Positions 1 through 64,000 of a stretch of DNA of 64,000 nucleotides are shown piece after piece (the first letter of the stretch is position 1; the number at the start of each line of letters is the position of its first letter). The DNA is taken from positions 1-64,000 of the forward strand of contig JAFRHH010000020.1 in the NCBI GenBank assembly GCA_017433405.1. Reading direction: 5' to 3'. The translations under genes and the position numbers were made by a program. Source of the stretch: Clostridia bacterium (GTDB lineage: Bacteria; Bacillota; Clostridia; Christensenellales; Aristaeellaceae). The notes under the pieces are model-generated. The model saw only the letters and a program-made list of their open reading frames with translations, was not told the DNA's origin and made no database searches.

Positions 1-1
1 C

Positions 2-190
2 TTCCTGGACGGAATCAATCCGTCAACCGGGGAATCTCTCCTTCATCCGACTGTGTACAACATGGCAGGCTTCCTGGAAAGAATGAATTCCACGGATGAT
101 TCCGGTTTTGACATCCGCAATGTCGAGGTTGTGATCGACGAGGATGGAAAACTGGCGGTGATCAAACGTTTCTACGTTCCGTGGCAGTAA
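2..190 (+). CDS. C-terminal part of an unidentified protein (5' end outside window)
   Basis: The frame is open from base 2 to a TAA at 188-190 and gives 62 residues that look like real coding sequence, ending in FYVPWQ. The start lies upstream of the window. A segment around VEVVIDEDGKLAVIKRF alternates hydrophobic and charged residues like a beta hairpin. I do not recognise the family. No terminator is visible directly after the stop. Confidence 0.6.
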   Translation, partial: FLDGINPSTGESLLHPTVYNMAGFLERMNSTDDSGFDIRNVEVVIDEDGKLAVIKRFYVPWQ

Positions 191-236
191 GTGCAGTATG
201 GTTGTAACGAACCCCGGGAGGTAACCCGCCTGCTCC

Positions 237-326
237 ATGACGGAGGGCCTGGATTTTCAGCCCGCCCGGGGCGACGTGCTGATCTATCCGCCGGGCATCT
301 GGCGGGAGCGGTTACCACACATATAA
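237..326 (+). pseudogene. Short cupin-like fragment
   Basis: A 29-codon frame starts at ATG 237 and ends at TAA 324-326. Its middle reads GDVLIYPPGIWRE, which resembles the GD-(V/L)-(L/I)-xx-PP-G-x-W strand found in sugar-binding cupin domains of AraC-type proteins. It overlaps the 3' end of the minus-strand gene that stops at 312 and lacks a good ribosome site, so I read it as debris. The family assignment is a resemblance only. Confidence 0.25.
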
Positions 327-710
327 TCCTTCCCCCGCGGCGAGCGCCCTGATCAGGTTCAGAAGCGCTTCGTCCGGATGATAGAGCGTCATATAGTGGT
401 CATCCGGTTCAGCGATGATCATGGAATCATCCAGCATAATCACGGCCCTTTCCGTTCCGACCGCTTCCGCGATTCGGTCCGGAGAAGGGTTCAGGGTTTT
501 GCCCTCGTCCAGGGAGATGCTTCGGTAGCAGTTCAGCTTCAGGATCAGGCTGACATGCTTTTGCTTTACGGCTGTCCTGTTAGGTTCTGAACGCCAGTAT
601 TTTTCGATGGCAAATACCTGCCCTCCGCTGTTTTCCGGTACCCGCTCCGGCAGGATATCAATAATCCGGTACGGCGTCTGCAGGTATTCTTCCACTGCTC
701 TTTTCCGCAT
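312..710 (-). CDS. Hypothetical protein downstream of VWA gene
   Basis: This gene encodes 132 residues with no signal peptide or membrane segment, so it is probably cytoplasmic. ATG 710 is preceded by an AGGAGG-type site, which supports the start. It lies 21 bp after the stop of the VWA gene on the same strand and is probably co-transcribed with it. The N-terminus is rich in charged residues, and the C-terminal half alternates short strands and helices and ends in GEGLYVW. I do not recognise the family. A role linked to the VWA protein is only suggested by position. Confidence 0.6.
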   Translation of the reverse strand: MRKRAVEEYLQTPYRIIDILPERVPENSGGQVFAIEKYWRSEPNRTAVKQKHVSLILKLNCYRSISLDEGKTLNPSPDRIAEAVGTERAVIMLDDSMIIAEPDDHYMTLYHPDEALLNLIRALAAGEGLYVW

Positions 711-731
711 GCTTCCTCCTTCTTTCCCCTT

Positions 732-1388
732 TTACTTCCGCCTTCCGCGCCGGACGAAGTCCTCGTCAATCCGGCGCTTCCAGCTGCCGTCAAGCGGGGA
801 GGCGCAAACCCGCATCCGCTGGACGGTATCCGCCAGCACTTCGTAATTCAGAGCGGTTCCCTCATGGTCGCTGTTGTAATTCGCGGCCCGGTCCGGCGCG
901 ATGCCAAAGCGTCCGGCGGTTTCTATGGCGTCGATATTCGCGCCTAGGAACAGGAACTCCCAGCCGTACTTCTCCTTCTGGCGCTCCACCATCTGTTTAA
1001 CCTTTTCATAGGAATACCGCCTGCTGGCGTTCTCCATTCCGTCCGTGGTAATAACGAAGATCGTCTTTTCGGGCCGGTCTTCCTCCCGGGCGTACTTGTG
1101 GACGTTCCCAATATGATGAATAGCCCCGCCGATGGCGTCCAACAGCGCCGTGCAGCCCCGGACAAAGTATTCCTTTTCCGTCATCTCGGGCATATCCCGC
1201 AGCGGAATCCGGTCATACAGCACCTCGCTCACGTTGTCAAAGAGCACCGTGGAGACCAGCACTTCGCCTTCCGCCTCCCGCTGCTTCCGAAGCATGCTGT
1301 TGTACCCGCCGATGGTATCGCTTTCCAGGCCGCCCATGGAGCCGCTGCGATCCAGGATCATGACCAGCTCTGTCAGGTCCTTTTTCAT
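732..1388 (-). CDS. VWA domain-containing protein
   Basis: The 218-residue product is essentially one von Willebrand factor A domain. The metal-ion-dependent adhesion site is complete: D13-x-S15-x-S17 in the stretch DRSGSMGG, a conserved threonine at about T80 in RGCTALLDAIG, and an aspartate at about D116 in FVITTDGMEN. ATG 1388 was chosen because GGAGG stands a few bases upstream; the frame stays open further but without a ribosome site. There is no signal peptide, so this is a cytoplasmic VWA protein that probably acts by metal-dependent protein contacts. It lies downstream of a macro-domain gene on the same strand, and the two may form a unit with the hypothetical gene that follows. Confidence 0.9.
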   Translation of the reverse strand: MKKDLTELVMILDRSGSMGGLESDTIGGYNSMLRKQREAEGEVLVSTVLFDNVSEVLYDRIPLRDMPEMTEKEYFVRGCTALLDAIGGAIHHIGNVHKYAREEDRPEKTIFVITTDGMENASRRYSYEKVKQMVERQKEKYGWEFLFLGANIDAIETAGRFGIAPDRAANYNSDHEGTALNYEVLADTVQRMRVCASPLDGSWKRRIDEDFVRRGRRK

Positions 1389-1599
1389 TTCCGTAACCTC
1401 CTTACGATTGTCGTGGCCCGCGAAGCCGATCAGGGGCTTTCCGCCGCGGACGACGGGACAGGGGGCGGCGGGACGCCTGCCGCCTGCTCCGGTATGGTCA
1501 GAGGATAGCGGAAATGAAAACGGAAATGGTCGTTTCTGAAGCGACAAAATTCAGACCGCGCGGCCCGGGGAGCGGAACGGGGGAACAGGCCCCGTGTTC

Positions 1600-2781
1600 T
1601 CAGTCCCCGAGAATGGGCTGGTCGTATTTGAACAGGGCCGCGTTGATTTCAAAGATATCGTAATTCCCGTTGGTGACGAAGTACGTGATAATCAGATCGA
1701 ACTTATTGCTGGGGGAGAAGGCGATCTCCGCCCGGGACAGCAGGTCGAGCATGGTGGGCATATCCAGCTTCAGGGCGATGGCAAAGGCCACCGCCGTCTT
1801 TTTCTTTGGCCTGTAATCCGCCTTGCACCGGATTCGGGAAAACACTTTTCTGTCGATATTTGCCTTCTTATAGACAGAGACATCATCCAGCCCGCTTTCG
1901 TCGATCAGCTCAAACAGCTTCTGCTGGAAAGATTTCCCGGTATCCTTCAGCACCTCGTCCAGGGTTTTTCCCGCGATGCCCGGGAGCGGCGCGGGCATAG
2001 CCGGCGCCGGCAGGGTGTCCGGGATCGCGTCTTCCTGGACGGCCAGCGGAGACGCGGCCGGAGCGGATGCGCGATCCTCCCTGCGCGCCCGTCTGCGCGC
2101 CTGCGCGCGCTCCCTTTGCGCCTGCCAGCGGCGGGCGACACCGGGGAATGTCCGCGCTTCGGTTTCATCGTCCGCATCCTGCCGGAACGGCAGCATGCCG
2201 CGGCTATCAAAGGCCGTTCCAAATTCGCCGTATTCATCCGCCCGGGCGAGACGAACGCCATGGTCGTCAATGTACGCGTCGATTTCGCCGACGAGTTCCC
2301 TCGACAGCTCGAATGCCCTGTGGTCAAAGACGACAAGGATGATTTCCATGTCGTGGGTCAGCAGAAATTTTCCGATTTCGGAGAGGGCGATATTCAGCGC
2401 TTCATCTTTTGGAAAGCCATACACGCCGGTGGCGATCAGCGGAAATGCGATGCTCTCCGCGGCGAGTTCGGCGGCCAGGCCGAGGGACTGAGCGTAACAG
2501 GAGCGCAGAACATCCCGTTCCCCGTGATTCCCGTCTATCCAGGCCGGCCCCACGGTATGGATAATGTACTTCGCGGACAGATGAAAGGCCGGCGTCGCCG
2601 CGGCCTGGCCCGGGACGATGGGACCGATCTTTCTTCTTTCCGCAAGCAGAGCCGCTTCGCCGGCGGCACGATAGATGGCGCTGTCTGTCCCGCTGCCAAT
2701 CACAGGCTTCGGGTTGGCAGTGTTGACGATCACATCCGCTTTGACATTCGTGATATCATTTCGGATTATCTGAAATGACAT
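1600..2781 (-). CDS. Macro domain protein with C-terminal helical domain
   Basis: The 393-residue protein begins with a macro domain (about residues 1-165), a fold that binds ADP-ribose and related nucleotides. Visible landmarks are VIVNTANP at 18-25, the phosphate-loop-like GSGTDSAIYRAAG at 29-41 and ATGVYGFP at 117-124. A linker rich in Arg, Ala and Pro (about 200-270) leads to a helical domain (272-393) with DDVSVYKKANIDRKVFSRIR, which looks like a helix-turn-helix. The C-terminal domain looks like one I have met in clostridial proteins but has no name I can give. ATG 2781 has GGAGGG upstream. Binding of ADP-ribosylated ligands is inferred from the family. The VWA gene lies downstream. Confidence 0.85.
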   Translation of the reverse strand: MSFQIIRNDITNVKADVIVNTANPKPVIGSGTDSAIYRAAGEAALLAERRKIGPIVPGQAAATPAFHLSAKYIIHTVGPAWIDGNHGERDVLRSCYAQSLGLAAELAAESIAFPLIATGVYGFPKDEALNIALSEIGKFLLTHDMEIILVVFDHRAFELSRELVGEIDAYIDDHGVRLARADEYGEFGTAFDSRGMLPFRQDADDETEARTFPGVARRWQAQRERAQARRRARREDRASAPAASPLAVQEDAIPDTLPAPAMPAPLPGIAGKTLDEVLKDTGKSFQQKLFELIDESGLDDVSVYKKANIDRKVFSRIRCKADYRPKKKTAVAFAIALKLDMPTMLDLLSRAEIAFSPSNKFDLIITYFVTNGNYDIFEINAALFKYDQPILGD

Positions 2782-2823
2782 GAAGCTGTACCCTCCAAAG
2801 AGTTTCAGTGATTCGCGGGAATC

Positions 2824-2852
2824 AGTATACCACGTTCATCCCACAAACACAA
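2824..2852 (-). promoter_or_regulatory. Predicted promoter of the macro-domain gene
   Basis: Read on the minus strand, TTGTGT and TATACT are separated by 17 nt, about 40 bp upstream of the macro-gene start. The -10 box is good and the -35 box is weak. Confidence 0.5.
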
Positions 2853-2976
2853 AGGGGGGCTCATGCTCTCGGACAGGACGCGCCGGCGGCCGCCATGATT
2901 CGTCCTCCGTTTAAGGTAATTTTTAAGGTATGCGCGTATGCTCAGGCACGGAAAACGGCGAAAGGGGGACGGGAGC

Positions 2977-3654
2977 ATGGACATTCGATACCGTCACGAA
3001 TGGAAGCACGAGATCCGGTACGCGGATCTGCTGGCGATCCGCCAGCGGCTTCGGGCGGTGGCGATTCCGGATCCGCATGCGCGGGACGGAAAATATCTGA
3101 TCCGAAGCCTGTATTTCGACAATCTGGATGACAAGGCGCTTCGGGAAAAAGTGGACGGGGTCAACATGCGGGAAAAATTCCGTATCCGGTACTATAACGG
3201 GGATTCGACGCTGATCCACCTGGAAAAGAAAAGCAAGGTCGGTGGACTGGGGACCAAGTACAGCGCGAAGCTGACGGCCGCGGAGGCGCAGGCCATTGTG
3301 GACGGGGAACTGGACTGGATGCCGCTTTCGGGACGAAGCCTGATTCAGGAGCTGTACTGCAAGATGCGGTATCAGGGCCTTCGGCCAAAAGTCATCGTGG
3401 ACTATACCCGGGAACCGTTTATCTACAGGCCCGGAAACGTGAGGGTCACCTTTGACTACAATATCCGCACCGGCCTGGGCTGCGTTGACTTTCTGAATCC
3501 GGAATGCATCACCATTCCCGCGCCGGATGCCGGAATCATCCTGGAAGTCAAATGGGATGATTTCCTGCCGTCCATCATCCGGGACGCGGTACAGACGCCG
3601 GGACGCCGGGCGACAGCGTTTTCCAAATATGCCCAATGCCGGATGTATGATTAA
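2977..3654 (+). CDS. VTC domain (polyphosphate polymerase-like) protein
   Basis: The 225-residue protein is a single VTC domain, the tunnel-shaped catalytic fold of eukaryotic Vtc4 that makes polyphosphate from ATP. The expected basic and acidic pattern is present: R-x-E-x-K in YRHEWKHEIR, the IRSLYFDN strand, KFRIRYY, HLEKKSK, KVIVDYTREPF and ILEVKWD near the C-terminus. ATG 2977 follows a GGGAG-type ribosome site; an upstream ATG at 2938 lacks one. The gene is followed by a DUF4956 membrane protein and a Cthe_2159-like surface protein. Bacterial VTC genes commonly stand beside DUF4956 genes, but the product and substrate have not been shown here. Confidence 0.88.
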   Translation: MDIRYRHEWKHEIRYADLLAIRQRLRAVAIPDPHARDGKYLIRSLYFDNLDDKALREKVDGVNMREKFRIRYYNGDSTLIHLEKKSKVGGLGTKYSAKLTAAEAQAIVDGELDWMPLSGRSLIQELYCKMRYQGLRPKVIVDYTREPFIYRPGNVRVTFDYNIRTGLGCVDFLNPECITIPAPDAGIILEVKWDDFLPSIIRDAVQTPGRRATAFSKYAQCRMYD

Positions 3655-3686
3655 CGAAAATCCGGAACCATTGAAGATTGAGAGGA

Positions 3687-3777
3687 GACAGATTCTGTCC
3701 GCGAACGCTCCGGCGAAGCGGTTACAAAATCGTCATCCGGACAGCATGAAAGACGTGAACTAACGTTCAGAGAGGAG
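3687..3777 (+). repeat. RBS-bearing dispersed element, copy 1
   Basis: This copy starts with GACAGATTCTGTCCGCGAAC and ends in GAGGAG just before the DUF4956 start. Its outer arms (GATTCTGT and ACAAAATC) form an imperfect palindrome, and its inner arms GTGAAC (3755-3760) and GTTCAG (3765-3770) flank TAAC. Related copies are listed elsewhere in the window. It lies within an apparent operon, so it would be transcribed. Confidence 0.8.
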
Positions 3778-3784
3778 ACCAAAC

Positions 3785-4456
3785 ATGACCTTCAGCGATA
3801 TTTTCAAATCCAACTTTCTGGCGAACGTAACCTCGGTGACCATTCTCGATATGTTCCTGGCCCTGGCCCTTTCCTTCGCGATCGGCCTGTTCATCTTCCT
3901 GATCTATAAGAAGACCTATGCCGGGGTGATGTATTCCTCCAGCTTCGGCGTCACCCTGATCGCCATGACCATGATTTCCACCTTCGTCATTCTGGCGGTG
4001 ACAAGCAACGTAGTGCTTTCTCTCGGCATGGTCGGCGCCCTGTCCATCGTCCGGTTCAGGACGGCCATCAAGGAGCCGATGGACATCGCCTTCCTCTTCT
4101 GGTCCATCGCCGCCGGCATCGTGCTGGCTGCGGGACTGATCCCGCTCGCGGTCGTCGGCAGCGTGATCATCGGGATCATCATCCTGGTGTTCGCGAACCG
4201 GAAGGCCCATACCAATCCCTATATCGTGGTGCTCCAGTGCGAGAATCAGGACGGCGAAAACAAAGCGACCGCCTTCCTGAAGGAGCATACGGAACGGATG
4301 AACGTCAAGAGCAAGAGCGTGCAGAAGGGCGCGATTGAGCTGAACCTGGAAATCCGGCTGAAGGACGCCGCGACGGACTTTATGAATGAACTGGCGGAGA
4401 TGGACGGCGTGCGCAGTGCGGTGCTGGTCAGCTATAACGGGGACTACATGGGCTGA
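3785..4456 (+). CDS. DUF4956 domain-containing membrane protein
   Basis: The 223-residue protein has about four membrane segments in its first 145 residues, then a soluble domain with a beta-alpha-beta appearance. The signature GALSIVRFRTAIKEP followed by a hydrophobic stretch is typical of DUF4956. ATG 3785 sits 8 bases after the GAGGAG that ends element copy 1, so the element supplies the ribosome site. The gene lies between the VTC and Cthe_2159-like genes. A role in handling polyphosphate or a surface polymer is inference from that arrangement. Confidence 0.88.
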   Translation: MTFSDIFKSNFLANVTSVTILDMFLALALSFAIGLFIFLIYKKTYAGVMYSSSFGVTLIAMTMISTFVILAVTSNVVLSLGMVGALSIVRFRTAIKEPMDIAFLFWSIAAGIVLAAGLIPLAVVGSVIIGIIILVFANRKAHTNPYIVVLQCENQDGENKATAFLKEHTERMNVKSKSVQKGAIELNLEIRLKDAATDFMNELAEMDGVRSAVLVSYNGDYMG

Positions 4457-4500
4457 TCCGGCGTAGCTTCATCGAAAGGGAAAGGAAGGAGGGAAAGCCA

Positions 4501-6555
4501 GTGTCCACCCATAAAGGAATCGACCGGATCTGCGTGATCGTTATGGTGCTTTCCCTGATGGTAACCGCGCTGTTTATGAACGGCGAAAAGCTTGGTATCG
4601 GGCTCGTTGCGGATACAGACGCGGAAGGCTATACCGGCAGCGAATACTTCACGGCCAACGATCTTAACGGCAGCTGGGATACCTCGGAGGCCACCGTGAT
4701 TACCCTTACCGGAGACGCGGCGGGCATTTCCGGAAACGGAGCTTACTGGCTGGACGGAAGCCTGGTGATCGCGCAAAGCGGACGGTACGTCATCTCCGGC
4801 GAGCTGACGGACGGAAACATCGTTGTAAACGCGGCGCAGTATTCCAAGGTCTGGATTCAGCTGAACGGCGTGACCGTTTCCTGCGGCGACGACGCCTGCA
4901 TCCGGGTTGATCAGGCGGACAAGGTTTTCCTGACGCTGGCAGAGGGAACGGAGAACACGCTGACCGGCGGAGAAACGCTCTCGGAAACCGCCCTGGCGGA
5001 CGGAACCAACGCGGTCATCTTCTCCCACGACGATCTGACCATCAACGGCAGCGGAAGTCTGCAGGTCGTTTCCTCCTGCCTGAACGGGATCACGTCGAAG
5101 GATGATCTGATCATCACCGGGGGAACGATCTCCGTGACGGCGCCGAACCATGGCCTGCGGGTGAACGATCACTTCCGGCTGACCGCCGCGGAGCTGACCG
5201 TCTCCGCGGGGCAGGATGGCATTCATGCCGAGGGAGACGTGGCGATCCAGGACGGAACGCTGACGATTACGGCAGGGGACGACGCGGTTCATTCCGATAC
5301 CGCTGTGCTGATCCTGGGCGGAACCATCCTGGTCAATGACTGCTATGAAGGCATCGAGGCGCTGACGATCGAAATCAGCGGCGGCGATACCACCATTCAC
5401 ACCCGGGACGACGGCCTGAACGCCAACGGCTACACGGGCAGCGCCTTCGGCGCCGGCCCGGGTATGCAGGGCCAGCTGCCGGAGATGAGTGACATGCCGT
5501 TCCCGGGCGGGAATATGCCTTCTCCGGAAAATCTTCCGGCGGCGTTTGGTACAGAGACCGCAGCAACAGAGACGGCCGGAGAGGAAGCCGCCGCGACAGA
5601 GGCCGCTGCAGCAGAGACAGCTGCGCCTGAAGGCGAAGCATTATCCGAAGAAGCCCAAAGAGAAGTGAAGGGAACCATGATGCCATTCAGGGAAGGGCCC
5701 GGGGGCATGCAGGAAGCGCAGACGGATTCCGTGCAGGAGCAGACGACTGTCAGCGTGGAGGACACCTGGATTCTGATTTCGGGCGGCCGGCTGACGATCC
5801 TGAACGAAAGCGGAATGGATGCGGACGGAATTGATTCCAACGGGAACATCACGATTACCGGGGGCGAAATCCTGGTCAGCCTGGTCGGCAGCAACGGAAA
5901 CAGCGCCCTGGATGTCGGGAGCGAGAGCGGGGGAAGGGCGACAATCAGCGGCGGAACCATCATCGCCTGCGGGGACAGCAGCATGGCGGAAGGCTTCGGA
6001 TCGGAATCCGGACAACCCTCCATCCTGTACGCCCTCAGCGAAACCGCCGCCGCGGGAAGCGCGGTTGCGCTACTGGACAGCGAAGGAAATGAGCTGATCA
6101 GCAGTACGGTTCCATACAGCTTTTCCTCGATCCTGATCAGCAGCCCGGAGATGTCCGTCGGCGAAACCTATACCATCCGGATCGGAGAGACGGAGGAAAC
6201 TGTCGAGGTGACCGATGTGTCCGTTACCGCGGGAACAGCTTCGAATACCGGCATGATGCCGGGAAGCGACAGGGCGGACGGAGAAGGAATGGGCCCCGGC
6301 GGCTTTGGGGGCGGGGGAACGCCTCCGGAACGCCCGGAAGGCGCGGAAGATTTTCAGCCGCCGGCCGGAGGCTTCGGGCCCGGCGAGGGGACTGATGCAG
6401 AAGCCGCGGCGTCGGGAAATGAATCGCAATCGCAGCAGGACGCGGTTGCGGATCCCGCTTTCGCCTGGTGCCTTGTGCTCGCTTCGGCTGCGATCCTGGC
6501 CCTGGGGCTGACGGCGGCGCTGATCTGGAAGAGACGTCAGCATATCGACGCGTGA
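4501..6555 (+). CDS. Cthe_2159-like carbohydrate-binding surface protein
   Basis: The 684-residue product starts at GTG 4501 after AAGGAGGG. An N-terminal hydrophobic segment acts as signal or anchor. Residues about 50-310 and 405-510 form a right-handed beta-helix pattern with repeated strands such as GNIVVNAAQYSKVWIQL and DDLTINGSG, as in the Cthe_2159 family, whose founder binds polygalacturonate. A low-complexity Ala/Glu/Thr segment (about 350-390) splits the helix. A Gly/Pro-rich stretch precedes a C-terminal membrane helix (about 653-676) with a basic end. It is probably displayed on the cell surface. It is the last gene of the VTC-DUF4956 group and is followed by a terminator. Confidence 0.85.
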   Translation: MSTHKGIDRICVIVMVLSLMVTALFMNGEKLGIGLVADTDAEGYTGSEYFTANDLNGSWDTSEATVITLTGDAAGISGNGAYWLDGSLVIAQSGRYVISGELTDGNIVVNAAQYSKVWIQLNGVTVSCGDDACIRVDQADKVFLTLAEGTENTLTGGETLSETALADGTNAVIFSHDDLTINGSGSLQVVSSCLNGITSKDDLIITGGTISVTAPNHGLRVNDHFRLTAAELTVSAGQDGIHAEGDVAIQDGTLTITAGDDAVHSDTAVLILGGTILVNDCYEGIEALTIEISGGDTTIHTRDDGLNANGYTGSAFGAGPGMQGQLPEMSDMPFPGGNMPSPENLPAAFGTETAATETAGEEAAATEAAAAETAAPEGEALSEEAQREVKGTMMPFREGPGGMQEAQTDSVQEQTTVSVEDTWILISGGRLTILNESGMDADGIDSNGNITITGGEILVSLVGSNGNSALDVGSESGGRATISGGTIIACGDSSMAEGFGSESGQPSILYALSETAAAGSAVALLDSEGNELISSTVPYSFSSILISSPEMSVGETYTIRIGETEETVEVTDVSVTAGTASNTGMMPGSDRADGEGMGPGGFGGGGTPPERPEGAEDFQPPAGGFGPGEGTDAEAAASGNESQSQQDAVADPAFAWCLVLASAAILALGLTAALIWKRRQHIDA

Positions 6556-6623
6556 GGAAGCCTGACCTCGGATCATGTGACGGGGACCGAAGCGGGAAAG
6601 ACGCAGAAGCAAGGAAAATAAGA

Positions 6624-6675
6624 AAGGCTCATACAGAACGGAGGAAACCTGTTCCGTATGAGCCTCTGCTTTTGT
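6624..6675 (+). terminator. Rho-independent terminator after the Cthe_2159-like gene
   Basis: Arms AGGCTCATAC and GTATGAGCCT (6626-6635 and 6656-6665) enclose a loop with a further GAAC/GTTC pairing and are followed by a short T-rich tract. Confidence 0.8.
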
Positions 6676-6696
6676 CAGCCTTCCGACAGCGTCCGA

Positions 6697-6744
6697 TTAT
6701 TTAAAATACCGGTCCTGCAGTCCCTCGAAGGCCTTGCGGCGCGG
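6697..6744 (-). pseudogene. Remnant of a second rubrerythrin C-terminus
   Basis: Read on the minus strand, this stretch encodes RRKAFEGLQDRYFK and a stop. It matches the C-terminus of the intact rubrerythrin nearby ([15 protein letters not shown]) in both protein and DNA. Only about 15 codons remain, and they lie directly after the stop of the small membrane protein gene. This is the residue of a tandem duplication or of a deleted paralogue. Confidence 0.75.
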
Positions 6745-6745
6745 A

Positions 6746-6955
6746 TTATTTCGCAGACTTTTTCGCCTGCAGATAACCAGCGACGCCACAGGCAATGCAG
6801 ATGACGACATCAATGATGATGTTTCCGGGGCGCCCGATTTCCTGCTGAAAGGAAGTCTGTTTAATCAGAGACATAACAAATTTGAACAACGCGAGGCCGG
6901 CAGCGCCGAGGATAAAGGTCAGGATCCCATTTACAATAGGTTTTTTGGAAAGCAT
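6746..6955 (-). CDS. Small two-helix membrane protein
   Basis: The 69-residue product has two hydrophobic segments, about residues 8-30 and 45-63, and ends in a basic tail (QAKKSAK). Its N-terminus MLSKKPIVNG is positively charged, so both ends probably face the cytoplasm. It lies between the rubrerythrin gene and the rubrerythrin remnant, 52 bp downstream of the rubrerythrin stop on the same strand, and may be co-transcribed with it. I do not recognise the family. Confidence 0.55.
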   Translation of the reverse strand: MLSKKPIVNGILTFILGAAGLALFKFVMSLIKQTSFQQEIGRPGNIIIDVVICIACGVAGYLQAKKSAK

Positions 6956-7007
6956 TTGGTTAAGTCTCCATTCTTTACTATACTATCCAGTTTATTTCAC
7001 GGCAGTT

Positions 7008-7550
7008 TTACTTCCCGAAATACCGCTTGAGCAGTCCCTCAAAGGCCTTGCCGTGCCGGGCTTCGTCACGACCGATCTCGTGGACGATATCGTGAATCGC
7101 GTCGAGGTTCAGCGCCTTGGCCTTCTTGGCCAGATCCGCGCGGCCCTGGGTGGCCCCGTGCTCCGCGTCGGCCCGCAGCTGCAGGTTCTTCTTCGTCGAA
7201 TCGGTCAGCACCTCGCCCAGCAGCTCGGCGAAGTGAGCGGCGTGCCAGGCCTCCTCCATGGCGGCCTTTTCAAAGAAGGCGCCCACCTCCGGATAGCCTT
7301 CCCGAATCGCGACGCGGCTCATCGCCAGATACATGCCGACTTCGGAGCATTCGCCGTTGAACATATCGCGGAGGCCCTGCTTGATTTCCTCCGGCGCGTC
7401 GGAAGCGACGCCGACCACATGCTCGGCCGCCCAGACCTTTTCGCCTTCCTGCTTCAGGAATTTGGACGCGGGCGCCTTACAGACGGGGCATTTTTCCGGC
7501 GGTTCCGGACCTTCGTACACATAGCCGCAGACAGAACAAACCCATTTCAT
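7008..7550 (-). CDS. Reverse-type rubrerythrin (rubredoxin domain first)
   Basis: The 180-residue protein starts with a rubredoxin-like iron site (C5, C8, C21, C24 in [10 protein letters not shown] and [11 protein letters not shown]), followed by a ferritin-like four-helix domain. Diiron ligands are visible in [26 protein letters not shown] and [11 protein letters not shown]. This order, rubredoxin before the diiron domain, defines reverse rubrerythrins, which reduce peroxide and oxygen with electrons from NADH in anaerobic Clostridia. The second ATG (7550) lies 8 nt from GGAGG and is preferred over 7556. A remnant of a second copy lies downstream at 6697-6744. Confidence 0.93.
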
Positions 7551-7655
7551 TTTCATTCCCTCCAATTCGTTGATTCGGTATTCATGATCGGGAAACGCGT
7601 ACTTCGCTCTGATTATATCATAAGCACGGAGGGAAAGCAAACGCGAGTTCGGAGG

Positions 7656-7684
7656 TTGATTTTGCCAGGCTGTGACAGTATAAT
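7656..7684 (+). promoter_or_regulatory. Predicted promoter of the SH3-like gene
   Basis: TTGATT (7656-7661) and TATAAT (7679-7684) are separated by 17 nt, about 76 bp before the start at 7761. Confidence 0.75.
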
Positions 7685-7760
7685 GCGGAAAGGACGGAAG
7701 GAAAGGGCGGTTTCCGCCGTTGTATTGTCGGACTACGAAGCAGAAGGAGCGTGACATGAA

Positions 7761-8234
7761 ATGAAGAAACGGTTTGCGGCGATGATGCTGGCGCTGTCCC
7801 TGATGCTGGGAGCGGCCGCGGGAGCTCAGGCGGAGATTATTCCCGCTCACGGACAGGGCCAGATCGGGCTGGAAGCGGTGGTGCTGTGCGAAAAGCTGAC
7901 GATCCGCCAGGAGCCCCGGTCGAACGCCGCGGCGGTGAAGACTCTGAAATACGGAGACTGGTTCATTGTGCTGGAGCAGCAGGACGGGTGGGCGAAGTGC
8001 ATCCTTTCGGATTCGATCGATGAAGAACCCGCGGGATGGGTCAACGCGGCCTATCTGGCCATTGACCCCGCCTGGTTCCGGACGGAGGCGTTAACGCCGG
8101 TCTACGCCTGGAACAGTACCGCGGCTCCCCGGGTGGGGCTGCTGGACACGAATAAGACGCTGCCCATTCTGAAGATCGAGGGGGCGTGGCTGCTCGTCAG
8201 CCTGCGGGGCGCCGTCGGCTGGATCCGTCCCTGA
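7761..8234 (+). CDS. Secreted SH3-like domain protein
   Basis: The 157-residue product begins with a signal peptide ([20 protein letters not shown], cleavage near AGAQA). The mature part carries two bacterial SH3-like units. The first (about 38-95) contains [20 protein letters not shown] and ends with GWVNAAYL; the second (about 110-157) ends with GWIRP. Such domains usually bind peptidoglycan or other wall parts. No catalytic domain is present, so it may be a small wall-binding protein. A promoter lies upstream and a strong terminator downstream, so it is probably monocistronic. Confidence 0.8.
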
Positions 8235-8248
8235 ACGCGGCTGAACGC

Positions 8249-8285
8249 AAAAGGAGCGATGGGTTTCCCACCGCTCCTTTTCCTT
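8249..8285 (+). terminator. Terminator after the SH3-like gene
   Basis: GGAGCG and CGCTCC arms with an inner GGG/CCC pairing are followed by TTTTCCTT. The A-run before the first arm means it could also stop transcription from the minus strand. Confidence 0.85.
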
Positions 8286-8292
8286 GGGGGGA

Positions 8293-8358
8293 TTAGTCAA
8301 AGTCGAAGAAGAAGTCGTCAAACAGGTCCTCGTCCTCTTCGGGACCGTCCGCGTGGAA
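8293..8358 (-). pseudogene. Acidic C-terminal remnant beside element copy
   Basis: On the minus strand the frame reads DFHADGPEEDEDLFDDF and then FFDFD before a stop at 8293, which looks like the acidic tail of a real protein. No start codon or body precedes it; it runs straight into an antisense-oriented element copy at 8360-8443. A bidirectional terminator follows it. The best reading is a gene whose body was lost. Confidence 0.4.
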
Positions 8359-8359
8359 G

Positions 8360-8443
8360 TCTGTGAACGTTGGTTCACGTTTGTCTTTCTGCGGCGGATG
8401 ACGATTTTGCCCCCCTTCGGGGCGGCTTTCCGTCATCGCTTCC
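8360..8443 (-). repeat. RBS-bearing dispersed element, minus-strand copy
   Basis: On the minus strand this copy contains CAAAATCGTCATCCGCCGCA and a perfect inner palindrome GTGAAC-CAAC-GTTCAC (8363-8378 on the plus strand). After the palindrome the expected GAGGAG is replaced by sequence of the acidic remnant, so no functional start follows. Confidence 0.75.
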
Positions 8444-8504
8444 GACACCGGTTGATACGGACGGAAACGGAAGCTGGCAGCATGTTTTATTTTTGGCGAA
8501 TATT

Positions 8505-8513
8505 TGCTATAAT
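8505..8513 (+). promoter_or_regulatory. Predicted extended -10 promoter of the M48-like gene
   Basis: TGCTATAAT is an extended -10 (TATAAT at 8508-8513) with no good -35 box; it lies 72 bp before the start at 8586. Confidence 0.55.
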
Positions 8514-8585
8514 ATTCATCACCCACCCGAAAACAGCGGGGCTCAAACGCGACGGAAAGCGCTGAATACGGAAAGGAGCCAAGCT

Positions 8586-9542
8586 ATGCAAAAGCAACCA
8601 ACCAACCCTGGAAAATCATCGGATGCGGCCGCGATGGCCAGGAGGGCCAGGCATCCAGGGGAACGGATCCTGTCCTTCGTCTCCGCGTTCCTGAGCATCG
8701 CCATCCTCGGCCTTCTGGCCTGGAATGTGGTCTACAGCGTTCGGACGCCGGCCGATGAAAGCGCCGTCGTGGAGGCCCTCTCGACCCTTCTGGAGGTTGA
8801 GAATGATGTCGCGTCCATGCTGGTCAAAGCCGGAGGCTGGATCATCCTTGCCATTTTCCTGCTCATTTATTTCCGGTACTGGCTCGCCCTGTTCAACGAA
8901 CAGAACAGAGCCGCCAGCGAGGATCTGACCTGCGGCGATCTGGCGTCCGACGAGCCGAAGGAAATTCTGGAACGGTACGCCGGGATCCTGGGGATGAAGA
9001 ATCCGCCGACGCTGTACTTCTCCGATCACGGCGAGGGCGTTACCGTTCACGATATTACCGCCTACGGAAAAAAATACATGGTCCTTTCCACGTTCCTGAA
9101 CCTGGAGAAGGATACGGACCCGCGGGTGACGGATCTGCGCTTCAGAGTGGCTACCAAGCTGGGAAATATCTATATGGGATACAACAATATTCTGTTCCAG
9201 GTGCTGACGCTGCCGGGCCGCTGGCTTCCCGGCCTCCGCGCCCTGTATATCAAATCGCTGATCTACAGCTCGGACCGGATGGCGATGGAAATACTGGACA
9301 GGGATCCCGAGAATACCATCACCCGCGAGGATGTGGGCAAGGTGCTTTTGCTGCGCGAGTTCGACATGTATGTGCGGCCCCTGATCAACGTCGACGAGGC
9401 CCTTCGGAACCGGGAGAAGCGATTTGCGCAGATGGGCCGGCTGGACAAGGCGCTGCTGCGGATTTCTTCCGATGATCCGCCCCTGATGGACCGGATTCAC
9501 GCGATCACGGATACCTCCGGAAAGCACGGCGTTCTCCTGTAA
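8586..9542 (+). CDS. M48-like membrane protein lacking the zinc motif
   Basis: The 318-residue protein has two membrane helices (about 28-52 and 82-104) and a C-terminal domain that follows the layout of M48 peptidases such as HtpX. A segment at 163-175 precedes the position where HExxH should be, but the sequence there is RVATK (187-191). Further on are IYSSDRMAMEIL (226-237), resembling the second metal-ligand helix, and SSDDPPLMDRIHAI (294-307), resembling the family's C-terminal HPP-x-x-x-RI motif. It is therefore predicted to be catalytically dead. ATG 8586 follows AAAGGAGC. The gene is flanked by its own promoter and terminator. Confidence 0.6.
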   Translation: MQKQPTNPGKSSDAAAMARRARHPGERILSFVSAFLSIAILGLLAWNVVYSVRTPADESAVVEALSTLLEVENDVASMLVKAGGWIILAIFLLIYFRYWLALFNEQNRAASEDLTCGDLASDEPKEILERYAGILGMKNPPTLYFSDHGEGVTVHDITAYGKKYMVLSTFLNLEKDTDPRVTDLRFRVATKLGNIYMGYNNILFQVLTLPGRWLPGLRALYIKSLIYSSDRMAMEILDRDPENTITREDVGKVLLLREFDMYVRPLINVDEALRNREKRFAQMGRLDKALLRISSDDPPLMDRIHAITDTSGKHGVLL

Positions 9543-9547
9543 ACAAC

Positions 9548-9572
9548 GGGCGGCTTCAGCCGCCTTTTTTCA
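9548..9572 (+). terminator. Terminator after the M48-like gene
   Basis: GGCGGC and GCCGCC arms around TTCA are followed by six T residues. Confidence 0.9.
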
Positions 9573-9581
9573 GCCTGAGCT

Positions 9582-9610
9582 TGACAGCCCGCGGCCTGAT
9601 TAACTAAAAT
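9582..9610 (+). promoter_or_regulatory. Predicted promoter of the envelope cluster
   Basis: TTGACA and TAAAAT are separated by about 17 nt, roughly 94 bp upstream of the glycosidase start at 9704. Confidence 0.7.
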
Positions 9611-9703
9611 AAGATATTATTATTTTGGGCCGGGCCGGTTTCGGATAAGCTTCGCCCGGCTGTGGACGGAGGAAGGCCCGGGCAGGGAGAACGGAGACAT
9701 CAG

Positions 9704-10714
9704 ATGCGCAGAAAAGGAATGGCATTTTGGCTGGCGGCGGCGATTCTGGCTGCCGGGATGACGGCCGCGGCGGAGGGCGCCGGGGAAGCCGGAGCCGCTG
9801 CGGCGGGCGCTTCCGCGACGGTGACGGCGGCGGAGGCCTGGCCTCAGGGCTATGTACAGGACTTCAGCGACCGGAATTACGCGCTGCCGATCAACGCCGA
9901 GAGCGGGGCGGAGCCGAAGGCGGCGGGATATCTGTCGGAGACGGAATACGAGGATTCCACGATCCGCGTGAAGATTACCACGGGGCGTCAGTTCGATTGC
10001 GACTACTGGGTGGCGGAGATCGCCGTGCAGGATCCCTCCCAGCTGCGGACCATGGCGGCGGGGAAGAACCGGGATTTCGCCTCGGGCAGCGCGGAGGACG
10101 CCCTGACGCTGGCGAAGAAGTCCCGGGGCGTGGTCGTGATCAACGGGGACTACTATACGGATAATTCCCGCAAGGGCTTCGGATTCATTATCCGGCAGGG
10201 AGGCCTGTATCTGAACAACCTGGACGAGGCCGGAAAAAAGAGCAGCCGCCTGGCGGACGTGCTCCTGATCGACGAGGACGGGGATTTTCACGGGCTGCAC
10301 CGGCCGGGCGCGGGAGAAATTCCCCAGACGATCGACGGGAAGCGCGTGCTGAACGCCTTTACCTTCGGGCCGATCCTCGTGGAAGACGGGAAGGCGGTCG
10401 AGGACTTCCAGGGCGGGGACCGGTGGATGGACATGTCCCAGGGAACGCTGAAGCAGCGCATCTGCATCGCCCAGTCGGGGAAGCTGACCTATAAGGTGAT
10501 CTGCTGCAGCGGCCCCTCCTATGGGCAGCAGGGCATGTATCTGAAGGATTTCACGCAGGTCGTCGCGGGGGAAGGCGTGGAGATCGCCTACAACCTGGAC
10601 GGCGGGGATTCCACCATGCTGTTTTTCCACGGCGACAAGGTGAACGGAAGCCGGCGGAACACGCTGCGGAAGCTGCACGACATCATCTATTTCGCGTCGG
10701 CCGAGAAGGAGTAA
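9704..10714 (+). CDS. Phosphodiester glycosidase family protein (NAGPA domain)
   Basis: The 336-residue product has a signal peptide (MRRKGMAFWLAAAILAAGMT) and then a NAGPA domain, named after the enzyme that removes GlcNAc from phosphodiester-linked glycans. Typical motifs are VVVINGDYYTDNS near the middle and IAYNLDGGDSTMLFF near the end, where the DGG-x-S segment belongs to the active site. Bacterial members act on phosphodiester-linked sugars in wall polymers. ATG 9704 is preferred over an upstream GTG because ACGGAGA lies before it. It is first in a tight cluster with the Lgt-like and CapA-like genes. Confidence 0.85.
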   Translation: MRRKGMAFWLAAAILAAGMTAAAEGAGEAGAAAAGASATVTAAEAWPQGYVQDFSDRNYALPINAESGAEPKAAGYLSETEYEDSTIRVKITTGRQFDCDYWVAEIAVQDPSQLRTMAAGKNRDFASGSAEDALTLAKKSRGVVVINGDYYTDNSRKGFGFIIRQGGLYLNNLDEAGKKSSRLADVLLIDEDGDFHGLHRPGAGEIPQTIDGKRVLNAFTFGPILVEDGKAVEDFQGGDRWMDMSQGTLKQRICIAQSGKLTYKVICCSGPSYGQQGMYLKDFTQVVAGEGVEIAYNLDGGDSTMLFFHGDKVNGSRRNTLRKLHDIIYFASAEKE

Positions 10715-10718
10715 GACG

Positions 10719-11663
10719 GTGAACGGAAAAGGGAAGGCGCTTTTCCTCTGCCTCGGCGCCCTGCTGGGGATCCTGCTGGGAGCGGTGCTGAGCAAGGGCT
10801 TGTATCTGATCGGAACCCTGGGAAATCCGATTGCCATCTACGGGGCGGCAGCCTTTTTCCGCGTCGAGCCGGAGGAGTTTTCCTTCTTCGGGGCCTGCCT
10901 GGGGCTGACGCTGGGCTGGCTGGCGGCGGCGCGGATGACGGGACGGAAGGCGGGGGAGACGCTGGATCTCATCGCCGTGCCCGGCGCCCTGCTGATCGCG
11001 GCCCTTCGGTTTGGAACCCTTTACTGGGGAGAGATCGGGCTCGGAGAGTTTCAGACGCTGGGCATTCAGAACGTCGGGGAGGGAGGCTTTGCGGCCTTTT
11101 TCCCGCTGGCGGTTCAGGATTCCTGGGGCGACTGGTGGCTGGCGGTCGGGACGCTGGAGGCGGTCTTTGCGCTGATCTGCGCGCTGATCGCCCTGGGGGT
11201 TCGGAATCGGTACGCCGTGCAGCCGGGGCGTCTGTTCGAGCGGACGAGCCTCGCGATCTGCGCGGGCCAGGTGTTCTTCGAGCTCCTGCATACCGCGGGC
11301 ACGGTGACCTATTTTGTACATACCGAGCAGCTGTGGTGCGCGCTGTATATCCTGATCCGGGTGATCGCGAACAGCCGGGCTGCCGCGCGGGCCGGATACG
11401 GCCCGAAGGCCTGGCTTGCGGTGCTCCAGGCCGTTTTGTGGATCGCCCTGAACGGCGTTCTGCAGTTTGTGATCGACAAGCCCTACGGGTTTCTCGCGCT
11501 GCTGCCGGAGAGCGCCGGGGACTGGGTCAGCGACCGCCTGGCGCCCCTGGGGTACGGGCTGATCGCGCTGAGCTGCGCAGGACTGGGATGGGTCGCGCTT
11601 CGGGCCTCGCAAAGGGCCTGGACAGCGACGCGAGGAAAGGACGGAAGATGGGAAAAAGCCTGA
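10719..11663 (+). CDS. Lgt-like integral membrane protein
   Basis: The 314-residue protein has about seven membrane helices. The segment ETLDLIAVPGALLIAALRFG followed by TLYWGEIGLGE (about 80-110) resembles the core of prolipoprotein diacylglyceryl transferase (Lgt), where a conserved Arg precedes a GE motif near the active site. Other Lgt landmarks are weak, so it may be a divergent Lgt relative with another lipid or polymer substrate. GTG 10719 lies 4 bp after the upstream stop, with AAGGAG at 10706-10711 inside the upstream gene, so the two are translationally coupled. It overlaps the CapA-like gene by 16 bp. Confidence 0.6.
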   Translation: MNGKGKALFLCLGALLGILLGAVLSKGLYLIGTLGNPIAIYGAAAFFRVEPEEFSFFGACLGLTLGWLAAARMTGRKAGETLDLIAVPGALLIAALRFGTLYWGEIGLGEFQTLGIQNVGEGGFAAFFPLAVQDSWGDWWLAVGTLEAVFALICALIALGVRNRYAVQPGRLFERTSLAICAGQVFFELLHTAGTVTYFVHTEQLWCALYILIRVIANSRAAARAGYGPKAWLAVLQAVLWIALNGVLQFVIDKPYGFLALLPESAGDWVSDRLAPLGYGLIALSCAGLGWVALRASQRAWTATRGKDGRWEKA

Positions 11664-12724
11664 GAGCGCTGGGAACGCTGCTGCTGGCCATGGTTTTGCT
11701 GGGCGGGGGCGCCCTGGGGGAAAAGACCGTAACGCTGACCTTTACGGGGGACTGCACGCTGGGCAGCGACAGCTCCACCTACGGCCAGCCGACCTCCTTC
11801 GTCACTACGGCTTACGAAAAGGGCTTCGACTATTTTTTCGCGAATTTTAAGGAGCTGTTCGCGGAGGACGACTGCACGGTGATCAACCTGGAGGGCGTGC
11901 TGAGCGATTACGCCTCCAACGAGAACACCGGCAAGACCTACCGGTTCCGGGGGCCGACGGAGTTCGTAAAGATCATCCAGAGCGTTTCGATCGAGGCGGC
12001 CTGCCTGGCGAACAACCATACCGGGGATTTCGGGGCGCCGGGGCTGAAGCGGACCCAGGAAACCCTGGACGCGGCCGGGATCGGCTGGTTCCGCGTCAAG
12101 GATACGTATACCTTCGAGAAGGACGGAATCCGGATCCGCTTTTTCGCGATGGATACCACCAGTATGCACGCGAACTACGGATGGCTGAAAAGCGAGATCC
12201 GGCGGGTCAAGGAGACAAGGGAGGCGGACGCGGTGGTCGCGATGTTCCACGGGGGAACCGAATACGACGCGAAGCGGAACGATTCCCAGATCAAGTTCGC
12301 CAACGAGTGCATCGCCCAGGGCGCCGATCTGGTGATCATGCATCACCCCCACGTGGTGCAGGGAATCGATGTCATCGGTCAGCGGACGGCCTGCTATTCC
12401 CTGGGGAATTTCTGCTTCGGGGGAAACAATATGATTCGGACGGAGCCCTATCGCAAAAGCTTCGTGACCTCCCTCTACGCCCTGGTGGCGCGGGCGGAGC
12501 TGCGGTTTTCCGACGACGGAACCTATCAGGGCCAGAAGATTTCCCTCTATCCGGCCTTCATCAGCGGATCGGCTCCGGCGAACGACTATCAGCCGAGGCT
12601 GGTGACCGGGGACGAGGCGAGGACGGTCATGGAGGCGGTTCAGTTCGACACCTTCTTCCAGCTGCCCGCTTTCAGCGAGAAGCTCGGGAAGACGGTGCTG
12701 CCCTATCTGCCGGCGAAAAAATAA
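11648..12724 (+). CDS. CapA family exported metallophosphatase-like protein
   Basis: The 358-residue product has an N-terminal signal or anchor helix and a CapA fold related to calcineurin-type phosphoesterases. Motifs in order are FTGDCTLG, NLEGVLSD, LANNHTGDFG, FHGGTEY, HHPHVVQGIDV and YSLGNFCFGG, which match the metal-binding pattern of the CapA/PgsA family. Family members take part in capsule or poly-gamma-glutamate export and retention. It overlaps the Lgt-like gene by 16 bp and so is probably co-translated. With the NAGPA gene upstream, the group looks like envelope polymer modification, which is inference. Confidence 0.87.
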   Translation: MGKSLRALGTLLLAMVLLGGGALGEKTVTLTFTGDCTLGSDSSTYGQPTSFVTTAYEKGFDYFFANFKELFAEDDCTVINLEGVLSDYASNENTGKTYRFRGPTEFVKIIQSVSIEAACLANNHTGDFGAPGLKRTQETLDAAGIGWFRVKDTYTFEKDGIRIRFFAMDTTSMHANYGWLKSEIRRVKETREADAVVAMFHGGTEYDAKRNDSQIKFANECIAQGADLVIMHHPHVVQGIDVIGQRTACYSLGNFCFGGNNMIRTEPYRKSFVTSLYALVARAELRFSDDGTYQGQKISLYPAFISGSAPANDYQPRLVTGDEARTVMEAVQFDTFFQLPAFSEKLGKTVLPYLPAKK

Positions 12725-12742
12725 AACCAGGGAAGGCAGATG

Positions 12743-12771
12743 TTTCCAAATCCGGCCGGATATGTTATAAT
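12743..12771 (+). promoter_or_regulatory. Predicted promoter of the DUF3048 gene
   Basis: TTTCCA (12743-12748) and a perfect TATAAT (12766-12771) are separated by 17 nt; the start follows 67 bp later. Confidence 0.7.
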
Positions 12772-12837
12772 TAATCAATTATCAGCGCAAAGGAATCGGC
12801 TTTTCCGGTTCCGGGACGAAAAAGAGAGGGACGGGGC

Positions 12838-13932
12838 ATGAAAAAAATCACGGCTTTTGTGTTGCTGACCGCGCTTTTGCTGGGATGCTTCGGGAGCGGA
12901 GGGGCGGAAAAGCTCATTGAGGTTTCCGCCGAGGCGCCGGTGCCGATCAACGTTGAATACCGGAACCATACGGCGACGGACGGCGTCAGCCCGCTGACGG
13001 GGCTGCCGGCCGGGCAGGAGCCCTATACGCCGATCCTGCTGGTGCTCGGCGGCGGCCCGGAGGCCGCGCCTTTCTGGGGAATCGGAGAGGCTGATCTCCT
13101 GTTCCAGGTGCCCAGCATGGGCGGCGGGGACACGAAGCTGATGGCCCTCTTCGGGACTTCCTATCCGGAGGACGCCGGCGGCGCCCGCTCCGCCCGGATG
13201 ACCATGCTGCCCATGGCCTGCGCCTTTGACGCGGCCTTCGTCTGCGCCGGCTGCCCGCCCATGTATACGGAAACGATGACCGACGTGGAATACTACCTTG
13301 ATCTGTGGGGGTTCAAAAAAGCGGGAACCTGGTTCAACCTGCTGGGAACCGCCCCGAAGGAGCGGCGGAGCGACCGGCCCGAGCCCCATAATCTGAGCGC
13401 GAAGATTCGGGAGATTCATGAGGCGCTGGTGAAGCAGGGCACCGTTTTCGAGAAGCGGCCCTTCTTCTTCGCGGACCATCCGCTGGAATACGGCGACGCG
13501 GCGGCGAAGCTGACGATGACTTACTTCGGAAACGAGGAGCGGCTGGCCGCCCGGAACGAACGGACAGAGAGCTCCTGCAGTTTCGCCTATCAGGAGGGAA
13601 TCGGATATACCCGCACCTCCGCGGCGGGGCTGAACATCGACGAGGCGACCGGGGAGCCCCTGACCTTCGCGAACGTGATTGTTCTGTGGACGGATTACGA
13701 GTCCGAGACGGTTGGGGATAATACCTATCTCTGCCTGAAGAACCAGATGGTCGGCAGCGGACAGGCGGACATTTTCCAGAACGGGAAGCATATGACCGGC
13801 GCCTGGGCCCATACGGACCGGAAGGACCGGCTGGTGTTCCTGAACGACCGCGGAACCGAGCTGCGGCTGCAGCCGGGAAAAACCTTTATCATCGTGTGCA
13901 ACCGCTATAACGAGCTGACCATCGCCGAGTAA
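12838..13932 (+). CDS. DUF3048 domain-containing exported protein
   Basis: The 364-residue protein has a signal peptide with a possible lipobox-like stretch (TALLLGCFGSGG, Cys about 17). The rest is DUF3048: SPLTGLPAGQEPY, WGIGEADLLFQ, GGARSARMTM and the C-terminal half with DIFQNGKHMTGAW. The family (YerB-like in Bacillus) is a Gram-positive lipoprotein family of unknown role, with hints of wall association. ATG 12838 follows GGGACGGGGC. It has its own promoter, and element copy 2 separates it from the next gene. Confidence 0.87.
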   Translation: MKKITAFVLLTALLLGCFGSGGAEKLIEVSAEAPVPINVEYRNHTATDGVSPLTGLPAGQEPYTPILLVLGGGPEAAPFWGIGEADLLFQVPSMGGGDTKLMALFGTSYPEDAGGARSARMTMLPMACAFDAAFVCAGCPPMYTETMTDVEYYLDLWGFKKAGTWFNLLGTAPKERRSDRPEPHNLSAKIREIHEALVKQGTVFEKRPFFFADHPLEYGDAAAKLTMTYFGNEERLAARNERTESSCSFAYQEGIGYTRTSAAGLNIDEATGEPLTFANVIVLWTDYESETVGDNTYLCLKNQMVGSGQADIFQNGKHMTGAWAHTDRKDRLVFLNDRGTELRLQPGKTFIIVCNRYNELTIAE

Positions 13933-13934
13933 CG

Positions 13935-14006
13935 AAGGCGGCAGCGGCTGCAAAACTGTCATCCGTCGCGAAAATGGCAGACATGAACTGCCCTTCACAG
14001 AGGAGG
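13935..14006 (+). repeat. RBS-bearing dispersed element, copy 2 (5' part missing)
   Basis: This copy holds GCAAAACTGTCATCCGTCGC, then GGCAGACATGAACTGCCCTT, then CACAGAGGAGG. The first outer arm is missing. It supplies the ribosome site for the LRR gene at 14013. Confidence 0.75.
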
Positions 14007-14012
14007 AGCACC

Positions 14013-15005
14013 ATGAACAGACGAACCGCCGGGCCGGTGTGCCTGATCCTGACCCTCATCCTGACGACGGCCCTTTGGGGCGGCGCCGCGGCGGCGGATA
14101 TCCGCTTTGGCGATCACGTCTATACCGGGGACGAGACCTTCGTTGACCTCGGGGAAACGGCCATCACCGATTTTGACGGGCTGGCCGCCTTCCTGGAGCA
14201 GATGCCGAAGGTCAGACAGGTGAACATGTTCGGAACCCGGATGTCCGCGGAGCGGTGCGACGCGCTGGCGGAGAAGTTTCCGGAGATCCGGTGGGGCTGG
14301 ACCATGGTGCTTCGGGGCAGCGATCATGAGCATCTGATCCGCACGGATCAGACAGCCTTTTCCACCCTGCACAGCAATAAAACATCCCATCACCGCAGCG
14401 AGGATTTCAGCATCCTGAAATACTGCTGGAATCTTTTTGCCCTGGATATCGGACACAATTCCGTCAAAAGCCTGGACTTTCTCGAGAATCTGCCGGATCT
14501 GCGGGTGCTGATCATCGCCTGCAACGAGGTGGAGGATATCACCCCCATCGCGAAGCTGAAAAAGCTGGAGTACGCGGAGCTGTTCAAGAACAATATCCGG
14601 GACATGAGCCCGGTGGCGGGGCTGACGAACCTGCTGGATCTGAATATCTGCTTTAACCATATCCAGAATCTGGAGCTGGTGAAGGGGATGACCTGGCTCA
14701 AGCGGCTCTGGATGTACAGCGCCCGGGTGTTCAACCAGGCCTATCCGGACGCGGAGGCCCGGGGGTATCGGGAAGCCCTGCCGGATACCGAGGTGGATAC
14801 GAAGCACTATTCCACCGCGGGAACCTGGCGGTATCTGGACTCGAAGAACACCGTCAAGGCGCCCCACTACGCCGTGATCACGGCGATGTTCGGGGATACG
14901 TCCCTGCGGCCGAAGATCGTCTACATCCCCTTTGAGGACAGTCACCCCTTTACGGAGGAGGAGCTGGCGGCGATCGAAGCGGCCCGGGTGAAGTACGGGG
15001 AATAA
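14013..15005 (+). CDS. Secreted leucine-rich repeat protein
   Basis: The 330-residue product begins with a signal peptide (about residues 1-30, ending GGAAAADIR). Residues about 40-75 contain an LRR-like cap, and 140-235 hold at least four repeats of the LxxLxLxxNxI type, such as [20 protein letters not shown] and [20 protein letters not shown]. The C-terminal 90 residues are not repetitive. Such proteins usually mediate protein-protein contact at the surface. ATG 14013 follows the AGGAGG of element copy 2; an upstream ATG inside the element has no site of its own. Confidence 0.8.
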
Positions 15006-15012
15006 AAACTCA

Positions 15013-15042
15013 TTGCGAAACCGGCGGACTTCATGGTAAAAT
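15013..15042 (+). promoter_or_regulatory. Predicted promoter before the small ORF at 15081
   Basis: TTGCGA (15013-15018) and TAAAAT (15037-15042) are separated by 18 nt. Confidence 0.55.
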
Positions 15043-15080
15043 CCTTTTTTGTTCCGAGGAGACGGGGAAGGAGGAAGGCC

Positions 15081-15287
15081 ATGATTTTTTCCGGCAGGAA
15101 AACCATCGGGGTCTTTTTAAGCAAGGAGTTTGCCGTGTTCGACGAGGCCGTGTTCCGCGCGCTGGAGGCGGAGGATACCATCGAGGGCCGCATCCAGAAG
15201 AGCGACCGGCTGATGTACAGCCGGAAGGAGGAACGGCACGGGGAAACGGAGAAAGCGGAGGCGAAGGGCCGCGAACCCGGCGCCTGA
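15081..15287 (+). CDS. Small hypothetical protein
   Basis: The 68-residue product starts at ATG 15081 after AAGGAGGAAGG and has its own promoter. The N-terminal half ([20 protein letters not shown]) looks folded, and the C-terminal half is highly charged with many Lys, Glu and Arg. There is no signal peptide. It lies just upstream of the rpsB promoter. I do not recognise the family; the ribosome site and promoter are the main support. Confidence 0.5.
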
Positions 15288-15295
15288 AAAAAAGC

Positions 15296-15324
15296 TTGAT
15301 TTTGGTCCTCGGGCATGGTAAAAT
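15296..15324 (+). promoter_or_regulatory. Predicted rpsB promoter
   Basis: TTGATT (15296-15301) and TAAAAT (15319-15324) are separated by 17 nt, about 104 bp upstream of rpsB. Confidence 0.75.
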
Positions 15325-15331
15325 TCATCCG

Positions 15332-15405
15332 ATTACGCACCTTTTCCCTGCGGGCGCTTGTGCCGCGGAAGCCGCGGTGGCCGGCCGCAACGGGGAAGAG
15401 GGTGG
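15332..15405 (+). promoter_or_regulatory. Structured rpsB leader (possible S2 autoregulation)
   Basis: The leader can form a long stem between CTTTTCCCTGCGG and CCGCAACGGGGAAGAG, enclosing a hairpin with CCGCGG arms around AAG. In other bacteria ribosomal protein S2 represses its own mRNA through its leader; whether that happens here is inference. Confidence 0.35.
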
Positions 15406-15427
15406 AAAAAACAAGGAGGGAACCCCA

Positions 15428-16177
15428 ATGGCAGTCATTTCCATGAAACAGCTCCTGGAAGCCGGCGTGCATTTCGGTCATCAGACCCGCCGGTGGAACC
15501 CGAAGATGGCGCAGTACATCTTCACCGAACGCAACGGCATCTACATCATCGACCTGCAGAAGACGGTCCGCAAGGTGGATGAGGCCTATGCCTTCGTTCG
15601 CGATGTGGCGATGGAGGGAAAGAGCATCCTCTTCGTCGGCACCAAGAAGCAGGCGCAGGAGTCCATTGAGTCCGAGGCGAAGCGCTGCAACATGTTCTAT
15701 GTCAACAACCGCTGGCTGGGCGGCATGCTGACCAACTTCAAGACCATCCGGACCCGGATCGACCGGCTGAATCAGATCGACCGGATGGAGCAGAGCGGCC
15801 AGTTCGACGTCCTGCCCAAGAAGGAAGTCATCCGGCTGCAGCACGAGCGCGAAAAGCTGCAGACCAACCTGGGCGGCATCCGGGAGATGAAGAAGCTCCC
15901 CGGCGCCCTGTTCGTGGTCGATCCCCGCAAGGAGCATATCGCCGTGACCGAGGCCCAGATTCTGGGCATTCCGATCGTGGGCATCGTCGATACCAACTGC
16001 GATCCGGACGAGATCGATTACGTGATCCCCGGCAACGACGACGCGATCCGCGCCGTCAAGCTGATCGCCGGCAAGATGGCTGACGCCGTGCTGGAAGGCA
16101 AGCAGGGCGAGCAGAACGAGCCCGACGAAGCCGAAGCGCCCGCGGAAGCGGCTGAAGCCCCCGCGGAGAACGCCTGA
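15428..16177 (+). CDS. rpsB: 30S ribosomal protein S2
   Basis: The 249-residue protein is full-length S2. It opens with [20 protein letters not shown] and [20 protein letters not shown], followed by [22 protein letters not shown] and the C-terminal [21 protein letters not shown]2 assembles late into the small subunit beside S1 and S3. An acidic Ala/Glu/Pro tail after about residue 230 extends beyond the core. ATG 15428 follows AAGGAGGG. The gene is 56 bp upstream of tsf, the classical order. Confidence 0.98.
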
Positions 16178-16233
16178 GCAAACGCCGGACAGGGACGGTT
16201 CAGAATCAACAAAAGTGAAAGGATGATCAAAAG

Positions 16234-17160
16234 ATGGCAGCAATTACTTCCGCCATGGTCAAAGAGCTGCGCGAGCGCACCAGCGCCGGCATGATGGACT
16301 GCAAGAAGGCTCTCGTCGAGAGCGACGGAGATATGGAAAAGGCCATTGAATGGCTGCGCGAAAAGGGACTGAGCCAGGCCGCCAAGAAGGCCAGCCGCAT
16401 CGCCGCCGAGGGCGTTGTATCCCAGTATACGAATGAGGAAGGCACCGTGGGCGCGATCGTGGAAGTCAACTGCGAGACTGACTTCGTGGCCAAGACCGAC
16501 AATTTCATGAGCTTCGCCAACAATGTGGCCAAGCATGTGGCCCTGTGCAATCCCGCGGACGTGGATGCCCTGATGGCTCAGCACTTCGTGGACGACCAGA
16601 GCAAGACCATTTCCGACCTGGTCAGCGACGCCACCGTGGCCATCGGCGAGAAGATCAGCGTGCGCCGCTTCGCGCGGTATGAGACCACGGGCGTGGTTTC
16701 CACCTACATCCATCTGGGCGGCAAGGTCGGCGTCATGGTCGAGGTGGCCGCGGATGAAGCCGGCCGCAAGTGCGACGCCGTGAAGACCTTCGCCCATGAC
16801 CTGGCCCTGCAGATCGCCGCGGCGAAGCCCGAGGCCGTCCGCCGCGAGGAAGTGGACAGCGCGAAGCTGGAGAAGGAAAAGGAAATCCTCCGGGCCCAGG
16901 CGCTGAACGAGGGCAAGCCCGAGAAGATCGTCGACCGGATGGTCGAGGGCCGGATCGAGAAGTACTACAAGGAAGTATGCCTGCTCGAGCAGCCCTTCGT
17001 CAAGGACGGGGACAAGAATATCAAGGGCCTGATGGCCGAGATCGCCAAGGCCGCCGGCGCCGCGCTGGACGTGGTTCGTTTCGCGCGGTTTGAGCGGGGC
17101 GAGGGCATCGAGAAGCGGAAGGATGACCTGGCCGCCGAGATCGCCGCGATGCAGAAGTAA
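16234..17160 (+). CDS. tsf: Elongation factor Ts
   Basis: The 308-residue protein is full-length EF-Ts, the nucleotide exchange factor that regenerates EF-Tu-GTP. The N-terminal UBA-like module ([20 protein letters not shown]) and the [10 protein letters not shown] core motif are intact, followed by two dimerisation-type subdomains and the C-terminal module ending in EIAAMQK. ATG 16234 follows GAAAGGATG. It is co-transcribed with rpsB and ends in a strong terminator. Confidence 0.98.
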
Positions 17161-17201
17161 GCCTGATTTTCCCGTTTCGGGAAAGGCTTCAGACGGAATT
17201 C

Positions 17202-17232
17202 ACCCGGGAGCGGACGCTTCCGGGTTTTTTGT
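17202..17232 (+). terminator. Terminator after tsf
   Basis: CCCGGGAGC and GCTTCCGGG arms around GGAC are followed by six T residues. Confidence 0.92.
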
Positions 17233-17262
17233 ATCCGGCGCGGAAGGGCCGCGGGGGCCTGA

Positions 17263-17338
17263 AGCGGAAGAATGGACTGCGGAGCCCCGGAGCTGGGGAG
17301 CGGGCAGTGGGTGTCTGGAGCGGAAGAATGGACTGCGG
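17263..17338 (+). repeat. Pair of 20-bp direct repeats between tsf and pyrH
   Basis: AGCGGAAGAATGGACTGCGG occurs at 17263-17282 and again at 17319-17338, 56 bp apart, in GC-rich non-coding DNA just upstream of the pyrH promoter. Confidence 0.8.
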
Positions 17339-17349
17339 GGCGGCGGGAG

Positions 17350-17378
17350 TTGTCAGGAGGGGGAGGGGATGATATAAT
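17350..17378 (+). promoter_or_regulatory. Predicted pyrH promoter
   Basis: TTGTCA (17350-17355) and a perfect TATAAT (17373-17378) are separated by 17 nt. This gives pyrH its own transcript after the tsf terminator. Confidence 0.8.
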
Positions 17379-17436
17379 AAACGGCAGAGCAAGGCGGAAG
17401 CCGCCGCGCAAAAAACACGATACGGGAGGAACGGCG

Positions 17437-18147
17437 ATGGCTGTATATCACCGGATTCTGCTGAAGCTGAGCGGGGAAGCGCTCAAGGCGGAGAATGATC
17501 TGTTTGACTTTGACAAGGTGAATGAAATCGCGGGGATCATCCGGCGGATTCACGAGATGGGCGTCGAGACCGGGATCGTGATCGGGGCCGGAAATATCTG
17601 GCGGGGCCGCCAAGGGCCTTCCGCCCACATGGACGCGGTGACGGCGGACCAGATGGGCATGCTGGGAACGGTGATCAACTGCCTGTGCATGGCGGACGCC
17701 CTGCGAAAGGCCGGGCTGGATGCGGTGGTGCAGTCCGCGGTGGATATGAACCGGTTCGCGGAGCCCTTCAACGCCATGGCGGCCCGGCGGCATCTTTCCG
17801 AGGGCCGGGTGGTGCTGTTTGCCTGCGGGACGGGGAATCCCTTCTTTTCCACGGATTCCGGCGTGGCCCTCCGGGCGGTGGAGATGCAGGTCGACGCGGT
17901 GCTGATGGCCAAGAATATCGACGGGGTGTATACCGCGGATCCGCTGAAGGATCCGTCGGCGACCCTGATCCGGGATATTACCTATACCGAGGCGCTGAAG
18001 CGGGGGCTGAAGGTCATGGACGCGGCCGCCTTCGCCCTGTGCGCCGAAAACGGGGTGCCCATGGTCCGGGTCTTCGGGCTGGACGATCCGGAGAACCTGA
18101 TCCGGGTGCTGGAGGGCGATGCCATGGGCACCTTCGTCCATCCCTGA
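17437..18147 (+). CDS. pyrH: Uridylate kinase
   Basis: The 236-residue protein is UMP kinase of the amino-acid-kinase fold, making UDP from UMP and ATP for nucleic acid and wall sugar synthesis. Motifs include RILLKLSGEAL at the N-terminus, GIVIGAGNIWRGR, FACGTGNPFFSTDSGVALRA and KNIDGVYTADPLKDP. ATG 17437 follows GGGAGGA. The gene stands in its classical place after rpsB-tsf. The frr gene that usually comes next is replaced here by element copy 3 and a histidine kinase gene. Confidence 0.97.
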   Translation: MAVYHRILLKLSGEALKAENDLFDFDKVNEIAGIIRRIHEMGVETGIVIGAGNIWRGRQGPSAHMDAVTADQMGMLGTVINCLCMADALRKAGLDAVVQSAVDMNRFAEPFNAMAARRHLSEGRVVLFACGTGNPFFSTDSGVALRAVEMQVDAVLMAKNIDGVYTADPLKDPSATLIRDITYTEALKRGLKVMDAAAFALCAENGVPMVRVFGLDDPENLIRVLEGDAMGTFVHP

Positions 18148-18180
18148 GCGGGGAGCGAACCCCCGGCGCGGGAGGAAAAA

Positions 18181-18258
18181 ACGTTTTGTCCGCGCGGGAA
18201 CGGCCACGAAAGGCTGATCCGGACAACACGACAGACCTGAAAGGACGTTCGAAGAGGA
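18181..18258 (+). repeat. RBS-bearing dispersed element, copy 3 (divergent)
   Basis: This copy starts with ACGTTTTGTCCGCGCGGGAA and contains ATCCGGACAACACGACAGAC, close to ATCCGGACAGCAT of copy 1. It ends in GACGTTCGAAGAGGAAG before ATG 18265. The inner palindrome is decayed. Confidence 0.6.
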
Positions 18259-18264
18259 AGCACC

Positions 18265-20910
18265 ATGAAGGGGAAGCACAGCGCAACGGTGACGATCGGC
18301 CTGATCGGCGGGATCCTGGTGATGGCGATCCTGGTGCTCGGAACCCTGTGGATGGGGCAGAGCGCCCGGAAGGATACCGGGGAGGCCGTACGGTCCGTCA
18401 GCCTTCTGTATCTGGACGAGCTGGCCGGCAGGCGGGAGCAGGTGGTCGAGGCCAACCTGCAGGAGAAGATCGGCGTTATCCGGACCGCCATCGAGCTGAT
18501 GACGGAGGAGGATCTGAGCGACAAGGCGCATATGGAGGCCTATCAGGCCCACATGAAGCAGCTGTACCGGCTGGATAAGTTCGCCTTCGTGGATGCGGAC
18601 GGGCTGATCTATACCTCCGTCGGAACCCAGGACAACATCGGCGACTACGCCTTCGACTACCGGAGTCTGAAGGAGCCGGAAATCTCCCTGCTGAATCCGG
18701 AATCCCCGGAGCGGAAGGTGGTCATCGCCGTGCCGGTGAAGCTGACATTTCAGGGGAAGACGCTGACGCTCTGCTTCATGGAAATCAGCATGCAGGAGAT
18801 GCTGGCGGGGGTTTCGCTGGAGGCGCAGGAGGGCAGCGCCACCTTCTGCAATCTCTATACCAGCGGGGGCATGGCCCTGAGCAATACGGTACTGGGCGGC
18901 CTGGCCCAGGAGGATAACCTGCTGGAGGCGATGAAGATCGCCGAGTTCGAGGACGGCTATACCTACGAACGCTTCCGGGGCGAGTTCGAAAACGGGCACA
19001 GCGGCGTCGTATCCTTTTCCTACAAGGGGATCCGCGAGTCGCTGAGCTACCGGGCGATCGACGGGACGGACTGGCTGCTGACCTATCTGATCCGGGAAAG
19101 CGTGATCAGCGAGCGGATCAGCTCCGTGTCCAGCGGGATTATCAGCCGCAGCGTGATTCAGTCGGCCGCGACGGTCGTGGTGCTGCTGACGATGTTCCTG
19201 TTCATCCTCTATCAGATCCGGAAAAACATGAGGCTAACGCTGGAGAAGGAGACCGCCGACGCGGAGAACCGGGCGCGGCAGGAGGAGATGGAGCAGCGGC
19301 TGGCGCTGCACGAGGAGGTTGTCGAAAAGAGCCGGCAGCTGCAGGAGGCGCTCAGCGCAGCCGAGAGCGCCAACAGGGCGAAGACCGCCTTCCTGTCCAA
19401 TATGAGCCACGAGATCCGGACGCCGATGAACGCGATCATCGGACTGGACAGCATTGCCTTGAACGACCCGACAATCTCCCCGACGACGCGGGACTATCTC
19501 GAAAAAATCGGCAGCTCGGCCCATCATCTGCTGAGCCTGATCAACGATATCCTGGACATGTCCCGGATCGAGTCCGGGCGCATGACGATCCGGAGCGAGG
19601 AATTTTCCTTCTCGGATCTGATTTCCCAGGTCAACACCATGATCGGCGGCCAGTGCCAGGATAAGAAGCTGCGCTACAGCTGCCAGATCAGAGGGCAGGT
19701 CGACGACGCCTATATCGGCGACGGCGTGAAGCTGCGCCAGGTGCTGATCAACATGCTGGGCAACTCGGTCAAGTTCACCCCCGAGGGCGGCGAGGTGACC
19801 TTCCTGATCGAGGAGGCCGTCCGGCTGGAGGACAAGACGACCCTCCGCTTCGTGATCCGGGATACGGGCATCGGCATGAGCGAGGAATTCCTGCCCCATC
19901 TGTTCGACACCTTCGCCCAGGAGGATTCCTCCAGCACCAGCCGCTACGGCAGCACGGGCCTGGGCATGGCGATCACCAAAAGCATCATCGAACTGATGAA
20001 CGGCCAGATCGCGGTGCAGAGCAAAAAGGGCGAGGGGACGACCTTCACGGTGACGCTGACGCTGAAGCGGGCCGGCGCGCAGCCGTCGCAGGACGAGATC
20101 GAGCTGAGGCCGGGCGAGATGCACGTGCTGGTCGTCGACGACGACCCTGTGGACTGCGAGCACGCGAAGGTCGTGCTGGGCCAGGTGGGCGTCCACTGCG
20201 AGACCGCCTCCTCCGGCGAGGAGAGTATCGGCATGATTCAGGTGCGCCACGCCCGCCGGGAGGATTACGATCTGGTGCTGGTGGACTGGCGGATGCCGGG
20301 AATGGACGGCGTGGAAACGGCCCGGAAGATCCGGGAGATCGTGGGGCAGGAGATGCCCATCATCATCCTGACGGCCTACAGCTGGGAGGAGATTGAACAG
20401 GAGGCCCGGGAGGCCGGGGTGGATTCCTTTGTATCCAAGCCCCTGTTCGCGGGGAACGTCATGGACCGCTTCCGGGACTGCTTCCGGCGGAAGCACCAAA
20501 GCCTGCTGGAGCGGACCTGCGACCTGAAGGGGCGCAGGGTGCTGCTGGCGGAGGACGTGTCGGTCAACGCCGAAATCCTGATGATGGTGCTCAGCATGCG
20601 GGAGATGGAGGCGGAGCTGGCGGAGAACGGACGGATCGCCGTGGAGAAGTTTGCCGCCCATGAGCCGGGCTATTACGACGCGATCCTGATGGATATGCGG
20701 ATGCCGGAGATGGACGGGCTGGAGGCCACGCGGATCATCCGCGCCATGGACAGGGAGGACGCGAGGACGATTCCGATGATCGCGCTGACGGCCAACGCCT
20801 TCGATGAGGACGTTCAGCGCAGCATGCAGGCAGGGCTGAACGCGCATCTGAGCAAGCCGGTGGATCCGGAGCTGCTCTTCAGCACCCTGGAGCATCTGAT
20901 CAGGCCCTGA
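18265..20910 (+). CDS. Hybrid sensor histidine kinase with two receiver domains
   Basis: The 881-residue protein begins with a membrane helix (about 8-32), an extracytoplasmic sensor region (about 35-290) and a second helix (about 293-318). A coiled coil leads to a HisKA domain with the phospho-acceptor His382 in NMSHEIRTPMNAI, then a HATPase domain with RDTGIGMS and STGLGMAI. Two receiver domains follow, with phospho-accepting Asp674 (VDWRMPG) and Asp810 (MDMRMPE) and Lys in SKP. No output domain or separate response regulator is nearby, so signalling probably runs through another protein. ATG 18265 follows the GAGGAAG of element copy 3. Confidence 0.93.
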   Translation: MKGKHSATVTIGLIGGILVMAILVLGTLWMGQSARKDTGEAVRSVSLLYLDELAGRREQVVEANLQEKIGVIRTAIELMTEEDLSDKAHMEAYQAHMKQLYRLDKFAFVDADGLIYTSVGTQDNIGDYAFDYRSLKEPEISLLNPESPERKVVIAVPVKLTFQGKTLTLCFMEISMQEMLAGVSLEAQEGSATFCNLYTSGGMALSNTVLGGLAQEDNLLEAMKIAEFEDGYTYERFRGEFENGHSGVVSFSYKGIRESLSYRAIDGTDWLLTYLIRESVISERISSVSSGIISRSVIQSAATVVVLLTMFLFILYQIRKNMRLTLEKETADAENRARQEEMEQRLALHEEVVEKSRQLQEALSAAESANRAKTAFLSNMSHEIRTPMNAIIGLDSIALNDPTISPTTRDYLEKIGSSAHHLLSLINDILDMSRIESGRMTIRSEEFSFSDLISQVNTMIGGQCQDKKLRYSCQIRGQVDDAYIGDGVKLRQVLINMLGNSVKFTPEGGEVTFLIEEAVRLEDKTTLRFVIRDTGIGMSEEFLPHLFDTFAQEDSSSTSRYGSTGLGMAITKSIIELMNGQIAVQSKKGEGTTFTVTLTLKRAGAQPSQDEIELRPGEMHVLVVDDDPVDCEHAKVVLGQVGVHCETASSGEESIGMIQVRHARREDYDLVLVDWRMPGMDGVETARKIREIVGQEMPIIILTAYSWEEIEQEAREAGVDSFVSKPLFAGNVMDRFRDCFRRKHQSLLERTCDLKGRRVLLAEDVSVNAEILMMVLSMREMEAELAENGRIAVEKFAAHEPGYYDAILMDMRMPEMDGLEATRIIRAMDREDARTIPMIALTANAFDEDVQRSMQAGLNAHLSKPVDPELLFSTLEHLIRP

Positions 20911-20929
20911 AAGCGGGGCGACGGAACCC

Positions 20930-20959
20930 TTGACAAGTCAACGGAAAAGGGAATAAAAT
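20930..20959 (+). promoter_or_regulatory. Predicted prfC promoter
   Basis: A consensus TTGACA (20930-20935) and TAAAAT (20954-20959) are separated by 18 nt. Confidence 0.8.
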
Positions 20960-20970
20960 GGATCGTTGTG

Positions 20971-20996
20971 TGCGCGGGGCCTCTAGGCTCCGCGCA
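20971..20996 (+). promoter_or_regulatory. Hairpin in the prfC leader
   Basis: TGCGCGGGGCCT and AGGCTCCGCGCA can pair along 12 positions with one G-T pair, directly after the promoter and 48 bp before the start. No T-run follows, so it is not a normal terminator and would sit in the 5' UTR. Confidence 0.6.
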
Positions 20997-21044
20997 GACG
21001 CGGTTTGACTGAAACCGAACCGGCCCGAAGAATGGAGGAAACGC

Positions 21045-22661
21045 ATGCTGCCAGCCCAGGATACCCCGGAATACCGCGCCCTTCTGCACGAGCAGGTGGA
21101 GAAGCGCCGAACCTTCGCCATCATCTCCCATCCGGACGCGGGCAAGACCACCCTGACGGAGAAGCTGCTGCTCTACGGCGGCGCCATCCGCAGCGCCGGC
21201 AGCGTCAAGGCCCGGAAGACGGATAAGCACGCCACCTCCGACTGGATGGAGATCGAGAAGCAGCGCGGCATCTCCGTGACCAGCTCCGCCATGCAGTTCA
21301 TCTATGACGGCTACCGGATCAATATCCTCGATACCCCCGGGCATCAGGATTTCTCGGAGGATACCTACCGGGTGCTGGTGGCGGCGGACGCGGCGGTGAT
21401 GCTGCTGGACGCGGCCAAGGGCGTCGAGGCCCAGACCATCAAGCTCTTTAAGGTCTGCCGGATGCGGAATATCCCGATCTTCACCTTCGTCAACAAGATG
21501 GACCGGGCGGCCAAGGATCCCTTCGCCCTGATGGAGGAGCTGGAGCAGGTGCTCGGGATTCGCTCCTGCCCGATCAACTGGCCCATCGGCGTCGATGGGG
21601 ATTTCCAGGGCGTGTATCACCGGGACACCCGGACGGTGGAGCTCTATACCGGCGGGGACCACGGAAAGAAGCGGGTCGAGAAGACCGATGTGTCCGTGGA
21701 CGATCCGGAGCTGAACGCGGTGCTGGAAAAGCATTATACGGACCGGCTGCGGGAGGAGATCGAGCTGCTGGACGAGGCGGGGGACGCCTTCGACCTGGAG
21801 AAGGTCCGGCGCGGGGAGCTGACCCCGATGTTCTTCGGCTCCGCGGTCACGAACTTCGGCGTCGAGCCCTTCCTGGACCGGTTCCTGTCCTTTACGCCGC
21901 CACCCCTGCCGCGGGAGAGCGACGGAGGGCTGATTCAGCCGGAGGAGCCCTGGTTTTCCGGATTCATCTTCAAGATTCAGGCGAACATGAACCCGGCTCA
22001 CCGGGACCGGCTCGCCTTCATGCGGATCGTCTCCGGCGCCTTTGAAAAGGGCATGGAGGTCTGGCATTCCGGCACGGGGAAGACCGTCGCCCTCAAGCAG
22101 CCCCAGCAGTTCATGGCGGACGAGCGGGAGGCGGTCGAGGAGGCCTGGGCCGGGGATATTATCGGGCTCTTCGATCCCGGAATCTATCGGCTGGGGGACA
22201 CCCTCTCCGGCGGGCCGAAGCTGCACTACGCGAACATACCGGTCTTCGCCCCGGAGTTCTTCAACCGGGTCCGTCCGCTGGACAGCATGAAGCGCAAGCA
22301 GTTTCAGAAGGGGATCAGCCAGCTGGCCGAGGAGGGCGCGATTCAGACCTTTATCCGGACGGAGACGGGGCGCGAGGAGTTCATGGTCGGCGTGGTCGGC
22401 GTGCTGCAGTTCGAGGTGCTGGAGCACCGGCTGCGGACGGAATACCAGACGGAGATCGTAATGGAGGGCATGCCCTTCCGCTATGTCCGCTGGGTGGAAA
22501 AGACGCCGAAGCCCGTCGAGGAGCTGAAGCTGACTTCCACCTCCGGCCGGGCGAAGGACAGCCGGGGACGGGATGTGCTTCTGTTTGAGAACGAATGGAG
22601 CATCCGCCTGGCCTGCGAAAACAACGAGGGCCTGACCCTGCGGGAAACCGCGGACCGGTAA
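21045..22661 (+). CDS. prfC: Peptide chain release factor 3
   Basis: The 538-residue protein is RF3, the GTPase that removes RF1 or RF2 from the ribosome after termination. The G motifs are intact: SHPDAGKTTLTEKLL, a switch region with QRGISVTSSAMQF, DTPGHQDFSEDTYR, and NKMDR. The C-terminal half carries the beta-barrel and the domain-3 signature PQQFMADEREAVEEAWAGDI. ATG 21045 follows ATGGAGGAA. It has its own promoter and leader hairpin and precedes typA by 76 bp. Confidence 0.97.
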   Translation: MLPAQDTPEYRALLHEQVEKRRTFAIISHPDAGKTTLTEKLLLYGGAIRSAGSVKARKTDKHATSDWMEIEKQRGISVTSSAMQFIYDGYRINILDTPGHQDFSEDTYRVLVAADAAVMLLDAAKGVEAQTIKLFKVCRMRNIPIFTFVNKMDRAAKDPFALMEELEQVLGIRSCPINWPIGVDGDFQGVYHRDTRTVELYTGGDHGKKRVEKTDVSVDDPELNAVLEKHYTDRLREEIELLDEAGDAFDLEKVRRGELTPMFFGSAVTNFGVEPFLDRFLSFTPPPLPRESDGGLIQPEEPWFSGFIFKIQANMNPAHRDRLAFMRIVSGAFEKGMEVWHSGTGKTVALKQPQQFMADEREAVEEAWAGDIIGLFDPGIYRLGDTLSGGPKLHYANIPVFAPEFFNRVRPLDSMKRKQFQKGISQLAEEGAIQTFIRTETGREEFMVGVVGVLQFEVLEHRLRTEYQTEIVMEGMPFRYVRWVEKTPKPVEELKLTSTSGRAKDSRGRDVLLFENEWSIRLACENNEGLTLRETADR

Positions 22662-22679
22662 GGCCGGGACAGGCGGGGA

Positions 22680-22725
22680 ACATCCGGACAGAACAGCAGA
22701 CGTGAACTGCCGTTTACAGAGGAGG
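22680..22725 (+). repeat. RBS-bearing dispersed element, copy 4 (3' half)
   Basis: Only the 3' half is kept: CATCCGGACAG, GCAGACGTGAACTGCCGTTT and ACAGAGGAGG. It supplies the ribosome site of typA, 12 nt before ATG 22738, a rather long spacing. Confidence 0.75.
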
Positions 22726-22737
22726 AAAAACCGAAAG

Positions 22738-24564
22738 ATGATTCGGGAAGACATACGGAATATCGCGATTATCGCCCATGTTGATCATGGCAAGACGACC
22801 CTGGTGGATCAGATGCTCAAGCAGGGCGGCGTCTACCGGGAAAACCAGCAGACGGTGGACCGGGTCATGGACTCGAACGATCTGGAGCGGGAGCGGGGCA
22901 TTACGATCCTGAGCAAGAATACCGCCGTGCACTATCTGAACCATAAGATCAACATCGTCGATACCCCCGGGCACGCGGACTTCGGCGGCGAGGTGGAACG
23001 GGTGCTGAAGATGGTGGACGGAGTGCTCCTGCTGGTGGACAGCTTCGAGGGCCCCATGCCCCAGACCCGGTTCGTTTTGAAGAAGGCACTGGAGCTGAAG
23101 CTGAAGGTGCTGATCGTGATCAACAAGGTGGACCGGCCGGACGCCCGATGTGACGAGGTGGTCAACGAGATCCTGGATCTGCTGATCGACCTGGACGCAG
23201 ACGAGAGCACCATCGAAAACCCGATTCTCTACGTTTCCGCCCGGAAGGGAACCGCGACCCTGGATCTGGAAAAGCCCGGGGAGGATCTGCGGCCCCTGTT
23301 CGACGCGATTCTGAAATACATTCCCGCCCCGGAGGGCGACGCGGAGGGCCCGGCCCAGGTGCTGATCTCCACCATCGACTACAGCGAATATGTGGGCCGG
23401 ATCGGCGTGGGCCGCGTGGTTCGCGGGACATTTACCGAGGGCATGAACGTGGTGCACACCAACCTGGAGACCGGGGCGGTGAGCCCGGTCTGGCGGCTGG
23501 GCGGCCTGTTCCAGTACGACGGCCTGAAGCGGGTAAACGCCACCGAGGTCGGCATGGGGGATATCGTGGCGCTCTACGGCGCGGAGGACCTCTCCATCGG
23601 GGACACGGTCTGCGCGCCGGAGAAGGTCGAAGGTCTGCCCTTCGTCAAGATCAGCGAGCCGACGGTGACCATGACCTTCTCGGTCAACGACAGCCCCTTC
23701 GCTGGCCGGGAGGGACAGTATGTCACGAGCCGCCACCTGCGGGCGAGGCTGATGCGGGAGCTGCAGACGGACGTGAGCCTGCGGGTTAACGATACCCAGA
23801 GCACCGACTCCTTCGAGGTCTGCGGCCGGGGCGAGCTGCACCTGTCCATCCTGATCGAGAACATGCGGCGGCAGGGCTATGAGTTCGCCGTCAGCAAGCC
23901 CCAGGTGATCTATAAGGTGATCGACGGGGTGAAGTGCGAGCCGGTGGAACGGCTGATCGTGGATACGCCCCAGGCCTCCGCGGGCGCAGTGATCGAAAAG
24001 ATCGGCCGCCGCCGGGGAACCCTCGAGCATATGAGCGGCAGCGACCGGGTCCGGATGGAATTTCTGGTTCCCTCCCGGGGCCTGTTCGGCTATCGCAGCG
24101 AATTCATGACCGATACCCGGGGCGAGGGCATCATGAGCTCCGTCTTCGAGCGGTATGAGCCGGTGAAGGGGGACATTCCCCACCGGAACGCCGGCGCCCT
24201 GATCTGCTTCGAGACCGGGGTCAGCACCAGCTACGGCCTGTTCTATTCCCAGGAGCGGGGCACCCTGTTTATCGGGGCCGGCGAAAACGTCTATATGGGC
24301 CAGATCTGCGGCCAGAACGCGCGGCCGGGGGATCTGGTAGTGAACGTGTGCAAGCAGAAGCATGTGACCAATATGCGCAACGCTTCCGCCTCGGAGGACG
24401 CCATGCGTCTGATCTCCGTCCATCCCCTGACGCTGGAGGAATGCCTGGAGTTTATCGACGACGACGAGCTGCTGGAGATCACGCCGAAGAATCTGCGCAT
24501 GCGCAAACGGCAGCTGGATCACTCCCTGCGGGCCAAGGCCCGAAGCCGGGGCGAGGAAGCCTGA
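22738..24564 (+). CDS. typA: Ribosome-associated GTPase TypA/BipA
   Basis: The 608-residue protein is TypA/BipA, a translational GTPase related to EF-G that helps 50S assembly and growth under stress. G motifs are visible: [16 protein letters not shown] (12-27), [27 protein letters not shown] and NKVDRPDA. The C-terminal domain holds [12 protein letters not shown] and the family-typical end with [17 protein letters not shown] and [10 protein letters not shown]. Length is normal for the family. The start follows element copy 4. The gene converges with the exported protein gene at 24576, leaving only 11 bp. Confidence 0.97.
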
Positions 24565-24575
24565 GCCGCAGAGAA

Positions 24576-25883
24576 TCAGAAAGTGTCCGGGCTTGTCAGA
24601 TGACCCATCAGCACATAGCACCAGGTCCCTGAGAAGGTGATCTGCAGCGCGCTTCCTGCGTCATCCCGCCAGAGCCAGGAATAGCCGTTAAACTGACCGG
24701 GCCCGAAAAAAGGCTCCAGACTGGCAGCCAGTTTGGCCACCGCCTCATCCCCGCCCCTGACCTTTTCCAGGGTAAACCGAAGGGCGAAAAGGCCGCCTGC
24801 ATCGCTGCAATCCAGATTTACGGACTCAATGGGATATCCTCCGAAGGTTTTTCGGATTCCATGGCTGTTTGCGTACAGGGTGAAGGACTGAATCCGGGGA
24901 CTCTGGGTGAAATTCGACAGGATCTGTCCGTTCTTTTCATAGAGATAGAGGGCGCCGTCGGATAGCCAGCTGCGATAATTCGCCGCTTTTGCAGGGTTAA
25001 AAATCCCGGCCAGGGCCAGCGCCGACATGGTATCCTCCAGATTCGTCCCCCAGGGAAGGCCCGGAAACTGAATGTTCCCCGCTTTCAGCATTTCCAGGAT
25101 ATCCTTTGCGCTGCTTTCCGGCGCGGGGGTAGGCAGCGCCGCCGGTTCCGGGGTCGGCGTGGGGGAGGCGGTGGGCACCGGCGTCGGCCTGCGGGTAGGC
25201 CGGGGTTCCGGCGTAAGCTCGACCGCCATCCCGGTGGCATTGACCAGCTCCACCGCGTTCAGCAGGCCGTAATGGAATTCGCTGGTGCTGTAGAAAAGGC
25301 CCGTATTGCCGCTTCCGATCCAGAGGTTTCCATCCCGGCTGTTTTCATCATGAACGAAGTAGGCGGGCCTGCCGTACATTTCCTTCAGCTGATCCGTTGC
25401 GTCCAGATCGCTGACCATCAGGCTGACGGTCGCGCTGACCAGCCTGGTCCGCTGCCCGTCGAAGGTATACAAAAGCGCGATATTGTGCACCCGATGTCCC
25501 ATCCATTCGGAAATGACGTCGCTGGACATCAGATGAATCTGAACGATATTGGTTCCCTCTTCCTCGCGGGAAAACCGATATCGTCCGTCGTCTGTGGGGA
25601 CAAACGCATCATAGCTGAAGCCTGATCCTTTCTGCATCATCCTCTGGTAAAAAGAGAGCCGTCCGACGGCCGTATCGATTTTATCCTTTCCTTTTTCCCC
25701 GATGATTCCCTGCTCCAGCAGCAGCCTCTCCGCGGTTGCCATATCGGAAAGCCAGGGAATCCCCGCGAAGGTGATCTCCTTTTCATAAGCCCGCGCGGCG
25801 CTGAACCCCAAAGGGGACACGCCACTCAGAGCCAGGAAAAGAACCAGGAAAAAAACTGACAGACGCCGCATGTTCTTTCTCAA
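24576..25883 (-). CDS. Exported protein with two related domains and a Pro/Thr linker
   Basis: The 435-residue product has a signal peptide (about 1-32). Two related domains follow. The first begins ITFAGIPWLSDMATAERLL (about 36) and the second IQFPGLPWGTNLEDTMSAL (about 273), each with a GxPW motif. A linker of PTP and PTPEP repeats (about 226-260) joins them. The start is TTG 25883, with AAGGAG 9 nt upstream; an ATG four codons later is too far from it. It is probably a two-domain extracellular or wall-attached protein. I do not recognise the family. Confidence 0.7.
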   Translation of the reverse strand: MRKNMRRLSVFFLVLFLALSGVSPLGFSAARAYEKEITFAGIPWLSDMATAERLLLEQGIIGEKGKDKIDTAVGRLSFYQRMMQKGSGFSYDAFVPTDDGRYRFSREEEGTNIVQIHLMSSDVISEWMGHRVHNIALLYTFDGQRTRLVSATVSLMVSDLDATDQLKEMYGRPAYFVHDENSRDGNLWIGSGNTGLFYSTSEFHYGLLNAVELVNATGMAVELTPEPRPTRRPTPVPTASPTPTPEPAALPTPAPESSAKDILEMLKAGNIQFPGLPWGTNLEDTMSALALAGIFNPAKAANYRSWLSDGALYLYEKNGQILSNFTQSPRIQSFTLYANSHGIRKTFGGYPIESVNLDCSDAGGLFALRFTLEKVRGGDEAVAKLAASLEPFFGPGQFNGYSWLWRDDAGSALQITFSGTWCYVLMGHLTSPDTF

Positions 25884-26203
25884 CGTGAATCACTCCTTCA
25901 GGTTTCCTTTTTTTCATTTTTTATCATAAAACCTCCCGGGAAGCAATAGGCCCGCCCTCGGCCGCGGGATCAGTTTCAGATCAGGTCGGGTTCCGAACCC
26001 GGGGACGGTCCGCCGGGCTTCGAAGCGGCTCACTCAGATCATCAAATCCGGCAGGGGAAAAACGATCTTGATTTCAAAGGATGATTCGCCATACAATAGA
26101 GCTGTCAGATTCCTGTAACGCGCTTCGCTTTACGGGGCGGCGGGAAAGTCGGAAGACGAATGAAAAACGACCATTTCATATGCCGAGACAGGAGGGAAAA
26201 ACG
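25884..26203. other. Gap between divergent exported-protein and zinc-ribbon genes
   Basis: This 320-bp stretch holds the upstream region of the minus-strand gene, a 15-nt palindrome CGGGTTCCGAACCCG at 25987-26001, and a promoter at 26068-26097 for the plus-strand gene. I see no further gene. Confidence 0.5.
26068..26097 (+). promoter_or_regulatory. Predicted promoter of the zinc-ribbon gene
   Basis: TTGATT (26068-26073) and TACAAT (26092-26097) are separated by 18 nt. Confidence 0.6.
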
Positions 26204-26479
26204 ATGCAGGTATGTCCGGACTGCGGGAGATTTTACGATGATTCCATCTTTGCGAGCTGTCCTTTTTGCGAGGGAATCCTTGGGGATGGGGAACCGGGGG
26301 ACCTGGATGATCCCGACTGGGAGTTTGTCTACGATGAGGAGAATAACCCGGTCGCCTGCCCGTCCTGCGGGGCCCCGGATCTGAGGTATTACGACGGAAT
26401 GGGCCGATGCGTGGAATGCGGCATGTCCTTCACGGATGAGGATATCGAGGACGAGGTTGGCCCGTGGAGCCATTTCTGA
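26204..26479 (+). CDS. Small double zinc-ribbon protein
   Basis: The 91-residue product has two zinc-ribbon units. CPDC and CPFC lie about residues 4-25, and CPSC and CVEC about 50-75, with an acidic segment between them (GEPGDLDDPDWEFVYDEE). ATG 26204 follows GGAGGG; the longer frame upstream has no ribosome site. It is cytoplasmic and probably binds nucleic acid or protein. Its leader shares an 18-nt block with that of the next gene. Confidence 0.7.
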   Translation: MQVCPDCGRFYDDSIFASCPFCEGILGDGEPGDLDDPDWEFVYDEENNPVACPSCGAPDLRYYDGMGRCVECGMSFTDEDIEDEVGPWSHF

Positions 26480-26615
26480 CGGATCAGCTGAGGCCGCGGG
26501 GGATACACAGGGAATATTTTTATAAGGCGGGGAACCATCGGCGGTTTTCGTTCGTATATATTGATGAGGCTGCCGAAAAGGGCAGCCTGATGAAAGAGAC
26601 AGGAGGGAAAAACCT

Positions 26616-27503
26616 ATGAAGAAAATGACTGCGATTCTGGTGACGCTGGTGCTGGCGCTGACCGCGCTGTGCGCCTTCGCGGAGACGGCGGCGACCGATC
26701 CGCTGCATGAGCACATGGCGAAGCTGAAGGAGGTGCCCTATACCCTGAGCACGACGGAATTCGGCCCGCTGGAACCCAAGGGGGACAATCCGGATCTTTA
26801 CGTCGAGCTGCTGGGCGCCATGATCTTCACCAAGGCGGACCGGAAGGAAGGCCCGGACGGGGAATACGTGGTGCTGACCTTCCCGGAGGAGAATATCCGC
26901 TTTGATTTCTTTACCACGACCGGGGAGACGAATACCTTCCGGCTGGTGAAGGCGGACGGTACCGAGGAGTACTATACCGCGACGGTTCCGGAAGGCCGGG
27001 CGTCCCTGACGGACGTTATGAGCGCCTGGTACTATGCCCTGGCGGACATGCAGGGGCTGATAGCTCCGATCGAGGCGAAGATGCCCCCGGAGGGCTGGGT
27101 GCTGGACAGCGTGAAGGGTCAGACCTGGCAGGACGACCGGGCCAGCCTGGAAGTCTTCCTCGAGGATGAGGCGAGCTATAAGGTGCGGATTCTCTGGAGC
27201 AGCAGCGCCAGCGAAGCCACGGAATGGGTCTACGGCGGAACCCTGGACGAAAAGGACATGACCATCCAGGCGCTTTATGTGACCTGCGACGATCTGACCT
27301 ATGACGAGCAGGGAAACGAGAAGCGGGTCAACCGGTATGAGAAGGAAACCGAAGCCGTGTTCTCCCTGAATGAGGAGGGCAAGGTGGTTATCACAAACGC
27401 CGGGGATGAGAGCCTCGAGGGAAAGACCTTCGAGCGGGTTCCGATGGAGGAGAAGACCGACGCTGAGGAGAAAGCCGACGGCGGGGAAAAAGCCGACGGC
27501 TGA
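26616..27503 (+). CDS. Exported hypothetical protein
   Basis: The 295-residue protein has a signal peptide (MKKMTAILVTLVLALTALCAFA). The mature part is mainly beta-strand, acidic, and ends in a charged tail built from EEKADG-like units. ATG 26616 follows GGAGGG. The 18 bases before the start region repeat those of the zinc-ribbon gene. A terminator follows. I do not recognise the family. Confidence 0.7.
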   Translation: MKKMTAILVTLVLALTALCAFAETAATDPLHEHMAKLKEVPYTLSTTEFGPLEPKGDNPDLYVELLGAMIFTKADRKEGPDGEYVVLTFPEENIRFDFFTTTGETNTFRLVKADGTEEYYTATVPEGRASLTDVMSAWYYALADMQGLIAPIEAKMPPEGWVLDSVKGQTWQDDRASLEVFLEDEASYKVRILWSSSASEATEWVYGGTLDEKDMTIQALYVTCDDLTYDEQGNEKRVNRYEKETEAVFSLNEEGKVVITNAGDESLEGKTFERVPMEEKTDAEEKADGGEKADG

Positions 27504-27550
27504 GCCGGGGAATGACGGCAGCCGAAAGAGCTCGACAGCTGAGAAGTCGG

Positions 27551-27586
27551 GAAGGCCGCGACGGAGGAAATTCGTCACGGCCTTTT
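27551..27586 (+). terminator. Terminator after the exported hypothetical gene
   Basis: GGCCG and CGGCC with inner GACG/CGTC pairing are followed by TTTTC. Confidence 0.85.
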
Positions 27587-27636
27587 CTGTCGGACTGAAA
27601 AGCCTGAAAAGTTTACGCAGCGTTCATAGAAGCACA

Positions 27637-27665
27637 TTGAAGTCAGGCCCCTGTTCGTGTATAAT
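27637..27665 (+). promoter_or_regulatory. Predicted promoter of the parvulin gene
   Basis: TTGAAG (27637-27642) and TATAAT (27660-27665) are separated by 17 nt. Confidence 0.75.
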
Positions 27666-27712
27666 AATCGGGTATTCGTGCTTTGACTGAACGGAGATCG
27701 GAGGAGAAAATT

Positions 27713-29386
27713 ATGAAACGTCTGTTATCCCTGATGACGGCTCTGGCGATGCTTTTGAGCGTAACGGCTGCGCTGGCGGAAAGCCCGGCGGCGGAGGCTC
27801 CGGCGGCGGAAGCCGCGGCGGCCGTGGAAGCGACGGAAGCGCCTGCCGCGGAAACCGTTGAAGTGCCTGCCGCGGAAGCTGCCGAAACGCCGGCCCAGGC
27901 CGCGCCGGTGGATCTGGTGACCGTGAACGGAAAGGTCATCAATGACCAGAATGCCCATATGCAGGCCTTCATAGAATATTATCAGAATATGTACGCGATG
28001 TATGGCATGGACTGGAGCGATCCCCAGATGCAGCTGATGCTCCGGCATGCCGCCCTGGAGTACGCCATCTCGACGGAGATCATGTTCTCCAAGGCCACGG
28101 AGCTGGGCTTCGACCAGTTTACGGATGAGGAACTGGCCGGCTTCGAGAAGGATGCCCGGGATTATATCGAGGAATACATTCAGTCCATGATTGGCCAGAC
28201 CGTTGCGGCGGACGCCTCCGAGGAGGAGAAGACCAATGCCCGGGCGGCGGTGCTGGCGGATATGCAGGCCCAGGGATATAACGAGGAGACGTATATCGCC
28301 GATTCCGTTTCAAACGCGAAGGAGCAGGCGGTTTATGACCGGCTGTTCAACGAGTTCACGAAGGATGTTCAGGTCACGGATGAGGAAATCACCGCCTACT
28401 TCAACGACCTGGTGAAGGAAGACATGGAGCGGGCGGCGGCGGATCCGGCGGGCTATGTTTCCGCTTACGAGAACTTCCTGCCGTATCTGGACTATCCGGA
28501 GTATCTGGGCTATGTGACCGATACCGCCTACTATGTACCGGAAGGCTACCGGGCTGTGAACCACATCCTGCTGAAGCCGGAAACCGAACTGCTCGAAAAA
28601 TGGAAGGGCCTGGTTGCCACCATGGAGGAGCAGAAGCAGGCGGCGGAGGAATCAGAGGAGCAGACGGAAGGCGCTGACGCGGAAGCGACGGTGGCGCCGG
28701 AAGCCACGGAAGAGCCCGTGACCCAGGAGATGGTGGATGCGGCGGAAAAGGAGATCTGGGACAGCCTGCAGCCGAAGATCGACGAGATTCAGAAAAAACT
28801 GGCCGACGGAGCGAATTTCAATGATCTGATTGCCGAATACGGCCAGGATCCCGGCATGAGCTCCGAGGAAGCCCGGGCTAAGGGCTATAACGTGCATGCC
28901 AACAGCGTCACCTGGGATCCCGCCTTCCAGGCGGCGGCCATGAGCCTGAAGCAGGTAGACGACGTCAGCGAACCCGTGCTTGGCTCCTCCGGGATCCATC
29001 TGGTGCATTACATCGGGGATGTTCCGGCGGGCGCCATCGAGATGACGGCGGAGCTGAAGGATATGTTTAAGGAAACCCTGCTGACGGAGCGCCAGGAGGA
29101 AGCCTTCTCCAAGGCGGAGGAGGAATGGAGAAACGGCGCGCAGATTGAGTATACCGAGGAAGGCAGGAAGCTCGAGGAGGAGGCTCACGCGGCCTCGGAA
29201 GCCATGAGCGAGGCGGCGGAGGCGGCGCCGGTGGAAGAGCCGGCGGAAGAAACCGCCACGGAGGCAGCTCCGGCGGCCGAAGCCCCGGCTGAAGGAGCCG
29301 CCACGGAGGAAGCTGCCGCGGCAGAAGCCCCGGCTGAAGGAGCCGCCGCGGAGGCAGTTCCCGCGACCGAAGCCCCGGCGAACTGA
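27713..29386 (+). CDS. Exported parvulin-type peptidyl-prolyl isomerase (PrsA/SurA-like)
   Basis: The 557-residue product has a signal peptide (about 1-22), then a tail of Ala, Glu and Pro (about 23-65), a SurA-N-like helical domain (about 66-230) and a PpiC-type domain. The isomerase part begins at about 285 with YRAVNHILLKP, is split by an acidic insert (about 310-345), and resumes with ANFNDLIAEYGQDPGM and a C-terminal SSGIHLVHY. It probably folds exported proteins outside the membrane. A second Ala/Glu/Pro tail ends the protein. There is no lipobox, unlike Bacillus PrsA. ATG 27713 follows GGAGGAG. Confidence 0.88.
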   Translation: MKRLLSLMTALAMLLSVTAALAESPAAEAPAAEAAAAVEATEAPAAETVEVPAAEAAETPAQAAPVDLVTVNGKVINDQNAHMQAFIEYYQNMYAMYGMDWSDPQMQLMLRHAALEYAISTEIMFSKATELGFDQFTDEELAGFEKDARDYIEEYIQSMIGQTVAADASEEEKTNARAAVLADMQAQGYNEETYIADSVSNAKEQAVYDRLFNEFTKDVQVTDEEITAYFNDLVKEDMERAAADPAGYVSAYENFLPYLDYPEYLGYVTDTAYYVPEGYRAVNHILLKPETELLEKWKGLVATMEEQKQAAEESEEQTEGADAEATVAPEATEEPVTQEMVDAAEKEIWDSLQPKIDEIQKKLADGANFNDLIAEYGQDPGMSSEEARAKGYNVHANSVTWDPAFQAAAMSLKQVDDVSEPVLGSSGIHLVHYIGDVPAGAIEMTAELKDMFKETLLTERQEEAFSKAEEEWRNGAQIEYTEEGRKLEEEAHAASEAMSEAAEAAPVEEPAEETATEAAPAAEAPAEGAATEEAAAAEAPAEGAAAEAVPATEAPAN

Positions 29387-29422
29387 GCAGGGAAGACTTT
29401 CCCGAAAAAAAAGAGATTGAAC

Positions 29423-29456
29423 AGCAACGGCGTGATTTCGGTCACGCCGTTGTTTC
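29423..29456 (+). terminator. Terminator after the parvulin gene
   Basis: CAACGGCGTGA and TCACGCCGTTG are perfectly paired arms around TTTCGG, followed by TTTC. Confidence 0.85.
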
Positions 29457-29531
29457 GCGTAAAGGATGAGCATGGCCCCGGCACATTCAGATATGCAGCG
29501 AAAAACCGGCAGTGAGCGCAGGAATGAAGGC

Positions 29532-29560
29532 TTGACTTTTCTGCCCCCAATGGCTATTAT
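29532..29560 (+). promoter_or_regulatory. Predicted promoter of the esterase gene
   Basis: TTGACT (29532-29537) and TATTAT (29555-29560) are separated by 17 nt. Confidence 0.7.
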
Positions 29561-29609
29561 TTGTACGGACAACAAGACAATCGAACAGCAAACAGGAGGT
29601 GCGCCTATC

Positions 29610-30695
29610 ATGAAACAGACTCCGCTGGATATTTCCGTATCCTTTGATCCGTATGCCGGTGAGCCGAACCGGGACGGTGAGCAGTTTGCCAGGGTGACCC
29701 CGGACGGGAAAGTGCATTTCCGCGTCATTGCGAAGGAGGCCCGGGAGGTCGTTATCGATCGTTTCGGGACGCTTTTTCCCCTGTCTCCCGTTGGGGACGG
29801 AGCCTGGGAAGGAACTTTCGAGATGGGGAGCGGCTTCCTCTATTTCTTCCTGAAGGTGGACGGCGCGGATGTCCTCTGCCCCTATTGGCCCATCGGCTTC
29901 GGCTGCTGCCGGCCCATGAACTTCGTCGATGTTCCCGTGAAGGATATGGAAGGATGGGATGATCTGGAGGGCGTCCGTCACGGCGCGGTTTCCCGGCATT
30001 ACTATCCCTCTTCCGTCACCGGGAAATATGAAATCTGCCTGGTCTATACCCCGCCCGCGTGGGACGCGGCGAAGCAGTATCCCGTGCTCTATCTGCAGCA
30101 TGGCTACGGGGAGAACGAAACCGGATGGATCTATCAGGGCCATGTGGGGCGAATCGCGGACCGCCTGATCGCGGAAGGCAGGATGAAGGAAATGCTCATC
30201 GTCATGGGGAACGGCATGACGCAGAATGCGGCGGGGGAGGCGGATCGAAGCCTTTTCCCGACAATTGTGGTATCGGATCTGATCCCCTATATCGAATCCC
30301 GTTATAACGTTTTCACGGATAAATGGCACCGGGCGATGGCCGGGCTTTCCATGGGCAGCTACCATACCAGCGTGACAACGCTGACACACCCGGAGCTGTT
30401 CGGATATGCCGGCCTGTTCAGCGGCTTCATGCGGTCCCCCTGGCCGTCGGAAGAAAAAGAGCCTCACCTGGCCCTCGCGGAGGATCCGGAAGCCTTTCAA
30501 TCAGCTTTCCGCGTGTTCTACCGGGCCATGGGTACGGAGGACCAGTTCTGGGACAGGTTTGCCGGGGACGACGCCTGGCTGGCGGGAAAAGGGCTGGCCA
30601 TGACTCGGGAAACCTTCCCCGGCGGCCACGACTGGACCGTATGGCGCCGCTGCATCCGTTCCTTCCTGCCGCGCCTGTTCAGGGACGACCAATAG
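29610..30695 (+). CDS. Carbohydrate esterase of the feruloyl/acetyl-xylan esterase type
   Basis: The 361-residue protein has an N-terminal beta-sandwich (about 20-115), like the modules before many CE1 esterases. An alpha/beta hydrolase domain follows, with nucleophile Ser247 in AGLSMGSY, YLQHGYGENE as an oxyanion-type strand, and a likely catalytic His in GGHDWTVWRR near the end. CE1 members remove feruloyl or acetyl groups from plant xylans. There is no signal peptide, so it would act on imported oligosaccharides. ATG 29610 follows AGGAGG. The substrate is inferred. Confidence 0.85.
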   Translation: MKQTPLDISVSFDPYAGEPNRDGEQFARVTPDGKVHFRVIAKEAREVVIDRFGTLFPLSPVGDGAWEGTFEMGSGFLYFFLKVDGADVLCPYWPIGFGCCRPMNFVDVPVKDMEGWDDLEGVRHGAVSRHYYPSSVTGKYEICLVYTPPAWDAAKQYPVLYLQHGYGENETGWIYQGHVGRIADRLIAEGRMKEMLIVMGNGMTQNAAGEADRSLFPTIVVSDLIPYIESRYNVFTDKWHRAMAGLSMGSYHTSVTTLTHPELFGYAGLFSGFMRSPWPSEEKEPHLALAEDPEAFQSAFRVFYRAMGTEDQFWDRFAGDDAWLAGKGLAMTRETFPGGHDWTVWRRCIRSFLPRLFRDDQ

Positions 30696-30780
30696 AAACC
30701 GGCCATTTTTTACCCGGAAAGATGGATGGGGATGTGGTATACAGGCATTTCGGCGGTCAACACAGAAAATCCTGACTTGA

Positions 30781-30897
30781 CGATGGTGGTCAAAATTGGT
30801 TTTTTATCTCACAAATCCTGATGAAAAGACTGTGTATATTCATGCTATTTTTAATGAGAAGCTGGATTACTTCAGGTACATGCGAAAACGAATCTGA
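30781..30897 (+). pseudogene. AT-rich C-terminal remnant of an unknown gene
   Basis: The frame runs from after a stop at 30778-30780 to TGA 30895-30897 and reads DEKTVYIHAIFNEKLDYFRY near its end, which looks like a real protein C-terminus, but no start or body exists. Base composition is clearly lower in GC than its surroundings. It may be the tail of a small acquired gene; the family is unknown. Confidence 0.4.
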
Positions 30898-30950
30898 TTT
30901 AGCGGAGCAGGAATGGCATAATCGATAAAACTGTCTTCCCGTGAACCGGA

Positions 30951-31000
30951 AAAGGGGCTGCGAAGCCAGGAAGGATTGAATCCTGTTCTTCGCAGCCCCT
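30951..31000 (-). terminator. Terminator of the alcohol dehydrogenase gene
   Basis: GGGGCTGCGAAG and CTTCGCAGCCCC are perfect 12-bp arms. On the minus strand they are followed by TTTTCC, so the hairpin ends the dehydrogenase transcript. Confidence 0.88.
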
Positions 31001-31033
31001 AAGGTTCGAAAAGCAATATCGGTCCGCGGGAGA

Positions 31034-32179
31034 TTACATCAGCCGGCGGAACATTTCCTCAAACTGTTCCAGGGAAGCGGGGCGGGGATTGCCGGGAGCG
31101 CAGGCATCCGCGGCGGCGGACTGGCACAGGAAGGGCAGATCCTCCTCCTTCAGCTTTTCCAGCTTCGTCGGAATGCCAACATCGACGGACAGCTGGCGGA
31201 CGGCGTCGACCGCCGCCTTCCGGTAAGCAGCCTGATCCATGCCGGCAGTATCCACGCCGAAGGCTTCGGCGATCTTCTTAAACTTCTCGCCGGTATACTC
31301 CGCGTTAAACTCCATGACGATGGGAAGCATCATCGCGCAGGCCACCCCGTGAGGCGTGTCATAGACGGCGCCCAGCGTATGGGCCATGGAATGGGCGATG
31401 CCCAGGCCGACGTTGGAATAGGCCATGGCGGTCACATACTGGGCCAGGGCCATGCCCTCGCGGCCATCGGGATCGTTGGCGACGGCCTTCCGCAGATTGG
31501 CCGCGATCAGCTGGATCGCCTCCAGGTTCAGACAGTCGGACAGCTCCCAGGCCGCGGCGGTGGTATAGCCCTCGATGGCGTGGGTCAGCGCGTCCATTCC
31601 CGTGGAGGCCGTCAGACCTTTGGGCATGGTAGACATCATATCCGGATCCACCACCGCGACGTCCGGAATATCGTTGGGGTCCACGCACACGAATTTCCGC
31701 TTCTTTTCCACATCGGTAATGACGTAGTTGATCGTGCTCTCCGCGCCGGTACCTCCGGTGGTCGGAACAGCAATCGTGAAGACCGTACGGTGCTTCGTGG
31801 GGGCGACGCCCTCCAGGGAGCGGATGTCCGCGAACTCCGGATTGTTCACCACGATCCCGATGCCCTTGCCGGTATCCATGGAGGAGCCGCCGCCGATGGT
31901 GATCATGAAATCGGCGCCGCTTGCCTTGTAGGCTTCCACCCCGTGCTGCACATTCTCGATGGTGGGATTCGGCTTGATGTCGGTATACACGGTATAGGCG
32001 ATCCCGTTCTTTTCCAGCAGATCCGTCACCCTGGCGGTCACACCGAATCTGACCAGATCCGGGTCAGAGGCGACAAAAGCCTTCTGAAAACCGTGCGCGG
32101 CGATGATTCCGGGAATTTCGTTGATCGCTCCGTGACCGTGGTAGGACACACCGTTCAGGACAAAACGATTGACAGACAT
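31034..32179 (-). CDS. Iron-containing alcohol dehydrogenase (FucO-like)
   Basis: The 381-residue protein is a group III dehydrogenase. The N-terminal Rossmann part has IGGGSSMDTGKGIG and PTTGGTGAE, and the metal site is in GMDALTHAIEGY and GIAHSMAHTLGAVYDTPHG. Overall layout is close to lactaldehyde reductase FucO, which makes propanediol from fucose or rhamnose breakdown, but the substrate cannot be fixed from sequence. ATG 32179 follows GGAGGG. It is a single-gene unit with its own terminator and a palindrome over its promoter. Confidence 0.93.
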   Translation of the reverse strand: MSVNRFVLNGVSYHGHGAINEIPGIIAAHGFQKAFVASDPDLVRFGVTARVTDLLEKNGIAYTVYTDIKPNPTIENVQHGVEAYKASGADFMITIGGGSSMDTGKGIGIVVNNPEFADIRSLEGVAPTKHRTVFTIAVPTTGGTGAESTINYVITDVEKKRKFVCVDPNDIPDVAVVDPDMMSTMPKGLTASTGMDALTHAIEGYTTAAAWELSDCLNLEAIQLIAANLRKAVANDPDGREGMALAQYVTAMAYSNVGLGIAHSMAHTLGAVYDTPHGVACAMMLPIVMEFNAEYTGEKFKKIAEAFGVDTAGMDQAAYRKAAVDAVRQLSVDVGIPTKLEKLKEEDLPFLCQSAAADACAPGNPRPASLEQFEEMFRRLM

Positions 32180-32250
32180 GTTACGATTTCCCTCCGTCTC
32201 TGTATTTCTGGTTTTCCGGCTTTCCGAAAGCCGAAAAAGCAAGATCTGCG

Positions 32251-32266
32251 GTTATTGTACAATAAC
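32251..32266. promoter_or_regulatory. Operator-like palindrome over the dehydrogenase promoter
   Basis: GTTATTGTACAATAAC is a perfect 16-bp palindrome. On the minus strand its TACAAT serves as -10 box, 17 nt after TGGACA. A repressor bound here would block the dehydrogenase promoter. Confidence 0.6.
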
Positions 32267-32326
32267 TGGCAACATCTGTCCAGTCTGACTGAAATCCGAA
32301 CCGCCCCAACTGACCGAAACCTCACC

Positions 32327-32355
32327 TTGCCAGACGGGGAATTTACCCTTACAAT
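32327..32355 (+). promoter_or_regulatory. Predicted promoter of the BspA-like gene
   Basis: TTGCCA (32327-32332) and TACAAT (32350-32355) are separated by 17 nt. It lies upstream of element copy 5, placing that element inside the 5' UTR. Confidence 0.65.
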
Positions 32356-32387
32356 CAAGATCAGATATTTCTGTTTCAGCGGGAGGA

Positions 32388-32482
32388 GACAGATTTTGTC
32401 CGCGAATCGCGTCAGCGTGAGCGGTACCAAAATCGTCATCCGTCCCAGAGCGGCAGACATGAACTGACGTTCACAGAGGAGG
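32388..32482 (+). repeat. RBS-bearing dispersed element, copy 5 (most complete)
   Basis: This 95-nt copy is the best type sequence. It opens GACAGATTTTGTCCGCG, whose arm pairs with the later ACCAAAATCGTC, then CATCCGTCCCAGAGCGGCAG, then ATGAACTGACGTTCAC and AGAGGAGG. It ends 9 nt before the TTG start of the BspA-like gene. Confidence 0.85.
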
Positions 32483-32491
32483 AAGACGAAA

Positions 32492-35400
32492 TTGAAGAAG
32501 CGGGAAAGGCTGGCCGGACTGATGGCGGCGCTGCTGGCGATGCTGATGCTGTGGCCGGGAACCGGAATGGGTGAGAACGCAACGGATGCGGTAAATACGG
32601 CGGCGGGGTCGGTGGGGGCTGAAACAACGGTTCCGGAAGAATATACCCTGAACTGGTATTACAACATCGAAACGGGCTACTTCATGGCCCCGGTCTATCC
32701 GGAGGAGGAATGGAGCGAGACCGACTGGGACGGGGAAGGATACGGAACCAGCTATGTGACGGACGCGGATGGGAACGCGGTGATTACCGGATTTCCCGCC
32801 TGGGATACCGGGCTTCCGGAATCCCTGAACGGTCATCCGGTGACCGCCATCGGGCGTCTGAAGGTGTTCAGTCAGCTCGACTATCCGGAGGAGGTGACCC
32901 TGCCCGCGACCGTCGACCGGATTGAGGACATGGCCTTCGCTTCCTTTCCCCGGATGCCGTGGATTGTCCTGGCGGGGGAAAATCCGCACTTTGCCGTTCG
33001 GGACAGGATGCTGCTGGAGCCGGAGACGGGCCGGCTGATCCTGCGCTTTGACGACGGGGCCGCCTGGACGAAGAATCCGGACGGGAGCTGGAGCCTGCCA
33101 AAGGAGCTGACCGTGGCGCAGGTGCCGGAGGAAATCCGGAAGATCGACGGCTACGCCTTTCGCGGCCAGGGCCTGACGGAGATCCGCCTGCCGGAGGGGC
33201 TGAGAACGATCGGGGACGGAGCCTTCAGCGGCTGCGTGGAGCTGCGGAAAATCAATATTCCGGCGAGCGTGACGGATATGGGCGGGAACCCGTTCTTCGG
33301 CTGTCCGGCACTGGAAACGGTGGAGCTCCCGGAGAATCACCCGGTCTTCGAGCTCCGGGACGGGCTTTTGATCCGGAAGGCGGATCAGTGTCTGGTCGCC
33401 GCGCTGCCCGCGGCCGTCCGGGAAGGAAGGCTGACCATTCCGGAGAGCATTCGGAGCATCGGCGATTTTGCCTTCTATGGACTGCCGCTCCGGGAGCTGA
33501 CGATCCCGGATACGGTCGGAAGCATCGGAACGGGGGCGCTGGCCTTCTGCACGGAGCTGCGGACGGTGACCCTGCCGGAGGGCCTGACGGAGATCGCGCC
33601 GCTGCTGCTGGCCGAAACCGGTCTGGAGGCGGCCGACGTGCCGGCGCGGGTGGAATCCATTGGGAGCTATGCCTTCAGCGGCACCGGGATTCCGGCGCTT
33701 CAGCTGCCGATGGGGCTGATCACGCTGGAAAAATCCGCCCTTGACCGCACGGGCCTGAAGCGGCTGGAGCTGCCCGGAAGCCTGCGGGAGGTGGGGGACT
33801 GGGCGCTGGCCAACAATCCTTTACTGAAGCGGGTGGATTTTCGGGCGGCTGCGGAGCGGATCGGTGATTTCGCTTTTTACAACTGCGAGGCGCTGCAAAG
33901 TGTTTATCTGCAGGAGGGCTTCTCCACGATTGGAGAGAGCGCCTTCGAATACTGCGAAAACCTGGAATATCTGAGCCTTCCGGAGGGCGTGACCGCCCTC
34001 GGGAGGAATGCCTTCCACTCCTGCGGAAAGCTGAGATGGTGCGAGTTGCCGGAAAGCCTGACGGAGATCGGGGAGGCGGCCTTCTTTGAATGCAGGGAGC
34101 TTTCCTCCCTCCGGATTCCGGGCAGCGTAAAGACGATCGAAAGGGACCTGTGCAGCGGATGTGAGGAACTGTACAGCCTTGAGCTGGAGGAGGGAATCGA
34201 AAGGATTGGCGATTACGCCTTTTCCCGCTGCCGGCAGATCAGGGCGCTGCTGCTGCCGGACTCTCTCCGGTCCATCGGAGAGAACGCCTTCAGCTATTGC
34301 AGCCGTCTGACGGAAGTTACCGTTCCGGAAGGAGTGACGGAGATCGGAAAGGACGCCTTCCGGAAATGCTCCGAAAAACTCGTCGTGCAGGTGCGGAAGG
34401 ACTCTTTCGGGGAAAAATATTGCGTGGGAAACGGCCTGCAGGTCTTTACGGGCTCGGCGGAGAAGCAGGAGGTTTCCCTGCAATGGACGATGGACCTGGA
34501 TCGTGAGCCCTTTGAATGTCCCGTTTATTCCTGGGAACGTTCGACAAAGGATTACAGCTTCGGTTATCTGGTGGGACTGGATGGAAACGCGACGATTACC
34601 AGAGTAAGCTGGGGAGTCGGCGAGATCCCGGAAATCCTGGACGGTCATCCCGTGACGGCTGTGGCCCGGATGGCGATCTATGACCATCTGGACGGAATCG
34701 ATTTTCTTTTCATTCCGGCCTCTGTCACGCGGATTGAACCCATGGCCTTCGCGCTGCTTCCCTACACGCCGAAGATTTTCCTGAGGGAGGGCAATCCGCG
34801 CTTCATCGTGGAAAACGATATGCTGCTGGAGCCGGAAACGGGCCGGCTGCTGCTGCGGTACGACGAGGAACGCGCCGGGATTGAGATGGGAGAAGACGAC
34901 TGGGAATACAGAGAGTTGCCGATTCAGAAACGGATTGAGGTGCCGGCGGGAATCCGGGTGATTGACGGCTACGCTTTCCGGGATCAGGCCATGGAGGAGG
35001 TCCGTCTGCCGGAGGGACTCAGGGAGATCGGTGAGGGCGCCTTCAGCGGCTGCCGGGATCTGAAGAGGGTGAACATTCCCGACAGCGTAACGGAACTGGG
35101 AGCCAACCCCTTCTTCGGCTGCGGCGCCCTGGAAAATATCACGATCTCCAGGGACCACCCGGTCTTTGAAATCCGGGACGGGCTTCTGATCCGGAAGGCG
35201 GATCAGACCCTGGTCGCGGTCCTGCCCCAATCCGTGAAAAACGGCGTGCTCACGATTCCGGAATCCATCCGGAGGATCGGAAAGTTTGCCGGCCGGGGAA
35301 TGAGCATGACGTCCGCGGTGATCCCGGATTCAGTCAGCGCCATCGAAGACGGCGCGTTCATGAATTGTGGTAATCTTCAGGCGATCCGCCTGCCGCAGGG

Positions 35401-35734
35401 GCTGACGGAGATGGCCCCTGCGGTTCTGGCGGGAACAGGCCTGAAAACGGTTGTGCTTCCGGAAACGCTCGAGGCCATCGGAGACTGCGCCTTCGACCGG
35501 ATCGGGGGACTGGAGGAGATCACGATCCCGGAAAGCGTCAGGCGCATCGGATATGCCGCTTTTTCAGACTGCGGGGATCTGAAAGCCGCAACCCTTCCGG
35601 ATGGCGTGGAATCGATTGGACAGGAAGCGTTCGGCAACTGCTCCCGCGATCTGATCCTCCGGGTCGAGCCGGGATCCTACGGGGAGAAATACTGCAGGGA
35701 ATCCGGACTGGGAACGCAGCTGAAAACGGAGTGA
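32492..35734 (+). CDS. BspA-type leucine-rich repeat surface protein
   Basis: The 1080-residue product starts at TTG 32492, about 9 nt after the GAGGAGG of element copy 5. A signal peptide (about 1-28) is followed by many LRR_5 repeats with cores such as IPESIRSIGDFAFYGLPLRE. It is built as a tandem duplication. A unit with a leading domain (NGHPVTAIGRLKVF, AGENPHFAVRDRMLLEPETG) starts near residue 50 and recurs near residue 665 (DGHPVTAVARMAIYDH, EGNPRFIVENDMLLEPETG). BspA-type repeats bind host or cell surfaces. No anchor motif is visible at the C-terminus. A terminator follows. Confidence 0.88.
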   Translation: MKKRERLAGLMAALLAMLMLWPGTGMGENATDAVNTAAGSVGAETTVPEEYTLNWYYNIETGYFMAPVYPEEEWSETDWDGEGYGTSYVTDADGNAVITGFPAWDTGLPESLNGHPVTAIGRLKVFSQLDYPEEVTLPATVDRIEDMAFASFPRMPWIVLAGENPHFAVRDRMLLEPETGRLILRFDDGAAWTKNPDGSWSLPKELTVAQVPEEIRKIDGYAFRGQGLTEIRLPEGLRTIGDGAFSGCVELRKINIPASVTDMGGNPFFGCPALETVELPENHPVFELRDGLLIRKADQCLVAALPAAVREGRLTIPESIRSIGDFAFYGLPLRELTIPDTVGSIGTGALAFCTELRTVTLPEGLTEIAPLLLAETGLEAADVPARVESIGSYAFSGTGIPALQLPMGLITLEKSALDRTGLKRLELPGSLREVGDWALANNPLLKRVDFRAAAERIGDFAFYNCEALQSVYLQEGFSTIGESAFEYCENLEYLSLPEGVTALGRNAFHSCGKLRWCELPESLTEIGEAAFFECRELSSLRIPGSVKTIERDLCSGCEELYSLELEEGIERIGDYAFSRCRQIRALLLPDSLRSIGENAFSYCSRLTEVTVPEGVTEIGKDAFRKCSEKLVVQVRKDSFGEKYCVGNGLQVFTGSAEKQEVSLQWTMDLDREPFECPVYSWERSTKDYSFGYLVGLDGNATITRVSWGVGEIPEILDGHPVTAVARMAIYDHLDGIDFLFIPASVTRIEPMAFALLPYTPKIFLREGNPRFIVENDMLLEPETGRLLLRYDEERAGIEMGEDDWEYRELPIQKRIEVPAGIRVIDGYAFRDQAMEEVRLPEGLREIGEGAFSGCRDLKRVNIPDSVTELGANPFFGCGALENITISRDHPVFEIRDGLLIRKADQTLVAVLPQSVKNGVLTIPESIRRIGKFAGRGMSMTSAVIPDSVSAIEDGAFMNCGNLQAIRLPQGLTEMAPAVLAGTGLKTVVLPETLEAIGDCAFDRIGGLEEITIPESVRRIGYAAFSDCGDLKAATLPDGVESIGQEAFGNCSRDLILRVEPGSYGEKYCRESGLGTQLKTE

Positions 35735-35755
35735 ACGGCAACGCCCTGCCGTTTT
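35734..35755 (+). terminator. Terminator after the BspA-like gene
   Basis: ACGGCA and TGCCGT arms around ACGCCC are followed by TTTTG. Confidence 0.7.
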
Positions 35756-35763
35756 GAAGACAG

Positions 35764-35812
35764 AAAAAGGAACGTCCCCGTTGGGGCGGCCCTCATTCGT
35801 CTGCTCCTTTTT
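35764..35812 (-). terminator. Terminator of the GH31 gene
   Basis: AAAAAGGA and TCCTTTTT arms enclose a further stem CGTCCCCGTTGGGGCG. On the minus strand it overlaps the GH31 stop codon and is followed by TTTTT, so it ends the glycan locus; it could act both ways. Confidence 0.7.
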
Positions 35813-37781
35813 ATACCCTTTCCAGAACCGGGATAACCTCGAGCGGGGCGGGCACCTCGACCCGGCCGGGACCGGAGAGGATTTCTCCGGTGTCGACGTT
35901 TTTCCAGTTTCCTTCGGGCAGGTAAACGGATCGTGCCCGGGCCCCGGCCTCGAGCACCGGCGCCACGAGGAAGCTCGGCCCGAACATATACTGATCCCTG
36001 AGATCGCTGCATTCGGCATCCGCCGGGAATTCATAGAACATTGCCCGCAGGAGGGGCGTGCCTTTCTCATGGGCTTCCCGCATGATTTCCCGGACATAGT
36101 CCCGAAGCGCCTCCCGCCGCTCCAGATACTTGACGAGGATCGGATAGGCCTCCTCGCCGAAGCTCCAGACCTCGTTGTCGCTGCCGGAATTCAGCACGCG
36201 TGTGCCGTCCTTCCGGAAGACGGGCCGGGCGGGCTGCCGGTCGCCATGGAGCCGCATGACCGGGCAGTAGCATCCCCACTGGAACCAGCGGATCAGCAGT
36301 TCCCGGAATTCCGGCTTCTCCGGATTTCCCGCGTGGAACCCGCCGATATCCGTCGTCCACCAGGGGATTCCGGCGATGCCCATGCTCAGGCCGGCGCAGA
36401 CCTGGCGGCGGAAATAGCTCCAGTCGCTCATGATATCTCCGCTCCAGACCAGGGCGCCGTAGCGCTGGCTTCCGGCCCAGGCGCAGCGCAGCAGGTTGAC
36501 GGGATTCTCCTGCCCCTCGGCACGCATGCCGTCATAGAAGCCGCGGGCGTAGCACTGGGGATAGATATTTCCGATCTGCTCATTGGAGCCGATGGCGTAG
36601 CGGTAGGCTTTAAAGTCATAGGTGCCGTATTCCGGCTCCGCCTCGTCGAGCCAGAAGACGCGGATCCCGTAATCATAATAATTCTTTTTACACTTCCGCC
36701 AGACATAGTCCCGGGCCCGGGGATTCGTGGCGTCATAGAACATGGAGTCCTCGACGAAGCGCATTCCGATCTGCTCCCCGTATTCCGCCCGGACCAGCAG
36801 TCCCTGCTGACGCATTTCCTCGTAGTTCTCCGAGGTCAGGGCGATCTGGGGCCAGACGGAGACCATCAGCTCGATGCCCATCTCCTTCAGCGCCCGAACC
36901 ATCCCGGCGGGATCCGGGAAGAATTCCGGATCGAACCGGTAATCCCCCATATGGGGCCAGTGGAAGAAGTCGCAGACGATGACGTCGATCGGAAGCCCCC
37001 GCCGTTTGTATTCCTGCGCCACAGAGAGCAGCTGCTCCTGGTTCCAGTAGCGCAGCTTGCACTGCCAGAAACCGAGGCCGTATTCCGGCATCATCGGGAC
37101 GAAACCGGTGGCCCGGGCATAGTGCAGGCTGATTTCCGCGGGGGTATCGCCGCAGGTGACCCAGTAATCCAGCTGCTTCGTTGAATCGGCGGTCCAGGTG
37201 GTCCGGTTCCGGCCGAAGGAGACGGATCCGATGGCGGGATTATGCCAGAGGAAGCCGTATTTCCGGCTGGACTGGAAAAAGGGGACGCTGGCCTGGGAAT
37301 TTCGGTGGGCCAGCTCCAGCGTGCAGCCCTTCCAGTCCAGATAATCCTCCTGATACTGCCCCATGCCGTAGATCTTCTCGCCTTCCTCGCCCCGGAAGGT
37401 GGCTGTCAGCCGGTAATCGGCGCCGAGACGGGGTTCAAACTTCCGGGCCCGGAGGGTCAGGGCGTTTTCTCCGTCGGTTTCCCGGAAAAGCACCTCCCCG
37501 TGGCAGTTGACGAAGGTGATGACGGCGATATTCTTCCAGCCGCAGACCTCGAGCTTCGCCGTCAGCTTTCCGCTCCGGACGAAGGCGTGGGTCTCGTCCC
37601 CGATCCGGCATTCGGTATCCTCGTTTTCCCAGGGATCCAGCAGGGCGAAGCGGTCATCCCTGATTTCCCCCATCGGGACGGCCCGAACCCGGAGACTGTC
37701 CGGCCCCCAGGGCTCGACGGCCAGGGTTTCCCCATGGTTTCGGAAGATCAGACGGCTGCCCTCGATCTCAAAATAATTCAT
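35811..37781 (-). CDS. GH31 alpha-glycosidase (alpha-xylosidase-like)
   Basis: The 656-residue protein is a GH31 enzyme: an N-terminal beta domain, a (beta/alpha)8 barrel and C-terminal beta domains. The nucleophile is Asp379 in FWLDEAEPE, and the acid/base is Asp449 in VWSGDIMSDW. FWQCKLRYW and WWTTDIGGFH fit alpha-xylosidases better than alpha-glucosidases, so it probably removes xylose from xyloglucan fragments. No signal peptide, so cytoplasmic. ATG 37781 was chosen because the longer frame starts with GTG and has no clear ribosome site. It is last in the glycan locus. Confidence 0.92.
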   Translation of the reverse strand: MNYFEIEGSRLIFRNHGETLAVEPWGPDSLRVRAVPMGEIRDDRFALLDPWENEDTECRIGDETHAFVRSGKLTAKLEVCGWKNIAVITFVNCHGEVLFRETDGENALTLRARKFEPRLGADYRLTATFRGEEGEKIYGMGQYQEDYLDWKGCTLELAHRNSQASVPFFQSSRKYGFLWHNPAIGSVSFGRNRTTWTADSTKQLDYWVTCGDTPAEISLHYARATGFVPMMPEYGLGFWQCKLRYWNQEQLLSVAQEYKRRGLPIDVIVCDFFHWPHMGDYRFDPEFFPDPAGMVRALKEMGIELMVSVWPQIALTSENYEEMRQQGLLVRAEYGEQIGMRFVEDSMFYDATNPRARDYVWRKCKKNYYDYGIRVFWLDEAEPEYGTYDFKAYRYAIGSNEQIGNIYPQCYARGFYDGMRAEGQENPVNLLRCAWAGSQRYGALVWSGDIMSDWSYFRRQVCAGLSMGIAGIPWWTTDIGGFHAGNPEKPEFRELLIRWFQWGCYCPVMRLHGDRQPARPVFRKDGTRVLNSGSDNEVWSFGEEAYPILVKYLERREALRDYVREIMREAHEKGTPLLRAMFYEFPADAECSDLRDQYMFGPSFLVAPVLEAGARARSVYLPEGNWKNVDTGEILSGPGRVEVPAPLEVIPVLERV

Positions 37782-37906
37782 CGCTTTTCCGTTTCCTTTC
37801 CCGTTTTGTTCCTTCGTCACCGAGCGTTTTATCCAGCGGCTTTGCCGCCGCCTGTCCGTTTTGCCTCTCCATATCCGGGAAAGCCCGGATCACGGTTGTT
37901 CCGGCC

Positions 37907-39742
37907 TCAGGTTCCCTGATGCTCCCGGTCCAGCGCGGCGTTGTCCGGATAGATCCGGTTATACATATAGTACCAGGTCATGAGCGGAACGGTATAATAG
38001 GGCCGGAAGGTCCGACAGATCTGATGATAGTATCCGCTGTGCCCCGGCAGCGTCCGGAAGACGTTCTTTTCCCCGGGAACCGGCTGAATCCATTCCTCCG
38101 GATGCGCCTGATCCCCGACGAGGACGGTCATTTCATCGCAGCACAGCGCCAGGGGACCCCAGACGAGGGCGACGACGTTCGGATGCTCGGGATCGACGGC
38201 CCGGAACCGGAGCCGGTAGGGCAGGCTGAGGGTGATTTCATCCCCATCCTTCCAGACCCGGTCGAGGGTCAGCCAGGTGTTCGGGGCGGCGACGGCTTCC
38301 TGAAGCTCCCCGTTGACCCGGACGGTATTGGTTCCATCAGCCCAGGAGGGGATTCTTACCCGAAGCGCGAAGTCCACCGGCTCCGATACCCGGACCCGGA
38401 ATCGGGCCTCCTGGTCCTCCGGGAAGTTTCCGTCGGAAAAGAGGGTCACGGGAATCTTCTCGACGGTGAAGTCCACCGCGGCGGGAATCAGCTGGCTGAC
38501 ATAGATTCCGTGATCGTCGAAATAGGCGATCATATTCGCGTATTCCGCTGTATCCTGGGGGAAGGTGCCGGTGCAGCACTGCCAGACGAAATTCTGCCCC
38601 AGATGCTGGAGCCGCCGGTCCTCATAGCTCTTGAGCGCCCCGTCCAGGAAATAGCTGGCGTAGTAGAGCACCTGGCCCTTATCGGTAATGGGCGGCTGGC
38701 CCAGGGTGCCGTTGATGAGCAGCTTTTCACACCAGTCCCCGTACCGGGCGTCGCCGGTCAGCTTCATCAGATAGTTGCAAAGCTTGAACACCGCCCAGCT
38801 GCAGCAGCTGACCTCGCAGGAGCCCCAGGAATCGGACCGGGTCGAAAGCCCCCCGACGAAGTTTTTCCAGGTCAGCTTCCCCGTCTCCGTCAGCTCCCGG
38901 TCCCAGGAGGGGAGGACGGAATTTCCGAGATAGCCGGGATCCTCCCCGAAGAGGGTCTCCCCGGGCCCGTATCCGCCGGTGACGAAGATATGCCGCTCTG
39001 TCAGCAGCCGGTATCCCTCCTCGATGGTTCGAAGATACTTTTCCTCCCCGGTGACCATATAGGCCCGGGCGGCGGAGGAGAGAGAATTCACGTGGCTGTA
39101 GGCGTGCCGGGGCCCGATTCTGTCATCCCCCGCGGCGAGCCGGTCCCAGAGATAGGGATAGAGCCACTGCTCCGCCATCTCCCGGTAAAGGTCGTCCCCG
39201 AAGAGCTGATAGGCCCGGAAAAGGTTCTCCGGCAGGGTATACCATTCGATCTGGCCGAGCATGGCGCCGCTCTGGAGCCCGTCCCGGGGAATCCGGGGAT
39301 CGAAGGTCTTCTTCGCGTATTCCGTAATTCGCCGAACCCAGGGACGAACCTCCTCGAGTCCCATGAATTCATAGAGATCCAGGAAGCCGCCGAGAAACTT
39401 TTCCCAGAGATAGGTGCCGAGGTTCATGACGTCCTCGTTCTTCTCCGCGCATTCGCACCAGCCCCGGAAAAGCTCCGTCGCCTTCCTGAGCAGCCGCCGG
39501 TCCCCGGTGTTCCGGTACCATTTGGCATAGGCGCCAAGATACTGCCCGACGCTGGGGCCCCAGCCCACCATGCCCTCGGCGGAGGAGGGGATGCCGGCCT
39601 GAAGCCGGTACCGGTGCAGGATATCGTCCACCGTCGGAACCCGGAGGTAGGTCTCCAGCGTTTCGTCCCGCTGACGGCGGAAAGGACTCTCCAGCAGGGT
39701 CACATGGGCATAGTCCGCCCCTGAAAGCACGTTCTGAATCAT
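37907..39742 (-). CDS. GH127-type beta-L-arabinofuranosidase
   Basis: The 611-residue protein has the (alpha/alpha)6-barrel pattern of GH127 with C-terminal beta domains. The Cys-rich metal site is visible: Glu310 and Cys313-Cys314 in SCEVSCCSW, and CC in FVWQCCTGT further on; family enzymes use one Glu and three Cys to hold zinc. GH127 removes beta-L-arabinofuranose from plant glycoproteins or pectin. No signal peptide, so it acts on imported sugars. ATG 39742 follows GGAGGC. It lies just after the transport genes. Confidence 0.88.
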   Translation of the reverse strand: MIQNVLSGADYAHVTLLESPFRRQRDETLETYLRVPTVDDILHRYRLQAGIPSSAEGMVGWGPSVGQYLGAYAKWYRNTGDRRLLRKATELFRGWCECAEKNEDVMNLGTYLWEKFLGGFLDLYEFMGLEEVRPWVRRITEYAKKTFDPRIPRDGLQSGAMLGQIEWYTLPENLFRAYQLFGDDLYREMAEQWLYPYLWDRLAAGDDRIGPRHAYSHVNSLSSAARAYMVTGEEKYLRTIEEGYRLLTERHIFVTGGYGPGETLFGEDPGYLGNSVLPSWDRELTETGKLTWKNFVGGLSTRSDSWGSCEVSCCSWAVFKLCNYLMKLTGDARYGDWCEKLLINGTLGQPPITDKGQVLYYASYFLDGALKSYEDRRLQHLGQNFVWQCCTGTFPQDTAEYANMIAYFDDHGIYVSQLIPAAVDFTVEKIPVTLFSDGNFPEDQEARFRVRVSEPVDFALRVRIPSWADGTNTVRVNGELQEAVAAPNTWLTLDRVWKDGDEITLSLPYRLRFRAVDPEHPNVVALVWGPLALCCDEMTVLVGDQAHPEEWIQPVPGEKNVFRTLPGHSGYYHQICRTFRPYYTVPLMTWYYMYNRIYPDNAALDREHQGT

Positions 39743-39755
39743 TTTCGGCGCCTCC

Positions 39756-40703
39756 TTATCCCTTGACGGCGCCGATCATGACGCCCTTTTCAAAGTATTT
39801 CTGAATGAAGGGGTAAACCAGCAGGATCGGTACGGTGGAAACGATCATGACCGCGTATTTTACCTGATCCGCGCTGGACTGGGCATAGCCGCCCTGCACC
39901 CCGCCGTTGCCGTTGGCGAAGGCCTCGTTCTGGAGCAGGATGCGGCGCAGCACCATCTGGAGCGGCTGGATGTCCGTGTTGGAGGTGTAGATCAGGGCGT
40001 TGAAATAGTCGTTCCAGTGGAAAACCGCGTAGTAGAGGATCTCGACGGAGATGATGGCCTTGCTCAGCGGCAGGACGATACTCCAGAAGATCCGGAAATG
40101 GTTCGCGCCATCGAGGGTGGCGGATTCATAGAGATCGTTGGGGATGGTATTCTGAATAAAGGTCCGGGCGATGATCAGGTTGTAGGTATTGATCAGCACC
40201 ATGACCAGCAGAATCCAGGGCGTGTTGATCAGCCCGAGCCGGTTGATCTGCATATAGGTGGGCACCAGGCCGCCGCTGAAATACATCGTGAAGACGAAAT
40301 AGAGCATGATCGGATTGCGTGCGCGGAAGTCCGGCCGGCTCAGGGCGTAGGCGGCCGGCATGGTGACGATCATGTTCAGCAGGGTGCCGCCCACCACATA
40401 GATCAGGGTATTCCGGTATCCGACGAGGATCCGGCTGTCCTGGAAAATCTGCTCAAAGCCGTAGAAACGGATATCCTGGGGCCAGAGCACGACCTTCCCC
40501 TGGTTGACCAGGTCGGAATTGCTGATCGAGGCGATGACCACGAACCAGAGGGGATAGACGATGACAATAAAGCAGAGAATGCTGAGGATGATCACCAGCG
40601 TGTGAAAGATAATGTCCGCCGTGTCCCGGTCCCGGATGCGGTTGCGGGCGGGAGTCAGGCTGATTTCCTTTTTCGCCGTCCTGTTGGGAACTGTTCTTGT
40701 CAT
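39756..40703 (-). CDS. Sugar ABC transporter permease, LplC/MalG type
   Basis: The 315-residue protein has six predicted membrane helices and the EAA loop (YESATLDGANHFRIFWSIVL) that contacts the ATPase. FEKGVMIGAVKG at the C-terminus is typical of LplC-type permeases. It pairs with the LplB-type permease upstream. No ATPase gene is in the locus, so a shared ATPase such as an MsmK-like protein encoded elsewhere is needed. The start lies 18 bp after the end of the preceding permease gene. Confidence 0.93.
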   Translation of the reverse strand: MTRTVPNRTAKKEISLTPARNRIRDRDTADIIFHTLVIILSILCFIVIVYPLWFVVIASISNSDLVNQGKVVLWPQDIRFYGFEQIFQDSRILVGYRNTLIYVVGGTLLNMIVTMPAAYALSRPDFRARNPIMLYFVFTMYFSGGLVPTYMQINRLGLINTPWILLVMVLINTYNLIIARTFIQNTIPNDLYESATLDGANHFRIFWSIVLPLSKAIISVEILYYAVFHWNDYFNALIYTSNTDIQPLQMVLRRILLQNEAFANGNGGVQGGYAQSSADQVKYAVMIVSTVPILLVYPFIQKYFEKGVMIGAVKG

Positions 40704-40721
40704 GCTGTGTCGCCTCCCTTC

Positions 40722-41681
40722 TTACATCAGGCCGGAGCCGGTTACCCGCTTGCTGATGGCGTTGGCCAGCAGCAGGAAGATAAAGTTGACGACGTTGGTG
40801 AACAGGCCGACGGCGGTGGCCAGGGAGAACTGGGGCGCGCCTGTCTTGGGAGCCATGAGGCTGTAGACGTAGGTGGAAATGACCTCCGAGGACTTCAGGT
40901 TCAGCGTGTTCTGCATGAGGTAGATTTTGTCGAACCCGACGTTAAGGATGTTCCCCATGTTCATGATGAGGAGGATCATGATCGTTGGCACCAGGGCGGG
41001 AAACTCGATGTGGAGCACCCGCTGCCATACGTTGGCCCCGTCGATCTTGGCCGCGTCGTAGAGCTGAACGTCGACGGAGGACAGGGCGGCGATATAGATG
41101 ATGGAGTTCCAGCCCATGCTCTGCCAGATTCCGCTCCCGACGTACATCCAGACGAAGTACTGCCGCTGGCCCAGCAGGTTCGCTTTCTCCGGAACGATGT
41201 GCAGGGTTTTCAGCAGGTCGCTGAGCACGCCGCCGTTCTTCGCGAAGAGAACGTTCAGCATGGAAACCAGGACGACGGTGGAGATGAAGTAGGGGATATA
41301 CACCGTCGTCTGCAGCGTCTTCTTCCACTTCTGGGCCCTGAGCTGGTTGATGATGATGGCCAGCACGATCGGGGCGGGGAAGGAGAAGACGATCGAACAG
41401 AAGCTGATGACGAGGGTGTTGACCAGCGTCGTCGAGAACATGCTTGAGGAGAAATACTGCTTAAAGTATTCCAGCCCCATCCAGTCCCCGCCGTAGATGC
41501 CCTTGGTGAAGTCGTACTTCCGGAAGGCCAGCTGCGCTCCGTACATGGGCATGTAGCAGAAGATGAAGATATACACGAGGGAGGGCAGCAGCATGATCCA
41601 AAGCTGCCAGTCCTGACGCAGATGCCAGAGGAGCGGGCGGCGGTGCGTCTTGATGCCCCGCGCGTTGACGGCCGTGCTCAT
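40722..41681 (-). CDS. Sugar ABC transporter permease, LplB type
   Basis: The 319-residue protein has six predicted membrane helices. LplB landmarks are YMPMYGAQLAFRKYD early on, a WQSMGWNSIIYIAALSSVD segment, and the EAA-type loop (YDAAKIDGANVWQRVLHIEF). It forms the channel with the next permease and takes sugars from the binding protein encoded upstream. ATG 41681 follows GGAGG. The gap to the binding protein gene holds a strong hairpin. Confidence 0.93.
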   Translation of the reverse strand: MSTAVNARGIKTHRRPLLWHLRQDWQLWIMLLPSLVYIFIFCYMPMYGAQLAFRKYDFTKGIYGGDWMGLEYFKQYFSSSMFSTTLVNTLVISFCSIVFSFPAPIVLAIIINQLRAQKWKKTLQTTVYIPYFISTVVLVSMLNVLFAKNGGVLSDLLKTLHIVPEKANLLGQRQYFVWMYVGSGIWQSMGWNSIIYIAALSSVDVQLYDAAKIDGANVWQRVLHIEFPALVPTIMILLIMNMGNILNVGFDKIYLMQNTLNLKSSEVISTYVYSLMAPKTGAPQFSLATAVGLFTNVVNFIFLLLANAISKRVTGSGLM

Positions 41682-41821
41682 TTGAAGAAGGACCTCCTTT
41701 TTCAGGGTTTCATCGGGATCGTTTCGGAGCCTGTCCAGGCCTGCCTTTCCGCGGCAGGCCGCCTTTCCGTTTCCCGCGGAAGCGGAGAGGCGGCCCGTCC
41801 ATGAGGGTTCCCGGAAGGGAA

Positions 41822-41855
41822 GAAGCGGGATGCAGACCGCGCCGCATCCCGCTTC
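41822..41855 (-). terminator. Hairpin between binding-protein and permease genes
   Basis: GAAGCGGGATGC and GCATCCCGCTTC are perfect 12-bp arms around a 10-nt loop. On the minus strand only TTCCC follows, so it may be a partial terminator that keeps the binding-protein mRNA in excess, as in other ABC importers. Confidence 0.7.
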
Positions 41856-41864
41856 CCGTGAGGA

Positions 41865-43448
41865 TTACTGAGCCTTCCAGGCGTCGTAGGCAGCCTGACG
41901 GATGGCGAGCACTTCGCGCAGCCCGGCGGCCTCGACCTCGGCGACGTAGTCGTCCCAGGTATCGTCGATTTCAGCTTCACCGGTCATCCAGATGCCCCAC
42001 CAGCTGTCCGTGACGTTGGTGATGGCGGCCTGCAGGGTGGCCAGCTTGTTCTGATCCTCGACCGTGTACTTCATCAGGAACTGCGGATAGTATTCCTTAT
42101 CCATGTCGACCCGGGCGATGGCTTCCTTGTACTGCTCCCGCTCGGCCAGGGCGAAGGCCATATCCTTGGCCATGTCGATGGTCGTGGCGCGGCGGATGTA
42201 CATCGGGCCGTTGTCGGCGAAGGTGGAGGTCCACTTCCAGGTTCCGTTGTCCGTGTTGGCCTCGGCCGGCGGATCCTCGACCTTGTAGTGGTCGTCGCCC
42301 ACCTTGGTGACGTTGCCTTCGGAGATGGATCCGAACAGCACCTGGACGGAGACTTCCGGATCATAGAACAGATCCATGAACTTCACGGCCGCTTCCGGAT
42401 TGGCGCACTTGGCGCTGATGGCGATCCGGTTGCTGGACATGTTCAGGCCGGAGAAGTCGTAGGTCCAGCGGGGCTCGGAGGTCGCCTTGTCGTCGATATC
42501 GTCGATGAAGGGACCGCAGGGGACATACTGATCATAAATCTTGGGTCCGAACTTGTCGGTCTCCTCCCATCCGTAGACCACGCCGACCAGCGCGTTGCCA
42601 TCCGCGTCGCCGCGGGAGAGGGACTGGAACATGGAGTAGTCATTGGTGATCGCGTTTTCATTGATCAGCTTCTCGCTGTAGAGATCCGCCAGATAGGTCA
42701 TCATGGCTTTGTAGCGCTCGTCGACGGCGTAGTTCTTGATCTTCCCGTCCTCAGCGAAGTAGCCGTCGTAGCCCCAGTTGACCAGCTGGATGCCCCAGGA
42801 ACCGATCATGTTGCTCAGGGAGTAGGCGCTGCCGAACCATCCGTTGAAGTCCAGCGGCACTTCGTCGGAGGGATTGCCGTTGCCGTTGGCGTCGTTGTCG
42901 CGGAAGGCGATCAGGACGTTCTTGAGCTCGCTCAGGGTGGTGGGAACCGCCAGCCCCAGCTTGTCCAGCCAGACCTTGTTGATAAACATGACGCCGTTGC
43001 AGTCCGGCCATTTGCCCTGGAATTTCGGGCCGGCATAGATCTTGCCTTCATAGGTCTTCGCCAGGGCCAGGGTGTCCGGCTCCTCCTCAAACATCTTCTT
43101 GATGTTCGGCGCGTACTGATCGATCAGGTCAGTCAGCTCCAGAAACAGGCCGTTATAGGTCGTATAGTCGGCATCGCCGGTGGCATTGATCAGGATGTCC
43201 GGGATGTCCCCGGCGGCGAAGCGGGTCGTCTTGATCTGGTCCCAGTCCGTATAGATCTGTTCCCATTCGATGTCCACGCCGGCCTTCTCCTCGATCTCCA
43301 TCAGCCATTTCATGTCGTAGACGCTCTTGGTCAGGGGGTGAGCGATAAACAGGCCCTTGAGCTTGACTTTTTCGCCCTCCGCTCCGGCCAGGCTCACCAT
43401 GCCCAACAGCAGGGTCAGCGCCAGAAGCATTGCCAGTACCTTCTTCAT
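41865..43448 (-). CDS. Extracellular sugar-binding protein, LplA type
   Basis: The 527-residue product begins with a signal peptide (MKKVLAMLLALTLLLGMVSL, then AGAEG) and continues as a family 1 solute-binding protein. Typical segments are WEQIYTDWDQIKTTRFAAGD, GWEETDKFGPKIYDQYVP and a long helical C-terminal lobe. There is no lipobox cysteine after the signal peptide, so retention may need another mechanism. It captures oligosaccharides for the two permeases downstream. ATG 43448 follows GGAGGAG. It is the first gene of the locus. Confidence 0.92.
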   Translation of the reverse strand: MKKVLAMLLALTLLLGMVSLAGAEGEKVKLKGLFIAHPLTKSVYDMKWLMEIEEKAGVDIEWEQIYTDWDQIKTTRFAAGDIPDILINATGDADYTTYNGLFLELTDLIDQYAPNIKKMFEEEPDTLALAKTYEGKIYAGPKFQGKWPDCNGVMFINKVWLDKLGLAVPTTLSELKNVLIAFRDNDANGNGNPSDEVPLDFNGWFGSAYSLSNMIGSWGIQLVNWGYDGYFAEDGKIKNYAVDERYKAMMTYLADLYSEKLINENAITNDYSMFQSLSRGDADGNALVGVVYGWEETDKFGPKIYDQYVPCGPFIDDIDDKATSEPRWTYDFSGLNMSSNRIAISAKCANPEAAVKFMDLFYDPEVSVQVLFGSISEGNVTKVGDDHYKVEDPPAEANTDNGTWKWTSTFADNGPMYIRRATTIDMAKDMAFALAEREQYKEAIARVDMDKEYYPQFLMKYTVEDQNKLATLQAAITNVTDSWWGIWMTGEAEIDDTWDDYVAEVEAAGLREVLAIRQAAYDAWKAQ

Positions 43449-43648
43449 GTGTGTCTCCTCCTTCATTATGCTGTTGTGGACGCCTTTCCGCGGCATCCCG
43501 TTGGCTATACAATAACCGATTCGCCGGCGGGAAGTCCATGAAAAAAGGAGCGGAAAAATGGAAAAACAGGCAAATTATAAACCTTTCCTGACAAACTCCC
43601 GCTCTTTCCGCTGCGGGTATACGGAAGACAGGACGGCAGACAGGGGGG

Positions 43649-43734
43649 GACAGCCGCGAACGTGTCAGCGAAGCGGCAGCAAAATTGTCATTCGCCGCAG
43701 CGCGGCGGACATGAACTGACGCCCGCTGGGGGAG
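43649..43734 (+). repeat. RBS-bearing dispersed element, copy 6 (detached from a gene)
   Basis: It reads GACAGCCGCGAACGTGTCAG, then CAAAATTGTCATTCGCCGCA and ATGAACTGACGCCCG. Here the GAGGAG end has become GGGGGAG and no start codon follows; the AraC promoter begins 30 bp later. This copy is probably outside the AraC transcript. Confidence 0.75.
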
Positions 43735-43763
43735 ACAGCAGCCTGCGAATGGAGAAAAAATCG

Positions 43764-43792
43764 TTGAATCTTTCTGAAAAATCCGTTAAGAT
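43764..43792 (+). promoter_or_regulatory. Predicted promoter of the AraC-family gene
   Basis: TTGAAT (43764-43769) and TAAGAT (43787-43792) are separated by 17 nt. Confidence 0.6.
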
Positions 43793-43856
43793 GGGATTGA
43801 AAGCATAAAACCCTGAAAAAAGCGCAAAAGCATGGACTTTTCGGAAAGGAAAAATT

Positions 43857-44720
43857 ATGAGTCTGACCATTCTTCCCGTTTCGGAAAAGCGGCAGGTGCT
43901 GCTTTGCGGCACGAATGTCTATCCCGTCCCGGAGACCCATCTGGACCGGATTATGGATGTCCATGACCTTCTGTATATCTTCTCCGGGGAGCAGCCCGTC
44001 GCCCAGGAGGAGGAAAGCTTCACCCTGCGAACAGGGGACCTGGTGCTGCTCCGGGCGGGGAGCCATCACTACGGGACGGCGCCCTGTTCGGTGAACATGC
44101 GCTCGATCTTTATTCATTTTAATCAGCTGCCCGGGGACCGGGCGGCGGAGAGCCTGTCCGGGGAGGAAATCCAGCGGCTGAACCGAATGAACAATTTCGT
44201 TATTCCGACGGTGGTCCACTGCGGCCAGAACAACGAGATCACCCGGATTATCAACGCGATCATCGATCTGTACTGGTCCCACCGGCCGAATAAGGAGCGG
44301 CGCCTGCAGTTCCTGCTGAACCTGCTGCTGGACGATCTGTGCCTGATTGGCCAGGAGGAAGAGGAACAGCAGGAGGAGTGGACGGTGGCGCTGGTCAACC
44401 TGTTTCGGAAGCATCCGGAGTGCAACTACAGCCTCGAAGAGCTGGCGGAAGCTGTTAACATGAGCGTCAGGACGATGTCCGCCCGCTTCCGGGAGATTAT
44501 GGGAAAATCCGTCCACCAGTATCAGATGGATCTGAAGCTGGAGATGGCTTACCGGGACCTCCGAACGGGTACGTTAAACGTCCGGGAGGTCGCGGACCGC
44601 TACGGATTTACCGACGCCTTTTATTTCAGCCGTCTTTTTAAGAAGAAATTCGGAATCGCGCCCAGGCAGATCAAGGAGCGGGAGCCCAGCGCGAACATCA
44701 ATCGGAACCGGGTGACCTGA
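43857..44720 (+). CDS. AraC-family transcriptional regulator
   Basis: The 287-residue protein has an N-terminal cupin-like sensor (about 10-120, with TGDLVLLRAGSHHYGT) and a C-terminal double helix-turn-helix (about 180-275) with EELAEAVNMSVRTMSARFRE and VADRYGFTDAFYFSRLFKKK followed by FGIAPRQIKE. It lies divergent to the importer and glycosidase genes and is the obvious local regulator of them, which is inference. ATG 43857 follows GAAAGGA. Its 3' end overlaps the MATE-ATPase gene by 23 bp, tail to tail. Confidence 0.93.
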   Translation: MSLTILPVSEKRQVLLCGTNVYPVPETHLDRIMDVHDLLYIFSGEQPVAQEEESFTLRTGDLVLLRAGSHHYGTAPCSVNMRSIFIHFNQLPGDRAAESLSGEEIQRLNRMNNFVIPTVVHCGQNNEITRIINAIIDLYWSHRPNKERRLQFLLNLLLDDLCLIGQEEEEQQEEWTVALVNLFRKHPECNYSLEELAEAVNMSVRTMSARFREIMGKSVHQYQMDLKLEMAYRDLRTGTLNVREVADRYGFTDAFYFSRLFKKKFGIAPRQIKEREPSANINRNRVT

Positions 44721-46452
44721 GGAGCTTCAGGGTCAGGTTGTTCATGTTCATGGAATAGGTATAGGAGGCCTTTTCCGTGATGGCGAGCACCAGGCGGATG
44801 CCCAGGGCGTCCTCCGGGCTGCCGGGAATATAGTGAATCGGGTCGAAGGGACGGCAGTCGTCCCGGAAGCGGAGAATCCAGCTGTCCGCCTTGCTCAGCA
44901 GGCGGACGGAAAGATGGTGCTCCTTCTGGTCCTGGGAAAAACCGTGCTTGATGGTATTGCCGGCCATTTCCTCGATGCACAGCGCGATCTTATTGCTCAG
45001 GGAAGGCGTTTCCCCCATGGAGAGGCAGAACTGCTCCGCCGCGCGGACGAAGGCCGTCACATCCTGTAGGGACTGGATCCGCCCCTCGAGCAGCCGGTCG
45101 TCCGTGACGCCGAAGTCCTCCTTCAGCAGCAGGAAGGCGCCTTTCTTCCAGGGCAGCGCTCTGGCCTTCACCCGGATATAGAGGCCAATCAGGAGCAGGG
45201 TCAGCGCCTCGCCGACCGCGAAGTGAAGCCAGACGCCGTCGGTACCGAAGATCAGCCCGAGGATCAGCGCGGCGGCGGCCGGAAGGATGGCTCCTTCCAG
45301 GAGGGAGATGATTTCCGTCAGACCGACGCGGCCTGTGGCCTGATACATGTTTTTCAGCGCGTTATTGAGACAGCAGGGGATCAGCCCCAGGGCGAAGAGC
45401 CGAAGTCCCAGGACAGCCATCTCCTTCATGATTCCATCCGCGGGGATAAAGACGGATACCAGCGCGGGCGCCACCAGCAGGAGCAGGATGCCCATGCCGA
45501 GCCCCAGCAGGACGCCGCAGAGGAAGAGCAGCTCCAGCAGCTCCTTCAGACCGATGCGGTCCTCCTCGTTAAAGAGAATACCGGAGAGGGTCAGGGAGAC
45601 GCCGCCGATGCCTGTCGTAATGCAGTTGGCGGCATTGCCGATGCCGGAAACGACGGCGTAGGCCGCGATGGCGATCTCCCCGCCGGTCGTTTGGAAAATC
45701 CGGTTCAGGATGAAGACCAGGATCACGGAGGAGGCCATGTTGAAGCCGGCCGGAACGCCGCCCCGGAAGAGCTCCCCGATCTTCCGGAGGGAAACGCTTT
45801 TCCAGGAGAAGCGATAGACGCATTTTTTGGAGCAGAAATAGAAAGCCGTGACGCCCATGGCGAGATAGTAGCTGATCGAGGAGGCCAGGCCCATGCCGAG
45901 CATTCCCCCGTGAAAGACCAGGGCGTTGAGCAGATCCAGGGCGATATCCGCCACCGTCATGCCCAGCACCGCGACAATCAGCAGATTGCTCTGGCCCGCC
46001 ATCTGCAGGAAGGGAACCAGCACCAGGGCGCCCATGGAGCCGGGGGCGCCGACCCCGAAACCTAAAAGATAATCCCGCGTTTCATTAAAAAGCGCGCCAT
46101 CCGCCCCGGCCCCCATGGCGGTGGCGAGCGGGGAGCGGAAGAGGGCCACCAGTACGGCGAAGGCCACCGAGATGGCGCCGCCCAGCAGCAGGGCGGAGGA
46201 GTAGCCCGCGTTGGTCTCCTCCTGGGAGCCCATGCCGATGGATTTGCTGCACGCCACCTGCACGCCGGCCGCCAGCAGGCTTCCGAGGGCGCCGATGGCC
46301 AGCAGGATGGGGTTGGCCAGGCTGTAGGCGGCCATTCCGGTCTGCCCCAGGAAGCGGCTGATCATGACGTTATCGATCAGCAGACACAGGGAAACCGTCA
46401 GCGCGGAGAAGATCTGCGCCGTCAGCATCTGACGAACCAGTTTGCGAATCAT
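44698..46452 (-). CDS. MATE-family transporter fused to an anti-sigma-type ATPase domain
   Basis: The 584-residue protein starts with a MATE transporter of about 12 helices (1-430). It continues with a cytoplasmic HATPase_c_2-type domain (about 455-584) like those of RsbW and SpoIIAB. The N-box is visible in KIALCIEEMAGNTIKHGF (Asn499), with RFRDDCRPFDP as a G1-like box and DALGIRLVLAITEKASYTYS further on. Members of the first family export drugs or metabolites by Na+ or H+ exchange. The attached ATPase may phosphorylate or bind a regulator. No partner STAS or sigma factor gene is nearby. Confidence 0.88.
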   Translation of the reverse strand: MIRKLVRQMLTAQIFSALTVSLCLLIDNVMISRFLGQTGMAAYSLANPILLAIGALGSLLAAGVQVACSKSIGMGSQEETNAGYSSALLLGGAISVAFAVLVALFRSPLATAMGAGADGALFNETRDYLLGFGVGAPGSMGALVLVPFLQMAGQSNLLIVAVLGMTVADIALDLLNALVFHGGMLGMGLASSISYYLAMGVTAFYFCSKKCVYRFSWKSVSLRKIGELFRGGVPAGFNMASSVILVFILNRIFQTTGGEIAIAAYAVVSGIGNAANCITTGIGGVSLTLSGILFNEEDRIGLKELLELLFLCGVLLGLGMGILLLLVAPALVSVFIPADGIMKEMAVLGLRLFALGLIPCCLNNALKNMYQATGRVGLTEIISLLEGAILPAAAALILGLIFGTDGVWLHFAVGEALTLLLIGLYIRVKARALPWKKGAFLLLKEDFGVTDDRLLEGRIQSLQDVTAFVRAAEQFCLSMGETPSLSNKIALCIEEMAGNTIKHGFSQDQKEHHLSVRLLSKADSWILRFRDDCRPFDPIHYIPGSPEDALGIRLVLAITEKASYTYSMNMNNLTLKLLRSPGSD

Positions 46453-46904
46453 GCCATCACCTGTTCATTCATCATTTGTCCGTCCCTTTTTCCGGGCCAC
46501 GGACACCACTTTTCATTATGCCATCCGGGGCGGATTTCTGTCAATCGGCCGCCCGCTTCCGAATGGCGCTCGGCAGCCACTCGCGTGAAGCGCTCGGATC
46601 GCACTTTCGGCAATCGGTTTTTCAAAGCATCGGATCGTTTTTTTCTTTTGCCTTACCCCGGTTCTGGCATATAATACCTTCAAGGATTTAACGGCGCGAA
46701 AGCCCTGATTTTCGGAAGCCTTGCGGCGCGAGAATCGAAAACCGCCGAAGCGGGAAAAAAGGGATGAAGGAAGGTACCAGGTTCCGTGGAAAATCGTATC
46801 AACAGGTGTGATGAGAGAGCCGGAACGCGAGGATGTGCCCCGTGTTCCGGAGGAAACGGCAGACGCAGTCTGGCGTTCATGTATAGAAAGGATCGTGAGA
46901 CCCA
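46453..46904. other. Gap with promoter and long leader of the exported gene at 46905
   Basis: The first part is the upstream region of the MATE-ATPase gene. A promoter lies at 46648-46675. It leaves a leader of about 225 nt with possible pairing between ATTTTCG and CGAAAAC around 46706-46742. I see no convincing gene. Confidence 0.4.
46648..46675 (+). promoter_or_regulatory. Predicted promoter of the exported gene at 46905
   Basis: TTGCCT (46648-46653) and TATAAT (46670-46675) are separated by 16 nt. Confidence 0.65.
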
Positions 46905-47846
46905 ATGAAGAAAATCATCAGTTTGATGCTTGCAATGGCGCTCATCCTGACCGCCGCGGCCGGGCTGGCGGCCTCCACCGTGCCGGACGCGCCGACCGAC
47001 GGCTATGTGCCCGGCCGGGTGTGGGATATGTATTACAACCAGGGCACTTATGAGGCCGAAGGCGAGCGAACGAACGATACCCAGTATGAGGAGACGTATC
47101 ACGGAACGACCCTTCAGGAGACGGAGGTTGAGCTGGAGGATCCGACCACGGGGATTGAATACGAGGTAGGCTTCGATCCGGCCGGAAATATCACCCGGGC
47201 GGAATATGAAAACGGCGCCGGTGAAATCTTCTTCGACGGACAGACCTGGACGGACGCGGCGGGAAACCAGGTAACGGGTCCCGATCTTGATTTCGTGAGA
47301 CAGTATCTCTCCCATGCCTATGCCAGCGGCAAGTGGTATTCAAAGAATACCCTGAGCGTGGTGGGACTTCCGCTGAAGGACGAGCTGCCGGGATTTACCA
47401 ACCAGTGGTACGAATTCGTGCCGGTGGATCTTCGGAAGGAAGGGACGACCCGGTATCTGACCTTCGCCGGTGGCCGGTTCCTGCTGGGCTACTGCGATGT
47501 GACGGTCAAGGACGGAACGGTGACGACGGATTACGTGCTGCCCAACGGCCATGCCTATCCGAAGGATCACTGCCTGATGTGGTTTACCGATGAGAAGGAG
47601 ATCACCCCCGAGGTGGTTGCGGCCCGGACCAGCCCCTACCGCTTTGGGCAGCCGGTTTCCATTGAAAAGGATCTGAAGGGGAAGGGCATCGCGATCATGA
47701 TGATCCTGAACCGCGTGACCTTCCGGGATCCGCTGCTGGGAAACGGCAACCACAAGCTGCGGAACTATTACCGGAACAGCCCCGGGCTGAAGCCCATGAA
47801 GGATCAGTTCAGAGCCCTGCTGAAGGAAATGCGGGAGCAGAAGTAA
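46905..47846 (+). CDS. Exported hypothetical protein
   Basis: The 313-residue product has a signal peptide (MKKIISLMLAMALILTAAAG). The mature part contains MYYNQGTYEAEGER, a beta-rich domain with VGFDPAGNITRAEYENGAG, and a C-terminal basic helical tail. ATG 46905 is preceded by GAAAGGATCG. No catalytic motif is visible. It has a promoter far upstream and probably forms its own unit. I do not recognise the family. Confidence 0.7.
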   Translation: MKKIISLMLAMALILTAAAGLAASTVPDAPTDGYVPGRVWDMYYNQGTYEAEGERTNDTQYEETYHGTTLQETEVELEDPTTGIEYEVGFDPAGNITRAEYENGAGEIFFDGQTWTDAAGNQVTGPDLDFVRQYLSHAYASGKWYSKNTLSVVGLPLKDELPGFTNQWYEFVPVDLRKEGTTRYLTFAGGRFLLGYCDVTVKDGTVTTDYVLPNGHAYPKDHCLMWFTDEKEITPEVVAARTSPYRFGQPVSIEKDLKGKGIAIMMILNRVTFRDPLLGNGNHKLRNYYRNSPGLKPMKDQFRALLKEMREQK

Positions 47847-47943
47847 CCGACCGGATTTTTCTCCCCTGAGCGATGGAAGCGCCGGAGGCGTCCGAAAGGG
47901 GCCCCGGCATCCATATAAAAAATATTTTTAGGAGGACTCATTC

Positions 47944-48477
47944 ATGAAAAAGGTACTCGCAATCGTTACCCTGATCTGCGTGCTGTTCGCGTTTGGCGCG
48001 ATGGCCGAAGAAACGAAGAAGCCCTTCGAAATCGAACCGGGCATCACCTTCGGGATGACCCAGCAGGAAGTGATCACGGCGCTGGGCACGCAGAAGTACA
48101 AGACGGACAAGGAAGGCACCCGCGGCGGCTTCACCTATGCGGAGATCGAGGTGGAGGATACCCAGGTAAACGGCCTGCAGGCGGACGTTCACTATTACTT
48201 CATCACGGATAAGCTGGTGGCGGTGAAGGTGGACTACGACGATAACGTTCAGAACGCGCCGGTGCTTGACGCGCTGAAGGCCGCCTATGGCAACCCGGCC
48301 GTGACCCTGGATGTGGCCGCGCTGGGCAAGGGCATCTACGCTGTGGATGACGACGGAACCCCCGAGGGAACGATTACGAGCTGGGTCGTGGACAACGTGG
48401 CCATTGTTATGGAGCTCGAAAAGGGCGAGACGGATGTAACGTACGTCGATACGACCGCGGAATATCCGGCTGCATAA
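47944..48477 (+). CDS. Small exported protein with an SmpA-like motif
   Basis: The 177-residue product has a signal peptide (about 1-21, ending AMAEE). The start of the mature domain, PGITFGMTQQEVITALG, has the FGMTxxEV-x-x-x-LG pattern seen in SmpA/OmlA-like beta-alpha domains, followed by strands such as VHYYFITDKLVAVKVDY. ATG 47944 follows AGGAGGA. It may bind protein or wall. The family call is only a resemblance. A terminator follows. Confidence 0.65.
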   Translation: MKKVLAIVTLICVLFAFGAMAEETKKPFEIEPGITFGMTQQEVITALGTQKYKTDKEGTRGGFTYAEIEVEDTQVNGLQADVHYYFITDKLVAVKVDYDDNVQNAPVLDALKAAYGNPAVTLDVAALGKGIYAVDDDGTPEGTITSWVVDNVAIVMELEKGETDVTYVDTTAEYPAA

Positions 48478-48514
48478 AAGGAAGCGTTATCCCTTCAGGG
48501 GATGCTCTTTCGAA

Positions 48515-48547
48515 GGAGACTGTGCAGGGTTGCATGGTCTCTTTTTT
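48515..48547 (+). terminator. Terminator after the small exported gene
   Basis: GAGAC and GTCTC arms enclose self-complementary TGCA segments and are followed by six T residues. Confidence 0.8.
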
Positions 48548-48614
48548 GTCCTGGTTTGCATGACTGGATTTTGCTCCGGCCCTGCCTTGTAAACAATCAT
48601 GTGAAAGGCTATAA

Positions 48615-48752
48615 ATCAACTACAAGGTTCCCAAGACCGGGGATCGGGGGGAGAATCCGGCCCTGTGGCTCGGCTGCGCGCTGCTGGGACTGGCCGGACT
48701 GCTGGGGATTATCCTCCGGAGGTTTGCCCGGAAGCGGGAAGGCTCCCGATGA
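48615..48752 (+). pseudogene. Orphan C-terminal cell-wall sorting signal (PKTGD type)
   Basis: After a stop at 48612-48614 the frame reads YKVPKTGDRGENPALW, a hydrophobic stretch (LGCALLGLAGLLGIIL) and a basic end RRFARKREGSR before TGA at 48750-48752. This is the layout of a sortase substrate tail: a PKTGD motif, a membrane span and positive charges. No start codon or protein body precedes it, so it is the last part of a lost surface protein. Confidence 0.7.
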
Positions 48753-48760
48753 TTCTCCCG

Positions 48761-48789
48761 TTGAAAAAAAGCCCTGTTTCAGGTAAAAT
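48761..48789 (+). promoter_or_regulatory. Predicted promoter of the S41 peptidase gene
   Basis: TTGAAA (48761-48766) and TAAAAT (48784-48789) are separated by 17 nt. Confidence 0.75.
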
Positions 48790-48827
48790 ACCACCGCCCT
48801 GATTTTTTGAAAGACCGGCGCATAAAG

Positions 48828-48856
48828 GCAGACGTAAAATAATGTACACGGAGGAG
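48828..48856 (+). repeat. RBS-bearing dispersed element, partial copy before the S41 gene
   Basis: GCAGACGTAAAATAATGTAC and ACGGAGGAG follow the 3' end of the element (GCAGACATGAACTGACGTTC, ACAGAGGAG) at most positions. The inner palindrome is decayed. Confidence 0.45.
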
Positions 48857-48862
48857 AAAACC

Positions 48863-50641
48863 ATGAAACAGATGATCAGCCTGATCCTGGCCCTGTGCCT
48901 GCTGTGCTGCGCCCTGCCGGCGGGCGCGGAGGAAGCCGCCGGAGCGAAAGCCGCCGCGATCGAACGAAAAACCGTTCCTGTCTACTTTGGCCAGGCCGGA
49001 AAGGTCCTGGAGGATCTTCCCCTGTATTATCTGGACGGCGTGAAGGACCTGCCCTATATGGATCTGGAGGAGCTGGCACCCGCGCTGAACCGGATTTACC
49101 GGAAGACCATGGATCTTGACCAGGATCTCTATGAGGGGGCCTATGACGAGGAAAACCGGATGTTCATCGTCTACTATGAGCATGCCGCCGCCGCCGTGGT
49201 CTTCAATCTGGCGGATCAGACCATTGAGCTGGTGGACTATGAGCTGATTAATTCCATGAACGGAAAGCTGATGGATATTCTCTACGCCAGCGGCTATAAC
49301 AGCGAGACCGGCCTGCCGGAGCTCTTCGAGCGCACGCCCCAGGGTCAGCTGGCCCGGAAGGGAAGCATACGGACCATCGAGCTGGAGCTGTATGACCTCC
49401 GGATCCTGGAGCGGGATGGAAAACGACTGCTGCCGATGCATCTGCTGATGACCCTGATGTTCGGCGTCCCCAACGGCGTCATGGTCAACTTTAACGGCGA
49501 GGCCCTTTTCATGGGAGGCACGAAGATGCTCTCGGAAAAGGAAAGGGATCCGGAAACAGGCCGCGTTGTGGAAAATCGGACGGAGATGGGAGAACTGTTT
49601 TACAGCGCGCCCCGGGCGCTGCGGAGCAGGGAGCTGGCCACGGTCGGCCTGGCGGAGCTCTGCCTGATCATGGATACCTTCTACGGCCTGAAGGAAGCCC
49701 ATAATATCGACAGCTTCTACGAGCTGATCGTGAATCTGGAGATGGAGGACGCCTTTCTGGATCCAGATCCCGCGAAGGCGGATCAGGCGCTGGCCGATCT
49801 GATCAATTACTATCTCGACGATCTCCACAGCGGCTATCTTCATAATTCCCATCTTACAGGCCTGGACGAGGAGATCCGGATGGGGGATGGCTACTCCTCC
49901 GCTTCCTACGACCGGATCATGTATATGATGAGGGAGGCGAAAGACGCCGTGATGCCGGAAGGCCGCTATGCCTACCATGAGGTCGGGAATACCGCGTTTA
50001 TCTGGTTTGACGAATTCATCGCCAACGAAGGGATTGATTATTACGGGCTGAACCTGGATGATGAAGACTCGATCCAGGATACGATCTCGCTGATGATGTT
50101 CGCCCATCACCAGATAACCCGGGAGGACAGCCCCATTAAAAACGTGGTCCTGGATCTGAGCACGAATTCGGGAGGAGACGCGGACGCGGCGGTTTACATC
50201 ATGGGCTGGTTCCTTGGGGAAGCCCAGCTGAGCACGGTCTCGACGGTTTCCGGGGCTCAGGCGACCAATATCTACCACGTGGACGTGAACGCGGACCACG
50301 TCTTCGACGAGGAGGACAGCCTCTACCGGAACTACAACCTGTACTGCCTGATCTCCCCCCTGAGCTTCTCCTGCGGCAACCTGGTGCCCTGGGCCTTCCA
50401 TGCCAGCGGTATGGTCACGCTTATCGGTGATACCTCCGGCGGCGGAAGCTGTGTCGTGCTGCCGATGGCGACCGCCTGGGGAACGATCTTCCAGACCTCC
50501 GGCCCGAGCCGTCTGGCCTTTATTAAGAACGGCTCCTATTACGATATCGATCGCGGCGTCGATCCCGACATCCATCTGACCAACGCCATGACCTACTTCG
50601 ACCGCGAAGCCCTGACGGAGATCATTCACGGTCTCCGCTGA
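48863..50641 (+). CDS. Exported S41-family peptidase
   Basis: The 592-residue product has a signal peptide (about 1-22) and a long N-terminal region (to about 270) of unknown fold, with no PDZ domain seen. The C-terminal half is an S41 (tail-specific protease) domain. The nucleophile is Ser503 in SPLSFSCGN, the oxyanion strand is VVLDLSTNSGGD, and YYLDDLHSGYL carries the conserved DxHSG. ATG 48863 follows ACGGAGGAG. Such enzymes cleave exported proteins near their C-termini. The gene has its own promoter. Confidence 0.82.
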   Translation: MKQMISLILALCLLCCALPAGAEEAAGAKAAAIERKTVPVYFGQAGKVLEDLPLYYLDGVKDLPYMDLEELAPALNRIYRKTMDLDQDLYEGAYDEENRMFIVYYEHAAAAVVFNLADQTIELVDYELINSMNGKLMDILYASGYNSETGLPELFERTPQGQLARKGSIRTIELELYDLRILERDGKRLLPMHLLMTLMFGVPNGVMVNFNGEALFMGGTKMLSEKERDPETGRVVENRTEMGELFYSAPRALRSRELATVGLAELCLIMDTFYGLKEAHNIDSFYELIVNLEMEDAFLDPDPAKADQALADLINYYLDDLHSGYLHNSHLTGLDEEIRMGDGYSSASYDRIMYMMREAKDAVMPEGRYAYHEVGNTAFIWFDEFIANEGIDYYGLNLDDEDSIQDTISLMMFAHHQITREDSPIKNVVLDLSTNSGGDADAAVYIMGWFLGEAQLSTVSTVSGAQATNIYHVDVNADHVFDEEDSLYRNYNLYCLISPLSFSCGNLVPWAFHASGMVTLIGDTSGGGSCVVLPMATAWGTIFQTSGPSRLAFIKNGSYYDIDRGVDPDIHLTNAMTYFDREALTEIIHGLR

Positions 50642-50642
50642 T

Positions 50643-50669
50643 GGGACAGGGGGACGGTTCTTCCGTCCC
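50643..50669 (+). repeat. REP-like palindrome
   Basis: GGGACAGGGGGACGGTTCTT followed by CCGTCCC contains 7-bp arms GGGACGG (50651-50657) and CCGTCCC (50663-50669). A variant lies at 54842-54872. Such GGGGACGGTTC palindromes occur in many Firmicutes genomes, often with REP-associated transposases; none is in this window. Confidence 0.6.
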
Positions 50670-50704
50670 ACTCACTCACGACTCACTGACAGGAGAGAAA
50701 CCCA

Positions 50705-52939
50705 ATGCAGCCTCATCGATTCAGGACCACCATCCAAAGCCCGGCGGAAATCAGCCCTGCGCTGGAATCGGCGGAGCAGGCACTGTCCTCCGGGGAGCGG
50801 CGTGAAAGCGCGACCCTCAGCGTCCTGATCGCGGAGGAAATCCTGAAGAAGCTTCCCTGGGACGGAACGCTGAAAGCGGTGCTGACCGTCGGGGGCATCC
50901 ATTCCCCCTTCCTGGAGATCCGCTGCCCGGCCTCCGCCGCAGCCTCCGGTACCGCGGCTACCGCCGGCACCTCTGGAACTTCTGGCACCCCGACCGCCGC
51001 CGGCACCCCGGCTTCCGAAACCGCCGCCGCCGGCACCTCCGGTTCCCCGGCCGCCTCCCCCTCCGCCGAAGCGGCTCAGCTCGAATCGGAAATCAGCGAA
51101 AGCCTCCTCTCCCAATTCGACGCGTATATTGACCGCCAGACCCGGAAGGGGACTGAGATCTGGCGAATCCGGATGGATCGACGAACCCATCCCGACATGA
51201 CGGACGAGATCTTCGCTTTTTATGAGCATGCCGGCGAGCGGCAGCGGCAGCAGCCTCTTTCGCTCTTTGCTGAATTATCGAAGCATCATCCGGCGATGGT
51301 CTCCCTCTCGATGCTGAACAAGATCGTGAAGCATCTGTGCGCGCTGATGCTGCCGGTTTTCGCGGCCAACGTGATCGACTCCCTCTCCTCCTGCGCCTCC
51401 TTCTGGGACGCGCCGGTGCTCCTGAATATCCTTTTTTCGATCCTCTCCCTGACGATCAACCTGATCTGCGCGACGCTGGACAATACGTATTACCAGCGCT
51501 TTACCCGCTGTGTGGAATCCGGCCTGAAGATGGCCATGGTCCAGAAGCTTCAGGCGCTCTCGCTCCGGTATTATCAGAAAACGCCGACGGGCAGGGTGCT
51601 TTCGAAGCTGGTTTCCGATATCCAGTTTATCAAGCTCCTGATCAATGAGCAGATGACCTTTGTCCTCCATCTGGGGGTGGATCTGGTCTTCGCCGTCGTG
51701 CTCTGCCTGATCCGGATGCCCCTGATGCTGATTTTCTACGCGGTGATGGTGCCGCTCTCGGTCCTGCTGATCCGCCATTATTCGGTCCCGATCCAGCTGA
51801 GCAAGGCCCAGATGCGCCGCCGGACGGAAACCTCGAACGCCGCCTTCTCTGAAATGCTCTCGATGATGTCCCTGACCCGGTCCCACAGCCTGCAGCGAAA
51901 CGAGTACAACGACCTGTCGGCGAAGGTCTGGGAGGTTCAGACCGCCGCGAAATATCAGGATCTGCTTCAGATCCGCCTGAATAACGTAGGCTACGGGGTG
52001 GCGCAGGGCTTCCGGATCCTGTGCCTGGCCTTCGCGGTTTTCCTGGCCTTCCGCGGGATTATCGGCGTTTCCGCGGTCGTCCTCTTCCTTTCCCTCTATG
52101 ACGCCCTGATCAACAGCATCCAGAAGGTCCTCGATACCATGCCCCAGATTACCCAGGGGCTGGACAGCCTGAAGAGCGTGAATGAAATCATGTTTGAAAA
52201 GGATGTGGAGAAAAACGGCACCCGGATGCTGCCAGCGCCGGTTCGGGGCGAAATCGAGCTGGATCACGTGTCCTTCGCCTATGAGGAAAACAGGGAAGGC
52301 TGCCTGCGGGATGTGTCTCTGAAGGTGCCCGCGGGAACAAGCGCCGCCCTGATCGGAAAATCCGGCTCCGGAAAATCGACCCTGCTGAACCTGGTTCTGG
52401 GGCTTTATTCTCCCCAGAGTGGCCGGATCCTGATCGATGGGGTCGATCTGGACGAGCTGGATAAGCGCTCCTTCCGCAGGCACGTGGCCGTGGTGCCCCA
52501 GATGCCGATGCTTTTCTCCGGTACGCTCTGGGACAATCTTGTCTACGGGCTGAAATATGTTTCGGTGGACCAGGTTCTCTCCGCCCTCGAAAGCGTCGGT
52601 CTGGGAGCCCTGGCGAAAGAGCATCCCGACGGGCTCCTGCGGCCGGTCGCCGAGGGCGGCCTGAACTTCTCCGGCGGCCAGCGTCAGCGGATCGCCATTG
52701 CCCGGGCCCTGCTGCGCCAGCCGCGGATCCTGATCTTTGACGAGGCGACCAGCGCCCTGGACCGGGAGGCGGAACAGGAGGTGCAGGAGGCGATCAACGC
52801 CGTTCTGGGCACCTGTACGATCCTGATCGTCGCCCACCGGCTCTATACCCTGAAAAACGTGGACCAGGTCTGGCGGATCGAAAACCGCGGCCTCACCCCA
52901 GTGAACCCGTCCACGCTGATAGACGAAACTCCTCTGTGA
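50705..52939 (+). CDS. ABC exporter (fused permease-ATPase) with extra N-terminal region
   Basis: The 744-residue protein has an N-terminal soluble region (1-170), then a six-helix exporter domain (about 195-480) and an ATPase. The Walker A is GKSGSGKST (551-559), the signature LNFSGGQRQ and the Walker B ILIFDEATSALD. The N-terminal region contains SVLIAEEILKKLPWDGTLKA and a low-complexity Ala/Thr/Gly/Pro stretch (about 77-125). It may be a degenerate regulatory ATPase-like domain, which is a guess. ATG 50705 follows CAGGAGAG. The stop codon lies in an antisense copy of the dispersed element. The substrate is unknown. Confidence 0.9.
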   Translation: MQPHRFRTTIQSPAEISPALESAEQALSSGERRESATLSVLIAEEILKKLPWDGTLKAVLTVGGIHSPFLEIRCPASAAASGTAATAGTSGTSGTPTAAGTPASETAAAGTSGSPAASPSAEAAQLESEISESLLSQFDAYIDRQTRKGTEIWRIRMDRRTHPDMTDEIFAFYEHAGERQRQQPLSLFAELSKHHPAMVSLSMLNKIVKHLCALMLPVFAANVIDSLSSCASFWDAPVLLNILFSILSLTINLICATLDNTYYQRFTRCVESGLKMAMVQKLQALSLRYYQKTPTGRVLSKLVSDIQFIKLLINEQMTFVLHLGVDLVFAVVLCLIRMPLMLIFYAVMVPLSVLLIRHYSVPIQLSKAQMRRRTETSNAAFSEMLSMMSLTRSHSLQRNEYNDLSAKVWEVQTAAKYQDLLQIRLNNVGYGVAQGFRILCLAFAVFLAFRGIIGVSAVVLFLSLYDALINSIQKVLDTMPQITQGLDSLKSVNEIMFEKDVEKNGTRMLPAPVRGEIELDHVSFAYEENREGCLRDVSLKVPAGTSAALIGKSGSGKSTLLNLVLGLYSPQSGRILIDGVDLDELDKRSFRRHVAVVPQMPMLFSGTLWDNLVYGLKYVSVDQVLSALESVGLGALAKEHPDGLLRPVAEGGLNFSGGQRQRIAIARALLRQPRILIFDEATSALDREAEQEVQEAINAVLGTCTILIVAHRLYTLKNVDQVWRIENRGLTPVNPSTLIDETPL

Positions 52940-52956
52940 ACGTGCCCTCACGTCTG
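52929..52956 (-). repeat. RBS-bearing dispersed element, antisense partial copy at the ABC gene end
   Basis: On the minus strand this reads GCAGACGTGAGGGCACGTTC followed by ACAGAGGAG, matching the 3' end of the element. The ABC exporter gene ends inside it (TGA 52937-52939). Confidence 0.65.
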
Positions 52957-53013
52957 CAGACAGCCCCCTCAGCGATGCCTTTCAGAACAACTCACCCCGA
53001 AAGGAGCAACCCC

Positions 53014-53985
53014 ATGGCCTGTATACTGGAAACGGAGAACCTGACGAAGGAATACGGATCGAAAACCGCGGTGCGGGATGTGAACATGCATATCGGGGAG
53101 GGCCGGATCTACGGCCTGATCGGCCGGAACGGCGCCGGAAAAACCACGATCATGCGTATGATCAGCGGCCTTGCCACGCCGACGCGGGGAAGCTATTCCC
53201 TGTTCGGAAAAACCGGGCCGGAGAAAGGGAAAATGCTTCGCCAGGTCGGCGTGCTGATCGAAAGCCCCGGCATCTATCCGCGACTGTCCGCCCAGGATAA
53301 CCTGAAGATCAAATGCCTGGCCCTTGGCGTGGACGCGCGCCGGGAGGTCCCGGCTCTGCTGAAAACGGTCGGCCTCGGGGACGTCAGCCCGAAACAGAAG
53401 GCGGGGGCCTTTTCCCTCGGTATGCGCCAGCGGCTGGGAATCGCCCTGGCGCTGGCCGGCCGGCCGAAGCTGCTGGTGCTGGATGAGCCGATTAACGGGC
53501 TGGATCCCCAGGGCATCGTGGAGGTCCGGGAAACGCTGGTCCGTCTGCGAAACGAGCAGGGCGTCTCGATCATGATCTCGAGCCATATCCTCGATGAGCT
53601 GAGCCGGGTGGCCGACGATTACGGGATCATTAACGACGGGGAGCTGCTGGATGAGTTCACCTCCGCGGAGCTTCATCTGCGGAGCGGCAAGTCCGTCATG
53701 ATCCGGGCGGACCGCCCGGAGGAAGTGCTGCGGCTGCTGGAAAAGATGGGGCTTCACGGCGAAGCGGCGGAGGACCGGGCCTGGATCCGGGTTCGGGACG
53801 GGCTGGACCGAACCGGGGACATGACCCGGGCCATCGTCGAGGCGGGCATCCCGCTGCATGAGCTCTATCTCCGATCCGTCTCCCTGGAGGATTATTATCT
53901 TGGCGTGACAGGGGGACACCAAACCCATCCCGCGTCCCCGGAGGACGTTCATCCTGACGTGAAAGGAGGGAAGCCCAATGCGTAA
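53014..53985 (+). CDS. ABC transporter ATP-binding protein (BcrA type)
   Basis: The 323-residue protein is a complete ABC ATPase: Walker A GRNGAGKTT (37-45), signature SLGMRQRLGIA and Walker B LLVLDEPINGLDP. FSLGMRQRL and the ISSHILDELSRVADDYGII segment are typical of bacitracin-type BcrA ATPases. A C-terminal extension follows the core. ATG 53014 follows GAAAGGAG. It overlaps the permease gene by 8 bp, so the two are co-translated. Peptide antibiotic export or resistance is the usual role. Confidence 0.93.
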   Translation: MACILETENLTKEYGSKTAVRDVNMHIGEGRIYGLIGRNGAGKTTIMRMISGLATPTRGSYSLFGKTGPEKGKMLRQVGVLIESPGIYPRLSAQDNLKIKCLALGVDARREVPALLKTVGLGDVSPKQKAGAFSLGMRQRLGIALALAGRPKLLVLDEPINGLDPQGIVEVRETLVRLRNEQGVSIMISSHILDELSRVADDYGIINDGELLDEFTSAELHLRSGKSVMIRADRPEEVLRLLEKMGLHGEAAEDRAWIRVRDGLDRTGDMTRAIVEAGIPLHELYLRSVSLEDYYLGVTGGHQTHPASPEDVHPDVKGGKPNA

Positions 53986-54748
53986 CCTGATCCGAATGGA
54001 TTTATATCGAATGGGAAAGACCGCCGGCTGCCGGGTATGCCTGCTGATCACCCTGATCCTCTCCCTGATTTATACCCCGATGAGCTGGCTTCTGTATCAG
54101 CTGGCGAAGATGTTCGCCCCCTCCGATGTCCAGCCCTTTATGACGGAGCTGCCGCTGTCCGGAATCCTGAACAGTCCCTTTCCGGTCCTGGGCCTGATGC
54201 TCTCTCTCCTGTCCGCCTGTTATTTCTTCTATGGCGATCTGGAATCCGGCTATATTAAAAATATCGCCGGCCAAATGCCGAAGAAGGGCTATACGGTGCT
54301 GTCGAAATTCCTCTGCGTGATTCCGCATCACCTGGCCTTCATGGCGGCGGGCATCCTGGGCAATGTGATCGGTACGGTCTTCTTCTGCCGGATTTCGCCG
54401 GACGCCCAGGTCGGTGCAGCCCTCCTGAATCTTCCGATCCGGCTGCTGCTCCTCCTGGCGATGAGCGCCCTGCTGCTGCTGGTGACCGTTCCCCTGCGGA
54501 GCAAGTCCTTTGGGCTGGTGCTGGCCGTCCTGATGGGAACCGGGCTGATGTTCCTCCTGTATATGGGCGTCGATTCCGGCCTGGATCGCCTCGGCGTTCA
54601 TGGCTTCAATCTGGAATCCTATATGCCGGATCAGCTGATCGGCGCCGAAAAGCCGAATATCGCCCGCTGCCTGGCCGTCGGCGCCGGCTGGATCGCCGTG
54701 CTGCTGCCCCTGTCCATGTATCTTTTCGACCGCCGGGATATCAAATAA
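53978..54748 (+). CDS. ABC transporter permease (BcrB/ABC-2 type)
   Basis: The 256-residue protein has about six membrane helices, the first near residues 18-42. Between the second and third is FYGDLESGYIKNIAGQMPKK, with the E-x-G-x-x-K pattern found in BcrB-like ABC-2 permeases. It overlaps the ATPase gene by 8 bp and forms a two-gene exporter with it. ATG 53978 follows GAAAGGAGG. Confidence 0.85.
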   Translation: MRNLIRMDLYRMGKTAGCRVCLLITLILSLIYTPMSWLLYQLAKMFAPSDVQPFMTELPLSGILNSPFPVLGLMLSLLSACYFFYGDLESGYIKNIAGQMPKKGYTVLSKFLCVIPHHLAFMAAGILGNVIGTVFFCRISPDAQVGAALLNLPIRLLLLLAMSALLLLVTVPLRSKSFGLVLAVLMGTGLMFLLYMGVDSGLDRLGVHGFNLESYMPDQLIGAEKPNIARCLAVGAGWIAVLLPLSMYLFDRRDIK

Positions 54749-54841
54749 TCGCTCCGAATCGAGGGCTGCCGCCGCTGCCATCCGTGAACGCTGGTCCGTA
54801 TCAATCAGGGAAACTGCCCGAAAGGGCTTTTTATTCCGCAC

Positions 54842-54872
54842 AGACAGGGGGTACGGTTCTTTCCACTGTCCC
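54842..54872 (+). repeat. REP-like palindrome, variant
   Basis: GACAGGGGGTACGGTTCTTT followed by CCACTGTCCC matches the palindrome at 50643 with changes. GACAG and CTGTC arms can pair. Confidence 0.5.
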
Positions 54873-54930
54873 ATCTGCCGGTGAAAGAAATTGAGGACGC
54901 TGCTTAAGCGTCCGGAAAGGGAGAACAAGA

Positions 54931-56343
54931 ATGGAAAAGATCTGGTCCATGTTCCTTGCGCTGACGTTCCTGCTTTCCATGCTGGCGGTTCCGTCAGCCC
55001 TGGCGGAGGAAGCCCCCGCCCCGGCCTCCGAGGAATCCGCTGCTGCCGAAGCCCCTGCCCTGTGGGAAAGCGACGAAATGGGTTTAAGCTTTCCCTTCGG
55101 CGAGGTCGAGAAAAAAACGGATTTCCTTGTCAACCTGAGTTTCTACAGCATTACGAACAGGGAGCCCTATGCGGCGATTGCCCTGCTGAATTATTATATC
55201 CTCGATGAGGAGCTTCTGACGCTGATCCGCGGCCAGATGGCGGAAGCCACTGCTGATGAGAAAGCGTCGCTGGCCTCCCTGGTGAACAAAATGGGAGCCA
55301 CGATCGGTTACGTGGTTACGATCGCGGCGCCGACCCCGGACAGCGCGTTCACCGCGGCTGTTCCGCAGGAGGATGTGACGGAGTTTGCGGTCAACGGGGA
55401 TTATCATTATTTCTTCGTTAAGGAATCCCCCGAGGCGTTCCTGGCCTCGATGGATCTGCCGACAGATGCGGAGCTGGACGCGTCGGTAGTTGCGGAGATG
55501 GCATCATTTAAGGAGCAGGTGCGCCAGGAAATAGCATCTGTCCAGCAGGCGGCCGTGGAAGCCCTGAAGACCGCGAAAACCTATACGCCGGTGGATCCGC
55601 TGGCGCCCCTGGTGGGCCAGGTGCTCCGCTTTGAAAGCGTTGACCTGGACGGCAATCCGGTCAAAAGTGAAGACCTCTTAAAAAACAATAAGGTAACCAT
55701 GGTAAATCTCTGGGGAACCTGGTGCCCGAACTGCGTCAACGAGATGGCCGAGCTGGCCGAGATCCATAAGCGGCTGCAGGAGAAGGGCTGCGGCATCTGC
55801 GGGATCGAATGGGAACGGGTCCCGATCACCGAGGTGAAGGAAGCTGCTGTGAAGCTCCTGACGGACTCCGGCGTGACCTATCCGAACGTGATTTTCCCCG
55901 AGAACAATGACATTCTGGGCGGAATCCATTCCTTCCCGACGACCCTCTTCGTGGACAGCGAAGGGAAGATCCTCTGCCTGCCGATCGAAGGCGCCGCGGT
56001 GTCCAAATATGAGCCGACCGTCGAAAAGCTCCTGGTCGGGGAAACGGTTCAGCCGGCAACGAAAAGCGGCGTGACCAAAAACGCGGAGGGCAAATACCGC
56101 GTCTTCGTCTTCGATGAAGCCAAAGCCCCCGTGGAGGGCGCGATGATTCAGTTCTGTGACGATACGACCTGCTCTGTCCAGCTGACGGACAAGGAAGGCG
56201 TCGCCGCCTTCGAAACCGCGGACCAGAAGGTTTACGATATTCACGTGCTGAAGGCGCCGGAAGGCTATGCGGCCGATACGAACGTCTATAAAACCCAGGA
56301 CGTTTTTTCCGATGTCTCCATCTATCTGAAAAAGGCCCAGTAA
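54931..56343 (+). CDS. Exported TlpA-like thioredoxin with Ig-like tail
   Basis: The 470-residue product has a signal peptide (about 1-24). An N-terminal region (about 45-210) of unknown fold is followed by a thioredoxin domain of the TlpA/ResA type with active site WCPNC (264-268) in LWGTWCPNCVNEMAELAEIH and a cis-Pro in HSFPTTLFVD. The end (about 380-470) is a carboxypeptidase-regulatory or SpaA-like beta domain with FDEAKAPVEGAMIQFCDD. It probably handles disulfides outside the membrane. ATG 54931 follows GAAAGGGAG. The M16 gene is next. Confidence 0.85.
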   Translation: MEKIWSMFLALTFLLSMLAVPSALAEEAPAPASEESAAAEAPALWESDEMGLSFPFGEVEKKTDFLVNLSFYSITNREPYAAIALLNYYILDEELLTLIRGQMAEATADEKASLASLVNKMGATIGYVVTIAAPTPDSAFTAAVPQEDVTEFAVNGDYHYFFVKESPEAFLASMDLPTDAELDASVVAEMASFKEQVRQEIASVQQAAVEALKTAKTYTPVDPLAPLVGQVLRFESVDLDGNPVKSEDLLKNNKVTMVNLWGTWCPNCVNEMAELAEIHKRLQEKGCGICGIEWERVPITEVKEAAVKLLTDSGVTYPNVIFPENNDILGGIHSFPTTLFVDSEGKILCLPIEGAAVSKYEPTVEKLLVGETVQPATKSGVTKNAEGKYRVFVFDEAKAPVEGAMIQFCDDTTCSVQLTDKEGVAAFETADQKVYDIHVLKAPEGYAADTNVYKTQDVFSDVSIYLKKAQ

Positions 56344-56360
56344 CATCCCTGACATCCCAG

Positions 56361-56387
56361 CCCGGCGGCCCTCCCGGACTCGCCGGG
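56361..56387 (+). other. Strong hairpin between the TlpA-like and M16 genes
   Basis: CCCGGCG and CGCCGGG are perfect 7-bp arms. No T-run follows, so it is not a clear terminator. Confidence 0.5.
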
Positions 56388-56391
56388 CCGG

Positions 56392-56429
56392 GCAGCTTAC
56401 AAAGACTTAAACTGACGTTCACGGAGGAG
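56392..56429 (+). repeat. RBS-bearing dispersed element, partial copy before the M16 gene
   Basis: GCAGCTTACAAAGACTTAAA and CTGACGTTCACGGAGGAG agree with the element 3' end (ATGAACTGACGTTCACAGAG, GAG). It supplies the ribosome site of the M16 gene, 8 nt before GTG 56438. Confidence 0.6.
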
Positions 56430-56437
56430 CGACCACG

Positions 56438-59400
56438 GTGAAGCGACAAAAAATCTTATCCCTGATCCTGGCCATTGTCCTGATCGCCGTGCTTTCCGCC
56501 GGTGCGCTGGCCGAAAATACGGCAGCCGCCGCGACTGAAACTGCCGCCGCTTCCAACCCCGCCGCCCTTAAACCGGGCGACGTCGTGGAAGGCTTCGAGC
56601 TGAAGGAAACCCGCTCCTTCGCGCTGATCGGCGCCCGGCTCTATGCCTTCGAGCATCAGAAAACCGGCGCGAAGCTCCTCTATATCGCGAACGCGGACCC
56701 GAACCGGGCCTTTCAGCTGACTTTTCCGACCCGGGCCTCGAGCGATATGGGCATCGCCCACGTCTTCGAGCACGCGACGCTCTGCGGCTCGGAAAAATAC
56801 CCGTCCGGGGATCTCTGGATGAACGCCGCCTACCAGACCTATCATACCTATATGAACGCCTATACGACCGACGCGACGACCTGCTATCCCGTCGCCTCTC
56901 TCTCCGAGGCCCAGCTCCTGAAGCTGGCGGATCTGTATACGGATCTCTGCCTTCATCCCCTGATCATGACGGATGAAAGCATCTTCCGCCAGGAGGCCTG
57001 GCGTTATGAACTGACGGATCCCTCCGCCCCCCTGACCCTGAACGGTACGGTCTATTCGGAAATGAAGGGCGCCCTGAACCTGAACGAGGCCGGCCTTTAC
57101 GCGGCGAATAAAATCACCTTCCCGGGCGCCTCGATTTCCTATAATTACGGCGGGGATCCGGAGGCGATTCCCCGCCTTTCCTGGGAAGAGGTCAAGGCCT
57201 ACCACGACCGCTATTATCATCCCTCGAACTGTGTGGCTTTTCTCTACGGCGCCCTGGAGGATTACGCGGCTTTCCTGAGGCTCCTGAACGCGGCCTTTTC
57301 TCCATTTGACCGGCGGGAGATGCCTTTCCTCCTCGATGAACCGGCCTATACCCCGATCACGGCCCCCGCGGAAACAACCTTCCGCTGGCCGACGGAGGCG
57401 GGAGGGGACGCCGCGGATCAGTCCGCCGTCTATTATTATATTCTCTGCCCGGGCATGAAGGGGGACGCGGCGCAGGAAAGCCTGATAGATCATGCCTGCT
57501 CCCTGATGTCGGATCCCGCTTCCGCCCTGATGCAGGCGCTGCGCTCCGCCTTTCCCGCCGCTTCCTTCTCGGTCGGCCGGGAAATGGCCGGGCCGGACGA
57601 CGCCGTGGGCTTTATGGCCTTTGGGGTGGGGGAGGAGGACGCGGATCGCTTCCGCCGGGTGGTGGATGCCGCCGTGGCGGAAACCGTCCGGGATGGCTTC
57701 CCCCCGGAGCTGACGGACAGCGTCGCCGTCTCCCTGAATTTCGAAGCCCGGCTGACCGGAGAGAATGCCAATCCGGTTGAAACCGTCCTGGAATCCTTTT
57801 CCTATCTCTACGCCGTTACCGGCGATCTCTTCTCCTATGTGGATTATTATGAAGCCCTCTCCCGAATTGGGTCGGAAAGCCGGGAAGGCCTGCTGACCGA
57901 TGCCGTGTCCCGGTGGCTGACCGCTCCCGCCCTCTATACGCTTTCGACGGCCGTCCCCGTACCGGGGCTGAAGGAGGAGCGGGAGGCGGAGCGGGCGGCC
58001 GCTCTGGCGGAAATCAAGGCGGCCATGACGGAGGAGGAAATCGAAGCCCTCGTAGCGCGAACGACCGTGGTCCCGCCGGATGACGATACGTCCGCGATGA
58101 TCGCGGACCTGACCGCAGTGACGGTCGCGACCCTGCCGGAGGAGCTCCGGGAATATGAAATCCGGGACACGGTCGCGGAGGACGGTACCCGGCGCCTGGA
58201 AGCCGTCGCGGGCCTCGAAGGTGTTCTGGCGATATCCCTGAATCTGGATGCCGCCGCCCTGCCCCAGGAGGATCTGCACTTTCTGCGCCTCTTTACCCGG
58301 CTTCTCGGATCCATGCCGACCTCCGCCCATTCCTGGCAGGAGCTGACCTCCCTGCTGAGACGTGATCTGTTCGGCGGCTCCTTCGGCGTCCTTACCGCCG
58401 GCTGGAAAAACGATTTTCATCCTTACCTCTCGGTGAACTGGTATGCCCTGGATGAAAACATGGCCGCCGGCTATGCTCTGGCGGAAGAAATCCTGTTTGA
58501 AACCCGGTTTACGGATACCGCCCTGCTCCTGGAGCGGGTCCAGGCGGAGCGAAATTCCCTCCGGGCCGAGATCACCCAGTCCCCCTACCGGGTCCTCCTC
58601 TTCCGCCAGCTGGGTCTCTTCTCCCCCCTGAATCGTTATTACAGCTATCTGAACCATCTTGATTATTATGAGTTTCTCTCCGAAACCGAGTCCCTCCTGC
58701 GGGAAAACCCCTCGCTGGTTCAGTCCCGGCTGGAGGCGGTTCAGCGATTCTTCCAAAACCGTGCCGGCGCCGTTTCGACCGCGGCCGGCGGCGAAGCCTC
58801 CCTGGCCCTGGCCCGTCCGCTGACGGATGCCTTCTTCGCGAAGCTGGAAAGCGTTCCCCGCCCGCCGGTGGCTTACGCCCTGCCGACTCCCGCAAAAAGG
58901 GAAGGACTGATCGTCGACGCCGCTGTCGGCTATGCCACCGTCGCTGTAAACTGGCTGGAAGTAGACCCGGAGGCGGACGGGGCGGCCTTCGGCCCCCTGG
59001 CGGATCTGCTGACCGACCGCCTCCTGATTCCGCTCCTGCGGGATGCCCAGGGGGTCTATACCCCCGTCTGCGAATCGAAGGAGGATCTGCTGTATCTGAT
59101 GACCTACCGGGATCCGAAGGTGGCGGAAACCTTCTCCCTCTTCGATTCCCTGCCGGATCGGATCGCCGCCCTGGCAGTGGATCAGTCCGCCCTGGATGGA
59201 TATATCCTGAATACTTATTCCGCCCTGGTCAAACCCGCCGGCGAGCTCTCCGGCGCCGTCGCCGCCCTGAATAATCGCCTATCCGGCCTTCCGGACGATC
59301 TCCCCCTGCGCCATATGCGAACGCTGAAGGCGCTGACGCCCGCCGCCCTGAAGACCTTCGCCGAGGAGCTGAAAAAGGCCCTCTCCCTCGGCGTTCGCGG

Positions 59401-59857
59401 CGCCGCCGGCCCCGCCTCCGAGATCCGGGCGAATGCCTCTCTCTTTGATGAAATCCTGAATCCCTTTGATGTGCGTGACCTGAGCGCCGCCTCCTTCGCC
59501 GATGTCCCGGAAGGCCATGAATGGTTCGAGGCGGTACGCTCCGCTGTCTCCCAGGGCCTGATGACCCCGGATGGAGAAAACGTCTTCGGCGTGGACCGTC
59601 CGTCGACGGTGGGAGAGCTGCTCTCCGGGCTTTATCGAACGGTCAGCGGAGTACCGGGGGATCCGGAAACCATCCGGGAGACCTTCGCCGGCCTCGGCCT
59701 GGTTTCCGCGGACCAGGATCTTTCCGCCCCCCTCTCCGAGGGCCTCTTCTGCCGGATCCTCTCGGAGGGCTTTGAGGCCGACCTCTCGACCGATACCCCG
59801 GATCGGGTGATTCCCCGCGGCGAGCTCGCGGATCTCCTCGTTTCCCTCTTCGAATAA
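56438..59857 (+). CDS. Exported M16C (PreP-like) peptidase with SLH-like C-terminus
   Basis: The 1139-residue product starts at GTG 56438 and has a signal peptide (about 1-25). It is a full M16C metallopeptidase. The inverted zinc motif HVFEH lies at 108-112, and a second Glu lies at 208 in YSEMKGALN, 97 residues after Glu111, as in PreP. M16C enzymes degrade peptides of up to about 65 residues in a closed chamber. The last 130 residues carry an SLH-like unit with FADVPEGHEWFEAVRSAVSQ and GLMTPDGENVFG, which suggests anchoring to the wall. SLH in M16C is unusual. Mature enzymes of the family are about 1000 residues. Confidence 0.85.
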   Translation: MKRQKILSLILAIVLIAVLSAGALAENTAAAATETAAASNPAALKPGDVVEGFELKETRSFALIGARLYAFEHQKTGAKLLYIANADPNRAFQLTFPTRASSDMGIAHVFEHATLCGSEKYPSGDLWMNAAYQTYHTYMNAYTTDATTCYPVASLSEAQLLKLADLYTDLCLHPLIMTDESIFRQEAWRYELTDPSAPLTLNGTVYSEMKGALNLNEAGLYAANKITFPGASISYNYGGDPEAIPRLSWEEVKAYHDRYYHPSNCVAFLYGALEDYAAFLRLLNAAFSPFDRREMPFLLDEPAYTPITAPAETTFRWPTEAGGDAADQSAVYYYILCPGMKGDAAQESLIDHACSLMSDPASALMQALRSAFPAASFSVGREMAGPDDAVGFMAFGVGEEDADRFRRVVDAAVAETVRDGFPPELTDSVAVSLNFEARLTGENANPVETVLESFSYLYAVTGDLFSYVDYYEALSRIGSESREGLLTDAVSRWLTAPALYTLSTAVPVPGLKEEREAERAAALAEIKAAMTEEEIEALVARTTVVPPDDDTSAMIADLTAVTVATLPEELREYEIRDTVAEDGTRRLEAVAGLEGVLAISLNLDAAALPQEDLHFLRLFTRLLGSMPTSAHSWQELTSLLRRDLFGGSFGVLTAGWKNDFHPYLSVNWYALDENMAAGYALAEEILFETRFTDTALLLERVQAERNSLRAEITQSPYRVLLFRQLGLFSPLNRYYSYLNHLDYYEFLSETESLLRENPSLVQSRLEAVQRFFQNRAGAVSTAAGGEASLALARPLTDAFFAKLESVPRPPVAYALPTPAKREGLIVDAAVGYATVAVNWLEVDPEADGAAFGPLADLLTDRLLIPLLRDAQGVYTPVCESKEDLLYLMTYRDPKVAETFSLFDSLPDRIAALAVDQSALDGYILNTYSALVKPAGELSGAVAALNNRLSGLPDDLPLRHMRTLKALTPAALKTFAEELKKALSLGVRGAAGPASEIRANASLFDEILNPFDVRDLSAASFADVPEGHEWFEAVRSAVSQGLMTPDGENVFGVDRPSTVGELLSGLYRTVSGVPGDPETIRETFAGLGLVSADQDLSAPLSEGLFCRILSEGFEADLSTDTPDRVIPRGELADLLVSLFE

Positions 59858-59891
59858 TCCCGGAAACGCCGCCGCCCCGCTGAACTTCTGA

Positions 59892-60254
59892 CGGGGCCGA
59901 TCCTGTCAGGATCTGCTGTGCGCCGCGTCCACGGATGTTCCGGAAGAAGGCTTCGAGCCGTCCGAAAGGAACAGAGGTGAATCAGATTTCAACAATAGCG
60001 AATCTGATCAAACACCAGCAAACGTTAACAAAACCGATCAAACGGAAACAAATGCCAGCTACAATAACAATAACAAAAACAATAACAAAAACAATAACAA
60101 TAACAAAAACGAAAAAGAAAAAGAGAACGAAAAAGAAAGCGAAAGAAAAAGCGGGAGAGCGAGCTCGCGGATTTCCCCGGCTCAAAAAATGTCAAATAAT
60201 TGCCAATTGACAATAAAACATAGTTTACAGAAAATTAAACGCGTGCTACAATAG
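59892..60254 (+). pseudogene. AT-rich Asn/Lys-rich tail of an unknown acquired gene
   Basis: A frame open from after TGA to a TAG at 60252-60254 has no start codon. It reads FNNSESDQTPANVNKTD, a run of Asn and Lys, then a Lys/Glu-rich stretch with ENEKESERKSGRASSRISPA. This is like the disordered tail of a plasmid or phage replication protein. Composition is far lower in GC than around it, and a purine-only stretch of about 55 nt is included. I infer a decayed, transferred gene. Confidence 0.45.
60224..60252 (+). promoter_or_regulatory. Predicted promoter of the Y-family polymerase gene
   Basis: TTTACA (60224-60229) and TACAAT (60247-60252) are separated by 17 nt; a TTGACA lies a little further upstream. 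Confidence 0.6.
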
Positions 60255-60284
60255 ACCCGGAGAATTCGAACAGGGGGCGAAATC

Positions 60285-61682
60285 ATGGATCGGGTCTATG
60301 CGGCGATCGATATGAAATCCTTTTATGCCTCCGTGGAATGCGTGGCCCGAAAGCTGGATCCCCTGAAGGCCCGCCTCCTGGTGGCGGATGAATCCCGATC
60401 GGATCAGACGATCTGCCTGGCCGTTTCCCCGGCGCTGAAGGCGATCGGCGTGCCGTCCCGGCCCCGGCTCTTCGAGGCGAAGGCCGCGATCCGCCGCTAC
60501 GAGGCGGCGACCCGCTCGAAGGTCAACTACCTGGTCGCCGTCCCGCGGATGGCGGAATATGAGCGGGTCTCCGCCCAGATTTACGGGGTCTTCCTCCGGT
60601 TTGCCGCCCCGGAGGATATCCATGTCTATAGCATTGATGAATCCTTTGTGGACTGTACGCCCTACCTCCGGTTTTACCGGAAGGAGGCGGAGCGCCAGGG
60701 GCTGCATCCGGCCCGGGTGATGGCGATGACGATGATCCGCGCCGTCCTGAAGGAAACGGGAATTACCGCGACCTGCGGCCTCGGAACGAATCTGTTTCTG
60801 GCGAAGGTGGCGATGGATATCGTGGCGAAGCGCAGGCCGGCGGACGCGGACGGCGTCAGAATCGCGGAGCTGAACGAGGACAGCTATAAGTTCCTCCTCT
60901 GGGATCATCGGCCTCTGACGGATTTCTGGGGAATCGGCCCCGGAAAGGCCCGAACCCTGGCCAGGGCGATGCTCTTTACGATGGGGGACGTGGCCGCCCG
61001 AACCCAGGTCGATGAGGAATGGTTTTACCGAACCTTCGGGATCGACGGGGAAATTCTGATCGATCATGCCTGGGGAATGGAGCCGGTGACGATGCGGGAC
61101 ATCAAGGCCAGCCGTCCCGCGCGAAAAAGCCTTTCCTCCGGCCAGGTGCTGCCCCGGGCCTACCGGTTTGAGGAGGCCCGGCTGGTGCTGGCCGAAATGG
61201 TCGAGGGCCTGTGCGACGATCTGTTCCTGAAGGGGCTCCTGGCGCGAACCTTCTCCTGGTGGGTCTCCTATGACTTTCGGTCGCTGGAGGAGGTTCCCGG
61301 CTATGCGGGCCCGGTCGTCCCGGATTTTTACGGCCGGCTGCATCCGGCCCACAGCCACGGGATCGCCCGAACCCGCGTCGAAACCAACTCCGTCATGACC
61401 GTGCGGGAGGCGATCCTCGCCTCTTTCGACGCGAGAACGGATCATCGGCTCCTGTTCCGGCGGCTGGGGGTCTGCGCCGAGGGGGTCGACGAAAATCCGT
61501 CGGGGCAGCAGCTGGATCTCTTTACGGACGAGCGGAGGCTGGATCGGGAAAGAAGGCTCCGCTGCGCGATGTCTGAGGTCCGGCATAAATACGGCGCCGG
61601 CGCCCTCTTTAAGGGGATGAACCTCCTGGAGGGGGCAACCGCCCTGGAGCGAAATCAGCAGATCGGGGGCCACAGGGCCTGA
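60285..61682 (+). CDS. Y-family translesion DNA polymerase (UvrX/YqjW-like)
   Basis: The 465-residue protein has Y-polymerase catalytic motifs: Asp9 in AIDMKSFYASVE and Asp118-Glu119 in SIDESF, a helix-hairpin-helix-like DFWGIGPGKARTL, and a little-finger domain. The C-terminal QLDLF (409-413) is a beta-clamp binding motif. It is closer to UvrX/YqjW of Bacillus than to DinB. Such enzymes copy past damaged bases and are often SOS-induced; no clear LexA site was seen. A YolD-like gene follows, as is usual for this group. Confidence 0.93.
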   Translation: MDRVYAAIDMKSFYASVECVARKLDPLKARLLVADESRSDQTICLAVSPALKAIGVPSRPRLFEAKAAIRRYEAATRSKVNYLVAVPRMAEYERVSAQIYGVFLRFAAPEDIHVYSIDESFVDCTPYLRFYRKEAERQGLHPARVMAMTMIRAVLKETGITATCGLGTNLFLAKVAMDIVAKRRPADADGVRIAELNEDSYKFLLWDHRPLTDFWGIGPGKARTLARAMLFTMGDVAARTQVDEEWFYRTFGIDGEILIDHAWGMEPVTMRDIKASRPARKSLSSGQVLPRAYRFEEARLVLAEMVEGLCDDLFLKGLLARTFSWWVSYDFRSLEEVPGYAGPVVPDFYGRLHPAHSHGIARTRVETNSVMTVREAILASFDARTDHRLLFRRLGVCAEGVDENPSGQQLDLFTDERRLDRERRLRCAMSEVRHKYGAGALFKGMNLLEGATALERNQQIGGHRA

Positions 61683-61710
61683 AATGTCAAAAAAGAGAGG
61701 AGCGATCACA

Positions 61711-61941
61711 ATGACCGTTGGAAGAATGATGGTGGCCGTCGGAGAAATGACCATGCCCGTGGATTTTAAATATCGGAATGTCTTCCTGAAGGGGAAGCCC
61801 GGCCACGGAAAAACGGACGCCTTCTCCCTGCGGCATCCGGCGATGACCCCCGGCCATCGGGCGAAAATCTTTGCCCCCTTCGATGCCCTGCGGGGCTTCG
61901 GCGACGCCCTGGCCGGCCAGGAAACGCCGCAGCAGCAGTGA
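61711..61941 (+). CDS. YolD-like small protein
   Basis: The 76-residue product contains HPAMTPGHRAKIFAPFDALR, matching the YolD-like pattern H-x-x-M-x-x-x-x-RA-x-x-F-x-PF-x-AL. YolD-type proteins are encoded beside Y-family polymerases and may control them. ATG 61711 was chosen because GAGGAG lies 8 nt upstream; an earlier ATG at 61684 has none. It lies 28 bp after the polymerase stop and is surely co-transcribed with it. Confidence 0.7.
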   Translation: MTVGRMMVAVGEMTMPVDFKYRNVFLKGKPGHGKTDAFSLRHPAMTPGHRAKIFAPFDALRGFGDALAGQETPQQQ

Positions 61942-61990
61942 AGGAGCAGTACCGTCAGCGTTGAAAAAACGTGATTCGTTGGGTGTAATA

Positions 61991-62019
61991 TGGACAGGCC
62001 ACGGGCCGAGTGATATAAT
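61991..62019 (+). promoter_or_regulatory. Predicted promoter of the CXXC membrane protein gene
   Basis: TGGACA (61991-61996) and a perfect TATAAT (62014-62019) preceded by TGA are separated by 17 nt. It lies upstream of element copy 7, so that copy is in the 5' UTR. Confidence 0.75.
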
Positions 62020-62056
62020 GCGGATTATCAGTCGGGATACAAACACAGGCAGGGAA

Positions 62057-62152
62057 GACGTTTTTTGTCCGAGAACCGCGTCAGCGGGAGCGGTGCCAAA
62101 ATCGTTATCCGTCGTAGTATGAAAGGCAATGGACTGAGGTTCCACAGAGGAG
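62057..62152 (+). repeat. RBS-bearing dispersed element, copy 7
   Basis: It reads GACGTTTTTTGTCCGAGAAC, CAAAATCGTTATCCGTCGTA, GGCAATGGACTGAGGTTCCA and GAGGAG. It supplies the ribosome site of the gene at 62161. Confidence 0.8.
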
Positions 62153-62160
62153 ACACAGGA

Positions 62161-62979
62161 ATGACGCGGAAGAAAGTCTATCTGATCCTGCTGGCGGCGC
62201 TGCTGGCGGGGATGACGGCGCTGATGTCCGCCGCGACCGTCCGGATCTGGCAGGAAGGCTCCGCCCGGAAGGCGGCAAACCCGCTGGAAGCGGTTTATAC
62301 CCCGGAAAGGGTGGAGGGGGCGATCCTTCGGCTGAGCCCGCTTCTGTTCGCGGTGATCGGCATGACGGCGGCGGGGCTCGTGCTGGGAATCCGGGACGAG
62401 AAAAGCGCCCGGCCGGTTCCCTCGCCGGAGGCGGAACGGAATCTGCTGGCCGCTCGGCTGGAAACGCCGGGGAAGGAGATCCGGGAGGAGCGGAAAAAGC
62501 GGCAAATCCTCCGCTGGGTCCGGCGGGCCGTCTTTGCGCTGTGCATGATCCCAATCGCGGTCTATTGCGCGGATCGGGGGCATTTTCCTGAAAGCGATCT
62601 GGAAGCCATGCTTGCCTCCCTGGTTTTGCATACGATGCCCTGGGCGGCGGCGGGGCTGGCGGTTCTGCTGATCGGATCGGTTCTCGAAGAGAAAAGCATT
62701 CGGCGGGAAATTGAGATGCTCCGGGCGCGGCTTAAGGCGAAAAGCGGCGGTCAGTCCGCGGCGGCGGAGAGCCCGTCGCCAGCGCGCTCGCCGGGATCGC
62801 CGGCAATGGACGGCCGGCCCGCGGCCGCGGGAAAAACGGGCCGGGGAACCGCCGCGGTTCGGGCGGCCCTGCTGCTGGCCGCCGCGCTGCTGATTGCGCT
62901 TGGCGTATTGAACGGCAGCCTGAATGACGTCCTGATGAAGGCAATTAATATCTGTTCGGAGTGTATTGGCCTTGGATAA
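62161..62979 (+). CDS. CD1871A-family CXXC membrane protein
   Basis: The 272-residue protein has about four membrane segments (near 8-26, 62-80, 123-143 and 155-175, with another near 235-250) and ends in DVLMKAINICSECIGLG. This CxxC-containing end is the signature of the CD1871A family of clostridial membrane proteins of unknown function. Cytoplasmic linkers are rich in Arg and Glu. ATG 62161 follows the GAGGAG of element copy 7. The downstream polyferredoxin starts 1 bp after the stop, so the two probably form a redox unit. Confidence 0.82.
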   Translation: MTRKKVYLILLAALLAGMTALMSAATVRIWQEGSARKAANPLEAVYTPERVEGAILRLSPLLFAVIGMTAAGLVLGIRDEKSARPVPSPEAERNLLAARLETPGKEIREERKKRQILRWVRRAVFALCMIPIAVYCADRGHFPESDLEAMLASLVLHTMPWAAAGLAVLLIGSVLEEKSIRREIEMLRARLKAKSGGQSAAAESPSPARSPGSPAMDGRPAAAGKTGRGTAAVRAALLLAAALLIALGVLNGSLNDVLMKAINICSECIGLG

Positions 62980-62980
62980 G

Positions 62981-64000
62981 ATGATCACAGAGACATGGTG
63001 GCAGCGTCACCGCCCGACAACCAGGCGGCTGGTCCAGGTGTACAGTGCCCTGCTGTATAACGCGCATCTGAAGGGGTTTATCACCGGGGAAATCTATCGG
63101 GGGAAAACCAAAGCGGTCTGCGTGCCGGGCTTTAACTGCTATTCCTGTCCGGGCGCGGTGGGAGCCTGCCCCCTGGGCGCGATTCAGAACGCGCTGGCCT
63201 CCGCGGGCCACAGAGCGGGATGGTATGTTCTGGGAATCCTGCTGCTGTACGGCGTCATGCTGGGCCGGACGGTCTGCGGATGGCTCTGCCCGCTGGGGTG
63301 GGTTCAGGAGCTGCTTCACAAAATTCCGACGCCGAAAATCCGGAAATCCATCGTGACCCGGACGCTGACGTGGCTGAAATATATCGTGCTGGGGGTGTTC
63401 GTGGCGGCGCTGCCCCTGTGGTACGGCCTGGCTTATGACATGCCGCTTCCGGGATTCTGCAAGTATATCTGTCCGGCGGGTACGCTGGAGGGAGCTATGG
63501 GGCTCCTGCCGACGAACCGGGATTTCTTCAGCATGTTGGGGATTCTGTTTACCCGGAAATTTGTGATCATGCTGATCATCGGACTGGCCTGCGTTTTCTG
63601 CTATCGGTCCTTCTGCCGTTTCCTGTGTCCGCTGGGGGCGATTTACGGGCTGTTTAACCGGTTCAACATCATCGGGGTCAAGGTGGACGCGACCCGGTGC
63701 AGTCAGTGCGGCGCCTGCGTGAGGCACTGCCAGATGGATGTCCGCAGGGTAGGGGACCACGAATGCATCAACTGCGGAAAATGCATGGATCACTGCGCCC
63801 AGGGGGCGATTTCCATCCAGGCGGGGAAGATCACGCTGAAGGCCCCGGAGATCCGCGGGAAGGAAGCCTCTCAGGAAACCCTGCGGAAACAGAGAAACCT
63901 CGGCCGGACGCTCTGGGGAGCGGCGCTGGCAGTGCTCTGTTTCGCCCTGCTGTGGTACAACGTAATCGATCCCGCCGCCGCCACGGAAGCGGAAGGGCGG
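62981..64000 (+). CDS. 4Fe-4S polyferredoxin membrane protein, NapH/NosR type (3' end outside window)
   Basis: The gene runs off the window, leaving 340 residues. Cys motifs in order are CVPGFNCYSCPGAVGACPLG, CGWLCPLGW, FCKYICPAG, FCRFLCPLGA and two ferredoxin-type clusters, CSQCGACVRHC and CINCGKCMDHC. Between them are about five membrane helices. This is the NapH/NosR/RnfB-like family of electron carriers in anaerobes. It is coupled to the CXXC membrane protein gene. Direction of electron flow is unknown. Confidence 0.88.
   Translation, partial: MITETWWQRHRPTTRRLVQVYSALLYNAHLKGFITGEIYRGKTKAVCVPGFNCYSCPGAVGACPLGAIQNALASAGHRAGWYVLGILLLYGVMLGRTVCGWLCPLGWVQELLHKIPTPKIRKSIVTRTLTWLKYIVLGVFVAALPLWYGLAYDMPLPGFCKYICPAGTLEGAMGLLPTNRDFFSMLGILFTRKFVIMLIIGLACVFCYRSFCRFLCPLGAIYGLFNRFNIIGVKVDATRCSQCGACVRHCQMDVRRVGDHECINCGKCMDHCAQGAISIQAGKITLKAPEIRGKEASQETLRKQRNLGRTLWGAALAVLCFALLWYNVIDPAAATEAEGR

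Follow-up and report, generated by a model that had tools for sequence, protein, structure and literature searches.

SINEs are marked by 5' truncation, a fixed 3' end, a 3' hairpin and no coding capacity, and MIRUs by sense orientation and tandem copies. In the extracts of PMC12548453, MIRUs are short, apparently mobile repeats at translation starts with little effect on the expression of the gene hit, inserting at start codons and having an internal ORF coupled to that gene. Excerpts of PMC3049150 and PMC2229807 describe BOX, RUP, SPRITE, ERIC and YPAL as non-autonomous repeats that are transcribed with neighbouring genes.

The repeat described here is a non-coding unit of about 90 nt, composed of hairpin A, hairpin B and a 3'-terminal GAGGAG, in this order. 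It was found in the window (the whole 64-kb stretch of DNA analysed) and throughout the corresponding genome (G000), a gut-type Clostridia with 2.53 Mb in 92 contigs and 89% completeness. Compared by description and not by sequence, MIRU has the closest known behaviour, since both are sense-oriented and the translation signals appear little altered, judging from a Shine-Dalgarno (SD) spacing like that of a relative. On the other hand, the site of the element is the SD and not the start codon, there is no conserved internal ORF, and a covarying hairpin is present. With SINEs and other eukaryotic retroposons it shares the 5' truncation, the fixed 3' end, the 3' hairpin and the non-coding character, but it is bacterial, has neither A tail nor target duplication, and no reverse transcriptase (RT) tracking it was found. 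BOX, RUP, SPRITE, ERIC and YPAL are, like it, small interspersed non-autonomous repeats, although they are described as MITE-type repeats that have terminal inverted repeats and duplicate their target, and neither feature was found here. The REP/REPIN sequences of RAYT systems are also high-copy intergenic hairpin DNA, and this genome has a RAYT. However, REPs, including those tagged with CGTC or GTAG, measure 20-40 nt, form head-to-head pairs and lie downstream of genes in the excerpted text of PMC3733652, whereas the element has about 90 nt and two different hairpins, is arrayed head-to-tail and lies 5' of genes. We therefore rejected the label of CGTC-REP on grounds of size, pairing and dimer geometry, despite a CGTC string at the foot of hairpin A. 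A literature search drawn mostly from outside subscription journals retrieved no SD-site repeat. The element is very probably mobile. The full description, of a non-coding repeat of some 90 nt that spread as a mobile element, in sense orientation, often at SD sites and copied through RNA, has in our judgement slightly less than an even chance of being correct.

With a profile trained on 72 copies, all from outside the window, 8 copies were found in the window at E<1e-6, and the dispersed family of the original prediction is thus real; in 20 windows simulated with an order-2 Markov model, a related profile, partly window-trained, gave 0 matches at E<=1e-3. Full copies lie on the plus strand at 3684..3777 (1e-26), SD-positioned before the ORF 3785-4456 (DUF4956), at 32385..32481 (2e-25), with GAGGAG before the TTG 32492 of a BspA-type LRR protein, and at 62056..62152 (4e-14), SD-positioned before the ORF 62161-62979. 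A diverged and internally shortened copy covers the full span at 18172..18260 (+; 18184-18258 at 5e-7), before the ORF 18265-20910 encoding a histidine kinase-response regulator. The 5'-truncated copies are at 13936..14005 (+; model 28-94; 6e-12), SD-positioned before the ORF 14013-15005, and at 8360..8414 (-; model 37-90; 8e-9), which is not SD-positioned and adjoins a small minus-strand ORF (8091-8378). At 22681..22724 (+; 7e-10) there is only the 3' half (model 51-94), as the SD of the BipA gene (ATG 22738), and the truncated copy at 43654..43725 (+; model 16-86; 2e-11) is not SD-positioned.

Three partial copies, previously placed at 56392, 52929 and 48828, proved to be weak. The first is a 3' end fragment at 56403..56429 (+; E=0.004), SD-positioned before the GTG 56438 of an M16 peptidase. 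The others are 3' fragments that may be due to chance, at 52929..52957 (E=0.02), which belongs to the minus strand, and at 48818..48856 (+; E=0.05), SD-positioned before the ATG of the ORF in the 48842 region (S41 peptidase). The GAGGAG end of the predicted unit stands, while its start moves from 32388 to the GGAG at 32385. The claim that copies end shortly before start codons applies to the gene-proximal ones, with roughly 6 to 13 nt between GAGGAG and the start, but not to the copy placed at 43649, which has no start codon at SD distance. As predicted, the genes have no common role: the window targets (DUF4956, LRR, histidine kinase-response regulator, BipA, BspA-type LRR, and S41 and M16 peptidases) are unrelated by Pfam, and one target protein has no Pfam match. 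The promoters proposed for two copies correspond to promoter-like sites, TTGCCA-17-TACAAT at 32327-32355 upstream of copy 32388 and TGGACA-17-TATAAT at 61991-62019 upstream of copy 62057; from sequence, the placement of both copies in 5' UTRs is plausible. In agreement with the absence of a named family, Rfam gave 0 matches above the gathering score in the window, with only chance-level ones at 32300-32560.

The consensus of the element is GGAGACAGATTTTGTCCGCGAACGCGTCAGCGAAGCGGTTACAAAATCGTCATCCGGACAGAATGGCAGACGTGAACTGACGTTCACAGAGGAG. Its information content rises steeply at model position 1 and returns to the background level after position 94 (57 non-tandem full copies). In head-to-tail arrays, with a period of 90 to 92, consecutive copies overlap by GGAG, the 3' GGAG of one being the 5' GGAG of the next. 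Terminal inverted repeats were not found, the ends GGAGACAG and CAGAGGAG not being inverted copies of each other. No target duplication was detected when flank k-mers of 2-4 were compared with shuffled pairings at five offsets (no excess likeness), a comparison in which a fixed GGAG duplication is indistinguishable from element sequence. The 5' end is the raggeder one, with the exact terminal base in 38 of 68 copies against 61 of 77 for the last base (p=0.004). The element has no conserved ORF; its consensus contains a single open frame, and a coding repeat was rejected since length variants among the copies interrupt it.

Hairpin A occupies the first ~55 bases, and its fold in the copy at 32388 has a z-score of -3.5. 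Hairpin B, GTGAACTGACGTTCAC, is followed by AGAGGAG and adjoins the 3' end of the element. Among copies of G000 alone, covariation is slight (2/20 pairs). With the addition of diverged copies from three congeners (G026, G043 and G042), 21 cells were changed on both sides against a shuffled mean of 6.8 (0/500 shuffles reach 21), and the covariation score of hairpin A was 0.153 vs 0.076, with 93.5% of cells paired; a slid-structure control yielded at most 3 both-sides-changed cells. There was no excess in that alignment of pairs changed on both sides (4 vs 3.3 in shuffles) or of pair types (10 vs 10.2). As read from these alignments, hairpin A is retained via compensatory changes in the diverged congener copies. 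Judged by eye, the shape of hairpin B persists in the congeners with a shifted register.

A covarying hairpin beside an SD, in a sense 5' location, would also suit a cis-regulatory RNA (riboswitch or regulon leader), inherited rather than inserted. We regard this reading as highly improbable, since the target genes are unrelated, truncated copies and tandem arrays are present, and the distribution is too patchy, 39 of the 44 other genomes of the genus being without a match and relatives being devoid of the element at orthologous genes. Only 1 of 19 congener copies examined precedes a homologue of a gene bearing a copy among the 136 sampled from G000. The common regulon leader offered by the original prediction is therefore not supported, while its alternative of a spreading non-coding element is, given the sense orientation, the SD-like GAGGAG end and the lack of an Rfam match.

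The family extends far beyond the window. The 14-base core of hairpin B, TGAACTGACGTTCA, has 245 matches with <=2 mismatches in G000, against 1 for the reversed control; a covariance model recovered at least 149 copies (149/150 candidates scored), and 94 copies were found in 446.5 kb of contiguous sequence. The density in these stretches leads to 533 copies genome-wide, an overestimate because they were chosen from match-rich contigs, and the window (9 matches at E<=1e-3) leads to about 356; we estimate the copy number at 300 to 550. Within the genus, matches occur in 6 of 45 genomes (its own included): at least 92 in G000, 18 in G026, 12 in G043 and 1 each in G042, G009 and G018, the last being weak and not recovered by the subfamily profile. 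In a sample of the order (396 genomes, with only 10 candidates per genome scored), only G000 matched. The exact 3' motif was absent from 84,980 species genomes, where records of G000 itself were possibly left out, no exact 22-base match was found in viral contigs, and one element copy had no match in plasmids and phages.

The single G009 copy lies within a block of ~1.6 kb with 96-99% identity to G000, against 0.68 to 0.95 in the surrounding 200-base windows; to judge from this, it probably arrived with exchanged DNA. The block (L230:9300-10900, G009:C45) holds a truncated and a full element copy, and the two species differ more elsewhere. The histidine kinase gene at window position 18265 has the element before its homologues both in G000 (18172-18260) and in G026 (G026:C88:12786-12886), which could be the result of descent from an old insertion or of a coincidence of two insertions. 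Another G026 copy (L035:1501-1597) combines the 5' part of its own subfamily with a G000-like 3' part and is possibly recombinant.

Insertion rather than shared descent is indicated by the comparison with G009 (1.79 Mb of it examined; ~87% identity to G000 in a test region), which lacks the element at syntenic sites. Both flanks were found there for 46 of 136 copies, and the element is absent at the sites among the alignments listed (of 22); with genes ~80-88% identical, the flanks have diverged too far for the junctions to be placed at single-base precision. At the BipA site, no element is found in G009, G037 and other relatives, and G009 and G037 have AAGGAGGAAA where G000 has the element's AGAGGAGGAAA. 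The spacing between SD and start codon correlates between G000 and G009 (Spearman 0.80, n=13), with a mean difference of 1.3 nt vs 2.65 when permuted (p=0.0008, n=13); these are 13 of 21 ortholog rows, 1 being dropped for having a copy in both genomes and 7 for having no G009 start codon at the aligned place. As the 13 orthologues without the element already have an SD-like motif at near-equal spacing, the gene had an SD earlier and the end of the element lies on it. The element thus occupies an SD site instead of supplying a missing one, contrary to the proposal that it brings its own SD to the genes.

Placement was examined with a simple purpose-made gene caller (366 genes). Of the 94 copies, 84 are intergenic with two neighbours, 6 are inside called genes and 4 at edges. 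Between co-directional genes there are 56 sense copies and 1 antisense; 23 copies are in divergent regions, pointing toward the downstream gene, and 4 in convergent ones. In 79 of the 84 intergenic copies, element and downstream gene share a strand, against 58% under random insertion. Seventy-three copies retain the whole 3' end and are followed by a gene on their own strand; 32 of these stop <=20 nt from a called start, compared with 5.4% under random insertion. An ORF rule places a start 3-15 nt downstream in 50/102 copies (22.6% at shifted places), and a looser start-codon rule separates weakly (71/128 copies against a control mean of 48). About half of the copies put GAGGAG at SD distance from a start codon (31/53 full and 15/28 truncated ones). 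In G026, G043 and G042, 16 of 19 distinct copies are SD-positioned, five further rows having been left out as opposite-strand matches of the palindrome. With a ribosome-binding sequence at the end of the element, translation of the gene is predicted to remain possible once the element has inserted.

The copies outside SD distance, about half of the total, are what would be expected if the element moved by a DNA route with no targeting of the SD and selection alone left the sense, SD-positioned copies. We consider this unlikely, since even away from an SD there are 17 sense copies against 1 antisense, and the SD spacing agrees with that of G009.

The truncation pattern is one-sided. The 446.5 kb contain 58 full copies, 32 truncated at 5', 3 at 3' and 1 at both ends (p=4e-7), the fixed 3' end with frequent 5' truncation that is typical of retroposons. 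These counts come from contiguous sequence only, as the 136-copy set over-samples 3' ends (many of its loci were obtained by the 3' motif). Any length may be missing from the 5' side, with starts from 8 to 64, and with separate half-models B is found alone 35 times and A alone 8 times. The skew, part of which selection for the SD could explain, is also seen in copies not at an SD (13 vs 3, p=0.02). The 3' part of the truncated copies is not more diverged than that of the full ones (0.862 vs 0.880, p=0.97), and no SD-like remnant above control is observed to their left (15/41 vs 13/41). An autonomous, longer copy with the same ends was not seen among the 3'-truncated cases inspected.

This one-sided truncation, as in retroposons, favours reverse transcription primed at the SD, and we give the spread through RNA a little under an even chance. 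The ragged 5' end and the truncated copies' lack of extra divergence are likewise features of target-primed reverse transcription. A more specific version, proposed tentatively, makes the element a bacterial SINE, whose small structured RNA would copy itself into DNA with antisense SD strands as primers. The 3' GAGGAG of this RNA would anneal to CTCCTC-3', the antisense strand of an SD, and the DNA end there would serve as primer for reverse transcription; the resulting cDNA, whether full-length or incomplete, would then become attached upstream. With the gene-proximal SD keeping its position, the insertion would hardly disturb translation, and hairpin B, near the 3' end, would be a natural recognition signal for a putative RT. 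Such annealing would explain together the sense orientation, the placement at SDs, the constant spacing and the absence of duplication. Against the RNA route, deletion after insertion can likewise produce a 5'-truncated copy, with selection for the SD favouring the kept 3' end, and the common GGAG is equally expected from an element of IS200/IS605 type with target GGAG. If the SINE reading is true, each insertion falls before a gene, in sense direction, with the ribosome-binding site left intact. The element exemplifies a parasite-like repeat suited to a gene-dense genome, inserting where it does the least harm and restoring the signal at its target. Should the RNA route be correct, this would be, to our knowledge, the first SINE-like retroposon in bacteria. 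The inserted copies may also regulate, as the element gives many unrelated genes the same hairpins in their leaders, a ready source of new regulation.

Also against the RNA route, the search for the corresponding enzyme gave no RT that tracks the element: RVT_1 is present in 3 of 6 carriers and 11 of 39 non-carriers, and none was found in G043 (77% complete) despite its 12 element matches. A specific RT was therefore rejected as a marker of the element. In favour of the route, G000 encodes two group II intron RTs; an origin of the element from these introns was rejected because element profiles have only chance matches in the RT loci. Against it, we found no master locus whose transcription would begin at model position 1, only 1 of the full copies showing a promoter, a weak one. 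G000 also has an orphan RT (L257:642-1901 (+), G000:C42) with weak RVT_1, a YSDD motif and 33-37% identical relatives in three congeners; it was not found in G026, G043 or G042.

The ends of the element are compatible with the IS200/IS605 geometry (subterminal hairpins, no terminal inverted repeats, a fixed tetranucleotide at left). It could accordingly be a minimal single-strand DNA transposon of this type, with target GGAG and right end GGAG, which a Y1 (HUH) transposase would mobilise in trans. Inserting 3' of GGAG, it would likewise reconstitute the SD, and the truncated copies would be later deletions. A hairpin near each end, the lack of inverted repeats and of target duplication, and the GGAG common to adjacent copies in tandem arrays agree with this, as does the RAYT-type Y1 transposase gene of G000, which has an element copy ~150 nt upstream of its start. 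Nevertheless, beyond the element copy that locus has a RAYT-type palindrome of its own, the palindromes on either side of the RAYT genes of relatives have a GGGACGGT core and no relation to the element (12 of 12 loci listed), and many RAYT-bearing congeners have no element (in a survey that left out G042 and G043). Strong 5' truncation and a ragged 5' end would not be expected, nor an orientation that follows the gene. A single-strand transposon with GGAG as its target accounts for the ends as well as the RNA route does, but not for the truncation, and we rank it below that route, as a possible but rather unlikely origin.

RAYT as the mobiliser was downgraded: the RAYT genes here and in relatives carry other palindromes, the element not being the one that flanks them, and many genes have the element close by in any case. 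G000 yielded a single Y1 transposase gene, which is RAYT-like (L031:805-1548 (-), G000:C5) and has one GGGACGGT-core palindrome upstream. Many congeners (L078-L106) have 1 to 4 RAYT genes flanked by palindromes with this core, an abundant REP system in the genus. REP-like GGGGACGG palindromes also occur in the window, at 50650 and 54849, and there are 28 core matches in the 446.5 kb. Finally, fragments matching only the C-terminal end of RAYT, with one internal stop each, are found in G021:C71, C6 and C86 and in G028:C29, and are perhaps deletion derivatives.
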